Assembly (NCBI GenBank): GCA_026874595.1
Contig: CM049317.1
Coordinates: 35,306,901 to 35,370,900 of the forward strand
Direction of reading: 5' to 3'
Source of the DNA: Sipunculus nudus
Taxonomy: Eukaryota > Annelida > Sipuncula > Golfingiida > Sipunculidae
Length of the DNA stretch: 64,000 bases
The notes under the pieces are model-generated. The model worked only from the letters and a program-made list of their open reading frames with translations, was not told the origin of the DNA and ran no database searches. Positions within the stretch are counted from its first letter, which is position 1. Every line of letters begins with the position of its first letter. Below are positions 1-64,000 of this stretch, one piece after another. Position numbers and translations under genes: made by a program.

Positions 1-119
1 GACATTCAGGTGGTACAGTACCATTAAAAAACTCAGACGTGCTTAACAACCTGGATGCCAAACTGTCACACCTTACCGCTCAACAACAACGAGACCACAA
101 GAAGGCTCTTGGGAGGAGG

Positions 120-290
120 TGTGTTGCGGGGTGACATAAGAGCGGACCGAACTGTAAAGCTTGCTTTTCTAGTGAAGCGGTTGGTACGCCGGACTTGTGC
201 GCCACCGTAATGGGTTCGAATCCCGGATCGGCCCAGAATATTCCCCTGAATTATTTGCCTTCGTAACAAATGGGGGCTCGTCCAACGTGA
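120..290 (+). repeat. tRNA-derived SINE, copy 1
   Basis: A tRNA-like head contains an A-box-like stretch near 170-184 and a B-box (GGTTCGAATCC) at 213-223. The same arrangement recurs in copy 2 at 383-548, including the lead-in GGGGTGACATAA.AGCGGACC and the tail ending TTCGTAAC. The 5' side does not pair with the 3' ATCGGCCC as a tRNA acceptor stem would, so this is a SINE head and not a functional tRNA gene. Confidence 0.6.
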
Positions 291-382
291 CGGTAAATTT
301 TGTAGCCCAGGGAATAAGCTAACCAAAGTGTGACTCCTGGGGTAATTAGTCTTGTTCTGATAATAGAACGCTCTCAAAAGGG

Positions 383-548
383 GGTGTGTAATGGGGTGAC
401 ATAAAAGCGGACCGAACTGTTTCCTGTTACGAGATATTTGGCCCTCTTGCTAGCGAAGCGGTTGGTACGCCAGACTTGTGCGCCACCGACATGGGTTCGA
501 ATCCGGGATCGGCCCTACGTTTTCGCCTGAGCAATTTGTCTTCGTAAC
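383..548 (+). repeat. tRNA-derived SINE, copy 2
   Basis: Second copy of the element at 120-290, with the same tRNA-like head (about 440-515) and B-box near 493-503. Relative to copy 1 it carries extra sequence around 420-448. That extra sequence recurs exactly at 776-804. The copy runs directly into an AT microsatellite. Confidence 0.6.
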
Positions 549-562
549 TATATATATATATT

Positions 563-606
<44 letters not shown>
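547..606. repeat. (AT)n microsatellite
   Basis: Nearly pure AT dinucleotide run with one TTTATTAT interruption. Similar runs recur at 8148-8190, 13208-13258, 13410-13447, 16097-16141, 18609-18644, 19355-19378, 24436-24481, 24696-24724, 48448-48460, 52173-52246, 54314-54364, 54455-54547, 54690-54733, 54835-54877, 59441-59471 and 60655-60700. They create artefactual open frames made of Ile-Tyr repeats. Confidence 0.95.
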
Positions 607-609
<3 letters not shown>

Positions 610-775
610 CTTTGTTTGTAGGCGGAGAGCAGAGCGGACATTTTGTGTCCTCATACACAAAATGGCTACCGAAAGTGAAATTCCTTTCATTCATTGTGTA
701 TCACAAAAGCCTTGTATAAGCAAAAGGTTCTAAACATAAAAATGGCAAAATGCCAAACAATTCATTGATGTTTAA

Positions 776-804
776 TTTCCTGTTACGAGATATTTGGCCC
801 TCTT
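776..804 (+). repeat. 29-bp direct repeat (second copy; first at 420-448)
   Basis: The 29 bases starting TTTCCTGTTACGAG are identical at 420-448 and 776-804. They flank a 327-bp segment with the SINE tRNA-like head and the AT run. This could be a long target-site duplication or the scar of a local duplication. Confidence 0.6.
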
Positions 805-3091
805 TTCTATTAAAGTCTACTAAGAAATATAGTGACATGGATTATAGTGACATATAGTGACATATTAATAAATATAGTGACAAGCACATGGATTGTCGGC
901 TGTTTTGTGAAAGGAACATGGTTTTTAGTATAAATCAATTTCTTGAACATACGCCGCCTAGTTGCTTATAATAGGTTTTAATGATTTGTATTGTCTTACT
1001 CGGCATGTCATAAAATCTGTTTCGATTATTATACTATTTTATTTTTATTATAATTTACATTTAATAAATCACATTTTTCAAATTAACTGAATGACAAATT
1101 GAAAATATCAGGGGCCGGCATTAAAAACATTACTCAGAAGAGACTACGAAACAGTTTACTATATAACTTGCGATGCAAACCTGCGGAAAAAAGGGACTCT
1201 CTCTGTCTCTCTCACAGTTAGCGGGGTTTAAACACCTTTAGTTTCGCCTTTGTTTGGTAATCTATATCTATGCATCTACAAAAAAAAATTGACTACAAAA
1301 CATGCGTCTCAGTTGCCTATTAAGTTTAAAGTACTTTTAATTTCGCTGATTTTAAGTAATTTTTTAACTAATCGTTTGCAGCTGAGCATATTGTATTTCA
1401 TAATCACAAGCATCATATCTTTCTTTGGAATCCGGACAATTTACATGTGCGTTAAATAACACGTTTTATTTTTCAAATAAAACTCTGTACTTCTCTGAAG
1501 TGCCAAGCATTTTCCAAATTGTTACCTTGCATTCACTATGCGAGTTTTGAAAAATGTGGAAAATACAGTTTTACTGAATCGTTAGCTAAAACCACTAAAT
1601 ATATAACAGTAAGAAAGTCATTAGTGTTTGTTTGTTATATTTATTCACAGTGTATATTTACTATTAACCTTTAATATTGGTTGCCAGTTCAACTGGAGAT
1701 GCAGTGGCTCAGTTGCTTGACACGCATTAGGGGCAATAACAGAATGTCAATGTAGAAGAGTCGTGCTTTACTGGTCCTGACCCTTAAGGTCATATATCAG
1801 CGGCAAAACATACTTTAACTATGACTGACGTGCATGCTGTACTTGGTCTATGTAAACATGAATTAATTCACCAGCATGTCTCCTACCAACTTATCAGCAA
1901 GATTCATATTGGATCGAGACCTCTTACGATGCAAGGTCAAAGATGTGTAGGTCGTTCCCATAGAAAAATCCACTTACTTATAACCTCGAGGTCTGATACT
2001 CATTTAAATAGACATATACATACTCTTTACCAAGAAGCCAAATTTTCGATAGAAAGGGTGTTATTTTTTTGTGTAGGTAAAATAAAAAAGACACATTTCT
2101 ATTTAATTCTCCCATAAATGTTATGTAGTAATATACACACAAACACGCACACATAAATATATATAAATATATTTTAATTTACAAAATTTTAAGTACTTAG
2201 TTTTACTCATAGCCTTTGTAAAGTACAGGAATGAAGTTCATCTTCCCAAATATTTCTTGGAATTACATGAAAAGATGATATATATATTCTATGAATTGTT
2301 ATTTGGTGACATAAAATATATAGAGTATGTAGTGTAGTGTTTTATATTGAATGATTTTGCTACCACGTACCTACCTGCGGTAATTATTTCCACATTTGTG
2401 TCATTTGTTGGTGAACATGGTACTTATTTTAAGCCAAGATATACTTTGGCTGCTTTTGAGAAAGGCACTTTTCTGAATTAGTAATATATTCCTATATTGC
2501 TCCTATATATTGAAAGTTGTGTGAGATGACTGGGTATCGTAACGGGATGGTGAACACTGAATGCATAATCTGGTGTGTTGATATGCTTAGGAGAAAAGGT
2601 TACTCTGCGGAGTCAGTTCTCATATCAATGTGTACATAGCCATTGACTGGCACAATGTTTGCGTATTATGACCTCCCATGGCAACATTTGACCTTCGTAC
2701 TAAAAACAGACAACTGAAGTGCACTATGTCGGTCGTTTAGAACATTTGGCGTACCGCTCATCGCCTGAATATACATTATAAATTACAATTTATTGTAAAT
2801 ATGCCGAAAATTAATTTAAAACAAATACTTTTTTCATAGTAAAATTTGAGATTTGGCATCGGCAGCCTCACATATTTTCTTTTCTTTGAAATCTTTTAAC
2901 TTTATAGATAGTCTAAGATTATAAACTATAATTAGCAAACTCAAATAGAATGAATTTTGAATGGATACTTTGGAAGTAGAAAATATGAGGGAACAAGGTT
3001 CCCTTCTCAAACATTGTGGCAGACTGCTGTTGTTATTAACATTTGTTAAAAGTCTCGTCAATTTGGGTTTTTTTCAGGTGTTAAGGGATGG
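805..3091. other. Gene-free stretch
   Basis: AT-rich sequence without a supportable exon. It holds a small degenerate tandem of ATAGTGACAT units at about 830-885 and a tRNA-A-box-like fragment near 1700-1740 that lacks a B-box. The open frames at 1250-1459 and 1821-2117 show no splice context or domain signal. Confidence 0.5.
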
Positions 3092-3189
3092 TTCGCATAC
3101 GGTGGCTGATTTAGGACACAGAAAAAAAAATATTTATCTCGTGATCTCGAGATAACATCTCGAGATCTCGACATAGAATTTCGCAAGAA

Positions 3190-3465
3190 AAAAAAATTTA
3201 GGAATCAAAAAAAAAATTTTTAGGAAGCAAAAAAAAAATTTTAGGAAGCAAAAAAAAAAATTTAGGAAGCATAAAATAAAATTATATGAAGCAAAAAAAT
3301 TTTTTAGGAAACAAAAATTTTAGGAAGCAAAAAAAAAAATTTAGGAAGCATAAAACAAAATTTTATGAAGCAAAAAAAAATTTTTTAGGAAGCAAAAAAA
3401 AAAAATTTTAGGAAGCAAAAAAAAAAAAAAATTAGGAAGCAAAAAAAAAAATTTAGGAAGAAACC
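3190..3465 (+). repeat. Tandem ~20-25 bp repeat inside left TIR
   Basis: About a dozen units of TTAGGAAGC followed by an A-run of variable length and ATTT. The mirror-image array (TTTTGCTTCCTAAAA units) occupies about 4690-4885 inside the right TIR, so the array belonged to the inverted repeat before or during its amplification. Confidence 0.85.
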
Positions 3466-4689
3466 CCAGCTGGGAATGGGTCTTATAACGTCACTTTGAC
3501 GTATAAACATTTTATCTAAAGGCTACTAGTATACAAGCCACTTGAGCAAGTGTTAACATACAGATAAAAACATGTAACCAAGTTATTGAAAGATCACTAG
3601 TTGATATTCGTTAGAGCATGTGAAACAATGCAGTATTTTTCATTTACAGAAATCTGTAATCTCTGAATTGAAGCCAGATGTTTCTGCCGGACGTCTTTCT
3701 TACGATCGGTGGCAATTTTTGCACCCCCCCCCCCCTGACCCATGTTATAAAAAAAACGTGGATATAGACAAAGACACCGCCTTTACCCATGCCATTGGCT
3801 CATTTTTATGAAAGATTAATAGATTATGTTTACCTAAAATTATGTTTATGATTACTTTCACTTCTTTAATATGTATATGCAAAGTTTTTACAAAGATTCT
3901 ATAAATAAGGCAGGTGAATAGCGACTTTAAGACCAAAGCAAAGCATTTTGCTGAAGAAAAATCATGATGAGAGATGATCGAAATTTTAAACCGTTTATTT
4001 ATGAATATAAAACATTTATGAAGATAGTTGATTAAATTAATCTGAGCTATAGTAAGAGCTATAGTGGATCAAGACTTGGGCTTTAGGGGCTGAAGCAACG
4101 CCCCTCCCCGACCCCCCCCCCCCCCCCCGGCGTACCTACCCGAAAACACAGTAATCAGTTTTAGCATATTTTAATTTATGATGGTCTAATACATGTTCCA
4201 TAAAACGACACACCATTTCAATAAAACAAAAGCTGAAAGAAATTGTACAAAAAGCGTGTTTCTATAAGAAGCTCATATTTGTTTGTATTCTTAAAATAAT
4301 AAGGTACCCACAATGCATGCATGCAGACCTAAACATTTCTATTTGAGTGTTTTAACAGACATGGCTCCGAATCCGCCGTTCAGGTAGAATGTTTCAGATT
4401 CTTTAGGCTTTGACATCTTCCTTACGGATATGAATATTAAATATTGAATTTATATTGAACTTTTCTTCAACTCGCCTTATCTCACGGGATATACAAAATT
4501 GATTGATTTTAAATTAATTATATTGTATTACCGTTCAGTTAAACACAGTATACATGGTCTTTGTTTTATAATTGCAATAGTAAGCACTCTTAACGTATAC
4601 TGTCCCCATAAGGTTGCTTTGTTTTATGTCAATTTAGCTTCGAATGGTTCGTACAAGTGTGACATTTTTTCTGGAGATCTCGAAAGATA

Positions 4690-4972
4690 ATTTTTTTTTT
4701 TGCTTTCTAAAAATTTTTTTATTTTGCTTTCTAAAACTTTTTTTTTTTTGCTTCCTAAAAATTTTTTTTTTGCTTCCTAAAATTTTTTTTTTTTTTGCTT
4801 CCTAAAAATTTTTTTTTGCTTCCTAAAATTTTTTTTTTTTTGCTTCCTAAAATTTTTTTTTTTGCTTCCTAAATTTTTTTTTTTGGCGAAATTCTATGTC
4901 GAGATCTCGAGATGTTATCTCGAGATCACGAGATAAATATTTTTTTTTCTGTGTCCTAAATCAGCCACCGTA
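4690..4972 (-). repeat. Right terminal inverted repeat
   Basis: Reverse complement of 3098 onward. It contains the tandem TGCTTCCTAAA array and then the palindromic CTCGAGATCTCGA block and the terminal CAGCCACCGTA. The element's target-site duplication TTCGCA follows at 4973-4978. Confidence 0.8.
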
Positions 4973-5308
4973 TTCGCAGGCAAAGGAAGAACAACTTTTT
5001 TATGTATACATCTATTAATATTGTAAAATCAAGGACGACCGCTACCACTACATATGCATGCTCGCAATAGAGGAATCTAAATTAAGATTGCGCTTGATGG
5101 CTGTGACCTTTACGCGAACGATGTTTTGACTGAGCTGACACCAATGGCCAACGCAGTAATTTGAGCTATATTTGTGTAGGTCGAGCCAGATATTCTTTTA
5201 TAAACCAGCTGCTCCCATGGAAAATCCACGGCTCTATCTGATGCATATTTTTGTAATGAGCTGATAGGAAACTAAACGACGCATATTTTAATTCTAAGGT
5301 TTTTGCAG

Positions 5309-5762
5309 GAACTTTTGTCATGTGGTTCACTTATATGATATAAAGATTACTTCTGCTAGGATTTTCAAGGAACATCGTCCCCAAAATATTTACATAGAAA
5401 GAAAAATTATTCTATTCCAGAAATCACACAAAAAAATAATTTTTTTTGCCCCGATAAACAACATAGGTCTGAAAGCTTCATTGCTTGGGAAATATTGTAG
5501 ATATAACGATTGTATAAAGAAGCATTCTACCGTTAAATTATATGAAAGATGCTCAGGCCACATCGTAAAACACGATGTTTATTCAGTGTACTCAGTTGAG
5601 GGTATAGTCAAAGGCATGTTAACAGACACCTGCGCTGTTTTTATACACATGCATATGTCGTTGAAGTCTCTTATACGCGAAACGTATAGCTGTCAATGTG
5701 AAATAGATTGGCCCAGAAAAATATATTCCAACAGTATTAAATTGGACAACTCTTTTAGATAA
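5309..5762 (+). CDS. Hypothetical exon / ORF, unrecognised
   Basis: The frame stays open for about 151 codons after a plausible acceptor (TTTTTGCAG at 5300-5308) and stops with TAA at 5760-5762. The product would be basic, with seven cysteines, no membrane helix and no domain I recognise. No upstream exon or in-frame ATG near the acceptor was identified. In DNA this AT-rich an open frame of this length is suggestive and not decisive. It lies just outside the foldback-like element. Confidence 0.25.
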
Positions 5763-8143
5763 AAAGAAAGTAGGTTGATATATTTCGATGAAAGCATTTA
5801 TAACTTCCGCCTTGGTTCGTTGTATTGTCTTTCAGCAAATTAACGCAAAATGTAATATACAGATTAAACTTCATCCGTATTCCATTTTTCGAGTTTATCG
5901 GAATCACCTTAATATATTTTTTTTCTTAAGTGCCATAAACACAATTCCTCAAAGGAATAATTATAAGGAGTAACTGGTAACTGGCTTCTACTCCTTTTTC
6001 CCGGAGTAGTTGAAGCCGTGTTTCTGAATCATGACAATGTTTTTCATGAAACGTGCACGTTTGAACGAACGACTGATTAGTAGATTCTGGCGGGGGTTTT
6101 AAAGTCCCCAAGAGATTGAGGACCCTTAGAAGTGTGTGCAATCCCCCCCCCCCCCCCCCGCTTCCTCTTGAAAAAAAAACTTTTTTTCAAACAACCCATA
6201 AATCGGCCGAACTATTAAAACCATGGTTATCATCGAAATATACTTCTGAATGTATAAAAATCAACATACCTGTAAACCTATAAAACTGTGATCGTGTAAA
6301 GGATCTCAGCTCTTTGTGTCCACTCAACGAAAAAAAAATGCTCCCTATTTAAAGATTCATGTGGACATGTGTTCCACGCTTGAAATTTAAAGTTTTACTT
6401 TCTTTTGAGAGAGTAAAATTCCTTATGAATATATTCCGATTTAATGAAAATGAGGTTCAGTGGGGATTATAGGTCGCCTCCTGAAAAAGCGTGACAGGCA
6501 AAAAATGTTTTGCTGAACATTTGAAGAGGGTTAGGGTAAAGACATATCAATAGTCCATTTCATTTGGGGGTAATAAGAATCACTACAGTATATATTTTCT
6601 TATAAACCATTATGAAAAAGGATCATTCCTTTGTCCCCGTGTGGAAGCCACCCATTCGTATTCATTTGTTCTGAATTCGTGTTACTGAAGCAATACAGTG
6701 TTCACTCATGAAACGCATATACGTGAACACAAGACTTATATTAAAGGATATTCTGGTGGAGGTCTGTGCGCCCTGACGACAGATTGTAGTTTTTTCTCAA
6801 TTTAAAGATGTACTGGTGATATTTTTTTTATGTTTCAACGTCCCTACAGACAACGCATCTTAACAAATATATGTGACCCCCGATTAAAAACCTTTACTTC
6901 CTTTTGAGTGGGAAAATTCCTTTAGAGGCGTTACAATGGATATGGGGGATCAATGGGGATTACAGTGGACCCGCGTGACCGCGTATTGCACGGAAACGCC
7001 TTTTTGGCAGGACATGCGCTCTGGCCACGGTCTTACCAGGCCAGTGAAAATCCCCGAGGCGCCTCCAGAAAAAGCGTCGCATGCGTGGAGGACCTTGCAG
7101 CACAAAAGAAATAAAGGCACCTAATGGGGAAATATAAAAATTATTAATTATTCAGCTTAATAGGGCATTATCCCGCAAACTAAAACAAACTTGTCCCATA
7201 ATAACTTAATATTAAACAAATCTAAATCGACTATTATCAATGTTTGTAGGAGCGCGGGCTACAGGCTAGTGAAGAGGCTATTTTCCGGGGGGGGGGGTCG
7301 ATTTTTGCATTTGGAGATATTGTATGAGCCTTCCCAAAACTACATTTTTTTACCAATCTTCATACTATCAAACCACAAGCATAGGTGCTCTCAGCGAGCG
7401 GTTCTGGTGACTTCCATGAATAAGGAACAAGGAAATTGAATATATATATTCTTTTTCAGATGTATTGTTTTTATTTGTCTCGTTGAATTTGATTGTTCAT
7501 TAGATTTTATTTCTGTAGAGGAGTAGCTGACAGAGGCTTGAATATATATAGATGTTTTCACCGACGGCCAAGCCTTTAAAGAAATTTCATCGAAATATAA
7601 GTGAGAACATTCGTAGATATATGACACAAACAGACATGCACACGCAGCCGATAACATAACCTTCCACCGCCATCATTTGTTGAGATACTAAAGCGTGATA
7701 GTATAAGATAAGGGAACTAACTGTTCATCAAAGGGGAGGGTTTTTTTCCGATATCACAAAATATGTCAATTTATTTTCCACTTTTTTAAATCTATTGTCT
7801 TTCTAGTCCATTGTCCATTGCTAATGTGCTCAGTACACATTTCACTCCAGAGGGTTCAAAAGTAATCTCACGGTTAAGACCTTGGCATATTGTCTAAATG
7901 CATAAAACTGACTGAATACTAAGACAAAAGAGTTCCGTGTAGAACCAAAATTGTTCCTCGCAATGGTCCAAGTGGGGAACCTGTATTGTGCTTACTTAAA
8001 CCTTAAACACGGATTTCTTTTTTAAACATTTTTTATAGATAACATGAAATTTCTCACATTAGTTCTATCCTATATATAAAAGATAAGTCTTTCAGATGAA
8101 ACAGGGTACAATTTATTTAAAAAAAGAAAGCATCAAGAACAAG

Positions 8144-8202
<59 letters not shown>

Positions 8203-9292
8203 TATATTATCAGTTGTGAGTATAACATATTCGCATATCTAAGAGCAACGCACATATTGGACTATTACATGTACATATCTTGGTGGAAACTACTTTGAAA
8301 CATATCATCATAAAGATGTGATCCGCTACAAAAATAAATACGTGATACACCAAACAATTAAAAACATTTAGCTTGATTGCCATGCCAAAGGCACATGAGT
8401 ATGGATCTATTTGTGAGACATACCAACATGTAGGATGCTGCAAAGATATGTGATACTCCAAAATATAAATATAGGTTTAGGCTGAATGAAATGCAAGGTT
8501 CATAAATATAATCTGTTTACAAAAGGCCAACGATGTGTTACCATAGAGGCGGGTAATGTTTTTATCATATACACTTTTATTTATTTCTCTCTTTCCTTGA
8601 CACAACTTTAAATGTGTCACCTTTAAAAAGGTATACAATCATTTTAAAATCACGTGAACACATACGCAAAATACCCACTTTTATTGTGATGTAAATAAGC
8701 CCTAGGCTGCCATATTGACCTAGATTTTATATCAAGTACTAATACATATTTCAGGATATCTTATTAATAGAAGTGGAAACCCTTATCACTATATTTATTT
8801 TGTTTACGTTTACAAATAATTGAAAAAATGCCAACATTTCAATATTCTTGTGTTCATTAAATAAAATGTTTGAGATATATCCAAGGATTCACTAAACAGT
8901 CCCATAAAATAATCCTACTCCTAGACTTTGATTTAGTCTAAAAATGTTAATGATTTTGACAGGCCCTTGGTTTGCTGTGGCAGCCAATATTGCGCCAGAC
9001 TACAAGCAGTAAGCATTTCAGCCTCAACTTAGCTCTTTAGAACTGTGTGTTAGTATTGCAAATGTAGACATGGGAAATATTCGCGAGCATACACTTTTCG
9101 CGATTTCGAAGGCTGTTATTATGGTTATGATAAGCCGATAATTCGCTCTCAGTGTAGTGAATAGCAGGAGCATAGATTGCACACATTACGTGGGACCGCA
9201 AGGTTTCGCGAAAACCACCTGTTCTACAATATTCAATTTTATTGAAAGCACCGACTGCAGATATTACATATGACTTCATTTGTTATTTTAGG
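5763..9292. other. Gene-free stretch with degenerate repeats
   Basis: No supportable exon. Segments at about 6385-6510 and 6885-7085 share blocks (TTTACTTYCTTTTGAG, AATGGGGATTA, CGCCTCC.GAAAAAGCGT) and look like two diverged copies of one repeat; the second is locally GC-rich. Homopolymeric C or G runs occur at 6144-6160 and 7287-7297. An AT microsatellite is at 8148-8190. Confidence 0.45.
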
Positions 9293-9528
9293 GGCCTGGA
9301 CAGTCTAGGGGTAAAACGTTCGGCTCTCTCCGCTGGCGACCCAGGTTCGATCGCCGGTGTGGGCATGTGAGTGGGTTGTAGTTACCATCAATGACCGGTG
9401 GTTTTCTCCGGGCTCTCCGGTTTCTTCCACTCCTACAGACTACCGAACGTCATCATCAGAGCCTTGGGGAAGGCCTTGAATAGTTTAATAACTAGTTGTA
9501 AAATCGATGTAAAATAAATGCACACCCT
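9293..9528 (+). repeat. tRNA-headed SINE with conserved core
   Basis: An A-box-like TCTAGGGGTAAAACG and a B-box GGTTCGATCGCC (9344-9355) precede the core GTGGTTTTCTCCGGGCTCTC at about 9399 and a 3' end TAACTAGTTGTAAAATCGATG. The core and tail recur in reverse orientation at about 42760-42890. Shared cores of this kind are typical of SINE superfamilies in marine invertebrates; assigning the exact family needs a repeat library. Confidence 0.7.
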
Positions 9529-12500
9529 CTCAAATGGATTCACCAATGGCTTATAATTTTCTTGGGACCATTAGTCCTATTTAATCACACAAAACTGCTC
9601 TTTGTTCATTAACCTCTAGACTAATATATCCAGCTAGATAGTCTATCCGAGGTATACTTATTGCTGCTTATATCAGGATAACCGTGGGGGGGGGGGGGTT
9701 CGGTTGAAGGGGGAATTGATGATGCAATAGAAGGATTCTCTCGCAATCGTGTCATGTAAAGTGATGTGATTAATCAAGATAATCAAATAACTATTGATTT
9801 TGAAAGGAAGGGTGCACCAAGCGCAGAAATAGAAGTTTTTATTACACTTTAATTTTAAAGATTGGTATTTTTTTAGAAAGAAAGCAAAGAATTTTTACCA
9901 GCATATATCTGTGATTGTAATGAGAAGAAATTTTCTCCAAATTAGTCCAAAGAACCTTTTTGTATAAAAAAAAACTTCCTTAGCTTCACATTGAAAGAAC
10001 GGAAAGACCTCTCTCTTCTAATTTCCAGTTGTTAACTCAAACTGTAAAATTGTTTGAAATATACAACGTGTTCCCTTTCGTTATTTTGTAGTTTTTTTAG
10101 TTAAACCAATGAAGTATTAAACATTTTTTAATATATTTAACCTGACCAATTCTAATAGACACAATATAACTTTGACATGCTTAATCCATTAAAATTATTC
10201 ACTCAGCATGTATTAAATATTAAGCTTTATTATAATCATTAAAAGATAAAATTATGTAATGTTTCCAATTGCAAACATTAAAAAAGTTATTATGCATGTT
10301 AATAAAGGGAAATCACCTCTGTATGCCTTGATACATTTTTAAAGTATCTACCATTTAATTAAACTTCAGTCCAGTCAGGATTATGAACTGCCATCAGTGG
10401 TTTAGTTAACAGGTGATAGGCAATGCATTACCCGGTATGTGCTTATTTCGGCAAGCCGCACACAGCCTGGCATATGCTCATTAACCATATCATATATTTA
10501 ATTTTTTTTTTGTAAAGCGTCTGGAGAAAGGTTTCACATGTATCACCCACCATAAAATCTACAATATTTCTTGTGGCTCGTTTCTAGAAATGAGAACAGC
10601 ACTTCCACAAATGTAAAAGGGAAAATCTAAATTATATTGAGTTGTCCAAAGTATTTTTAAGTTAAACATTCAGACTTGCACAAAACCCTCAGTTGTCATG
10701 TGTAGAGCGTAACACAAAGACAATTGAATAGAACAAATATATTAACCGGTGCATTTTAGATTAGGACGCACCTACCAACCTTACTCTAATATAACACTTA
10801 TTAAAGGAGACTTACGGTCCCGTTTAAAAACTGCCACAGCTCCCCCTTTAATATAAACTTAACCTGTATTTATTGGGAGATCCACTACTGCAGTTTTTCG
10901 GTTTGTAATTTTCAAAATGCTTCACAAATCCCACCGAAATATATGTATTTCTATTCTCAAAGTTCCTTTTTTCGTCCAAAACAAATAACCGGTTCTGTAA
11001 ATTTCTATTTATGTGACCAAGCTCACGAACATTTGTTGACCATTGCAGGGTTTTACTTCATAAAGTTTTATGATCATATGTAATAATTTTAAAATTTACT
11101 GTTTATTTCTTCGATTTTTTTTCGTCGGGATATAAAATGCTAATCAACCGTTATACTTTATAGCTTTATTTTAATAAAGGTTTAGAAATACTTTTGCGCT
11201 AAGTAAATAAACGCCCAAATAAGCGTCTTTAAGACACAATGTATTCGTGTAAAGCCATCTATTTACTTTTAAGTGCAATGCTGTTAATGCTTATAAATTA
11301 TAATATGATAAACAATATTTACACTGCTTACTCTATCAATATTAGATAGTTTTCTAACGAATTTAGGTACCGAGGGAGTGCTAGCTAAAATAGGTACGCT
11401 GACGTTTGATTAGGATGCTTGAAACTTTGTTAAAATTTTGCTCTAGAATACAAGAAGAGGTATGCTGTGTCTGAATGGCCTGTATAGTTTGAGATGATTC
11501 TATGACTTATAGGGTGCATGTTGTATGCCAACATGATCTTATATGTTATATATATGCCTTTACATATGTTTATCGACAATGTTCATATACACTCACGAGT
11601 ATGTACATTGTTTGAGAATTGTAATGACGTTATAAAAATGATTTAATGTGATATAACGGAGGGGGGACTTTATAATGTTACAAAGTTAGTGCTCATATCA
11701 ACGTTAGGGAAATTATGTTAAATGACTGTCGCGTTGTTTAGGTGCAATAATCTCAACTTGGTAACGTTTACCTGTGCACACATATGCCTGCCAAAAAAAA
11801 AAGACAATAGCGCCGAGGGGCCAAACTTTGATCTTTTGTAGCACTGTTATAGACCATGATGGTCTTTCTTTACTCTTGTTATAGCCTGTAAATATACCGC
11901 TCACACCCTGGACATAATGTAAATCAATTGACAGCAAAGTGATAATATTATTTTGTACGAATTTAAAATAATGGGAATAGGAATTTTACAAATTATTGTA
12001 TTTAATTACATTTACTGACGCAGGAGATTGGCTGTTTTAAACTATGATGACGACTTCGAGTTGAACACAAATCCCAGTATGTGTTCACCAGTACATGAAC
12101 GTTAAGGATACCCTGCTTGTTCGGAAAATACTTCAAAGAGTTCTAGCAATATTTACAATAGGGAAAGGAAGAAGTTATTTAATTTTGGAGAATCGATGTT
12201 TCCTTTTTAGATGAGAGAAAACTAAACTGTAGGAAAAAGGTGGAATTGGATTATCTAGACCACATTTTGTCCACCCATTTTAAAATTTACATCTTCTTCT
12301 ATAGCCCACGAGCACTTATTCTTAAGTAGTCAGTATACAACAATATACTGTTAAGGATGGGTTTTAACTTGCTTCCACTTAAAACACAAACTTCATGCAG
12401 GCACGCATGGTAAAACGTATTTGATGCAGACCAAGTTGATGATATCGTTTTTATTCCAAGTAAAAACATTCAGCGATGTGCATTGGGCTACGTGCTGGGC

Positions 12501-13211
12501 CTGCTTTACTCAACAGTCCCGCAACACCCTTTTTCTCCGAGACATGGTGACATCACAAAACATTTCATCACCATTATCTTTTCTGTTTGGTCGCAAATAT
12601 GATTATATAATTTATTTATTTATTTTTTTTTTGGCTCGGTTTTACTCATTACTTGCTCTGACGTCACACGTCTACAGCCTAATATGGTGTGAGCTCTAAT
12701 GTATGTCAACAAAAACGTTTCTGGATTTCCCCATCTGATGTCTTTCAATTATTTCAAGCTACCATCCTACGTGCTAAAATGTATGAATATCTTATAAAAA
12801 TATAAAATTAATCTAAATTGTGCAATATAAAATGAACATAGCATTTTACCTGAGACGTTTATGTTTTTTTCTTCTTTGCTAACTTCGTCCTTGATATGGT
12901 GACTGTGACATGAAATGCTTACATTGAAAAATAGTCAAAATGTTATTATATTCTGGAAAAGGATGATGGGTGCTTTTCAGTAACTCAGCTATATTCACCT
13001 GTGAGGAATAATCAATTGTATAATAAGTTTTTGAATGTTGTATGCATAATTAAGGCAAAACACTTATAAAAGAAAAACAAAGAAAAAATTAAAAAGTTTA
13101 TGAATGTATGAATTTATGATTTCATTCAAATTCAAGCATTTCCCTTATGTTCATGTGAATTGTTAAATTAAGTTCTATGTTATGAACACACACAAACATA
13201 TATCTTTATAT

Positions 13212-13265
<54 letters not shown>

Positions 13266-13404
13266 CAAGTATATGATTAGCATTTATAAGTGTACAGTAT
13301 TTTAGGCAAGACACTGACAAAAGAAAAAAAAAATAAACAAACACACACATGCAAATGCATGAAATAACTGCCAGATTCAAGCAGTTCACATGTGGTCATG
13401 TGAA

Positions 13405-13451
<47 letters not shown>

Positions 13452-13566
13452 TAAGCATCATATCGTACATGTTTACACATGAATATTCCTGTGGTGTAGT
13501 CTGTAAAACATATTATATTCAAATATTAAAAAATTATTCTCTGTTTGCTTCGTGGTGATATGTTCG
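9529..13566. other. Gene-free stretch
   Basis: AT-rich sequence without convincing exons or strong repeats, apart from a G-run at 9684-9698 and AT microsatellites at 13208-13258 and 13410-13447. It lies downstream of the partial lectin gene on the minus strand. A possible minus-strand mini-exon pair near 12998-12852 has good splice sites but no compatible open frame, so I do not call it. Confidence 0.4.
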
Positions 13567-15230
13567 TTAATACCAACCAGAAACATTTTGACATAATATT
13601 GGATGACTCTCCAAGCAGTCTGAGGATCTCCAAATGATTCTGTTATCACCTGTCGCTTCCAGTACAATACAGTCCCCAGTAAACATTTTGTTGGTGACCG
13701 CCCACCATTCCCCGATAGTTCTGTCAGCTATGTCTGAAACATAGAATACGATGACATAATTTTACTCTGGAATAACCTAAGATCTTATTTCATATCTGAT
13801 TTATTCTAATGCCGGACTACGCTTAGAATGTTTAAAAGTCAATACAACCAGAAAAATTTTAGTAAGGGGCCCATTTTGACATATAACGTATATAAAAGAG
13901 TTTTGCAAAGGGCGTTTTCCGAATACGAAGCACCGTATAAATTACAAATGCTGTCGACATTAGCGCATGTACTAAGTTTACTTAGAACAATCAAGTTTAC
14001 ATAAAACCTAAAAAAAATCAAATCATACATGCGTCACAGAGGATATTCTTCACAGGAATTACCTAGGTTTATACAAATATACCCAGGGTAAACCAGAAAT
14101 TACATAATGTCTACAGAACATTTGGATTGCTGGATTAAAGCTTTTTGGAGAAATATAAATGTAACATGCCAAAGGCAATTAAAAAACGTATGAGGAGACA
14201 ATAATTTATAAAAGCATTCTGATTGTTGCAGCATATTAATTCAAATGAGAATTAAATAAATTCGAAGTCACCCGACACAGGAATAAATATCTTTCGGCGA
14301 AAATTATTCACCATATGCTTTCCAAAGCCAAACCCAACGTATCCGTCTGTACCCGACCCAGAATTCACTAATATTGCATGCATCTACGAACTTCATGAAC
14401 GTGTCCTTCAAGTATCCCTTATGGCCAAGAAGCAACTCTCCTCCTGTTTGTCTGCATGTTTGTCTTGCATGAAACCAGCTGGACATGTTACAATGAGCCG
14501 TAACACATCCAGTATTATCCTTTGTACAGGATTTGGACCATGTGTCGCAGTCATTACAATCTTGAAACAGAGAAAACCTGCATACAGTTACTTTGATCAT
14601 CTTATGTGATGGATAAAAATAGATGAGGTATTATCTTAATTCCCTTGCGGGAAGGTTGGATTGTGAGACTTACCTGAAAGATAACATAGCGCCCCTAGTC
14701 CCCTGACGGTACAAGCAGTTGGGAAAGGGAAACCATCATGAACAGATATACATCCCTTCTCCTCATCCCACAATGGTGCATTTATATCTATAAGATATCC
14801 ATTGACTCAGGTATAGACACAAAACAAGAATTTGAAGTCCATATCCTTAACTTATCTTCATTGAAAAAACAAGCCATGAATACTGAATTGTTTTTCAATA
14901 AGTATATGATGCCAATAATTAAACACTGGGTTAGAATGTGTCGTGGTTAGTGAATAATTCATAAGTAATCAGGGCTTATATTTATAAATTTAATCAAGTG
15001 TAAACGATTTTAATAAATACCGATACTACTGTCATTGTATCCGCTCCATGTTGACAGAAGCTCCTTCCTGGCCGGTAGCCAGATGGTATTAACACCAAAC
15101 TCTTGAAAGGCCCTTTCTGTTGTTTTTTTTAAAACAATTGTTGACGAAATTCCCCCGGTCTCTCGGGAACAGTAATGAACAGCCTTTTCAAATATTAAGC
15201 TTGGAGATAGATAAGAGCTTGGAGAGATTC
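13567..15230 (-). CDS. C-type-lectin-domain protein B (partial model)
   Basis: Four minus-strand exons: 15230-15027, 14787-14674, 14560-14312 and 13733-13567 (or spliced out at 13578). All joins are phase 1. Exons 1-2 form one CTLD (AVHYCSRETGG, then a WLPARKELLSTW strand, then a second-half exon with WDEEKGC and ALCYLS). Exons 3-4 form a second (WFHARQTCRQTGGELL, FWVGYRRIRW, then WWAVTNK, GDC and SHPILCQ). I see no EPN/QPD sugar motif. The third exon has the same length (249 nt) as its counterpart in the lectin-GTPase gene. If read through, the last exon stops at 13567 just past the CTLD, giving a secreted form. The GT at 13577-13576 could instead splice to an unseen membrane exon. The signal-peptide exon, expected roughly 100 bp upstream, was not found, so the gene may be incomplete, decayed, or have a weak first exon. 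Confidence 0.7.
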
Positions 15231-15435
15231 CTTAAATAAATAAAAATATGTTTCTTTATATATATATAAATATATTTATAATTTCAAAACATAACATACA
15301 TATTGATTTTAAACTTTGTCTATTTATATACGCTTCGTATGGAAACAACCGAAAACGGTCAACATGAAGATTAAAACTGCTTGATATTCCTGAATGTTTA
15401 AAAGTTCGTATCATTCTTGGTAAACATTTTCAGAC

Positions 15436-15705
15436 ATGAAGCACGGGATTATAAACAATTTCTGTGCTAAAAACAAGAAATATAACCTTCTTTTCCTGCA
15501 ATGCATAGAAAAGTACAGACAAAATATTCGCTTGCCAATGTGCCGAAAAAAAACAGTGAACTACTATACAATACGTTCAGTGGAAATTATAGAAGACATA
15601 CCTGGAAATGTAGTGTCCCTCGAAGAACGTAGCAAATTCCCCATTCCAGAAACACACTTTGTGATGTACAAGAAAACCAGAAGAATCATCTTGCATCAGC
15701 CTTGA
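15436..15705 (+). CDS. Hypothetical ORF / exon, unrecognised
   Basis: An 89-codon frame begins two bases after a good acceptor (AACATTTTCAG ending at 15433) and ends in TGA. The product is rich in Lys/Arg and contains three cysteines; I recognise no domain. Composition is more coding-like than the flanks, but no partner exon was found on the plus strand. It lies upstream of the partial minus-strand lectin gene and could be an unrelated exon or chance. Confidence 0.22.
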   Translation: MKHGIINNFCAKNKKYNLLFLQCIEKYRQNIRLPMCRKKTVNYYTIRSVEIIEDIPGNVVSLEERSKFPIPETHFVMYKKTRRIILHQP

Positions 15706-16074
15706 ATCAGTAATGTGCGCGAAAACTCTGTTCATGTAAACCGTGGATGTGTGTGTTAAGATAATAGGGACTTGTTATCATCCATGGGGTGTCCTTATAT
15801 AATAACAATATTTATACCAATTGCTTTGCAGCATATGTATTTCTCAAATATACACGATACATGTTTACAAACGCTTCGCACCACATAAACTTCCCTATCT
15901 TACTGACATGAACAAAAACATTTTAAATAAACTAAGCGTACTTTGTCATAATAATTTCTCTAACATGAACATTAATTTGTGTAAATTATATCATTTTATA
16001 TACTTGCGTTAAACAACTTTGAATATTTTGTATCCGAATAAATTATATTTTTACAGAGCCAAGTTACAAATTAT

Positions 16075-16076
<2 letters not shown>

Positions 16077-16141
<65 letters not shown>
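16077..16141. repeat. Compound (TTA)n(AT)n microsatellite
   Basis: Eight ATT-type trinucleotide units pass directly into an AT dinucleotide run. Confidence 0.95.
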
Positions 16142-16145
<4 letters not shown>

Positions 16146-17094
16146 CATTTATTTACACTACTTTCTTCAAATATGTAAAGTATCTCATTAATAATGAAGA
16201 ACAAAAAATTCTAGTAGGGAACCAAATACCCAAAATCATCAAAGGAGTTGATGTTTATCAATTTATTCTAGAGTGAGCAGACCTGTTTTTAATGGCTATA
16301 TTCGAGTGGTATATCGATTAGGTTTTAATATACATTCAAGCCCGCTTTTTGTCATGTCGATGGTACATGCATAATTATGATAATAACCGGGATGTGACAT
16401 TATGCGGGCTTCAACATTGATGTCCCTTTAGAAGAAGCATTTTTTCTCAAATGATATTAAATTGATCGTCAAAAAAAGGAAACAAATATTTATAATTGCA
16501 CAACGTCATATTAAATTACGTATATGTGTTCCTGGCAATTGATTTCCTGTATGTTTTTTGCCGCATGTAGCAATAACTGACAAAAATCCGACTTGCCAAC
16601 AGAAAGAGACGTAGCGTCTGGGTCATGAGATCATGTGTCCGAATATACGGCACATTTATTACGTCATGCGTAGGCAAACTATTTTACTAGATAAGACTTT
16701 CCCGACTATTGCGCCTTATTTTCCGGATATCTTATTAATGACTCAAACTTCGAAGATTGTCTTTATGATAGAACTGCTCGGGGCGCTGGCATCGTCATGC
16801 CATTGTCAACATGCTTAAGTTTCGCCGCGATTGAGGTTTTGGACCTGGTATCTCCTCCAGTGCTTACAAAACCTCCAGCTTTTCATAGACCCTTAAAGGG
16901 GATTTCCAGTCGTAAGCAACGTTTACAGCTCGTGCTTTATATCATCTTGGCATAACGTCACCGAGGTGTAAACCACGGCCTTGCATAGGCCAGGGGTTCA
17001 TTATGTATGACATGTGATCGCAAAAATCGCCTCGGTTAACGTAAGAAGAATTTCAATGATCTGGATTACCGTGGTATCTTAAGACGTTTATTGG

Positions 17095-17334
17095 CTAAGT
17101 GACGTGGATTGACCCGCATGCATCATTACACTTGCCTGCCGCACACAGCTTGGAGATGCGATGGTTTGATACGCCTGACCGATTACAGGCTCTTGGCCTC
17201 GCTGATCGCCGTGTTGGCGTTTGATGTGATATTAACTGCGAACCGGTATCACTGCCAAGGGTTCCAAGCATGACAATAAACGAGATTATGACAATATTCC
17301 AAGATATTAAACGGTCAGATTTACCATTAATCAT
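17095..17334 (-). CDS. Putative small secreted Cys-rich peptide
   Basis: An unbroken 79-residue frame from ATG at 17334 (an in-frame ATG also exists at 17403). Residues about 13-27 are a hydrophobic, signal-like stretch (NIVIISFIVMLGTLG). A dibasic RR at 42-43 precedes a segment with four cysteines at 50, 64, 69 and 73 (spacing C-x13-C-x4-C-x3-C) and a terminal tail lacking further cysteines. This is the layout of a prohormone or host-defence peptide, but I cannot match it to a named family. The coding part is clearly GC-richer than its surroundings. It could also be one exon of a longer gene. It sits between two lectin genes on the same strand. Confidence 0.4.
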   Translation of the reverse strand: MINGKSDRLISWNIVIISFIVMLGTLGSDTGSQLISHQTPTRRSARPRACNRSGVSNHRISKLCAAGKCNDACGSIHVT

Positions 17335-18101
17335 ATAGGATATGGTTTGAAATTTTAGATTTATTTGACAATAAACGGGACCTTCTATTAACCGATATGA
17401 CACAAAGTGGGCTTTACTGTAGATAAGTTGTTATTGGAGTTGTTTGTTGTAACTGAACAGTAGTTGTAATGGTAAACCAGACAGACCGAAGACTCATAAA
17501 TAATTTATTTTATACTGGAGTAATTGTGATAGATTAAGTGTATAGATAAAGCCTTTCTCTGGATGGAGAAGTAATAGGTCTGACCTGTTGAACGTTTAAA
17601 CGTGCTCCATATGTTAATTAACCAACTCCAGAGTACACAAAACAACTCATTGAGACGGATCAAAACAAAACCGCTCGCTCAGAACGGGGACTGATATCTC
17701 CATTTTCCTGACAGTTAATTAACAATAACATCAAACGATTCAATAGAACAATATATTCTATGCTTAAAAGCGTGCTTCCACATCTCGTTCAATATCTAGT
17801 AAAAACAATAAAAAACAAAACTATAAAAAGACTTTAAAACGATTTTATTCAATAAATCATACAAATAGTGAGTATCTGTTAATTGTATTATAAGTGTGAT
17901 GTCCTTATCAAACAGTGGTCATAAATCTGTATTGCTTTGGAAATGATTATATTTGTAAAGCACGTTTTAAATCGTCATTTGATCATTTTGGGAAGTAGTT
18001 ATATTGTATGTAATGTAACATAATTTGATATATAAATATAATATTTTAATCAGTGGAAAACATTAAAGAGATATTGCTGCAAGTTTTGAAATAATGTCAT
18101 G

Positions 18102-18107
18102 TTTATT
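18102..18107 (-). promoter_or_regulatory. Candidate polyadenylation signal for lectin A
   Basis: AATAAA on the minus strand, about 145 bases past the lectin A stop codon at 18250. Confidence 0.5.
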
Positions 18108-18249
18108 CCGGTTGCTATTCATATTTTAATATTTGTGTAATAAGGTTTTTTTAAATTCATCTTCTTTTCTTTCGAAACAGGAGACTGCACAAAAGGTAAT
18201 TTTAAGATGACAATATATAATTTTCACATGATGTTATACACATAAATAA

Positions 18250-18608
18250 TTATTTTGAACGCTTTAAACGCTTTAACACCTGGCTCAAGGAGAAACCAAT
18301 TCCTATTCCGATAAGAAGAGAAAATGACATAAATGCAGACAGCATTGGTATTGTCGTCCTCGCCAGATGTGCTGAAAAAGATAATCAAAACCAAAAGGAG
18401 AATAAAACATGCAGCAAAACGTATAATTCGACTTAAAAAAAAACTTCTCCTTTATACTCACATAGACTTTGTTTGTAACTCTCGGATATTTCTCTTATTG
18501 ACAATTCTTCTGTTTTAATATATTCAGTGTCAATGACAGTCCTTTCTTCTTGGATGTGTGTAACCAGATGTTTGTCTCTCAATGGGCTTTTTGTTTGTAT
18601 ATGTGCTG

Positions 18609-18650
<42 letters not shown>

Positions 18651-20666
18651 ATTTGCTTGGCAATGCCGAGGAATATGATAGATAACATCACATTTATACA
18701 AAAATTATATTTATAGTACAATTAGTATTTGTCTTAACCCGAGCGAGGAAACGTGCATGCGATCCTTACACGATGGTAAACACAATGTTTTGTATCTGTG
18801 ATGACAGCTAACAGATTCCCAGACATGGTCGGAACCCATTCTTTTCATCACACTACAGTTTCCTATGCGCCCTGGATGCTTGGCAGCCCAATGGGTAACA
18901 CTGAAAGATCTCGTAGTATAGACTGAAATGAGATTTAACATAAACATCAAAATATTAATGTCAGACATTTTTATATCAGATATGTACATGTATAGCCTGA
19001 AGGCTAGGTTAAATATATGTTATTTTTTCTGCAGAGTAACCATTCTATCGTTAGAAATTTATTCACTTACAATTTGTACTGATAGGGTATGACCATTCTT
19101 CCCGCCGGAGTGCAATCCAATATCGGGGAAGTTGATTTTGTCTAAAATGGTTGACTATGTGTGCAATGATGCTGGCCTCCCTCTCCCGTGGAAAAATAGC
19201 AAGGGACCATCCCAATCTTGAACAAAGCCCTTTGGCATTCTCCCAGTTCAAGTGAAACACCTTCCTGATGTAACATGTGTCATTGATGTTTACACAGTCT
19301 CCATCAATTTCCAAACATGAAAAACATCCTGAAAGTAGGCCGATACTTAGTGTATATATATATATATATATATATATACAGCAATTTTGTCTAAATGTAC
19401 AAAGAAAAATGAAATATCAATAAGAGTGAAAGGTATAAACTGACCTGTCGCCTGACAAAGAACACCCTTGTCCCGTAAATGACACATTCCCGCTTCTAAT
19501 CGTTTATCTCTTACATTTAGGCTAACACAATTCATCTCCATATCCCATTTCTGAGACAGAAAAAGATCGGCTGAAATAAAAGATGGATAAAAGCAAAAAT
19601 CAACATTGTCTTATTTTAAATGTATAGTTATTGAAAATTCTTAACAATGCATTCTCTCGCACTGAAGCATAATTGGTCTGGATATATTAAATGGTGTTAA
19701 AATTAAGTAGAGCAGTTTTGTTACTTTGACCTAACAATTACTGGACTTCTTCCACTATTTGAAGGCGAGCTATCCGTGATCAAATATAGGTTTAAGATGA
19801 AAACTTAGGCTTTAAATGCACCCACAAGTTTTGTCAAGATGATCGTCATGTAACCCTGACCCTTGATATCATGACCTTAAAACTGATAGGCATCTACTCC
19901 TACAGATGGTTGAGCGAAATTTTAAAGGTTGAGAATTTGAGATGAAAACTCTGGCCTAATATTTGTTCACACACTTTTCAAAGATGTCCTGTTACCTTGA
20001 CCCTTGACCACATTGAGTCAATTAAATGGTTCTTTTATACTGGTGAGTCATATTTGAATGATCTAGATTTTAGGATGAAATATTTGACTTAAAATGTGTC
20101 CATAAGGTTTTTCAGGAAGTGGGGCCTGTGTCCGTGACCTCATACCCCAATAACAAAATATCGATAGAGTTCTTCCATCATGGGTATGCGAGCCATGTGT
20201 GAAAGATAAAAGGTTTGGAACAAATGGTTTTGCTTACAATGGGCCCAAAAACCAACATTGAAGGATAGTCAAATATGCATTGTGATATCAACTTAAAATA
20301 CTCACATGGTTTGCTGCAGTCAAGCCAAAGGAATTGGCCTAACCATTTTCTCTGAAGGCCGATCCATATAACCTTTAGTAATTTGGCATCCATCGCCCTA
20401 CTGATCTCTTCGTAATCTCTTTCATTTTGAATGATTGGTAGTTTACAATTCCCCTTACATACTCCCTGAATAGTTCTCCACGGGCTGCATTTCAGAACCC
20501 TGATATCGTTATCTGATCAAAGAAAGATACACAGTGCTAAATAGTGATTTTGCATGAATTAAATAAATATGAGCAAGCTTTCACATGATTCTCTTTATGG
20601 TACTCTACCTGTTTTGGCTTGAATCTTCAGCGAAATAAATATGAATATAAACAAAGGACTCTGCAT
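18250..20666 (-). CDS. Double C-type-lectin membrane protein A, 307 aa
   Basis: Six exons: 20666-20609, 20512-20306, 19570-19445, 19328-19071, 18922-18770 and 18371-18250, all joined at phase 1, giving 924 nt with one stop. Residues 1-19 are a signal peptide (MQSPLFIFIFISLKIQAKT). CTLD1 spans about 20-130 (VIWIGLQRKW, then MNCVSL and GVLCQA). CTLD2 spans about 131-267 (NWENAKGLCSRLGW, YWIALRREEW, GNCSVM, YKTLCLP). Residues 275-297 form a membrane helix with a Gly-x-Gly-x-Gly pattern, followed by a ten-residue basic tail (VLKRLKRSK). Neither CTLD shows the EPN or QPD calcium/sugar signature, so ligands may be protein or non-classical. A type I surface topology is predicted. The short tail has no signalling motif, so it would need a partner to signal. 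Its start lies 182 bp from the divergent lectin-GTPase gene. Confidence 0.85.
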
Positions 20667-20848
20667 TTTACTTAAAACTTTTGCACGGCTTACGACATGT
20701 TAGACTGTGATCCATTTCACACCTGGACTTCCACCGTTTATGTTCGATTTAAACTTTGACCAATCCTATGCATGATACTGGGAAACCTCTAGATACTTCG
20801 CACTCTCGACTTGTCTCTCAGGACACCAGCACATGTATCAGTTGAATC
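20667..20848. promoter_or_regulatory. Shared bidirectional promoter region
   Basis: Only 182 bp separate the two divergent start codons, both of which encode signal peptides, so both 5' UTRs and core promoters must lie here unless upstream non-coding exons exist. Visible elements are CCAATCC at 20760-20766, an octamer-like TATGCATGAT at about 20768-20777, and GGGAAACCTC at 20780-20789, which differs from the kappa-B consensus at one position. Co-regulation of the two genes is inference. Confidence 0.6.
20780..20789 (+). promoter_or_regulatory. kappa-B-like site (9/10 match)
   Basis: GGGAAACCTC against the consensus GGGRNWYYCC, with one mismatch at position 9. It lies about 60 bp upstream of the lectin-GTPase ATG and 114 bp from the lectin A ATG. 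Such short matches are common by chance. Confidence 0.25.
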
Positions 20849-22340
20849 ATGGAACGTTACTTGCTGTTATTGATAAAACTGTCCCTGGTGATAATCCATT
20901 GTATTAGAGGTATGATTACTGTTTTTCTGTTTCATTTACCGTTTTTCTTTGCTAATTGGCTTTTTTCGACGAATAGGCATTAGCCATAATTGTATCATTT
21001 TAGGCTCTTGTGTATTTATGATCAATTACCAGGTGATTATTTCAGGAAATATAATAAAAAATGATTGCCGAGTGCCTGCAACACTAGAAGAAGCTAGAGC
21101 ATGCTGCCACAGTAAAGGAAAATATTTACCTGGGCCGCTGACTAAGACAGAAAATGCAAATTTGTTTAAAATATTAACAATTCAGAATAAGACCTCTACA
21201 TGGCTTGATGTATACCGGGTGGAATTTCCGAGCTGGACATGGTTTGATAACACTGTTGAAGGTAAATCTGACAACCTGCACATCTACCAATATGAATGTG
21301 AACATAAATTAACCTCAGACCATTCAAAAAGACAAATTGGCTACCTGTTCCGACATTATAAAGACATTATTATAACACCTGCATATTGTTTTTGTGTAAA
21401 GATATTAAATTAAACATATATCATAGTATATGAGAAATATTGAAACATTTTGCTTAAGAGAATGTTATGCTTATCAGGTGAAAGTATGATATTGACAAAC
21501 CGGCCGTATATTATGGCAAATTGATGTTTTAGAGCATGCATAAATCATTTTCTTTCTATTTTAGGGTCCCTTGAAGGGAATGGATGTGGTCTGTTTAATT
21601 CGACAACCCAAAGTTTAATCGCTGAGCAATGTGGATCTATTCAACACGGAATAGTCTGTGGTGTTAAAGGTAGGAAATAATTGAACGATAGCATTTTATG
21701 TAGAAGTCCTAAATATTATATGATAATAACATGATTTATGAGTCTCTTACTGTCAATATATTATCTTTCGTCATTTTTTTTCTTGTATCAGGATGCCGCA
21801 GTTGCTACGAACTCGGAAGTCTGTCCGTGGCATGCCATCAGATTGGTAATAGCTGTTACCTATTCCTATGTGAAGACACTAATTGGTTCGCAGCATCTTC
21901 ACTCTGTAGATCCCTAGGTTATACTTTGGCGGTAATGAAACATCTTCCGAAAACAAACGCTTTGAAGAAAAAATACATGTGTGACACTTTCTGGGTTGGT
22001 GTAAGGAAAGAAGATTGGATTTATCATGATGGGAATATAAGTACGTTTAATTTATGCTCGGACACTAACTGTGTTAAAAAGTAAACGATTGATTAATTAA
22101 AAAAATTTATATGACACACATTTTTCACTCAATACATGCCAATTTAATAAGTAATCTGTTTTAGAATTCGCAAAACCTTCTGCTAAACTTTTACAGGCTT
22201 AGGTGGATCCGGAGTTTCTATTTGGAAGGAATCTTATATCAGTAAAACTGGCAATTGTTCTCATTTTCTCATCACGAATTATGGGTATAAATGGCAACGG
22301 ACGATGTGTGAGGACAGAAAGGCCTATATTTGTCTTACTG
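20849..22340 (+). other. Ectodomain exons 1-5 of the lectin-GTPase gene
   Basis: These exons encode the signal peptide (MERYLLLLIKLSLVIIHCIR) and two CTLDs, every intron being phase 1. CTLD1 shows EEARACCHSKGKYL, TWLDVYRVEF and a second half with GNGCGLF and GIVCGV. CTLD2 shows NWFAASSLCRSLGYTLAVM, FWVGVRKEDW, GNCSHFL and AYICLTG. Lectin A and B have the same order and phases, and similar exon lengths (258/105/249/144 nt here; 207/126/258/153 in A; 204/114/249/156 in B), so the three ectodomains are paralogous cassettes. Confidence 0.88.
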
Positions 22341-24375
22341 GTAACATGTTTCAGTATTTTTTTCCCAGGTATCATAACATTTTACTCATACTATCATATG
22401 TTCCTTATACATCTTACTAGAACCTAGATTTTTCCATAAGTCGAATGTTCTAAAGTCCAAAGATATGTTTCAGTATTGTGTAAAGAAAGTATTGTTCAAT
22501 CAAATGTTCAATCGATTGTTTTAGGGTGACATAGTCTTTATGTGAACATAACCAGCAGAAATAATCATTTAAATGTTTGGACGATATCTTAGTTTGAAGT
22601 TTTTAGCATTTGAACTTTTTATATAGCATCATAAACATCATTGTTTTTACATTCGTGTATTTGCATGTAAACTGTAACATGGTTGATAAATTATGGAACA
22701 TCTTTCTAATATTTGTTTATTTTTACAGGCGGAAATCGGAGCACCCTAGTAACAAGTCTAGCTCTAACATCGCTGTACACTAAATCCACAGAGGCAACGA
22801 ATAATGAGAAAGATAGTGGTAATGTTTTCATTGCCACTGAGTAATAACTTTTACCTCGTTATCGTGAAGTATTTTAGCAGGAAACATTTATCTTTGCTGT
22901 GGATGTATGTTATATTTGTATAAGAAATAAACCTGTTATATGTGTAATATCTCTGTCTCTCTCTAATACACACACAAAAACACACATATATATATATATT
23001 TAAAACATGTAACCTGTTTTATTGTACAGATCCAGGTATAAGACCTGAGGTTATCGTATCTGTCGTGTCTGGGATATTAGGGTTGTCTGTGATAGTGTTC
23101 TTTGCGATTATACTTTTTGTAAGTATTACAATAATTCAATATTAACAGAAATTTTAATTTTCCTCCTGGACTTTTAACTAATTAGTATTCAGTATCCTTA
23201 TATAAAATAATATTAACGATGTTTATTTCCTCAGATGAATAGGAAACGAAGACACAGGGCGACCTTTAAAAAAGACGGTATGTTAAAACTGTTTATCAAA
23301 TACTAACCTGTCTTAAAGAGGTGATTTAACTTCAAACAAGTGAAGAAGGTAATGGGATCTCAATTCCGAGTTGACGTTAACTCTTCTGTTTTTCTTTACA
23401 GAAGCATTTGATCAACATGGATTATGTGATCAACCAACCGCGATCACTCCTTTGCAAACAATCGAATGTGGCCCAGGTAATTATAATGAGACCCAATATA
23501 TAGATAATTTGCTTTGGTAATTGCAAAACATATCTCATTTAGATACGAGAAGCACCTGTGGAATTTTTTTAGATCACAGTTCATCCTGGTTATTAGCCTG
23601 GTTTTTAAAGTATAAGATCACTACGTTGATAATTATGAAAATGCCACTTCGCGTGTATAAATATGATGCATTTATGATGTATATATTATTCAATCTTATA
23701 AAATACTTATGCATGATTTAAAAAATAAAATTTATTATAATCATCAAAACAACAATATCGCTCAAATCTGGACAAGAAAACTACATTTTCAGAACTTTTA
23801 TAACATTTTATTAATCGCTATACCTTCAAACAGATACAACAAACGAATACACAAAAGTTTTCCGATGTATTGTGCAGCCTTTGTCCTGTTTATAAGAATA
23901 TTGCATAAGTATTTCCCCGAAATATAAAAATATTAAATATACGGAAGAAGTCGAATAAAAAGGGTCATGAGGTGTATTTCAAAGTTTTCTCCTTATAACA
24001 CAATCGGCTGATGTGTTTATTATTCTACACCAAAATCGGTGTAATATTGGTAGAAATCGTCATTTTGATCCTGAAATTGGCATAATGTTTTAAATTATTA
24101 CCTGGTAAGATAAAACAAATTTACTCAAATTTTGAAATTATGACTTCCAGGCAGAGCGGTTCACATCGTAGATTGTGACAGAGATACTGGAGTTTTAACC
24201 ATGAATAATGCTCTACTGTCCAACATCTTATATAATCCTGCATTCAATGATCCAGAATGCCCACTTGTGGTGCTATCTATAGTAGGACCATTTCGAACTG
24301 GAAAGTCCTTCCTGATGAATTATATTTTACGATATCTGCTTGCAAAGGTACGTAAATCCTCTGTCTCTGTCTGTC

Positions 24376-24432
<57 letters not shown>

Positions 24433-24433
24433 T

Positions 24434-24483
<50 letters not shown>

Positions 24484-24691
24484 GGATAAACTGCCTGTAT
24501 AACAAACTGATCTGCAGGAAAAAAATGAAGAGGACGAATGGATGAAAGATAAATATGCCCCCTTGGAAGGGTTCGAATGGGAACCTGGAAGCCCCGTTAC
24601 AACCCTAGGTATATGGATCTGGAGTAAACCTATCCTAATAACTCTAGCTGATTCCTCTCGGGTATGTTTTTTCACTAATTTTTCTCATTTA

Positions 24692-24727
<36 letters not shown>

Positions 24728-27700
24728 TAGGAGCCTGGTAGAAAATCATCTTCTCAATAATTTTTAGTTTATCATTTTGCAGGTGTGCATTCTCTTGATA
24801 GACACTCAAGGCCTGTATGAGCTTGACAACAGGGCACAGCAATCTGCTACAATGACCACATTGAGCTGTTTAATAAGCTCAATGCAGGTATATTCCATTA
24901 TCGCCGACAACATATCGAAACACCAATATTCCGTTAACCTGGATAAATTACTATAAAAACATGCACACACTCATTAAACTTATATATACATGTATATACA
25001 TTTTGATTAATTTGATTTCTAACATCTCTCATTATTTCACGTCCCTTTTTGTCTAGGTGGTGGCAGATTTCAAAATTGTTCGTTACCAATATGCCTGAAC
25101 TTCTTTGTATTTTCTTATAATTTATGTATTACAATTTCATAGATATATAACGTTACGATTGAAGTGTCGGAGGAAGATCTGGAACGCTTAAATGTGAGTA
25201 CTGTATTCAAAACCGTAGCTTAAAATATACTTTTTAATCTTTAGATGTTTACAAAATTCCTCCCAGTAGATAATTTTGATAAGATGTGTCGCACAAATCA
25301 TACTTACAGGTGTTTGGAAGAGCAGCACAAATACTAATGGAAAGGGATTCGTGCAAAGAAGGGACATCTAGCAAGCCCGTGCAGGTAAATAAAATATGTA
25401 GATTTTTGACCGAAAACATTTTCCAATTCCGGGGATTTCCGTCATTCTTTTACGCATGCTGATATATTCAAAAATAAATTTGTCTAAATATTTAGTCAAG
25501 ATATTAAAGTTGATTGTGTCAAAACTTTCAGAAATGCAATATAGACTTCAGGCATTGATGTTGTTTCCGTGCAGTGTCTTAGCATCTGCGTTTGTTGCAT
25601 AATTTGATCTTATGTATTTTTACCTTATTTTGTTTGATGTAAGATGATGTGTGCTATCGAATTTCATACCGGTAAGAGATCCATTGTGGACGAAAGGCAG
25701 CAATCCTTGAAACGTAGGAATAGCTTGGTCCTAATTGAGGATCATTCCAGTTTCGTCACATTATTTTAAAACAAATATACCAGAAATTGCGATAGCGGTC
25801 TGCATCAAGCTGTAAAGGGTCGCCGAGCAGAAGGCTAGTACGTACATGCAAGTCATAGATGACATCAGTTTTATCCATCTGTTTTTTGTGAGCCAAAATT
25901 GTATTTTCCACCTATTACTTTATAAGTAAGACAATATCGCAATTTGGCTTTAATAGGATGAGCAAGTGGGGAATGAGTATGAACTGGCGCTAATTTGTTC
26001 ACCTAAGCCAATCACTTCTTGTGTTCATACAAATAAGAAACCATAAACACTTCAGAATATCATGGTTATATGATGGTTAACTAATCCTTTCACTGGTTGA
26101 CACTTAGGTCACTGTTAACTACAGAGAAATCCCTTTTTGCGGGCATCTCTGTACTAAAGGCACCTACTATTTACGGCCATTCACTGGCAGTGCCTTAAAA
26201 TTTACTTTTTATTGTCATATATTTATTTTCTCAATTGCTGGCACCTCCCTACTGTGAATACTAGCAGTTATCTAGGAACGGGGCTGTCAAAGTACGTCAG
26301 TATTGCAGGCAAATGGACAGGCGAGCCTGGGGCAAACGCGGATAACTCCGAGGTTCTTTAATCTTTAGCGGCCATCCGATCAACTGTTTTAAGTTTGAGC
26401 AGTGTGCGTTGCCCTCAAACGCCCGAAGTGGCTTTCCTGACATGCCAGGTGTGAACATGGCGTGTATTGGTCCTCTCTGTGAACACATTTGTTTTTTTTT
26501 ATAGATCTTAATCAGTTTCCCTGTCGTGCTTATGACTGGGCTGACAGTCTGCCTGATGGCTCATCTGAAGTTGATAAGGTCAATTTAAGCTATCATCAGA
26601 CGTGTCAGTTTCAGCAAATCTCATTAGCGGGTCTGCGATTCAGTGATGAATTCATGAAATTATTATTGTGCCCCCGAGGACAATAGGATCAATGTCAGTC
26701 ATTTAGAATATTGTGCCCCCGAGGACAATAGGATCAGTGTCAGTCAACTAATTTTCGGCATACATGCCTGTGTATGAATATTGATGTACACCAATTTATG
26801 AAATCCTGTCAGGAAAATAAACGCGTAATAATTTATGTGATATTTATTACCAAAGCGACAAAATCTCAAATACAACACAGATTATTAATTGTCAATGAAT
26901 ATTTACATGCTGGGATGTATGCTTGGACATACATTGGAAATATGTATCGAGACATGCATAAGTTGAATGATACTCAAATCAGCATTTTACTACTCTTGCA
27001 TTTTTTTTCACGTCCCAGCATAATTAGATCCTCGATGCTATTTACCAATATGATTTTTTTCCTGCTGGTCAGTTAACTTTAATAATTTTTAGAACCTTAT
27101 ATTTATTGTGAGAGACTGGAGTGTTGACAATACATCTTTTCCACATGGACTAGAAGGCGGAAGAAAATACCTTAACAAGATACTTCGGGTGAGAAATGGA
27201 ACAAACATGATTCATATAAGTATGATATGGATAATTTCTTTTTAGAAGACCAGGAAAAGGGCAGGACAGGAATAAAATAAACAGCCAACAGTATAATATT
27301 TTATATGTCTTTATAGCCAAGCGTTTCGGTCACAAATATAGGGAATGACTTCAACAAATATAAATTGTTTATTCATTGATACAGAAAGTAATCAAGAAAA
27401 AAAATTGTTAACGTGTTATAGACAAACATATGTTACCATATCACAGGGTCATAATATCCCTCAGAAGCAAAAGCACCTGCGAGAGGAGCTCTTTGCAAAA
27501 GTGGGCGACCTAGCTTCTTTTCTTATGCCTCATCCTGGTCATCGGGCAGCAGAAGGTGTGGAAGGATACAACGGAAACTTGTCAGGTTGAAATACATTGC
27601 GTAACCTGTCGTTACTTAAGATACGTGTCTGTGTTTTTCTAATAATCATATTTATTTTAAGCGCAGCTTCACAGTTTTTACATACAAAGTTTTGACCTAT

Positions 27701-30575
27701 TTCCGTCAATGGATAAACACACGCCGTTTTCTTTCACGCACTCACCTACAGTCTCTTCGTCATTTTTCATGGATGAAGGTAAACTTGGATAGGCCTATAT
27801 TTCAAATAAAATGTTTGTAAAAAATATTGGATAACTTCCAGGGTAGTCAGTAGTTGCTTATCATATTGAAGTCTACTTGCTCATTCAGTTATCTTTTTCA
27901 TTTGCCCAAATTACATATGTATGATTCTTTTTCAGTGAAAATTTGAATATTTCTTTACCTTTTATGCAAATTATTATAATCCAAGTTTTCAAATTGCTTA
28001 TACTATCACATTCTAGCTGAAAAAGCCTTCATTTTTCAGGACTTAACAAATATTTCAAGAAGAGTCTGAATGATCTATGCAAATATTTATTCGATTTAAA
28101 AAGTATCTGCAAAATGCATCGTGGGGACAAACTACTTTTTGGAAAGGACCTTTGTCGACGTATCATGGTACAGTTTTATTTTCAGTATTACCTTGTATAT
28201 AAATGTATTGAATTTTCGTCATTAGCACGTGATACAATAACAATTGATTTTAACCAAATATTCTGAATATTACTTTCAGCTTTATGTCTCAGCATTCAAT
28301 GCAGACCTGTGTGCAATACCGGTATCAACCGTTGATGTGAGAATTAGTTTACTCTGATGACGCGTCACTGGTGCTTCAAAATCAGAAGTGTCAACAAAGC
28401 CGATTATACAATAACACTATAAGAAATATTATAGTCTAAATTGTTATTTGAAATATATTTTTTGACAATTATATTGCATTATCATATCAAACACACGCAT
28501 TTCACCACATATTACACTGAAAATAAAACTACGTTTTTTCAATAAGTATACATGTTTGTAGGAACTCTCCTGCGAAACAAACAAGTTATCATACAAGAGG
28601 GCCATAAAGCGTTTCTGCGAATCGCTTCATGAGGTGATTTTTTTTTAATATCTGCATTATTTTATTTTGTTGACATTCCCATGATAGACTGAAAACATTA
28701 TTAGCTCTTCATATTTCCATAGTTGTTATGATTAGAACACTAGATATTAACATAAGCATCACATTGCAGTTGGTGAGAAAATCTGTGATTACGATTGGAG
28801 ATGAGGAGATTCAACGAATGAAATTAGTGGCTCTATCTTTGTACGATTCATCAGCAATTCCTGACAGTGAAAATGTGACTTTGTATAGGGATAAATTGGA
28901 AAGTGACATGGAAAAATTAGGACCATCTACAACTGTCGTAAGTTATGCCAGCATCTACATTTATTATATCGCATCTACTTTATACATCCGTCTCAGACGG
29001 GATATATTATGATATATTATGAGCATCGTATGTCCGTCCATGAGTCCGTACGTCTGTCCGTTAACTGGTAGTGTCGCCGCGATGACATACCTGAGCTCTG
29101 ATGGAATTTCAAAAAACGTCCTTAACTACTTACCAATAGAATTTGTCGTCTTAGTTCGATTCCAGGCAAAACCGCGCATGTTGATGAGGTAAGAGTTCAC
29201 ATGGCTTCTCTGTGGTATTCGAATTCCCGCAAAATTTATGCATATTTCTTGAGGTCAGAGGTCATAAAAGACGGTTGTGGTATTAATGGGATAAATACAG
29301 ATTTCTTGGTTGTTATGGGAAATGAAGGACACATTAGCTGAAAATTTATTTCTCATAATTTAGCACATACATTATGTACAATTCTACTGTACCAAAATAC
29401 CCTTTTCGGGCCGCGTTTCATTTATGACAGTTTTGATAAACAGTTTTTCAATTATCTTGCAATGGGCCCTGCTTAATTTATCACCGTAGTCTCAGCATTA
29501 ATCAATAGTATGATTAATAAATGTATTTTTTGTATAGCTGTATTTAGCTGTACATACTACTTCCGGCGTTTGTGATCTCTGCGGGTCAAAACATTCTAGG
29601 GGTTTTGTATGCCCAATCCTGGAGGTCCCAAAAACTATGGTTACAATATATGCCTGCGCCTAGTCATATAATCCCTGTGAGTGCGCGAGATACTTCTAAA
29701 ATAACTGAAAGATTTCCTTATACGCAGATTACAACCAAAAGAGCAAGCAAATGAATTGACCTTAACTGTACCTTACCGCGCCTCCTTGTTATGCAAATCT
29801 TACAAAATTATTTTCAGTTTTTTTTCAATGACGGAGGACCTTGCATAGATTTATCATGTACTATAATGATTACACCATTATCATTATTTATGTTGTGTGG
29901 TTTTCTCCTGTCATTTCTAACTATATATAATGAGAGCACTACAGTTCAAACTAATGTCTATTTGGTCATGTCACTTGATCCGTTAGGGAAATAATAAAAA
30001 TTGAAATGTGAGGAACTTGATTCTATATTTAACATTTCTCTCAATCTTGATTGACACATTTTACAGTCAGTTACCTGTAAAATGTCAGTATGGAAATATC
30101 AATCAAATGGTTCATTTTTAAGATTGTCCGTTTCAAACTAAAACTTAACAGAAGTTGCATTATCGGTTGATCACTCTTTGTGAAGAGTTGAACCATTTGT
30201 AGAAGTCACAACAAGATTTAGCATTACACTAACTCTAGAATGTTAACTGTAATTATATGTATATATATATATATATATTTTCACGGAAGTGTATCTATCT
30301 TACAGTTATGATATCTTAGCATTGATAAATATTGCGGTTGTCCATGGTCCAGTCAAATCAATTATTTCACGAAATGAATGAATATTTACCCTTTCCATAT
30401 ATTGGATGTTTACAGATAGCATAAGAAATGCATGAATCCTTTTAAATCCAATACAAATGTGCTTGACCTATTATTTATGACCTATAGCACCCTGAGGGGC
30501 ATCGTGTTTTAGAAGCTGTCTCTTACTACTTAAGAAATATGAAGTTGGTAAGTTTAGTTTTGGTTTATAATAATA

Positions 30576-30609
<34 letters not shown>

Positions 30610-31057
30610 TATTATTATCATTATTATTATATTATAATATTATTATTAATAATGCGCCTTGTTAGTTAGAAACCAAACTAAGAGGGCACAACCTTGTATC
30701 AGAAATGCACGATTGATTTGATAATTATAATGTGTGTAGTTAACAGAATGACAGTTCAAATGTTTAGGTTAACCAACCATTTGTTATGTGAAATTCCGTA
30801 CAGATTGTGTATGTTCTTAGCTTGTTAGCGATACTTTCATTATCGACCAGAGTACATGTATGGTTCGAGAATAATCTGATAGAAAAAACATATGATATTT
30901 CCAGAATCAAGGGAAGAAAAAGCCAGATGAGAAATTCGAATCTCTGCACGAGGAATACAAATGGAAAGCATGCAATTTAATAAATGATCCAGTGCTAAAG
31001 ACCGATCTAAGGGACACGATTGACAGTATGAAAGCAATTCCATTGTCTTTCAATTAA
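20849..31057 (+). CDS. Lectin-receptor GTPase: 2x CTLD - TM - GBP/atlastin-like GTPase, 852 aa
   Basis: Twenty-two exons: 20849-20909, 21004-21261, 21565-21669, 21792-22040, 22197-22340, 22729-22818, 23030-23118, 23235-23277, 23402-23476, 24151-24347, 24518-24661, 24783-24887, 25143-25193, 25310-25384, 27093-27188, 27447-27585, 28040-28167, 28280-28336, 28562-28633, 28770-28937, 30488-30547, 30905-31057; 2559 nt in frame. Residues 1-20 form a signal peptide; CTLD1 is about 22-141, CTLD2 142-272, the stalk 273-309, the membrane helix 310-332 and the basic stop-transfer KRRHR 336-340. From 372 a dynamin-superfamily GTPase begins: P-loop GPFRTGKS 417-424 (Arg420 equals the GBP/atlastin catalytic arginine), switch T466 in TTLGIWIW, G3 DTQG 492-495, RD 569-570 in VRDW. 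A helical region runs from about 655 to the end. No C-terminal membrane hairpin is present, unlike atlastin. The CTLDs lack EPN/QPD. A ligand-clustered, membrane-anchored GTPase is inferred. Confidence 0.9.
22729..23476 (+). other. Stalk, membrane and linker exons 6-9 of the lectin-GTPase gene
   Basis: Exon 6 encodes a Ser/Thr-rich stalk. Exon 7 encodes the helix VIVSVVSGILGLSVIVFFAI and onward, ending in phase 0. Exon 8 encodes MNRKRRHRATFKKD. Exon 9 encodes a 25-residue cytosolic linker with no recognised motif. Phase changes from 1 to 0 after the membrane exon and returns to 1 before the GTPase, so the linker exons are the bridge between modules. Confidence 0.85.
24348..24517 (+). repeat. 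(CT)n(AT)n microsatellite filling intron 10
   Basis: Intron 10 of the lectin-GTPase gene is only 170 bp, and most of it is a CT run (about 24379-24433) followed by an AT run (24436-24481). The long pyrimidine tract lies 84 bp or more from the acceptor. Confidence 0.9.
24696..24724. repeat. (AT)n microsatellite in intron 11
   Basis: AT dinucleotide run between the exon 11 donor (24662) and the exon 12 acceptor (24782). Confidence 0.9.
25385..27092 (+). other. Intron 14 of the lectin-GTPase gene, 1.7 kb
   Basis: Larger than most of its neighbours, and it separates the G3 half of the GTPase from the RD-motif exon. It contains a locally GC-rich block at about 26280-26760 with a 45-bp tandem repeat, probably an old transposable-element remnant. 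The open frame at 26489-26686 follows a TATAG acceptor but does not fit the phase-0 intron without an early stop, so it is not called as an exon. Confidence 0.6.
26665..26745 (+). repeat. 45-bp tandem repeat, two copies
   Basis: ATTGTGCCCCCGAGGACAAT and the following bases occur at 26665 and again at 26710, with one substitution in the shared 36 bases. Confidence 0.85.
28990..29240 (+). repeat. Dispersed repeat copy in intron 20
   Basis: Shares ordered blocks with the reverse complement of about 47045-47285: ATATTATGATATA, a run of CCGTCC/GTCCGTTAACT units, GTCGCCGC, ACTTACCAATAG, and TTCGATT..AGGCAAAA.CC. Two copies with the same block order define a dispersed family; its class is unknown, perhaps a MITE or the end of a larger element. 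Confidence 0.65.
30566..30655. repeat. (TTA)n microsatellite in intron 21
   Basis: Imperfect TTA/ATT trinucleotide array shortly after the exon 21 donor. Confidence 0.9.
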
Positions 31058-31259
31058 ACATTATTACCTTTTATTAGAAAGAAAAGAAATATCGTGACGC
31101 TATAATCTTATCATGACGCTGTAAACTTTTGCCATTCCATTCCAGTTAACCTACCAGTTTTATGAAAGTCTAATTTACCAATCAGATTAAGGTAAATCTA
31201 TAAGAAAAAATGAGATACTTAGTTGTGTATACTGTATAATTATTCAATTTTACATTTTA

Positions 31260-31265
31260 AATAAA
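31260..31265 (+). promoter_or_regulatory. Candidate polyadenylation signal for the lectin-GTPase gene
   Basis: AATAAA about 200 bases after the stop codon at 31057. Confidence 0.45.
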
Positions 31266-34200
31266 TGCATGGTATATTTTGATTATTATTTTATTTTCTT
31301 CTTAAAACCCTCTGACAAATAATTAAAGTATTTAATTCAATGTAGGCAACAACAACAAAACTGAATCGAAGTATGCGTTAAAAGTACACATGCTGAAAAT
31401 ATTGTTATAGCCTCGAAATAGCCAAGGTGAACAAACAATCGAATAAAAATAAATTCTTAATCAAATAAAACTGTTATTGGAAGAATTTATATATCAAAGC
31501 GGGGAAAAAAATTTTAATTGATCCAATGACAAGATTTGATAAAAGGAATCTGGTTTGAACGTTGCTTGGCGACAGGAATACATGTGAGAATGATGCTCAT
31601 TTCTGTTTTGTTTTGTTTTTGTTTTCGCAAAGTGCTCACAAAAAACAAACACGTGAATACAAGTGTCAATAAATGTTGAAAATACAACAAAATAAGCGAG
31701 ATGAAGTAAGTACTCCTAGGGTAAGAAAACGTACTAGTTGTATTTGAATCTACAGACATGAAATTTAATATTAGTTACAGACAGGGAAATAAATGAGCAT
31801 GCCGAACCTCCTTCGCCCCAAAACAAAAAAAATCCAAAGTTCTAAAACAAATGAACGCATATACAATTTTTGAATATGTATGTAGCGAACTTGTCCCAGC
31901 ACACATATGTACGAAATTTCCTTGGATACTTCGTGTCCATTGTTCAGAAAAAAAACTAAGGAGGACAGACGACTGCACATGCCGCGCCATAAGCATGGCT
32001 CACATGTGAGGTACATTTTACATTCCTTCGTGTTTGATATTAAGATATTTTGATACCATAACATGAACTCTACACTGATGTTCCTAGGGGTCAATAAGAG
32101 AGTATAATCAGGGGTGTTTGGTTGGCGGGGTATATTATAGCAGGGTTAAAATGGAACTTAAGTTATTTTTACAGAATACAATTTCTAATCCTTAGACTTA
32201 GACTCAGCAAGGCATCAAACATACTTTGCTTTACATACTATTCACGCTCAGGTTCAATACAAAATAGCCATCTGTGCAGTCAATTTTCCTTTTTTTTCCT
32301 TCACTTAACATCGAAATAATTGCATTCATACAAAGGTTTGAGCCGAACACAAAATATATTATTATATATAAATTATATTATAAATAATATTATAAGTTGA
32401 AAATCTCTTACACATGCATTCTTGTCATCTTACAAAATATAAAGAAGCCCATCCCAATTTTATCGATATACTTGAAACATACACTAAAATGAAATAAACA
32501 GAATAGAAAAAATAGTTTATTCAGCAGAACAAGGCCTCAGGCCCACAGTTCAAACATACATGTGGTGCATATATACCATCAACCAAACATTCAATTTCAA
32601 ACAACAACTGCCACAGCAATTACCAGTGGGGCCACTTAATGACTTGAGTTAGCTGCTTGTGTAGCAGTGTATACCGCGGGCCTGTTATCACCAAAGCAGA
32701 GGTATCGGGTTTTTTCACTCAGTGTAACACGTACAATGGGCCACTGGTGAATGGATCAGCAGGGCCATGTACTATATTTTATACTCTCAAACAGTCAGTT
32801 TTAAGTCAACAATTTCCATTTTGGTATGTTTAGAAAGATAATTTTGTGGAGCTGATTATGTTAAAAAATGGTTAAATTATATTAGATGTCAGCTGGGCAA
32901 GGACGCAAATTTCATACCAGACTAGGCAAACACATGAAATACCCAGGAATACTTATAAAATCCAATTTTACAGTAACAATTTTTCCTTGAATTATACTTT
33001 ATTTGTTTTTTTTTTGCAGCTGAGGCCTTCAACACCTGTTTTATTTCATTTTTTCTTGTTCCTCTATGGTCAGTCAAACCTCATCCTGTCAGCTTTTTTA
33101 AACCTTTCCCCGAGGTCTATTCTCATTAAATTCTCAGGTCTGTATGTACCTGTTATTTCCAAGGAAAAAGTAATATTATTTTATCAAATGAAGAACTATA
33201 AAAACCTCATATTAAAACCAGATCTGAATATATTATATCAAACATTTCAATTGTGAAGTGTACACGAAAATGTAAAATTATAGATATCCAAGGCAAGCTT
33301 ATTAGTCTGAATGTTTCTTGTTTAAGGATATTATATGACTACAAGTGCGAACAGGACCAAACCACCCCCTGAAAATCCGGTCCAACACATAAGCGGTCCG
33401 GTCCTGGTCCGGTCCAGCCGTGGGTGGTCTGGTCCAGTAAGGGGACCTGTCCAGGGGGTTCCATTTAGTAAAATATAAATAAATTAAAATTGTAGTTTTT
33501 GTGCTTTTTTGATCAAATATTTAACACAAAATCGAATATCACATACAAAGCAAACCCTGCAATAAATGTAATATTATAATCTATACGTGAATCGCAGGAC
33601 CTGGTTTGATTTCTGAATGACAAATATAAAATCTCAATTTTTGGTAATAATTTGACAACAGTTGAATATTTTGTATAAAAAGCGCAGGGGATGGTGGGGG
33701 CAGACTTTGCTTGGCGAGGATGGCTATGAGTTTAATGTAGTTATTGGATGAAAATTGTTCTTATTTTACTCTGATACACAGTGATACATCCGATAAAGCA
33801 TCAGCATTGTGCAAACAGAGCAGGGGACAATGATTCCAATGGTTAACACGTCATCACAGTCATAAGTTAATAACCCAAAATTACCCTTTACTTGTACTTA
33901 GAGAAAAAAATATATAAAACAATACCCTATTATTAAACTTTGCCAGCTGCAATTGCTTTAAATACATTCACTTAGCTAATAGACTTTCTTTGACAAGTTA
34001 GTTGATTTGTAGGATGAAACTAAATCCCTGAAATCATCTGTTTCGCATAATTCGGTCCAGGAATAAGCGGTCCAGTATTTTTTGTTTGCGCCTCAGTCCA
34101 GCCTTATATTGTGGACCAGTCTGCACCTCTAGATATGACCACCTGAAGGAATCACACTTTTACACATTTATTCAGTGTATTATAGGCAGGTCCATGAAAA

Positions 34201-37200
34201 TGAGACATAAACATGAACATTTTATTTCACTTTCCAATGCAAGTTTTCTGAATATTCTTGAACCGAGTTCGTCCTATCAGGAAATATTTTAAAAGTCAGT
34301 TATCTTGAAAAATGCTGGAGATATTTCATTATGAAGTTTATGCTTTAAAAATAATAATTGTAATAAAATGGTGGGTAAAATCAGTAATATAGAACTTGTT
34401 GCCTGTCTTTTTTAATTTTACACATCCTCGGACAAAGATAAGGTTGTGTTTGACACTAATTATAATATGCTAATTATCAATCATTCCGTAACCCCCCCCC
34501 CCGAAAAAAAAGATAAGAAGTTCAACAACACAAGGAGTGGTAAAAAGGTTCCAATTTTAGATCCTCTTTTTATGCCTAAAAAGCTTCAGATAAATGTTAT
34601 CACTTGATATTATTATTTTAATTAATATATAATAATAATATGGTTAAGGAATGATAATTCATGGCAGTGTATACTGAAGTTACGGAATGAGGTTACGGAA
34701 TGATTAACATGGTATCTATGCCTGTACCTGGGGAACTTGTATTTTCTTTCCTTTCATTTCGATAAAGCAGGACTTATTCATCATCATATAAAGAAATTGC
34801 TTATCTTTATAGAATTAGAAATGTGATCAAATTTACCTTATAAAAATACCAGAATACAGTTTTGAGTTTGACCATGCATAATTAACCAGGCTTAAATCAG
34901 ATGTAAAATACATATATTTACCATAATACCTTTCTCATCAGAGCCTAATCATTCTTTGGTGTTTTACTGAAGGGCGATTGCTAGGATAACCCTGATGATG
35001 CATAGCACATTAATCCCTTTTCTTTATGAATCAGTCATGTATGGATTTTGGAAGGATTTATCCAGTGTTTTATAAAAGTCACACAAGTTATATTATGTAT
35101 GTACAATATGCCGTCACAAGCGTTCGTTCTGTTACCTCGCTTTTGTCATTCCGTAACCCATTAGATTTATAAATATTTCAGTTATTTAAATATTTCAAAT
35201 AAATTAACTTGTACATTTTGAGCTGTTGTCATGATATCTGTTAAATGTTCTTGTTAATATATTTACTTAATTCCACATAAAAAAAATCAAATCACTTTGC
35301 TAACCCTGCACTGCCTAGGGAAATAGTTTGTTTAAAATAATTGATTAATTACTTTATTGTTTCAGTAAATATAGTCCAGAATCTCATTTCGAAACTCGGC
35401 TTATATAAGAGTAAATGAAAATGAATACACATCATAATCTGTATAAGCAATATATATATATGACCACGATTAGAAATCACATATTCACACATTTGTTCCC
35501 ACCTGTGCATTGTGGCTCTCCAAAAAGCTTATATAACCGTGATTGAAAATGAATACGCGTTAAACTCATGCTAAACCAGTTTTGAAGATAAACATTACCA
35601 TGAATATTATTGGTTCATATAACAGTAACGTCAGATTTCTGTGCGTTTCACTTTTTATAATTAAATAACATTTTCCAGTCATCAAGTCAGTGTACATAAA
35701 TTAAATTCTTAATCATTCATATTAATTGATATTAATTTATTTAACTTACTGATGGTCTTCTGATATATTGTTGATAAATTAAAGGAGAAAATAATTAGGC
35801 ACTTGTTACAAATGTCATATATATGAAATGTGATAAAAGAAAGTCAAACACTCATAGTGCACCCACCTAGTTAGGTCTATTTTGAACACTGAAGTGCTAA
35901 AGTGTAGGCCTAAAATTGCCTGAGACAATGAATTTAGGTTGTTACACTGATTGTTAAAAAAATGAAATCAACTAAATATTACTTGTGATACAGAGCCAAA
36001 CATGTCTTGTAATGCAGAAAGTAATTATTTTGTGGTTAAAAATTGGATTACAATAGTTATAGCCAGTTAAAAATGTCAAATTTACTTGGTACCCTGGTGT
36101 TGTTAGCCCCACCATCATGCCTTTACTATGGCATATGTAACTGTCTTACTATACTGGGCAATCAAATACTTGTGTTAACAGGTTTATTAATGAAGTTGAT
36201 GATAAGATTGGGTTAATGGGACACATTCGATTTGTACTGTTCAAATCAAGCATTATTTAACAAAATGCCATGATCCAGCTTCCCTGGACACTGTGGTTGC
36301 TAGGCAACTACACCCTACTTGCAGGTGGGGGTATCATTTACCAGTGCAGCAAACACAGCCTGTGGCTCAGGCATTAACTGACCAAGATATGTGCTGTAGT
36401 AACTGCTGTGCTGCTTTACCAATACAAACTTTGCAGTAAAAATATACTGTAAATAGTAATAACGTTCTGAAAAAAAAATAAATGTGAAAAAATATTAAAT
36501 AAATAATCAAATTAAATTAAGTAAAATAAAATAGAAAAGAATAGAAAAATGCAAAACGTTTATTATATGAAAATATTACAAATACGTATATGCCTAGAAT
36601 TCATACAATATACTAACATATGGTATTCTGGCGGCTGAAATATTTAGTAAAAGTAGTGTTACAAATATTATAAGAAAATTATAAGATTATCGGGTTTTAT
36701 GGGACGAGGAATTCATGTTTGATGTAAAAAGTGACCTATTTTCTCCTTAAAATCTAAGATGGCGGCAGAAAAGTATTTTCTCTCAAACTTGTCCTATGAC
36801 CTCCATTATGAGGTCTAGTGGTTCATTTCGCCATAAATTTTATTTCACTGCATGTAATATTTGAGAAATTGGTGAGTGTCTCTCTAATAGGTAACGGTGA
36901 AACCCGGATAAGCCCAAACTCCAAGATGGCCACTCTCCTACATTTTTATAATTACTGTTTCATTGGTTTTGCCTGCAGTACTGTTCGGTATATATGGATT
37001 CATGTGTTTCTGGGATCGAGGAATTCAAATCTGATATTAAGTTGGTAATTTGACCCAACATTTTTAACCCACGTTCTTAGAAGACCGCTGATTTACCCCA
37101 AGGCTACTTTATTCAATATTAACATTTGGTCTTCACTTAGTCTTAAGTCTTCCAATGCTGTAAGTTCTGAATTTTAATATAAGCAGTAGAACTATGCTCA

Positions 37201-38500
37201 ATACACAGTGGATATCTCATAGGTGATAAATTTAATAGGAATGATTATTTAAAAATTATCGATTAGAAAAATCCAGGCCACGGCGAAGTAATTGCACCCC
37301 ATTATACTGGACCAGGATAGTCGAGTCAAGTCAAAGCACCCGAGTTCAAGTCTGCTTACTACCAGTCTTAGTCTTTTGCAACCCATAATGGAACCTGAAT
37401 CTGGGTTCGAGTATGATCCTTTGAAATATAATTATTGAATGAAAGATGTTAACATGGAAATTTGAAATACCAATGTGTATATTTTGGTTTCTTCATGCAT
37501 TCTCTTTAATGTTTAATTATATGTATATAGCTTCAAACATACATATAAAGCTGGGTATAGTCTGTATTGTAAAATTTTTTTTCACACAAGTGTAATAGAA
37601 GTTTTGCCTATCTTAATACACATCGTCGGAGGAAATTTATTTCTTATTTTATTTAAGCAAGAGACAGTATCTCTCCACCTTGCCTGAATGAAATAAATGC
37701 CATTAATTTATTCAAATGAAGTACAACGGAGATTGGTTTAAAAGAATATTACGATTAAAATATGAAAATCTCTCCGCAGCATTCCAGTAATCCACAATAT
37801 ATTTTCATAATTATCAGATTGTAATTCTTTATTTAAATTCTTGCTTTTACACTTTCCATCCTTATTTCTTGTACAATTTAAAGAAAACTTTTATATTACA
37901 AATATTGTATAAATAACGTTAGTCACAGCAACCGATTCATGCTGTTCTTTAAGGCTCATTTGATGGCATCCGGTAGTGTATGCATGTGAAGGAAACTGGG
38001 GAAAATGAGCCAGGAAACCCAACTCTCATTGGAATGCCCTGATCCCCCTGGGTTGCCAGCTTGTTACCACTAGTTTTTGTAGGGATATCCCCGCTTAATT
38101 ACAAGTTAACATTCATAGAACACCAATCCACTAGGAAATAGAAAGATGGAACCTATCGTGAAGGATGTACGACAGATTTAAACATTAATAACCAGTCTGA
38201 GCTAAACATGTGTGTTTATTTTCATTTCAAGGTACACCTTAGTCAAATTAAAATTTAGACATCAAATATGAATTCCTTGACCACATGAATGAAACATCAA
38301 ACATGTTATATAGAAACATACATGATCTCGTTATATCCTTCTATGTTATTGTATATGTATGGAATATGACCGGGGGGGGGGGAGGCTTTTGTCCAGGTAG
38401 GCGCCTTTGTCCGGGGGGTTGCATGGTTAGTACAAAGAGGGCCTTATTGACTGTCTGTGACCCCACAAATTATCTCATCAAAGGTGATGACAATCAGACT
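31266..38500. other. Gene-free stretch
   Basis: AT-rich DNA without supportable exons. GGTCC-rich patches lie at 33355-33460 and 34055-34135, and degenerate related segments at about 36690-36780 and 36910-37035 share GAGGAATTCA and AAGATGGC blocks. C or G runs sit at 34490-34502 and 38371-38383. Reported frames here are short and without splice context. Confidence 0.45.
33355..33460. repeat. GGTCC-rich block
   Basis: GC-rich run with repeated CGGTCC/GGTCCGGTCC pentamers in otherwise AT-rich DNA. Related AAGCGGTCCAG sequence recurs at about 34055-34135, so the two may be ends of one decayed element of about 0.8 kb. Confidence 0.4.
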
Positions 38501-39026
38501 GTTTACCTCTGAAGTACTCAAACATCAGCAGCACTGCAGCATCATTGTCTAGCGTCCCACCGTCCCCTACACTCCCGAGGCAGCGGAAATCTTGCGCCTC
38601 TTAAGAAGCTATTGATTTCCCACTGCCTGCTTTGACCGTTTATGATGCACTTAAACACCAGGTGGTGGGCCTGCCTGCTGAAAAAAACTGCTGAGGTGAC
38701 ATGCAGCCAACCAAATGCCAGTCAACAAACACTCGACAGGCATCAGGCTCCGCCCAAAAACCACGTGCGATGCCATTCGCTCTTAGCTTGTGGCCTGTTC
38801 AAGGCGATGAGCTGACACTCAAATGAAATGAACAACATTGGCTCCGTGTATTCCTCGCTTGGCTGGTAAACCATTTGGACTTCCAGCACAGGGTCTCATT
38901 TGATTGGACCAAAATACAGTGCTCCCCTCTGGTGTAGTAGGTCTATAGGTAAAGCGCTTTGTACAGAGCATAGCGGTCCCCGTGCCTGCTGGACATGAAA
39001 TTTTCTGTCTATTACTAAAACTGTTT
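38500..39026 (-). pseudogene. GC-rich decayed coding-like block
   Basis: Markedly GC-richer than its surroundings. On the minus strand it shows several open stretches in different frames (for example AGSPNGLPAKRGIHGANVVH, and further on GDGGTLDNDAAVLLMFEYF), interrupted by stops. It directly abuts the T-run at 39027-39047. It could be a retrocopy or part of a transposon; no family is recognised. Confidence 0.3.
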
Positions 39027-41075
39027 CTTTTTTTTTTTTTTTTTTTATTAAACCAAAAATACATAAAACAATAACATAAAGACAGTAAACAACATACAAC
39101 ATACAACATAAAATATATTACTTCTACATAATAAATCTGGATCGTATTATTCTTAAATCAAAAGTCTCTGTTCCGGATACCTAACATCATGTCCATCATG
39201 AATTTGATTATAGTTGTTAATAATACTATGATCCAATATGTCCAAGAATATGTGTTCTGTATTAATTTACAAAAGAATACATATAACAAAAACATAAAGA
39301 CAGTATACAACTTGCGACATTCAATATAATTCTTCTACATAATACACCTGGATAATATTATTTTTATATCTAAAGTCTCTGTTCAGGATACCTAACATTC
39401 ATCATGAATTGGATTATAGTTGTTTATAAAAATTATGATCAAGTATGTTAAAGAACGTAATGGTTTCTCCTGAACAGCGCTGTATAGATTTATAGTGATG
39501 ATCTTTTTAACTGTGTACAGTATGAAAACAAAAACGCATGCTTAATAATTAACATCAAAGGCTGTTTTCTGCAGATAGATGAATGTAATATTTGTAAAAC
39601 CCCACACAATCTCATGATGATAATACTAGTATATCTATGTCTCAGTTAAATAAAATATTTAAACAAAATACTCAAATTTAATTTAAGATATACTAAAAAT
39701 ATGATAAACTAAAAAAAATGAAAGAATAGCAAATTTTAGTGGAATTGAAACTAAGTTTGTAGAGTATGAGAAATAAAACATTTCATTGGTGACCACTTTT
39801 TCTCGTGGTGATCCAGTTTGTTTTTGCTGACAGCTATATATTTTTCTACTGTATGTATTTCACTGATGAATTCTTTCAGAGTCACAACTGTTGGTTTTTG
39901 TTTATTGCATCTGCTCACATATATATGTCTCTTTACTAGTAGAGTCAGTAGGTTTATCGAGTCATTATCATAACATCCCAGCATTGCAGTTTCAGCTGTC
40001 AACTGAAAAGAATTGTCTAAAAAGCCGAATAGTTTTAATTGTTTAATTATTTCATTCCATAAATATTTGGAAAATGGACAATCCCAGAATAAATGCAACA
40101 GAGATTCTTTTTCATTTTTACAAAAAGTGCATTCAGCTGAATCAATTTTGTTAATTTTATGTAAAAAAGGATTCAGAGTTACACAGCGATGTAGTAACCG
40201 GAATTGAAAATATCTGAGTGGAACTGATATGGTTGAAAAATAAATGTGTTTAAAGCCCTTATAAACATTGACATCTGAATCTAGATCTTACTCTGCCTTC
40301 CATTTGGCAGTGATTTTTTCAGGCAATACTGCTTTCTGCATTATTAAATCATTATAAGTTAACTTGACAGGTCTTTCCATTGTCATAAGATTGTCTATTT
40401 TGAAAACATGTTGTTTTACTTGGTTTTGTTCATGGTGTTGCTTGATAACTTTTTCCAGCTAAGAGGGATGGAGCGAAGTAAACCATTAAAGCTTACAAAA
40501 TCAATGTGCACTTTATATTTTTTACAAAATGCATGGTGACTTAACCATGAGATATTATTTCCTATTTTTGTGACCAAGTCTGAGATATATAAAACCCCTG
40601 CTGAGTAGAGTTTCTTTATAAATATTATCTGTCTCCCTCTCTTGATATATGAATTAAACCAAAGAAATTGTGACATAATATCAGCATAATTTAACGGAGC
40701 TTTATGGTAATAGTAACACCACTGGAACATTACATCTTCCCAGAATGTTGAAGGCTTATTCAATATGTGTTTTATATCCTCTGGTGCAACGTTACAACGA
40801 AAAGAATGGGTACCCAATTTAAAATAGGACAAAACAAATTGCCTTCATGCATTATTCTCAGATTTGCTTATCAACCTTTTAATCCATGAGATTTTTAGTG
40901 CTGTACTTTGGGTTAATAAATGTATCATGTTCAATCCCCCATTTTTGGGAGCAGAAATTAATGTGTTTCTCTTCACCAGTTCTCTTCCATAACCCCAAAT
41001 AAATCTGAATAACATTTTCTCAACCTGACTATAGATTTCTATAGAAAACTGTTTCTTTGATAATCTGTAGTTTTC
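39027..41075 (-). mobile_element. 5'-truncated, decayed LINE (C-terminal ORF2 fragment)
   Basis: The minus strand encodes, in broken frames, FIWGYGRELVKRN and NGGLNMIHLLTQSTALKISW (about 41010-40870), SQFLWFNSYIKRGRQIIFIK (about 40680-40610) and HLFWDCPFSKYLW (near 40095). These match the region downstream of reverse transcriptase in L1/Tx1-type non-LTR elements, the last being the zinc-finger-like terminal motif. A 3' UTR with an internal 217-bp tandem repeat follows, ending in a poly(A) tract seen as the T-run 39027-39047. The RT and endonuclease regions are absent, and multiple stops show it is dead. Confidence 0.8.
39054..39460 (-). repeat. 217-bp tandem repeat in LINE 3' UTR
   Basis: Blocks ACATAAAGACAGTA, TTCTACATAATA, AGTCTCTGTTC.GGATACCTA and ATCATGAATT occur in the same order starting at about 39057 and 39274, with moderate divergence. 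Confidence 0.75.
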
Positions 41076-41890
41076 TATTATTATTACTATTACATAATAT
41101 TATTATTTACCCATCCGACGATTCGATCCACTTTAATGTGCAGAGTCGCAAAGACTGCTGAGTGGAACCTGTCAGAAAAGACAACATCTATCATGGGAAG
41201 GTCGCCCATAATATCACTTGGCAGGATATTGGCCAACGCATCAAGTTCATTTTTCTCACTGCCTACACACAGACTACAAGTCGTCTAAATTTTGGTAAAT
41301 TATATCAACAGTGCATAGTATTCCTGTAGGGGGGAAGGAAGTAAATTCCCGCCTTTGCTATCCCTTGACCAAAGATTGCACTGGTCACCGCAAGGCGACG
41401 TGAACCCCTCTAAAGGTCATACCTAAATAAGGGACGGCGGCCCCATCTGAGGGTTAGTATTTTCAAGAGTGCAGCCTTGATATCAGCTTTGAGATATTTA
41501 TTTACTTTTATGCTCGATTTTACGTTCAGAATATATGCATTTTCATTGTTGCTAAGGTTAAGAACTAATTTGGATTAAATAAAAGAGATGGTACAGATTT
41601 TGCATTGTATACACTAAAAAAATACAACTGAATACTATAGAAAATTTAACAGACCTGTCTTTGTTTTTTTCTTGGAAAATATTTGACCGAATAAATCACT
41701 GGACATTGTTTTGAATGCTTACAGCCAGAAATGTACCTATACTTTTCGTATATACTGTTCGTATCCTTATGTACTGGTACCAGAAGCAAAGATTTTTTTT
41801 GTGAAATGAGGTAAATGTGTAGGTCAAGGTTTTTCTATGTGAATAATTTTTAGACAAGGATGTGTTTAATGTCCACACCTGTTTCCTTTA
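41076..41890. other. Intergenic stretch between two LINE fragments
   Basis: A GC-richer patch at about 41110-41450 looks like an unidentified old repeat. The remainder is AT-rich with nothing coding. Confidence 0.4.
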
Positions 41891-42730
41891 TATTTGGATA
41901 ACCTAAGCTATTTAATAAACAAGAATAGCAATGGATGTCAAATGAATGTCCTTTTAGTAAATCATGTATTTTATGCAGATGACCTTTGCCTTGTTGCCCC
42001 AAGTACAGAGGGACTGCTGAATCTTTTAGACATTTGTCAAATCCATGGCATTTCTTGTGATGTTATGTATAATCCTCAGAAAACAGTATGTTTGGTGAAT
42101 AGACCAAAAGGTTACAATCTTCTTTGCCCCAAGGGGACATTAGGAGGTTTTGAAATTAAGGTTGTACCAGAAGTGAAATATGTAGGCATTGTAATTCAAG
42201 ATACTATGCAAGATGAATTAAAACATTTATAGGCACGAAGTAATATCCTGTCGTATAAGTTTAGTAAATGTTCACCGCCGGCCCTTGCCGGCCCTTGTAC
42301 CAAGTATACTATTCCAATTTTATAATGTCAAACTCTGGTGTAATTATTCAAAAAGGTGAACAGTAAAATCATGATTGGTTGTTATAATGCACTGTCGGTT
42401 TCTTAACTATTCTAGAAAGGATAGTGCCAAGGTAATGTCTGTTTCTGATGGACTTGATAATCTCGATGTGGTAATACGGAAAAATAGTTTTAGATTTATG
42501 TGTAGATTTGAAAATAGTTAAAATAGAATAATAAGGCGTTTATATGATAACAACACAATCAAGTCTGGAGTCCTGTGGTCTACCTGGTAAACTTGCAAAC
42601 ACCAAAAAGAAGGTGATGGTGTAATCCAAGAAGTAATTTTCCTTAATGTAAATCCATCTTTTATGAATTCTTTTTTACATGGGTTTTTACCTTCAATAAA
42701 TATATTTTATCTTATCTTATCGTAGATAAG
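41890..42730 (+). mobile_element. Truncated LINE with YADD reverse-transcriptase fragment
   Basis: The frame at 41894-42232 contains VFYADDLCLVAPSTEGLLNL, the catalytic YADD block of non-LTR reverse transcriptase, followed by YNPQKTVCLV and VKYVGIVI, typical of the following motifs. It is broken by TAG at 42230-42232; recognisable but frame-disrupted sequence continues to about 42560. The copy ends in TTTATCTTATCTTATC near 42705-42720, a short tandem 3' tail like those of several LINE clades. The N-terminal RT and endonuclease are missing. Confidence 0.85.
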
Positions 42731-42759
42731 TGATATTTTGTGGTTAAGCATTATTTATT

Positions 42760-42890
42760 TTACATGGATTGTACAACTAGTTATAATAACTAATTTTAGG
42801 CACTCTCCATGGCTCGGACGTTGGCGCTCGGTAGTCGGTAAGGGTTGAGGAATCCGGAGGACCCGGAGAAAACCACCGTCCTTGGACGGG
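42760..42890 (-). repeat. SINE core and tail, inverted copy
   Basis: On the minus strand this reads GTGGTTTTCTCCGGGTCCTC, then GACTACCGAGCGCC, then TAACTAGTTGTACAATCCATG, matching the core, middle and 3' end of the element at 9293-9528 in the same order. No tRNA-like head is evident, so the copy is 5' truncated or belongs to a LINE sharing the tail. Confidence 0.7.
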
Positions 42891-45800
42891 CCACTACACA
42901 AATTCCTGCACAAATTCCCGACCATTTTCTGACAAGACAATGGCAAGTCATCTCTTTCGATTGTCGAAAATACAACATGGTTCAAAACCAGCTGATAAAT
43001 CGTTGAAATCGTTATCGGGGTTGCGAAATTTATTAAATGATATGAGGAATGTTGGCTCAATCTTTGTATTCTAAAAGTTTAAAAAAATGTATAGAATTTT
43101 CAATAAAATATGCAAGAACATTTTTAATTTATACCGTGGCGCTGTGCTCGTGGTGAGAAATCAATACATCGGTATGTTACCTTGAAGATCTGGTCCATGA
43201 TGATGTTTACATTTGCGCACCTGAATGGGACGAGGGGGCATTAAGATTTTCGAAGATCTTTGACTGGTTACATATATTATTATAGTTACCACAGGCACCT
43301 TTCACAAATACTAAGTGAATCTGACTCTCGACCAGCATATTGCTTAGAGAAAAGTCGATGGCATGGACTCATTTTACCTACCTATTACAACGTATACAGA
43401 GACAACCCCTATTATCGGCCATCCTATGAGAAATAATCTGGTAATGCGTGAAACTCACCTATGATTTGTGAGAGGTGCCTGTAAGAGTCATACATTTTTC
43501 ACATTTACTGACGATACACGTGGGTCAGGGACTGAATCAAATATCCTGCTTAAATCCGTCCCCGAGCGAAGAGGTATACACGATAGACCTTAATCCTGCG
43601 GTGGAGGTCCAGGAGTTCCGGTCTTTGCCGAGGTAGTTCGGTGAAACCTCATCGAAATGTAATAACAGCGGAAACTATCCAAAATGATGTGTATATTAAA
43701 TATTATCGTATCGGCGAGGTCACCGTGTAAAGCACAGTGTCATACGCAACGCGGTTTCAGGAAACATTGAGGACATAATATGGACCGAATTCTTTTATAA
43801 GTATTAGATGACATCCTCTTATAAAGCAAAGCATGGGGTTTGGGTAAAATATGGTATCTCGGGTAACAAGCTTGATAAAAAATGTGGGTATCAGTATTCA
43901 AATAATATATATCTAATACTTAAGGAATTCGGTTCACGTCTGTTCGCAATGTTCTCTAACACCGCGTTGTGTATAATAGTGTGCCTTACATCATTTTAAA
44001 GGTTATTATGCCCGCAGTGACATGGGCGATATGAGAATAAATATTTTTATGTACATATAATTTTGAGTGATTTTTCCGTTTTTACTGACTTGCACAGAGG
44101 TAAGACCGAGCACAGCCCAACTTCCTTCGGCAATGACCGGAACGCATGCATCGTGGTCATTCAACCTCAAACACTACTATTGTTCATATGAATAACGCTT
44201 GCTTTCAGTGAGGGATTTGAGTCTGTCGGACCTTTCATTTGAACGAGGCTCCCACCCTCGAGCGTGGTCAGTAAAAGAGAAAAACACATGTTTCTCGCTT
44301 TATGAAATAGAGAGTTCAGCCCAGGAGGAATTATGGCAAAACCTAATTCAAGGTCCCTATTTCACGAACAGGCGTGGGGTGGGGTGGAGTGGTGTCTGGG
44401 GTTTCAGGCCTCAAAATATGTCTGATACGATTGAAAAGGTTGCGGCGATTAAAAATGAATAGGGACCCTCTGCATGGAGTTTCGTTTGGTCCGCTTCTGC
44501 TACTTACGAGGTATGCATATTTCTGTTTCTTTCTTCAGGAACAGTTTCCATTTAATAAATCTTTCATGTGTTCCTCACATCAACCTAATCTTTATACGTC
44601 CAACGATAGAATCCAGTCACATATCATCGAAAACTTGAATGCCCCCGCGTCTCATTCCGGTTCGCAATGTTAACACCATCACTGACCAGGTCTTCAAGGT
44701 AAACATCCCGGGGTATAAATTTCTTGCCACGAGGACAGCCCCACAAAATAAATGTTAAACATATTGGAGCGACTGCAGGATCACTCACGCACTGTCTCCA
44801 CCAGGTTATGAGTTTATACGGACGGACGGTATGATGTTTAGGATTCATGTAATTTAAAAGTAAGTGGCAAAATTAAGATACAAGCAGCTCTGATCACAGA
44901 AGTGTTGTGCCTCAGAGAGATGCGAGAGATATTCTGCAGTCGTGCCAAAATGTTTATACATATCTTATGGATACAGTTTCCCACTAAAAACCTATGTTTT
45001 CTGTTAGCTTTTAGAATAAAAAAATGAGCCAACATCTCACATCTCAGTTAACAAATCTCGCCAACCCCGGTAATAAGGCCGGTAAACTGGGTCTATCAGC
45101 TAGTCTGTATATAAATGTGGAGTGCTCCATTCAGTTGCTACGCCGTTGCCGAGGCTGGTGCTGACACTACGGCGCCCAGGGTTTAGGGGCTAAATGACTA
45201 TTAGTGCACTTTGCATCAGACGTTGAAATTTCCATTTAGCTCAATGTAGCATGCAGTATGTTTCCGTGTTTTATCGCTGGATTTATAATGAAACTGCCTG
45301 CAGTTAGTTTTCTTTTCCTGTGGTTTTCCGGTAGTTTTGTCATGATTGGCATGTTTTGCCGTTTAAATACGCTTTCTTTCAGATTGTCGATGTGTTTTGG
45401 AATATTTCTCTGTGTGATAGCTGTGATGAGATTATTTTTTTGTGCGATTGTGGTTTGATTGTTGATTTATACAGGTGGGTGCATCGGTGGATTTCCTGTA
45501 TGGCTTGTATAGTCAGGTATTTAGATCACTGACTGGTGTCCGGTGACGTTGCTACGTGTCAAAACATCTCAGTCACGGTTGAGCGGTTAACTGTTTTCGA
45601 GAACACCTTAACAGACAGGAACATGTGATGTCAACGGTGGACGATCGATTTGGCCACTGACTGTAATTGCGGCTCTTACTGGCCTGTGGGACCGGGGCAC
45701 CTGACCATTATACTGAATAGAGCAGTGGCCACAACTGACAATCAAACGAATATGAAATATAACGGTGGTAAATTCGGGACCAAAAAATCTGACTGTTATA

Positions 45801-47040
45801 GAAGCTGGGACCGTTATTGAGGAGTGACCGTAAGGAGGAGTTCTAATGTTATCTTGTAATGTCTGTGTGACACATTTCAAATATATGACAATAAGGTGTG
45901 ATGTTTCCAGTAAAGGTTACTTCTATACCAGATTTATAATGTTTCATAGTGAACTCAGTAATGGAACCAACGTCTATAATTCTTAATAATGAAATATTCA
46001 TTTTCGATATATAAATGTTATTCTCTGAATAGCTGGAAGGATGTATGCATCGACCACCCACACCGCCCAATATACGCCATCCCCCTGTATCGGCAACCCT
46101 AGTGCCGATGCTGACACATCGACATATGTATTATATATGTCTGCAATATACAAAAAATACAACTAAAATGAGTTAAATAATAAAAAAAAATTAAGCACCA
46201 TCGGTCTAACAAATATTTCCATTTTACCCATTACACATGTATGAATTTTGGGTGAGAATTGGCAAATACCAAAAAAAAAAGGGAAGCATTCGTGACGGTT
46301 TTAAACGTGTTGTAAAACCGTGTTTGTATACGGACACGGACTCAAACATCGATACTCCAGGAACTAAATACGGTAACGAAAGAGCACGGGCAAGGATTCG
46401 GCTATTTTGTAATTGTTCCTGTACGTTCGCTCAACTAGCGCTGTCTATGGCTCCGTACGGGTATTCGCGCTGTAAAGTCATTGTACGAAGACGTTCATTT
46501 ATAAGTTAAGAATTTGATACATAATATATTATATATTATACCATATATATCATACTAAGCTTAATTAATCTCAAATTGATTTGAAAAAATACATATACCT
46601 AATTAAATTGTAGTAACACCCAGTTAAATATGGGGAAACTACGACCTTCAACATATTGCAAACGTTATGAGGGTATATCTAATAATTTTTTCCGTATCCG
46701 TGTTTCTTCTTGTGTACGCTTGTGTACAATATAAGTGACAAGGGACATTAAACGTGCATAAATCATCCGTCTTTTGTTTTTATGACCTTTGCCACCTTTA
46801 AATATGCACGAATTTTTCTGAGAATTAAATTCAGATGATACACTGTATAGATTTATATACAATATGAGTTTCATGAAAATCTATAAGAATTTTGTTAAGA
46901 CACCAATGTGCCATAGACGTTTGGTGACCCGTTAACTCATTAAATATGCATGGTTTTTAAAAATCGAACTTAGGAGAAATATTATTTTGATTAATATTTC
47001 TTCTGATTTTTATTAAAATCCATTGTACTGTAAATATTTA
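42891..47040. other. Gene-free stretch
   Basis: No supportable gene. Several GC-richer patches (about 43150-43640, 44100-44500, 45050-45200, 45600-45850) look like old repeats. The small frame at 45258-45458 is hydrophobic but has no splice, promoter or family support. Confidence 0.4.
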
Positions 47041-47044
47041 TTAA

Positions 47045-47285
47045 ATAATTGCGGCGACAGCGCAAAGTAGCCCAATGACCTCTGACCTTATTAATTGTGC
47101 GTGGATTTTGCCTATAATCGAACTCCAGCGAGATAAGCTATTGGTAAGTAGTAATTGCGAGTTTCGTGTAAATCAATGAAAGCCCCGGTAAATTATTGCG
47201 GCGACAATAAAAGTTAACGGATGGACGGTGGGTATATCATAATACGTCCCGTACAGACAGGCGTATAAAAATGAATTTGGATTTT
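47045..47285 (-). repeat. Dispersed repeat copy, partner of 28990-29240
   Basis: The reverse complement carries the same ordered blocks as the copy in the lectin-GTPase intron (GTATTATGATATA, GTCCATCCGTTAACT, GTCGCCGC, ACTTACCAATAG, TTCGATTATAGGCAAAATCC). Confidence 0.65.
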
Positions 47286-47758
47286 CGTTTATAGATATAT
47301 AACGACTACGAGAGCATTTCGTTGTTTACCGTTTATGTATACACAAAAACATTCATTGATGTTAGCATTAATTAGATGTTTGCCATTCTGGTTCGCTATT
47401 CTCAACAAATCTTTATTTAGTCCTAATATCATTCAGTCAGTAAAATATTGAATATTTCCATAGACGTCATAGCGAATAGAATAATTATATAGCTGTGTAA
47501 CTATGTAATAATGCACATATCCACATTGATTGCCCCTGACCCAGTATATATATATATATTCCTCTTAACGATCATGTTTCTGTGTATTTATAATACAATT
47601 AACATTTCGTTATTCAGATAGACTTAACAGGGCTAGCCGCTATAACTTGTTGAAACTTACGAGGTTGGCTTAAATTTATGTTTCAAAATTTTACTGTGTG
47701 CCAATTTGAACAAGAATGTCTTGTATTCTCTTAACCGGCCTACTATTGCAGGAGGTGT

Positions 47759-48019
47759 TCTTGGTCGCAAAGGATGAAATCGTGGCCCTCACATATTCAT
47801 CTTCATAATGCTTATCTTGAGATGGATTCTGTGAAACTGGAAAATAAATTCGTTTCTTTTTCCATTTTTAAGAATACTTTATACGTACTAATCAGATTCA
47901 ACAGTCCAAAGGATATTCGGATTGAATTTCGGATATTCGTTTTCGAAATGATAATTTATACGCACATGAATATTTCTTGCCGGGAAGTAAAATACAGTCC
48001 GGAATGCCAAAAGCAGTGA
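47759..48019 (+). CDS. Hypothetical exon / ORF, unrecognised
   Basis: After a good acceptor (CTATTGCAG near 47750-47758) the frame is open for about 87 codons to TGA at 48017-48019. The putative product alternates hydrophobic and basic residues in a beta-strand-like manner and carries three cysteines, two of them near the C-terminus. No partner exon was found. It could be a terminal exon of a plus-strand gene or chance. Confidence 0.22.
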   Translation, partial: SWSQRMKSWPSHIHLHNAYLEMDSVKLENKFVSFSIFKNTLYVLIRFNSPKDIRIEFRIFVFEMIIYTHMNISCREVKYSPECQKQ

Positions 48020-48439
48020 GAATCCGTTGTCTTGCTACAGAATTGTTTTTATCCATATTGGGAAGAGTCTGCGGGACGACACGTCAAAACAGGAATTATT
48101 TGACATGCCCGATGTAATACAACGTGATATGTCATAAAGAGATAAGGAAGAATCTTTATAAACTCTAAAAAAAGGCTTAATATGGTTACATGAAACAGAA
48201 TCAGTTCTTTGAAATGTCCCATCGGTAGTTGTTGAAAAGAGTGCTACGTGAAGCTTTGAATACCCCCCCCCCTCACAAGGTTATTGTATCATGTGATATT
48301 TTTAGGTTAATCCTTTAAGAGAGAGTTCTGCTCACAAATGAAAGCCAGCCGGGGCAGCAAAGAGAAAACGAAATATGTCATATATTCAGCTCATTCACTT
48401 GTGCTCCGACCAGACATTATGGATCTAATGCACATTGGA

Positions 48440-48447
<8 letters not shown>

Positions 48448-48480
<33 letters not shown>

Positions 48481-48490
48481 GGGGGGAGAG
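48448..48490. repeat. (TA)n(GA)n(G)n compound microsatellite
   Basis: AT run followed by GA run and a short G run. Confidence 0.95.
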
Positions 48491-48524
48491 TTAGAGCTGA
48501 AATATAAATACATGTTCGGTTTAC

Positions 48525-48605
48525 TCCTAATCGGAACCGAACCCATGACCGTACACCAGATAAGACCATCAGTCCTTGTAGCCTTATGCTGGGTCAGCAC
48601 ATGTT
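48525..48605 (-). repeat. tRNA-like SINE head fragment
   Basis: The minus strand reads an A-box-like GGCTACAAGGACTGATGG and, about 30 bases later, GGTTCGGTTCC, a B-box match. Pairing of a full acceptor stem is not evident, so this is more likely SINE-derived than a tRNA gene. Confidence 0.35.
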
Positions 48606-49275
48606 GTAGGAAATAATTTGACGTCACTTCGCAGGTTCCTATAAAGTGTGCGAATAGGCAGACTAGTTGGGAATCTCTGGCAACTCGGGTGTAGTATGTA
48701 GTAAATGTACTATTTTGAGTCTTATACTTACTAGAATATTTATTATATACGCTTTTCCGCCCAAAAGTCCGTAAGGGTAAAGGCGAGAATCCATCCATTC
48801 CCAAACCATAATCAACAGTTTCTTCAAAGAGAAACGTCATTAACTAAAATATTGATTAGTAATGAAATTTTGGTTAACATGCCCTGTCTTTGCAATATGT
48901 ACTTGTACCGTATACTTGGTCAATAATACGATTCGTGTTCTCTGTGGGGAGTAGAAATAGCGTGTTTAATGACTTATTAATATGCACAACTTCTTCATTA
49001 TCAAACCAAAATTACCAACCCGTTGTCTTCTCTTGTATGACCTCGTTTTTGGATGACAAATGGCTTCCTGATAAACAAATGTAAAAAAAGAGAACTACAG
49101 GACACCCCTTAAATGTGGAGACATGTGAAAGCATCAGAAATAAAATATGTATGTGCATAGTGATAAGGAAAGAGTGAACGCATGTTACGCGTGAGTAAAG
49201 CTCGTAAGGTAAACCTATTCACGAAGATTTGTTTCTAGTGTAGTTCATGATTGTCTTACACCTAGATTCCAAATA

Positions 49276-51579
49276 TCACTGCCAGTTATTCTGCGAGAGA
49301 CAAAATAAATCTGAAATGGCAAAAAAGTTCATTTGTAACTGTTCATTTGTATAATTTTACATTATCCGGAGACACGTCACACTTAGCAGAAAGTTTTGGA
49401 TATGTATGACACTAATTAAACAATACACACTACTGGTATAAGACAATGCTCTTTTGAAAAGTAAGCGTTACGAAATAATTGTATTGTTATGTAAAACGTT
49501 TTATATTTTATAATTACACACTATTGACGGCTTTATAACGGTACATATTTAAAAATGGTACATATTTTATAAGAATTTACCAATAGATCAGATGCAGCAG
49601 CAGCAAAGCCCAATAAAAGGGTTTTGTCGTCCTTTGACAAATCCGGTCCTCTGGGCGTCATATATATTACAGAAATCTAAAAAAAAAAATTACATGTAGG
49701 CGGTCAAACCGAATATAAGTTACTTAATTTAGTAGAATTATGCTGATAACTTTGTCATAACATTGATCCAAGGTTGAGCCTTTACCTTCATTTTAAGTAT
49801 ATAGGACATTTTATTATGATAAGCTGTTGCATCCTTTTAAGTGCGTCTGCCTGTGAATTGTCAAATAAATGCACACCTGATTTTTGCTGTCGATTGGGAT
49901 ATGGAAGGCACAATGCCATAGATAGATTCCAGTAATGTCATTCTGGCAGTTTGGAGGAAATGTTGTGCATTTTTCTTCTCCCTGATAAATCAATGCGTTA
50001 TTATAAGTGGTACACATAAATTACATTTTTTTATTCATCCAGCTTTGACTTCACTCATATTTACTATTAGTGAAACTGGTGGAAAGTCAAATTATTACAA
50101 CAGTAAAGGTGTTGAACCCATACCTTCAGCGATAATCTTTTCATGCATCCCAGGACAATCGTTGCGATCTTTTCTGCATATTTTGCCATGTTGCTGAATG
50201 AAAGTAATACAAAATACGGTCTGTACCCTGTTTTTTCATCCTGAAAGAAATGCTCGAGCCATCTAGAATCAATTTCCCTTTGACCTTCCCTCTTAAACAG
50301 GAGGACAGGAATGCAGAGAGCCTGAAATGTCCAAAAGATTCATCATTTCAATATTATTTTTATCCATCAAATGTAAGGCAATTGAAAGTGGTCAGACATT
50401 AAAATGTTTATGGACATCTTTGTTAATGTGATAAAGCGGCCCAGTCGTAGCGTCTTGTGTCTAATTATAATACCTCACGAATAATGGTCTTCGGTTAGCC
50501 ACATAACACATATAATGTATGTTTCTAGTCTTAAGCATGTAAAGCGCAAACCTACATTTGACTGGATAAGTCACCTGATGGACTAAGAACGTAATACACT
50601 ACACTGCTTCCTAATAAATTAAAACGAATATTGAAAAGAGTATTTTCCCTGCAAAAATGGCAAATTTAAATGTCTTCAGCCCGACAGAAATATATGATAT
50701 ATGGAAAAGGGGAAACAGAATAGATGTACTCTGACCACACATACCGACATTTGTAACAAAACATGTAGCACCAAATCGGGAGGTTGTTTTTGGTGCGACA
50801 AATTTACAATAACCACAGTGATTATTTTTCCACATATCAAAATAAAAATCACCGTGTCCTAAAGAAAAAAACAGTAACACTGCAGGAGTAAAACACATGA
50901 ATTTTAGTTTAAAAAAAACATAACACGTGACTCTGTGTCATCGCGAGGATATAAGGAAGCCATTCTTGTCCAAAAGAAAATAACGGACAGAATAAGTTAC
51001 TCTGAGGGAGCATCAAGGAAGTCACATCTTATCACACCTGTGCTTATAGACATCCATGTGGCAATCAACGTAATATTCATACGGCACTTTATCTAAGTAA
51101 ACACATTTTATTCAGTTTGTATTACGGCCACTTTTGAATCTCTTTGCGGTACAAGGAGGAAAACATGGGCACCCAAAGGAGTGTATCCCCAAGTGAACTT
51201 TCTTTAGAAGTCCTGGAGTAAAACAATTCATACATCGGAAGTGATCGTTTAGAAAGTAAGAGTACTATTGAATCTTAGCTATTTTACAGTGTCCACCTTA
51301 CAGGTAATAGTAATTATTTCTATATTTACCTCCTGTTTTCTTTTAAAGTTCGTTCGACTTGAGAGTTCAAAAGGAAAGTTCACAACATATACCCAAACCA
51401 TATGCGATAATATATGAAACACTCCCTCTATTCCGGGGTATGTATTATACCCTAAAGGGCAAACTTAGATATAATTAGAAAAAGGCATCTGATTGTTTCG
51501 TCTTTAAACAACAAATATTATTTCCTACCGATAATCCGAGTATGGATGGCTCACTTTCGGCACGCTGCATTACAATTCC
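49276..51579 (-). CDS. 3' part of an unrecognised multi-exon gene
   Basis: Minus-strand exons 51579-51529 (17 codons), 50858-50745 (38), 50321-50124 (66), 49981-49877 (35) and 49676-49581 (32) each have AG/GT borders and are all phase 0 with no stop. A possible last exon at 49290-49276 adds four codons and TGA. Order: a short acidic exon, a hydrophobic strand-rich exon (TVIFILICGKIITVVIVNL), a large exon (LCIPVLLFKREGQREIDSRW, then YRPYFVLLSFSNMAKYAEKI), a Cys-containing exon (IYLWHCAFHIPI), and one with MTPRGPDLSKDDKTLLLGF. The alternation of beta-like and helical segments suggests a compact alpha/beta domain of at least 188 residues. I do not recognise it. Upstream exons may include those at 55742, 56711 and 56880. 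Confidence 0.65.
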
Positions 51580-52174
51580 CTGTAAATAAATGCTTAATAT
51601 ATTTAAAATGACTTTACCTAAAAAATGAATACTTAAAATAACATACACCAAATTGCGAGAAAGAAACATATTTCGTCAGCTCATATTAAAGAATCAGGTT
51701 TTATCATTTATCACTTTGAATGTAAGTTGTAAAGTTTATTCTGGAAGGTGGAAATCTCACTTTATTTCCTAGAAAGAATTTCGGGAACATCATCTCACAT
51801 AATTAAAAACAAGGTTAAACCAGTATATCAGCAGAAGCTGACAAGAGCCTTCAGGCTTAAAAGCAGTGTGCATAGGAGGGAACAGTAACAGAACATCTGT
51901 ACTCGCATGAATAAATATCTTCAAAAATGTGTCAAGTGGCCTTTGCCGGTCTCGTATCAGAAGCCATACAGATTTGTTTAATGATTAACATTGTGGGGGC
52001 TTACATAATACAATTAAATTCTTTAGATGCAGTTCAAGGCAAAATGTGAAATGGAGCTGAAGTAACTTTAGGTCTTCAAAGGAAGGTTAAAATGCTAAGT
52101 GGTAGAGTAAGATCTTAGGACCTTGAAAGGCAGGTGAAGGTCACCCATCGTCTTATTTGACCAAGAATCTGTTA

Positions 52175-52222
<48 letters not shown>

Positions 52223-54308
52223 CTTTATATATATATATATATATATGGCTAAAAGAAATGAAGTAGCTATAAATAATTACTTTTATATATCCTGCCAACC
52301 AGGCAACAATAAGTGTTAAAATTAAGATAATGTAGATGGGGCCATAAGCCTGTCGAAGCAGTTAGCAAGCGACATAGGGTCATGATGCTCAGCTGATCTC
52401 TGACACTGAGAACTTCTAACAACTATTGATGTAATGATCTGGTGCTCACAGAATATAGGTCACCATGACTTAATTTCATGTTCCCCAGGAGATTTCCATA
52501 GGACTTCTCAGGATATTAAGTAAGATGTTTCTGGATCAAACGGTTACAATCTGTGTCCTGTTAAAGGAAGGACAGCTGAAATTTGAATAAAATAATATCG
52601 TGGAATATGAATTAATAAAAGAAAAAAAAAATATAAAAGATGGCACCCCCATTTTTTCCGGAACCGATGGAGCCAGTCATGATCAATAAACTTATGAGTT
52701 GTCAGGACATGAGATGAACTCACAGACGAGAAACTAAAACATTTCTTGTAATTTGAGTATCAAAATACTGGGAAAAATGTAGTGAAAAATAGAAAAAAAT
52801 ACATATGGCGCCACCACTCTTCTGGAACTGATAAAACATTCGTCATGATGAAAAAACGTAGCAGTTTAAATCAATTATATGAACCCAGAGCTGAGAAATT
52901 GCCAACTTGCTGTAAATTGAAAAGGCTAAAATAAACGAGGAACAATTCATGAAAAAAAAAATAGAAATATCTTGTCATGAACAATAAACGTATGAGGTTA
53001 TAGGGCATTAGATGATACCATGGATGAGAAACTGAGATTTTTGCTGTGATTGGCAGTCTTAAAATATAGGGGAAAATGCCTTAAAATTGTAAAAATAAAA
53101 TACACGTGGCGCCACCGCGTTTTTGAATGTTAGTCATGATCAATACACGAGGCAAGATTCATGTCAATCCATGCATTAAATATTGAGATACAGGAGATTT
53201 GGTATCAAACTTTTAATTATTTTGGGGTACCGAAACAAGCCCCTTTACCTGAGAATATAAGTCGCAGTGACCTGTTTTAAGGTTTCCGATATATTTATCC
53301 AGGACATCCCTGGGTTGATAAGGGGTTTCTTGGTCTAACCGTTACAATTTGTGGTTGTTAACGTACGGACAGATAGACGGACAGACAGACAGAGGAACGG
53401 ACAACGGACAAGGATTGATGGCTATAATTCAGATTGTAGAGTTTATAACATGGTCCTGGGTGGGTGACAGGTTTACAGATTGTTCTTATTGTATAAAGGC
53501 TTGGTCCCCAGTTTCTAACGTTATTCTCAACACATATCATGTCTCCCTGCAAGATTCCTACACAATGAATTAACCTATTAGAGTTTTACTGTCACAAAAG
53601 CTGCAATTAAGAAAAGGTGTGCACAGGAGCTGAATGAAAGTGCAATTAGATTGAAAAGAGTTGCTATGTAACAAAGACTAAGCAATAACAGTCATAATGT
53701 TAATACCAGGCAACTCAGCTAAGATACATCTCAGCTTTGACACTTAAAAACCCAGAGTCCAAATCAACATAAATCCTATACCTAACATCTTATTTAATCA
53801 TGATGAAATACACAGAGTGTGAGAATTGTAAATAAGGACTGGCCCTTAGTACATTACAAGATAACTTTCAGTAAGCTGAGCTATAAATTGTCAAGGCCAA
53901 AAAGCCCACCGTAGTCCTAACATTCAGTAGTTCCTGAGAAAATGTGCTCGATTTTCTTTTATGGAGTTAAAACCAAGACACCAGATGGGCGAATGTCGGG
54001 ACGGATTGCATGAGTGACGACAAAAACGGGAAATCCCTCAAAAGCCCATAAGATAAATACTATATGGATGATGTCATTCTGAAGATATCAAACAATGGAT
54101 GCAAGAGTTTTCAAAAATTGTAGTAACCAGTTTTCCTATGATGTGTGACCAGTAAATAGAAGGTTGAAAGAACATTGTTATCAAGAAGAGCCTGAAAGAG
54201 ATGTGATACAGATTGTTGTAATTTTTAAAGAAAAGAAGAAACGTCTTCTTACAGGTTTTCTTACAGTTGGACATCTTATCTACAGAGTGTCATTATAAAC
54301 ATATACAT

Positions 54309-54367
<59 letters not shown>

Positions 54368-54452
54368 TTAATAGCCATATTGGTTCACTGTATATAGATG
54401 AAAATGTGATACACCGGCAGTAAACCGACTTTTTGTGTGTATACCAGTTCCA

Positions 54453-54512
<60 letters not shown>

Positions 54513-54683
54513 TATATATATATATTAAAATATATATATATATATATGAATAGAAACAAGCTGGGATTGGAATCTTATGAAAATAAAAGACAAAGCAGCC
54601 TAGTGGAAAGTTGAGCAGCAATAAAGAACCAACACTACAGAACGGTCCACTTAGTGTACAATATGATGCCGCCTGTATACATA

Positions 54684-54736
<53 letters not shown>

Positions 54737-54832
54737 ATAAGTGGTATATAAGTGGTATAGCAGTGTAAGTCTGTAGTAGAAGCATAGGTAAAGATAAAGA
54801 GTCTAAAAGGCGTCACTCTTTATCTTTACCTA

Positions 54833-54881
<49 letters not shown>

Positions 54882-55664
54882 ATATGTTTATATATATATT
54901 TATATTTATACAATTATGGTGGCTACACTAACTATAAGAGATCGCTTGCAATTCATTCTTTCTCATTGTCTATATGTATACCCCCATACGGTTCAGTAAA
55001 GTACACCATAATTCACATATCTAAAATTCTAAACACTGCTATACAGCGCCATAGATCTCAGTATTGACAATCTATTGAATTGAGACATACAATGAACATA
55101 TCAAATTCGGCAGGAAGGTAGAGACCTTGGGTTCCTAAAATAGATAATATGGCCAATCATTATTTTATATTACGGTAAATTAAAAAATCTAGATGTAGTC
55201 GGACAATGGTCCTCAGAGGGCCCCGTATTTCTAGTAACAAGCTGGACTAGTTTATATACGGGAAATAAGTTTAGTTGTTTGTTTTTAAATATGACTGACC
55301 GACAGGTTTTTCTCATAATGCTTGAGGAAACAAAAATCCTACTCCTTCAAATCATTTTGAAAGAGGATATGTCTGAAAAAAAATTGTGTGCAAGACAAAC
55401 TCACGGATTGTACTCTGTCGGCCATATTGGAATTCCGACAGGTGTGTAATTCTATAGGTCTTGAGTAACAAATCATCCCTGAGTAAGAGAAAAACCAAGT
55501 ATGTTCTTGTTGAGATATCGCGCGCGACAGAAAGCATCACGGACGGAAGTACGGATGAACTGACGGACGGATCACTGACACGGTGAGCACTATAGGGCAC
55601 CGCTCTTCAAGCGGGGCCCTTAATATTCCTGATATTTCCTTTGTACATTTCATCGCTTTATTAC
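51580..55664. other. Repeat-rich stretch
   Basis: Holds long AT microsatellites (52173-52246, 54314-54364, 54455-54547, 54690-54733, 54835-54877), satellite-like units sharing AGAATATARGTCACCATGAC at about 52450 and 53250, and a GGACAGACAGACAGAGGAACG stretch at about 53365-53415. A GGACGGA-rich block ending CAAGCGGGGCCCTT at about 55530-55622 resembles the 3' end of a dispersed repeat. No exon found. Confidence 0.5.
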
Positions 55665-55742
55665 CTCATATGTATCCATGTTTTCTTCTGTGACGTTATA
55701 AGATCCTTCTAACCTTATGTCGTGCGCACTTCCGCTTGATAC
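55665..55742 (-). CDS. Small phase-0 exon (26 codons), unrecognised gene
   Basis: AG/GT borders (TTTAACAG acceptor, GAG|GTAATA donor) with an open frame of hydrophilic, acidic residues (EGSYNVTEENMDTYE). Same length and relative position as the exon 62548-62471 downstream of the other duplicated block. Probably part of the minus-strand gene continuing toward 51579. Confidence 0.5.
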
Positions 55743-56627
55743 CTGTTAAATTGAAATACGAAAATGTCATTTGTCAATTCAAATGCTGCTCGTAGATGAA
55801 ACATGCACTCAACAAAAAGCAAACGGCTAATATCCTTCCGCATACGTTCCTACACTGTGACACGGTGATACTGATATAACGTATATCTAAGGCGTTGATG
55901 TCCAGATGAGTTCTTAGGTCTATCGGGTTTCCTTATGCACGATTAATAAATGGACCACGTTTAAAGTTCCTATGATTTGGCTCCTCAACCATCGGGGGGG
56001 GGGACACATATTGTTTAGCGTATCGTCGTCCGAATATCAAAAAGAATAGCATGGATAGAGCACTGTTTATTATACTTAACTTAAAATGTCTTTTGAAGTA
56101 GGTAGATAGGCCACTGTGGCAACATACCAAAGGCCATTTTTCACATTTTATACTACCTGGTTAAAACATTGTTTAAACAATAACATAACAAATAACATAA
56201 CCTTTAAAAACCCATTGATTTTTCGTGAAATATGACAAAAATTGTTCCACCAAAATCTCAGATGAGTTCTTAAACTGGCGACCTTTAGCTTAATCTTAAG
56301 GTCAAATCTTCAGAATTCTTGGATTTTGGTGAACACCATAACTTCTTTTCCTCACATTTTACGGATGGGGACCCATAGGGAGAGGAAAAAATTTCGGGTT
56401 TCCAGCAACAAAAAAAAAGTGGTCATGATGTATTAAGAGATTCAGAGATCATATCACTGTATGACAAAAAAGTACACCAGAGTAACAGATTAATTACCTT
56501 GCCATGTTAAGCTGTGAAAAAATTGAGAAAATAATATTCTACAGATCAGCTGACTCTGATGTACTTGTACTCAATAAAACATCATGAACCAAAAGTTTTA
56601 ACTAATATAATTAAAAAAATGCTTTAC

Positions 56628-56711
56628 CTTAGAATCATGTTTCCCTCTTTCGTTAGAGTCAGAAGAACCATCGAAAGCTTTGCTCGAGTTTTCTGATTTT
56701 CTTACAGGTAT
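56628..56711 (-). CDS. Duplicated 28-codon exon, copy A
   Basis: Phase-0 exon with CACACAG acceptor and AAG|GTAAAG donor. The product starts IPVRKSENSSKAFDG and ends SDSNERGKHDSK: hydrophilic and probably a flexible linker. Copy B at 63420-63337 has the same length and phase with an intact frame despite several substitutions, which supports real coding use. Confidence 0.6.
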
Positions 56712-56850
56712 CTGTGTGTTTGGAACACGAAATACGAAGAGACAATGCTGGTGACATGGGGGTTATAGTATAAGAAATAATTTCATTATAAACCTCTCAT
56801 CTTTGAAGCATTATAACTTTTTTCATTTATGAGAGACCCGGGAAAATTAC

Positions 56851-56880
56851 CAGCACTCCTTCTGATTTCCATTCAGGTAT
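56851..56880 (-). CDS. Duplicated 10-codon mini-exon, copy A
   Basis: Short phase-0 segment (IPEWKSEGVL) between AG and GTAATT; copy B (63588-63559) reads APERRSEGLL before GTTATT. The start resembles the 28-codon exon (IP.RKSE), so the two may be related exons. Confidence 0.35.
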
Positions 56881-57310
56881 CTCTGTGTTAGTGAAAATAT
56901 GATTTAATGTAAGGCATAAGGAATAACATGAATAGTGAGATGTTCAAACAGCATGTGCATATAAAATACATTTACCAGTAAATACATACCTTTAATATTT
57001 ATTATAAAATATAGTGCTATAGCTTTGAAACCTGTGACAAGTTTTAACTTTACAATTGACACTGTGATCATATCTCTCTGATCATACTGGCATTTTTTCC
57101 ATTATCGAAAAAGCTAATACATGATGCTCTCAAATAAAAAACCTAGAAACGTCGCATCTGAAATGGTGTAATATACTGAATCTCCAGACATTGGGCGTAC
57201 ACTCTTTTAAACACATTTTCAATTTAGCTTAAGGCCAAGTTCAAACAAATGGCCTGTAGGCCATGACGCTAAGCTGAATTAGACATACAAGCGATGCATG
57301 TATTAATTAT

Positions 57311-58460
57311 TTATGCTTTGATCTGTTGTAAAATATTTGTTAATGAACGTTGAACAATGGATTGAATGACATACATCAAGACTTCTCAAAATCAATCTTT
57401 TTGTCCATAGGCCTAAGAACATAGGATATATCAGCCTTATTCAGGATTTCAAGATAATAGAAAAAGTGCCTCCCTTTATGGTTAGTCTCGATATCCAACT
57501 GCCACGATTTGTGTCCATCTAACATATTGCGTGCTAAATGCTCTTAGTAACCGTGACGAGATATCAGGATTCAAATGAATTTTGATAGGAACTTCCCTGG
57601 ATCTTAATTTAATTAAAATATCCATATCAAACAGTAGCAATTTGAGTAAATATGATATTTAGAGTGCTCAAATCATGTTTTGTCATATATTTTGCAGAAT
57701 ATTGGTCACGGTAATCTTATTTCCGTTTTCCAAGGAACAATACATTGACCTGAATTTTATACATTAAGTAAGATGTTTCTTTATTCAACAGTCAAGATTA
57801 TGGTCATGTGTGACTTTTAGGTACTAAAAATTAAGTTTTTGGCTCATAGCTCACATAATATAGGCATTCATAAGTTTATTTTAATTGTTGAAGATTTGCA
57901 TAATATAGGCATTCATAAGTTTATTTTAAGTGTTGAAAATTTGCACAGGAACACGTTGAATATCAATTAAGAAGGTTCTACTTCAAACCGTAATGATCTG
58001 TGCCCATACGTTGTTTTTTTTCAATAGCGCACAAAATACAGATCACTGTGGCCTTATTTCATTATTCATAGGAAACGTGCAAAGGACATCTATGGATTTA
58101 TAATAGCAGGCTCTTGGTCCAAAAGTTAATTTTTATGAACTGCGTAACAGCCTTTGTGCTGGAGAGTAACTCGCAGAATCAAAGGCTCATTGATACAATT
58201 TTACCCTGTCTGAATGTGAACCCTACTCTGAATAATGTTTTTGGCCAGTACCTTGCAGAATATAGATCATCATGACCTAATCTCAGCTTTCGAATGAGAT
58301 ATTTCCAAGATCTATCAGGATTTTCTGTAAAATGATTCTAGAGATAACGGATACGGTTTGTGCCCTGTCTGAGTGCCTTGTTTCTCAAAATAATGGTTTC
58401 GGCCCCTTACCTCACAGAATATAAGTCACCATGCCCAAATTCTAGGTTACAATGTTTACC
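57311..58460. repeat. Degenerate satellite-like array
   Basis: Units sharing an AGAATATAGRTCACCATGAC-like core recur at about 57698, 57853, 58028, 58258 and 58417, roughly every 155-230 bp, with diverged TTTCTGGATCAAA and GTGCCCTGTCTGA blocks in between. Related units occur at 52450 and 53250. A perfect-looking 46-bp local duplication (CATAATATAGGCATTCATAA) sits at 57855-57945. Confidence 0.6.
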
Positions 58461-59437
58461 CGGTTAAAAGAAGATCGGGCAGACGGACGGACAAAGGGTG
58501 GTTGGTACAGGGAAAGGTAGTCTCGTTCTATCTCTATTGAAAGGAGCTAGAAAAGGCTGGTTCCAAAATTTTTCCGGAGACAACCTCATGACATCATACA
58601 CCATTCGGACCCCGTTTCGAATGGCCTGATTCTCAAAACACGCGTTGTGGGTCAGTTTTTCAGAGAACACTGCGATTCCCTACGTTTGAGCTTGCTGCGA
58701 CATATATATACGGTTATATTATAATCTTTTGATACAAAAAAATAAATACGTTTCCTGTTTATGCTGCATGTGGCCTGATCCTGGCTTCACTGAGGCAACG
58801 CTCACTATGAGTTGACATTGCATTTTAAACAAACCATCGATTATGTGTGTAGGCCTTTGAACACTTAATTTCATCAAGCATGATTCGCGATAAATTAAAT
58901 TTCGTACAGTTATTGATTCCATAGTATCAAACTGTATTATGAAGGGTTAGTAAAACTACACATATTTGATTGAAAAAATGCGTAATCCTTGGATTCCGGA
59001 GCAACCTTATAAGCCATCATGCGTATAGCCTAGGCGTATATTTGATAATAATAATAATGATTATAATAGTAATAAAAATAATAATAACAATGTTAATAAT
59101 AATACTTTTTATTATTATTCCTATATTTTTTTATGAACAGCAATAGAAAATTATATAGTTTATGATATAAAATGTATTAGGAAATTGTTCATAACCAAAT
59201 GAAATAACTTATATTGGCATATATTATTAACGATTAATAATTTATGTTCCATGAATGTGTTTTGTAAATCTATTTACATGGAAATAAAATATAATCTTAT
59301 AGGTACCCATTTTAAATAAAGCAGAATATATGTATTATATATAATTATAATGTAATATATTATAAAGTACATCGTTCGTATCCATTTTAAATTAATCTAC
59401 AAATATAAATATTTGTAAATAACAGTATGTATGTATG

Positions 59438-59476
<39 letters not shown>

Positions 59477-59944
59477 TTATTTATTCCATCCCATATCGTT
59501 CTATTCTCATTGATCGCATTAACGACCTAGTTAATCCTAAATGTGCTCATACCTTACACTGAGTATTGAGAAATAAGTAAAATGTAGAAATGAAACCTGC
59601 ATAGGGGAAAACCTATACATTGTTTAGCTTTATCAGATAGGTCGCTGTCGGTTTACTTCTATACTAGTTCAGTCTGCGTTTATATTGTTTGCTGTTGTGC
59701 GACCAGGATGGAGTCAGCGCGAATTGGATGTGCCTATGCCTCTACATGCGTGACCTCACGACAATGTACTTTGGACTTATTCGTGACAATAAATAACCAC
59801 TGATATTCTATTCACAGTTTTTTCAAAATGTCTTGTTCAATGGCTTTCGTGCACCTAAACTGCAACATATTATGTTAAATATGTATTCAGTAGGTTTTCA
59901 AATGCCTTTAGTGTAATTATGGGTTAATCGTTAGGCATTACGTA
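58461..59944. other. Gene-free stretch
   Basis: Begins with a GACGGACGGACAAAGGGTGG repeat end, then AT-rich DNA with AAT-type trinucleotide tracts (59045-59120) and a GTAT/AT microsatellite (59425-59471). No exon found. Confidence 0.45.
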
Positions 59945-60385
59945 TATAGTGGTTGGCTTCATATTCGCGAGGCAGAAATTTCGCGATTTCTCCATTTTTA
60001 ATTTGTTTCGCGAGGGTTTCATTTTCGCGATCTAACCAGAACCTATATCAAATCTTTGGTAAATCCATACCTGTGTGTATTATAAAATGAAAATAAGTCA
60101 TGAGTTCGTGGTATTCTTCTCATATAACGATGGGCCCGTATACACAGCACAGGTAGTTTAGTTCAAATTTAAGGTAACGTTTTCCCTCTACCTGTATGGA
60201 TGTAACTTATTATAAAATTTCTTACTGTTATAACCTATTCCCATACAAGTATTGGCTACACTAAATATGAAAGACACACTGAATCGGCCAATTATTCCCG
60301 AGGGCTTCATTTTCGCGATAATTTTCCATTCGCGAATATTGCGAAATTAAAACCCTCGCGAACAAAAAGGCAACCACAGTATGTA
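59945..60385. mobile_element. MITE-like element rich in TCGCGA
   Basis: Imperfect inverted ends: TATAGTGGTTGGCTTCATATTCGCGAGG on the left and, on the other strand, TACTGTGGTTGCCTTTTTGTTCGCGAGGG on the right. Inside are repeated ATTTCGCGAT/TTTTCGCGAT motifs in both orientations. About 440 bp and non-coding. TA may be the duplicated target, suggesting a Tc1/mariner-type source; this is inference. Confidence 0.6.
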
Positions 60386-60585
60386 CATGTATATTTATTT
60401 TTATCATGAATAAATATTTATAACAGAATTGTTTTCTTTTCAACTTCACACAAAAAACATGCATAACAAGGGTCAAGGAAAAGTTGAACATTTTGTTATA
60501 GTTCATATTAAAGATATGCGATTAATATGCACTGATACACATTAAAAATCGGCGTGTTATATGCAACCTAGGTAAGAGATTAAAA

Positions 60586-60656
60586 AATACGACCACCCCC
60601 TAATTAGGCCCACTATGCTCAGTCCCAGGGTGGTCGTAATTGAGGGGTTCCACTGT

Positions 60657-60657
<1 letters not shown>
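60586..60657. repeat. Short hairpin repeat with GGTGGTCG arms
   Basis: Left arm AATACGACCACCCC and right arm GGGTGGTCGTAATT are inverted around a 20-odd-base loop, followed by GAGGGGTTCCACTGTA. It resembles one end of a TIR element. Confidence 0.5.
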
Positions 60658-60687
<30 letters not shown>

Positions 60688-61241
60688 AATATATATATTC
60701 CAAATAAAATATATTTTTATTTAAAAGCATAGCCCTGTATGTATGTACAAACACAACTAGACAAAGGACAAAGTAATGTAAGATCTATAGGCCTGAGGGG
60801 CTCCTACTGATATAAATGCTTTAGGTTTCACATTGCTTAAGTTGAAATCTTTTAGGCTTTGAGATTGTAATCCTGAAGCGTGCACATTAAACAGTGGAAC
60901 GTCATAATGTTTGGAGACCGGAAATAGAACATATCTCAAGCTAACGCAAGTTCACGCATTTTGTAAAATGACTTACGCTACCTATTGCTCAGGTGACTTT
61001 AAGTAATCTGAGATAAACAAACATGATGGCGCATCCACACTTACACATGTGAACAATTTTAAAGAAATCCGTCAATTAATAAATGTTATCAATATCTTTA
61101 CGTGTAAAAAATAAAATATTATCAGAGAATTATGATGTTTTCTAGAATTTGTACAAAACATTAAATGAATAAAGGATACATCCGTTCCCATGGAAATGTT
61201 AACTGCCACAATTCAAATAAAATTGATTCTATTACAAATTT

Positions 61242-61459
61242 CTATGCTTCCGCACAAAGAGAACGAAATTTGTTCATCCGTTTCAGAATGCCCTCAGCCA
61301 CAGTAAAGTAAAATAGTCGCCTTTCTCTAATAGAAGACAACATATCTTTGGTAAACCCGATTTTCACGACCTTCCTTTCATAAGGCTTAGTCCTCCATCC
61401 ATATTTATGTGCTTTAATGTCATGAGGAAAATCAGTGAACACTTTTTTTAAGTCATCAC
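61242..61459 (-). CDS. Probable terminal exon, unrecognised
   Basis: After a TTTTGTAAG acceptor the frame runs 71 codons to TAG at 61242-61244 with coding-like composition (KPYERKVVKIGFTKDMLSSI, then RERRLFYFTVAEGILKRMNK). It needs a phase-1 upstream exon, which I did not find; the phase-0 exon at 61805-61689 does not fit directly. Its pattern weakly resembles the 66-codon exon at 50321-50124, so it may be a diverged or decayed paralogue. Confidence 0.4.
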
Positions 61460-61688
61460 CTTACAAAATTTGTCTACGGTGGTCGTGCAACTACTGTATT
61501 GAAAACGTAGGATTGAGACTTTCAGTCTGAGGATACAAATAAAAGACGAATACCGGTTTTACAATGAGAGGACACAAAAGTAACTGCTTTTTAATTCTGA
61601 TCAAGGTCTCTAATGACATATAGAATAATAAAGCCACCCTTCTTCCTAGAAATTATATATTTTCATTGAAAATATGTCATAGTCATAC

Positions 61689-61805
61689 CTTGGACGCATA
61701 TCTGGATTTTCTGTCGACGATGGGACAATCTTCTGTCGACTTGTTAACACACTGCCCAGTTATCTGTATTTTCCAAAAAGGAACGGGTGAAAGAGTACGT
61801 TGCAC
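61689..61805 (-). CDS. Candidate phase-0 exon (39 codons), unrecognised
   Basis: AG/GT borders (GACCGTAG acceptor, AAG|GTATGA donor) and an open frame with PVPFWKIQITGQCVNKSTED and IVDRKSRYASK. It lies downstream of the duplicated exon block on the same strand. The plus-strand frame over the same bases (61666-61881) is the competing reading. Confidence 0.35.
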
Positions 61806-62060
61806 CTACGGTCAACAGCATGATCAAAATGGCTTTGATAGTATTTTAGCCAAAATCTCCGTATGCACAAAATGCCCCTAACAAAGACCAAAATTTTGAA
61901 GATTTTTATCCATATCAGTCAATTAATTGACGTTAGGGTTTTTTTCTCATTTTCACGCATTATTTCTGATTATCTTTCTTGTTCCGGTGTATTAAATTCA
62001 AAATGAAGAGATATTTCTGGATATATGTGTGTAAAAGTATTTTCAACATATACCACTCAC

Positions 62061-62102
62061 CCCTGAGGTATCTTTCCCTTTATCACTGATGCCAGACGGG
62101 GC
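62061..62102 (-). CDS. Candidate short exon (14 codons)
   Basis: The open minus frame APSGISDKGKDTSG ends at a strong donor (GGG|GTGAGT); the acceptor (TGTTCAAG) is weak. Composition is hydrophilic, like the other small exons of this block. Confidence 0.25.
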
Positions 62103-62470
62103 CTTGAACATTTCATGGTACATCAGGAAATAGACATATAAATATAATTTTACTTCTGATTACAGTGTTTAAGGAGGTTAAATAAATTGCAAACTATTCA
62201 AAAAGCCGGCATATATAAGAATGTTACATCGTCAAAGAATCTGTGTGTTTGGTATTTGCTTTATGCGATATCTTGGCCCATTAAGACGATATATGAACAA
62301 AATTGAATATTGGATTATCATATCTTTCGTGCTATCAAATAAAGCATATTTTTAATCCTTATTACAATTCCAAGAGAAAGATTTTTTTCAGAGTTTATTT
62401 TCGCAAATAACCTCAGAATTTTTATTATCTTAACTAGTCAATATTCTCATGTGATTATAATAAGTATTAC

Positions 62471-62548
62471 CTTTGGTGAATCTCTTGAGTTTCCATTGAG
62501 GGTGGAAGAAACTTGTAAAATGTCTCTTAGCTCTCTAATTTTTTTTGG
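62471..62548 (-). CDS. Small phase-0 exon (26 codons), unrecognised gene
   Basis: TTCAAACAG acceptor and AAG|GTAATA donor. The product is PKKIRELRDILQVSSTLNGN and onward: basic and hydrophilic. It occupies the position relative to copy B that the exon 55742-55665 occupies relative to copy A. Confidence 0.5.
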
Positions 62549-63336
62549 CTGTTTGAAGTTAAGAGAAACACGAAGGAAAAGAAAGTAGGTTGCCCATTGA
62601 GAAAAAGAATATATATGTGTGTGTGTGTGTGTGTGTAGAAATATATATAAATGAAGTATATAATACCCTGTGGAATAAAAAAAAGGGTAATGGATAGTAC
62701 ACTGTTTATTAGACTTAACCTTAAATGCCTTTGAGCTAAATAGGTCTTTATGGCAACATAACAATGGCCGTTTTCTACATTGTTAGAATTTCCACTACCT
62801 CCACTATTGAGTGGTTTGAACATTGTTTAAAACCATCGTCCAAATAACATAACCCTTGAACCTGCCAATATTTTTTCGAGAAATTTGACATATAAATTTT
62901 TCCATCAAAACCTGAGATGAGTTCGTTAATTGTTGACCTTCCGCTTCATCTTCAAGATCAAATCTTAAGAATTCTAGAATATTTGTGAACTCCATAATTA
63001 CGTTTTCTCCACATTTAAAGGAATGGGATCCCTAGCCAAGGGAAACATATATATGTTTTGTAGCAGCAAAACAAACTCATTCTTGTTTACATATGCCTTG
63101 AATTTTATAAACATTTTAAGTAGTCATGATGTATTTAGTGATTCAGAAATAATAACATTCAACGTATAACGAAAATGTACACAAGAAAAACAGATCAATT
63201 ACCTAACCATGTTAAGCTTGGGAAATATTGAGAAAATAATATTCTACAGGTCAACTGACTTGAGGGTGAACGTGTTTCTAAAAAATCATAAACCAAAAGC
63301 ATGAGCCACTAATATAATTTTAAAAAAATGTTTTAC

Positions 63337-63420
63337 CTTAGAAGTTTGCTTCCCTCTTTCGTTGGAGTCAGAATAACCTGCGTAAGCACTGCTCCAGTTT
63401 TCTGGTTTTCTCACGGGTAT
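63337..63420 (-). CDS. Duplicated 28-codon exon, copy B
   Basis: Phase-0 exon with a CACACAG acceptor and AAG|GTAAAA donor. The product starts IPVRKPENWSSAYAGY and ends SDSNERGKQTSK. Compared with copy A the ends are conserved and the middle diverged. Function unknown. Confidence 0.6.
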
Positions 63421-63558
63421 CTGTGTGTTTGGAACACGAAATACGAAGAGTCAATACTGGTGACATGTGGTTGTGGAATAAGAAATAAATTCCTTATAAA
63501 CCTCTCACCTTTGAAGCATGATAACTATTTTCATTCATGACAGATCCAAGGGAATAAC

Positions 63559-63588
63559 CAGCAATCCTTCTGATCTCCTTTCAGGTGC
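63559..63588 (-). CDS. Duplicated 10-codon mini-exon, copy B
   Basis: APERRSEGLL between an AAAG acceptor and GTTATT donor; the weaker splice sites than in copy A make expression uncertain. Confidence 0.3.
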
Positions 63589-64000
63589 CTTTATGTTGGT
63601 TTTAAAAATAATGATTTGATGTAAGGCATGAGGAATAACATAAATAGGGAGATGTTCAAACTGCATGGGCATTTTAAATAGACTTTACCAGTTAATACAC
63701 ACATTTCAATTTTTTTACGATTGCTATAGCTTTGAAACCTATGACGAGTTTTATCTTTAAATTTGCCAATGTGATAATATCTCTCTGATCATACTGGCAT
63801 TATCATACCATTATCGGGAAAAAGCTCTCAATAAAATTACTAGAAACGTAGCATCTGAGATAGTGTAGTACACCGAATCACCAGACGTTTGGCGTACACA
63901 CTTCAAAACACATATTCACGTATTGCTAAACGCAAAGTTTAAACATGTGCCCTGTGGGCCATCACGCTAAGCTAGATTAGACATACAAGGATGAATATTT

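Follow-up and report, generated by a model that had tools for sequence, protein, structure and literature searches.

Structure of the fusion gene

The locus at positions 20849-31057 of the window, by which we mean the whole analysed stretch of 64,000 nucleotides of Sipunculus nudus DNA, raises the question of whether a C-type lectin receptor and a dynamin-superfamily GTPase are encoded by one and the same gene. The sequence-only reading had proposed an in-frame coding sequence of 22 exons and 852 residues with one stop, in which exons 9 and 10 are joined at 23476/24151. An independent rebuild reproduced this gene on the plus strand: 22 exons comprise 2559 nt including the stop codon and encode 852 aa in one open frame with a single terminal stop. 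All of the introns (21/21) are GT-AG. This includes the junction between the end of exon 9 (23476) and the start of exon 10 (24151), which is in phase, 1 to 1. A 23-exon version (891 aa) with an extra 117-bp exon at 27662-27778 was rejected, as this piece has a weak 'aag' acceptor and no counterpart was seen for it in atlastin. The features of the gene are the following, where CTLD denotes a C-type-lectin-like domain and A, B and V are the paralogues described below.

20849-20909, + strand: exon 1, with the start codon and a signal-like segment (exon model, hydropathy)
21004-21261 and 21565-21669, + strand: exons 2-3, CTLD1, divergent (Lectin_C 27.4 bits alone)
21792-22040 and 22197-22340, + strand: exons 4-5, CTLD2 (Lectin_C at aa 171-270)
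22729-22818, + strand: exon 6, stalk (weak counterparts in the paralogues)
23030-23118, + strand: exon 7 (phase 1 to 0), transmembrane segment (hydropathy; A, B and V each have a transmembrane exon in the corresponding position)
23235-23277, + strand: exon 8, polybasic stop-transfer segment RKRRHR, phase 0 to 1
23402-23476, + strand: exon 9 (phase 1 to 1), putative cytosolic linker (sequence poorly conserved in the paralogues)
24151-24347, 24518-24661 and 24783-24887, + strand: exons 10-12, first part of the G domain
25143-25193, 25310-25384, 27093-27188 and 27447-27585, + strand: exons 13-16, remainder of the G domain
24151-27585, + strand: exons 10-16 taken together, GBP/atlastin-type G domain with the motifs GPFRTGKS, TTLG, DTQG and RD
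28040-28167, 28280-28336 and 28562-28633, + strand: exons 17-19, helical middle domain/tail
28770-28937, 30488-30547 and 30905-31057, + strand: exons 20-22, helical middle domain/tail and stop codon

Paralogues of the fusion gene

Two apparently intact paralogues were found on another contig of the same genome. Paralogue A (about C17:6986202-6994209, minus strand) was modelled with 22 exons and 829 aa and is 34% identical to the window protein; paralogue V (about C17:6754642-6761968, minus strand) was modelled with 21 exons and 842 aa and is 31% identical. Each contains Pfam Lectin_C and GBP domains and is co-linear with the window protein in the order CTLD-CTLD-stalk-transmembrane segment-basic segment-GTPase-helical tail. 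A third copy, B, lies in tandem with A and carries an in-frame stop (TGA), and a fourth, D, is decayed. The sequence-only reading had looked to mollusc proteomes for a second case of this order; it was met with in paralogues, within one genome.

The window gene, A and B allow the same reading of the exon phases: 1-0 for the transmembrane exon, 0-1 for the basic exon, 1-1 for the linker exon and 1-0 for the G exon. The separate linker exon is absent from V, where the basic segment and the G exon lie within one open frame. The basic segment reads QKRRR in A and B and KRRAKK in V. Exons in A, B and V were sought within the phases of the window gene only, which establishes that such borders exist and leaves room for others. 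In A and B, exons 8 and 9 were placed by eye. Weak assignments comprise exons 6, 14, 20 and 21 of V as well as exon 6 and parts of the tail of A, in which exon 20 is the third-best candidate.

The lectin and GTPase halves are both under purifying selection between A and B, the two youngest copies. The dN/dS ratio is 0.23 for the CTLDs (dS 0.415) and 0.22 for the GTPase (dS 0.377). It is 0.44 (dS 0.367) for the 83 codons of the stalk, transmembrane segment, basic segment and linker taken together, a value owed mostly to the stalk and transmembrane exons. Stop-containing codon pairs (the TGA of B), exons 1 and 14 and exons 16-22 were omitted from these ratios. At the nucleotide level A and B are 85.5% identical in exons (1451/1698, exons 1 and 14 being counted as exons) and 70.0% in introns (1928/2754). 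The transmembrane exon is 89% identical and the G exons 82-95%, whereas the basic exon (24/31, 77%) and the linker exon (38/54, 70%) do not rise above intron-level likeness.

Domains of the encoded proteins

Pfam detects the GBP N-terminal domain at aa 387-663 of the window protein (1.1e-43) and Lectin_C at aa 171-270 (1.8e-13), corresponding to CTLD2. CTLD1 of the window protein passes the Lectin_C cut-off on its own (27.4 vs 22.6 bits), so that the two CTLDs claimed earlier are both recovered; CTLD1 of A alone also reaches this cut-off and that of V falls below it. In the window protein, A and V, Lectin_C scores 51.6, 50.7 and 56.7 bits (cut-off 22.6), and the GBP N-terminal domain 149.8, 114.8 and 127.7 bits (cut-off 21.1). 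The hydropathy profile of the window protein displays a signal-like segment at the N-terminus and a single strong transmembrane segment (about aa 308-332), in agreement with the single membrane helix proposed earlier, and no additional hydrophobic segment above the cut used. The transmembrane segment is strong in all three proteins, and in A and V it is the sole segment found at a stricter cut. By the hydropathy call, the signal segment is clear in the window protein and weak in V. The G motifs GPFR.GKSF, the switch I Thr, DTQG and RD are invariant across the three proteins. The nucleotide-binding motifs are preserved, and the earlier claim of a complete GTPase core is supported. An EPN or QPD motif, with WND, forms the calcium/sugar motif of C-type lectins and is missing from many lectin-like members. 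Inspection of CTLD2 in the window protein, A and V revealed neither EPN/QPD nor WND; A and V have EPS.

Lectin and GTPase loci across the genome

The genome contains dozens of CTLD and GBP loci. A genome search gave at least 41 clustered CTLD1-type loci. Among the matches listed, a GBP-like exon lies within 4 kb of three of the 41, namely the window gene, A and B; CTLD1 of V is outside these matches. About 0.01 such pairings would be expected if the loci were unlinked (41 x 40 x 8 kb / 1.43 Gb), although A and B are tandem copies. Several unfused loci among the matches listed are at least as close to the window CTLD1 as A and B are.

Fourteen other GBP loci were scanned for exons suitable for tree building; six gave all three exons used in a first tree and nine gave the two used in a second. 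The four family GTPases form one group (97/98) in the three-exon tree (11 rows), whereas they are grouped in only 12% of bootstraps in the two-exon tree (14 rows).

As an upstream control, 11 distinct GBP-like loci were inspected, three of which belong to the family (L018 is A, L019 is B and L023 is V). No transmembrane exon was recognised by eye in the 1.1-1.5 kb upstream of eight loci (L001, L002, L003, L007, L024, L032, L036 and L037). An AT-rich hydrophobic stretch at L001 and a hydrophobic frame at L032 were judged by eye not to be transmembrane exons. Met-containing open stretches with putative splicing were found for L001, L003 and L032. A further locus, L087 (C17:51.35 Mb), has no CTLD in about 2.6 kb upstream; as one hydrophobic stretch (score 2.52) lies some 1 kb ahead of its G exon, it is not a clean control.

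Relationship to known proteins

The earlier assignment to the GBP/atlastin type holds and can be refined, since by sequence the GTPase is nearer to atlastin than to vertebrate GBP. The single-sequence match of the window GTPase is 9.3e-52 to atlastin and 8.9e-8 to vertebrate GBP. When a profile of the window protein, A and V was compared with solved structures, atlastin-1 was the nearest (3.6e-70). The match spans residues 2-403 of the atlastin-1 chain and 7-403 of the atlastin-3 chain and thus includes the helical middle domain, a region of the window protein in which Pfam gave no informative match. The likeness to atlastins (ATL1/3, Drosophila atlastin) therefore extends over the G and helical middle domains, with the P-loop Arg, DTQG and RD kept. 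Unlike atlastin, the window protein would be anchored by an N-terminal transmembrane helix behind an ectodomain, and the C-terminal membrane hairpin of atlastin was not found by hydropathy in the window protein, A or V.

With GBPs (GBP1-7, zebrafish Gbps) the protein shares the Pfam N-terminal domain, but it is predicted to be transmembrane with a lectin ectodomain and matches them less well than atlastin. Pfam found no GBP C-terminal helical/effector domain in the three proteins or in the window tail alone. A CaaX prenylation end, which occurs in some GBP members, is absent from all three (C-termini PLSFN, LCAFV and LASLL). The protein lacks some tested hallmarks of GBPs and some of atlastins.

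Receptors of the Dectin-1, CD69, NKG2D and langerin type have short tails. They match CTLD2 weakly by sequence, and the window protein would, like them, have a membrane-bound recognition module; it differs from them in its predicted type I order, two CTLDs and GTPase tail. The consulted text of a review ties the GBP family to defence and describes zebrafish Gbp4, a GBP with a C-terminal CARD, in which a GBP G domain is thus already known to be joined to a signalling module; that text mentions no lectin ectodomain or transmembrane segment for Gbp4 (PMC9005921). Bivalves possess expanded CTLD repertoires with some bivalve-specific architectures, and the words GBP, guanylate, GTPase, dynamin and atlastin have no occurrence in the main text on these multi-domain proteins (PMC10140915). 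Among the literature matches listed (titles and abstract openings), no description of a CTLD-transmembrane-GTPase architecture was found.

Proposed receptor and alternative explanations

We propose with moderate confidence that the single gene encodes a type I receptor with an atlastin-like GTPase tethered by its N-terminus, the likely mechanism being ligand-driven dimerisation of the GTPase. The two CTLDs would lie outside the cell or in a vesicle lumen, one helix would cross the membrane, and the large GTPase, consisting of the G domain and the helical middle domain, would be attached by its N-terminus in the cytosol. Binding of a putative ligand to the lectin domains, or their clustering, would bring the GTPase domains together. 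The GTP-loaded G domains may then dimerise, hydrolyse GTP and swing the helical domains, and this swing could tether or remodel the membrane at the contact site. Recognition and effector would be united in one chain, perhaps at the surface or in a phagosome and possibly in defence. The sequence-only reading had hypothesised a sensor that assembles GTPase polymers upon clustering. With a core of the atlastin type, dimers are better founded as an expectation than polymers.

It is unlikely, though worth weighing, that the fusion is real but serves membrane traffic or adhesion by tethering endosomes or cell contacts in the manner of atlastin, the CTLDs acting as an address rather than sensing microbes. 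Such a task would suit G and middle domains nearest to atlastin and a CTLD2 without the sugar-site motif, whose ligand need not be a glycan. However, the atlastin hairpin is missing by hydropathy, and an ectodomain drawn from at least 41 CTLD1-type loci resembles a recognition repertoire more than a single trafficking factor.

The full-length transcript of the proposed receptor is probably its main product. That splicing or several promoters yield a short-tailed receptor, a full receptor and a soluble GTPase, with the fusion being minor, seems improbable. The poly-A signals after exon 9 (AATAAA at 23724 and 23954) would allow a receptor-only isoform, and an internal promoter could yield a soluble GTPase from the Met with which exon 8 of the window gene begins or from the in-frame Met codons in the basic segment of V. 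Neither has a Met counterpart at the corresponding position in A and B, which weakens the exon 8 start, and the dN/dS of the stalk-to-linker region, a value owed mostly to the stalk and transmembrane exons, also speaks against this explanation.

We judge it very improbable that neighbouring genes are joined here by coincidence, with a CTLD receptor that stops near exon 9 and a distinct GBP-like gene that begins upstream of exon 10. The same AATAAA signals, which lie between these two exons, and the abundance of CTLD and GBP loci fit such an arrangement, and the intron-like A-B identity of the basic and linker exons raises its probability slightly. Against it, the order is repeated with compatible phases at the window gene, A, B and V, and the transmembrane exon is well kept between A and B. 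No in-frame Met precedes the first strand of the G exon in the window gene or A, the stretch between the transmembrane and G exons of A offers no ATG exon whose donor has a common form and whose phase fits, and in V a single open frame takes in both the basic segment and the G exon. Short of RNA, the strongest support for the fusion is the presence of the same gene elsewhere in the genome; the recurrence of its domain order at other loci makes a chance join of two genes and an assembly error both unlikely.

Implications

GBPs and atlastins are known as proteins of the cytosol or the ER, which encounter invaders or membranes from within. We tentatively suggest that these genes found a class of receptor-GTPases, surface or phagosomal lectin receptors in which the ligand would directly gate a dynamin-superfamily GTPase without kinases or adaptors, with at least three apparently intact members (the window gene, A and V) in one genome and a GTPase tail perhaps joined to different members of the two-CTLD repertoire. 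If so, extracellular recognition would be linked in one step to a force-producing machine inside the cell, and transcripts that bear the fusion out would establish a receptor of a new form. The consulted text of the review asks what role GBP and atlastin relatives have in invertebrate defence (PMC9005921), a question on which a receptor with a GTPase tail bears. The three apparently intact members make the fusion testable by expression, GTPase and dimerisation assays.

Neighbouring gene

Outside the fusion gene, another two-CTLD gene occupies 18306-20666 on the minus strand, its lower end being approximate. It stands head to head with the fusion gene, with the candidate start codons 183 bp apart, and paralogue V has a similar head-to-head neighbour.

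Structure of the fusion gene

The fusion gene was rebuilt from the raw sequence as 22 GT-AG exons (window 20849-31057, forward strand; 2559 nt) encoding 852 residues, with a stop only at the terminus. This independent model is identical to the one proposed in the sequence-only reading. The critical junction, between the end of exon 9 at 23476 and the start of exon 10 at 24151, runs from phase 1 to phase 1 and is thus in frame, as had been claimed. Hydropathy analysis of the protein revealed a signal-like stretch at the N-terminus and a single strong transmembrane (TM) segment at about residues 308-332, which is followed by RKRRHR. In Pfam the protein matches Lectin_C (1.8e-13, best stretch 171-270) and GBP (1.1e-43, residues 387-663). 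Tested in isolation, the first C-type-lectin-like domain (CTLD1) of the window gene and that of its paralogue A exceed the Lectin_C cut-off, and that of paralogue V falls below it. The lectin part, the membrane helix and the GBP/atlastin-type GTPase of the earlier reading were therefore all recovered, the last also in searches of solved structures, where atlastin-1 chains come first (9.3e-52).

In these searches atlastin-3 and fly atlastin come next, followed by a chain named LOC432253 protein (5.8e-29), while GBP5 and GBP1 (8.9e-8 to 1.2e-6) and GBP2 (6.9e-5 and weaker) score lower. A three-member profile (window, A, V) matched atlastin-1 at 3.6e-70. One chain aligned up to position 403, so that the similarity extends past the G domain into at least part of the helical middle domain. 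All three apparently intact copies (window, A, V) keep the P-loop GPFR.GKSF, the switch I Thr, DTQG and RD unchanged. In the same three proteins hydropathy detects no hydrophobic segment after the G domain, and the C-terminal CaaX box of some GBPs is absent.

Paralogues of the fusion gene

Both halves of the window protein, encoded on contig C12, were searched against the 1.43-Gb assembly of the same genome. The top non-self match of the receptor half (8.6e-16) lies on contig C17 near 6.76 Mb, where the GTPase half also matches (3.7e-9 and 1.8e-7). This locus, paralogue V, encodes CTLD1, CTLD2, the TM segment, a basic segment and the GTPase in that order, as do paralogues A (C17 near 6.99 Mb) and B (C17 near 7.05 Mb). 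The model of A contains 22 exons (829 residues, against 852 for the window protein) and that of V 21 (842 residues), as V has no separate linker exon. The exon scan was limited to the phases of the window gene. Assignment is weak for exon 6 of both paralogues, for exons 14, 20 and 21 of V and for parts of the A tail; the models are well founded for the exons of the CTLDs, TM segment, basic segment and G domain.

Identity of paralogues A and V to the window protein
CTLD1: A 30%, V 28%
CTLD2: A 33%, V 36%
Stalk-TM-linker: A 25%, V 20%
GTPase: A 42%, V 39%
Helical tail: A 27%, V 22%

Because an in-frame TGA interrupts the fifth exon of B (C17:7051783-7059999), within CTLD2, this copy may be a recent pseudogene. 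Copy D (C17 near 6.84 Mb, locus L084) is decayed: pieces of the stalk, TM segment and GTPase remain, and no CTLD exons were recognised within ~3.3 kb upstream of the stalk piece. The stop in B and the decay of D indicate birth-and-death turnover of the family.

Evidence for the join and origin of the fusion

The phase series TM 1-0, basic 0-1, linker 1-1 and G 1-0 is readable in the window gene, A and B, and in V one uninterrupted open frame runs from the basic segment into the G domain. Between the TM and G exons of A, no Met exon able to start a separate GTPase was found with the donor forms tried. A and B diverge at a dS of about 0.4; it is similar in the lectin and GTPase halves, which implies that the two were copied together. 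Their dN/dS is 0.23 in the CTLDs, 0.44 in the stalk-TM-basic-linker region and 0.22 in the GTPase, and their identity is 85.5% in exons, 70.0% in introns and 89% in the TM exon. The phase series, the lack of a Met start exon in A and the constraint between A and B lead us to regard the join as probable. This constraint flanks the junction on both sides rather than covering the short linking exons, since the basic (24/31) and linker (38/54) exons are no more identical than introns. Other isoforms could arise, given the poly-A signals between window exons 9 and 10, the Met that opens exon 8 of the window gene and the Met codons of the V basic segment. The analysis establishes the gene structure, the motifs, the constraint on both halves and the family of copies.

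The fusion probably arose once, though this is not proved. The four fusion-gene GTPases group together (97/98) in a tree of exons 10-12 (11 rows), and in only 12% of bootstraps in a tree of exons 10-11 (14 rows). The window CTLD1 is as near to several unfused two-CTLD loci as to A and B, and a GBP exon lies within 4 kb at three of the 41 two-CTLD loci (window, A, B) among the matches listed; the ectodomain thus appears drawn from a large repertoire. The upstream view of the control GBP loci spanned just 1.1-2.6 kb. One of them, the GBP-like gene L087 (C17:51352700-51355699), is not a clean control, as a hydrophobic stretch (score 2.52), a possible TM exon, precedes its G exon by ~1 kb.

Proposed mechanism and known systems

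The CTLDs would lie outside the cell or within a vesicle lumen, with the GTPase suspended in the cytosol via its N-terminus. In atlastin, GTP-loaded G domains dimerise and the helical domain moves. GBPs are described in PMC9005921 as behaving likewise. By analogy, a ligand gathering the receptors would favour G-domain dimers, and these would link recognition outside to the tethering or remodelling of membranes inside. The usual calcium/sugar motifs of C-type lectins are absent from CTLD2, and the ligand may therefore be a protein.

Both halves come from known families, and the function of the fusion is a prediction. Among the literature matches listed, none describes a fusion between a lectin domain and the GTPase of a GBP or atlastin. 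The main text of a bivalve CTL survey (PMC10140915) does not mention GBP, guanylate, GTPase, dynamin or atlastin; a clam RNA-seq study (PMC7430831) reports regulation of GBP1-like genes by PAMPs, in passages that give no architecture. Database gene models with the CTLD-TM-GTPase order may exist.

Neighbouring genes and other elements

The following elements are located in the window:
20666 to about 18306, reverse strand: gene with two CTLDs, in head-to-head orientation to the fusion gene
15231-13570, reverse strand: further two-CTLD-like exons (by eye)
3136-4934: tandem arrays in mirror image
39754-40287: HLFWDC frame, reverse-transcriptase-like (by eye)
41870-42229: YADDL frame, reverse-transcriptase-like (by eye)

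The candidate start codons of the two-CTLD neighbour (20666) and the fusion gene (20849) are 183 bp apart. V also has a divergent CTLD gene, with candidate starts 418 bp apart and alternatives present. The fusion gene and its divergent neighbour look to have been duplicated as a pair and may share a promoter. The neighbour contains a hydrophobic, TM-like stretch near 18400. As the exons at 15231-13570 are in tandem with it, a small cluster of CTLD receptor genes seems to be present in the window.

At locus L086 (C5:86457000-86461799), three CTLD open frames without introns follow one another (362, 381 and 441 aa). Frames of such sizes recur in dozens of places on many contigs, which suggests that a mobile element carries intronless CTLD genes; both frames tested in Pfam (2/2) contain Lectin_C. 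The mirror-image arrays at 3136-4934 consist of GCAAAAAAAAAAATTTAGGAA and its complement; similar 21-bp units edge them, an arrangement resembling that of a mobile element of about 1.8 kb. The reverse-transcriptase-like open frames, found on both strands over 39754-42229, are likely LINE remains.
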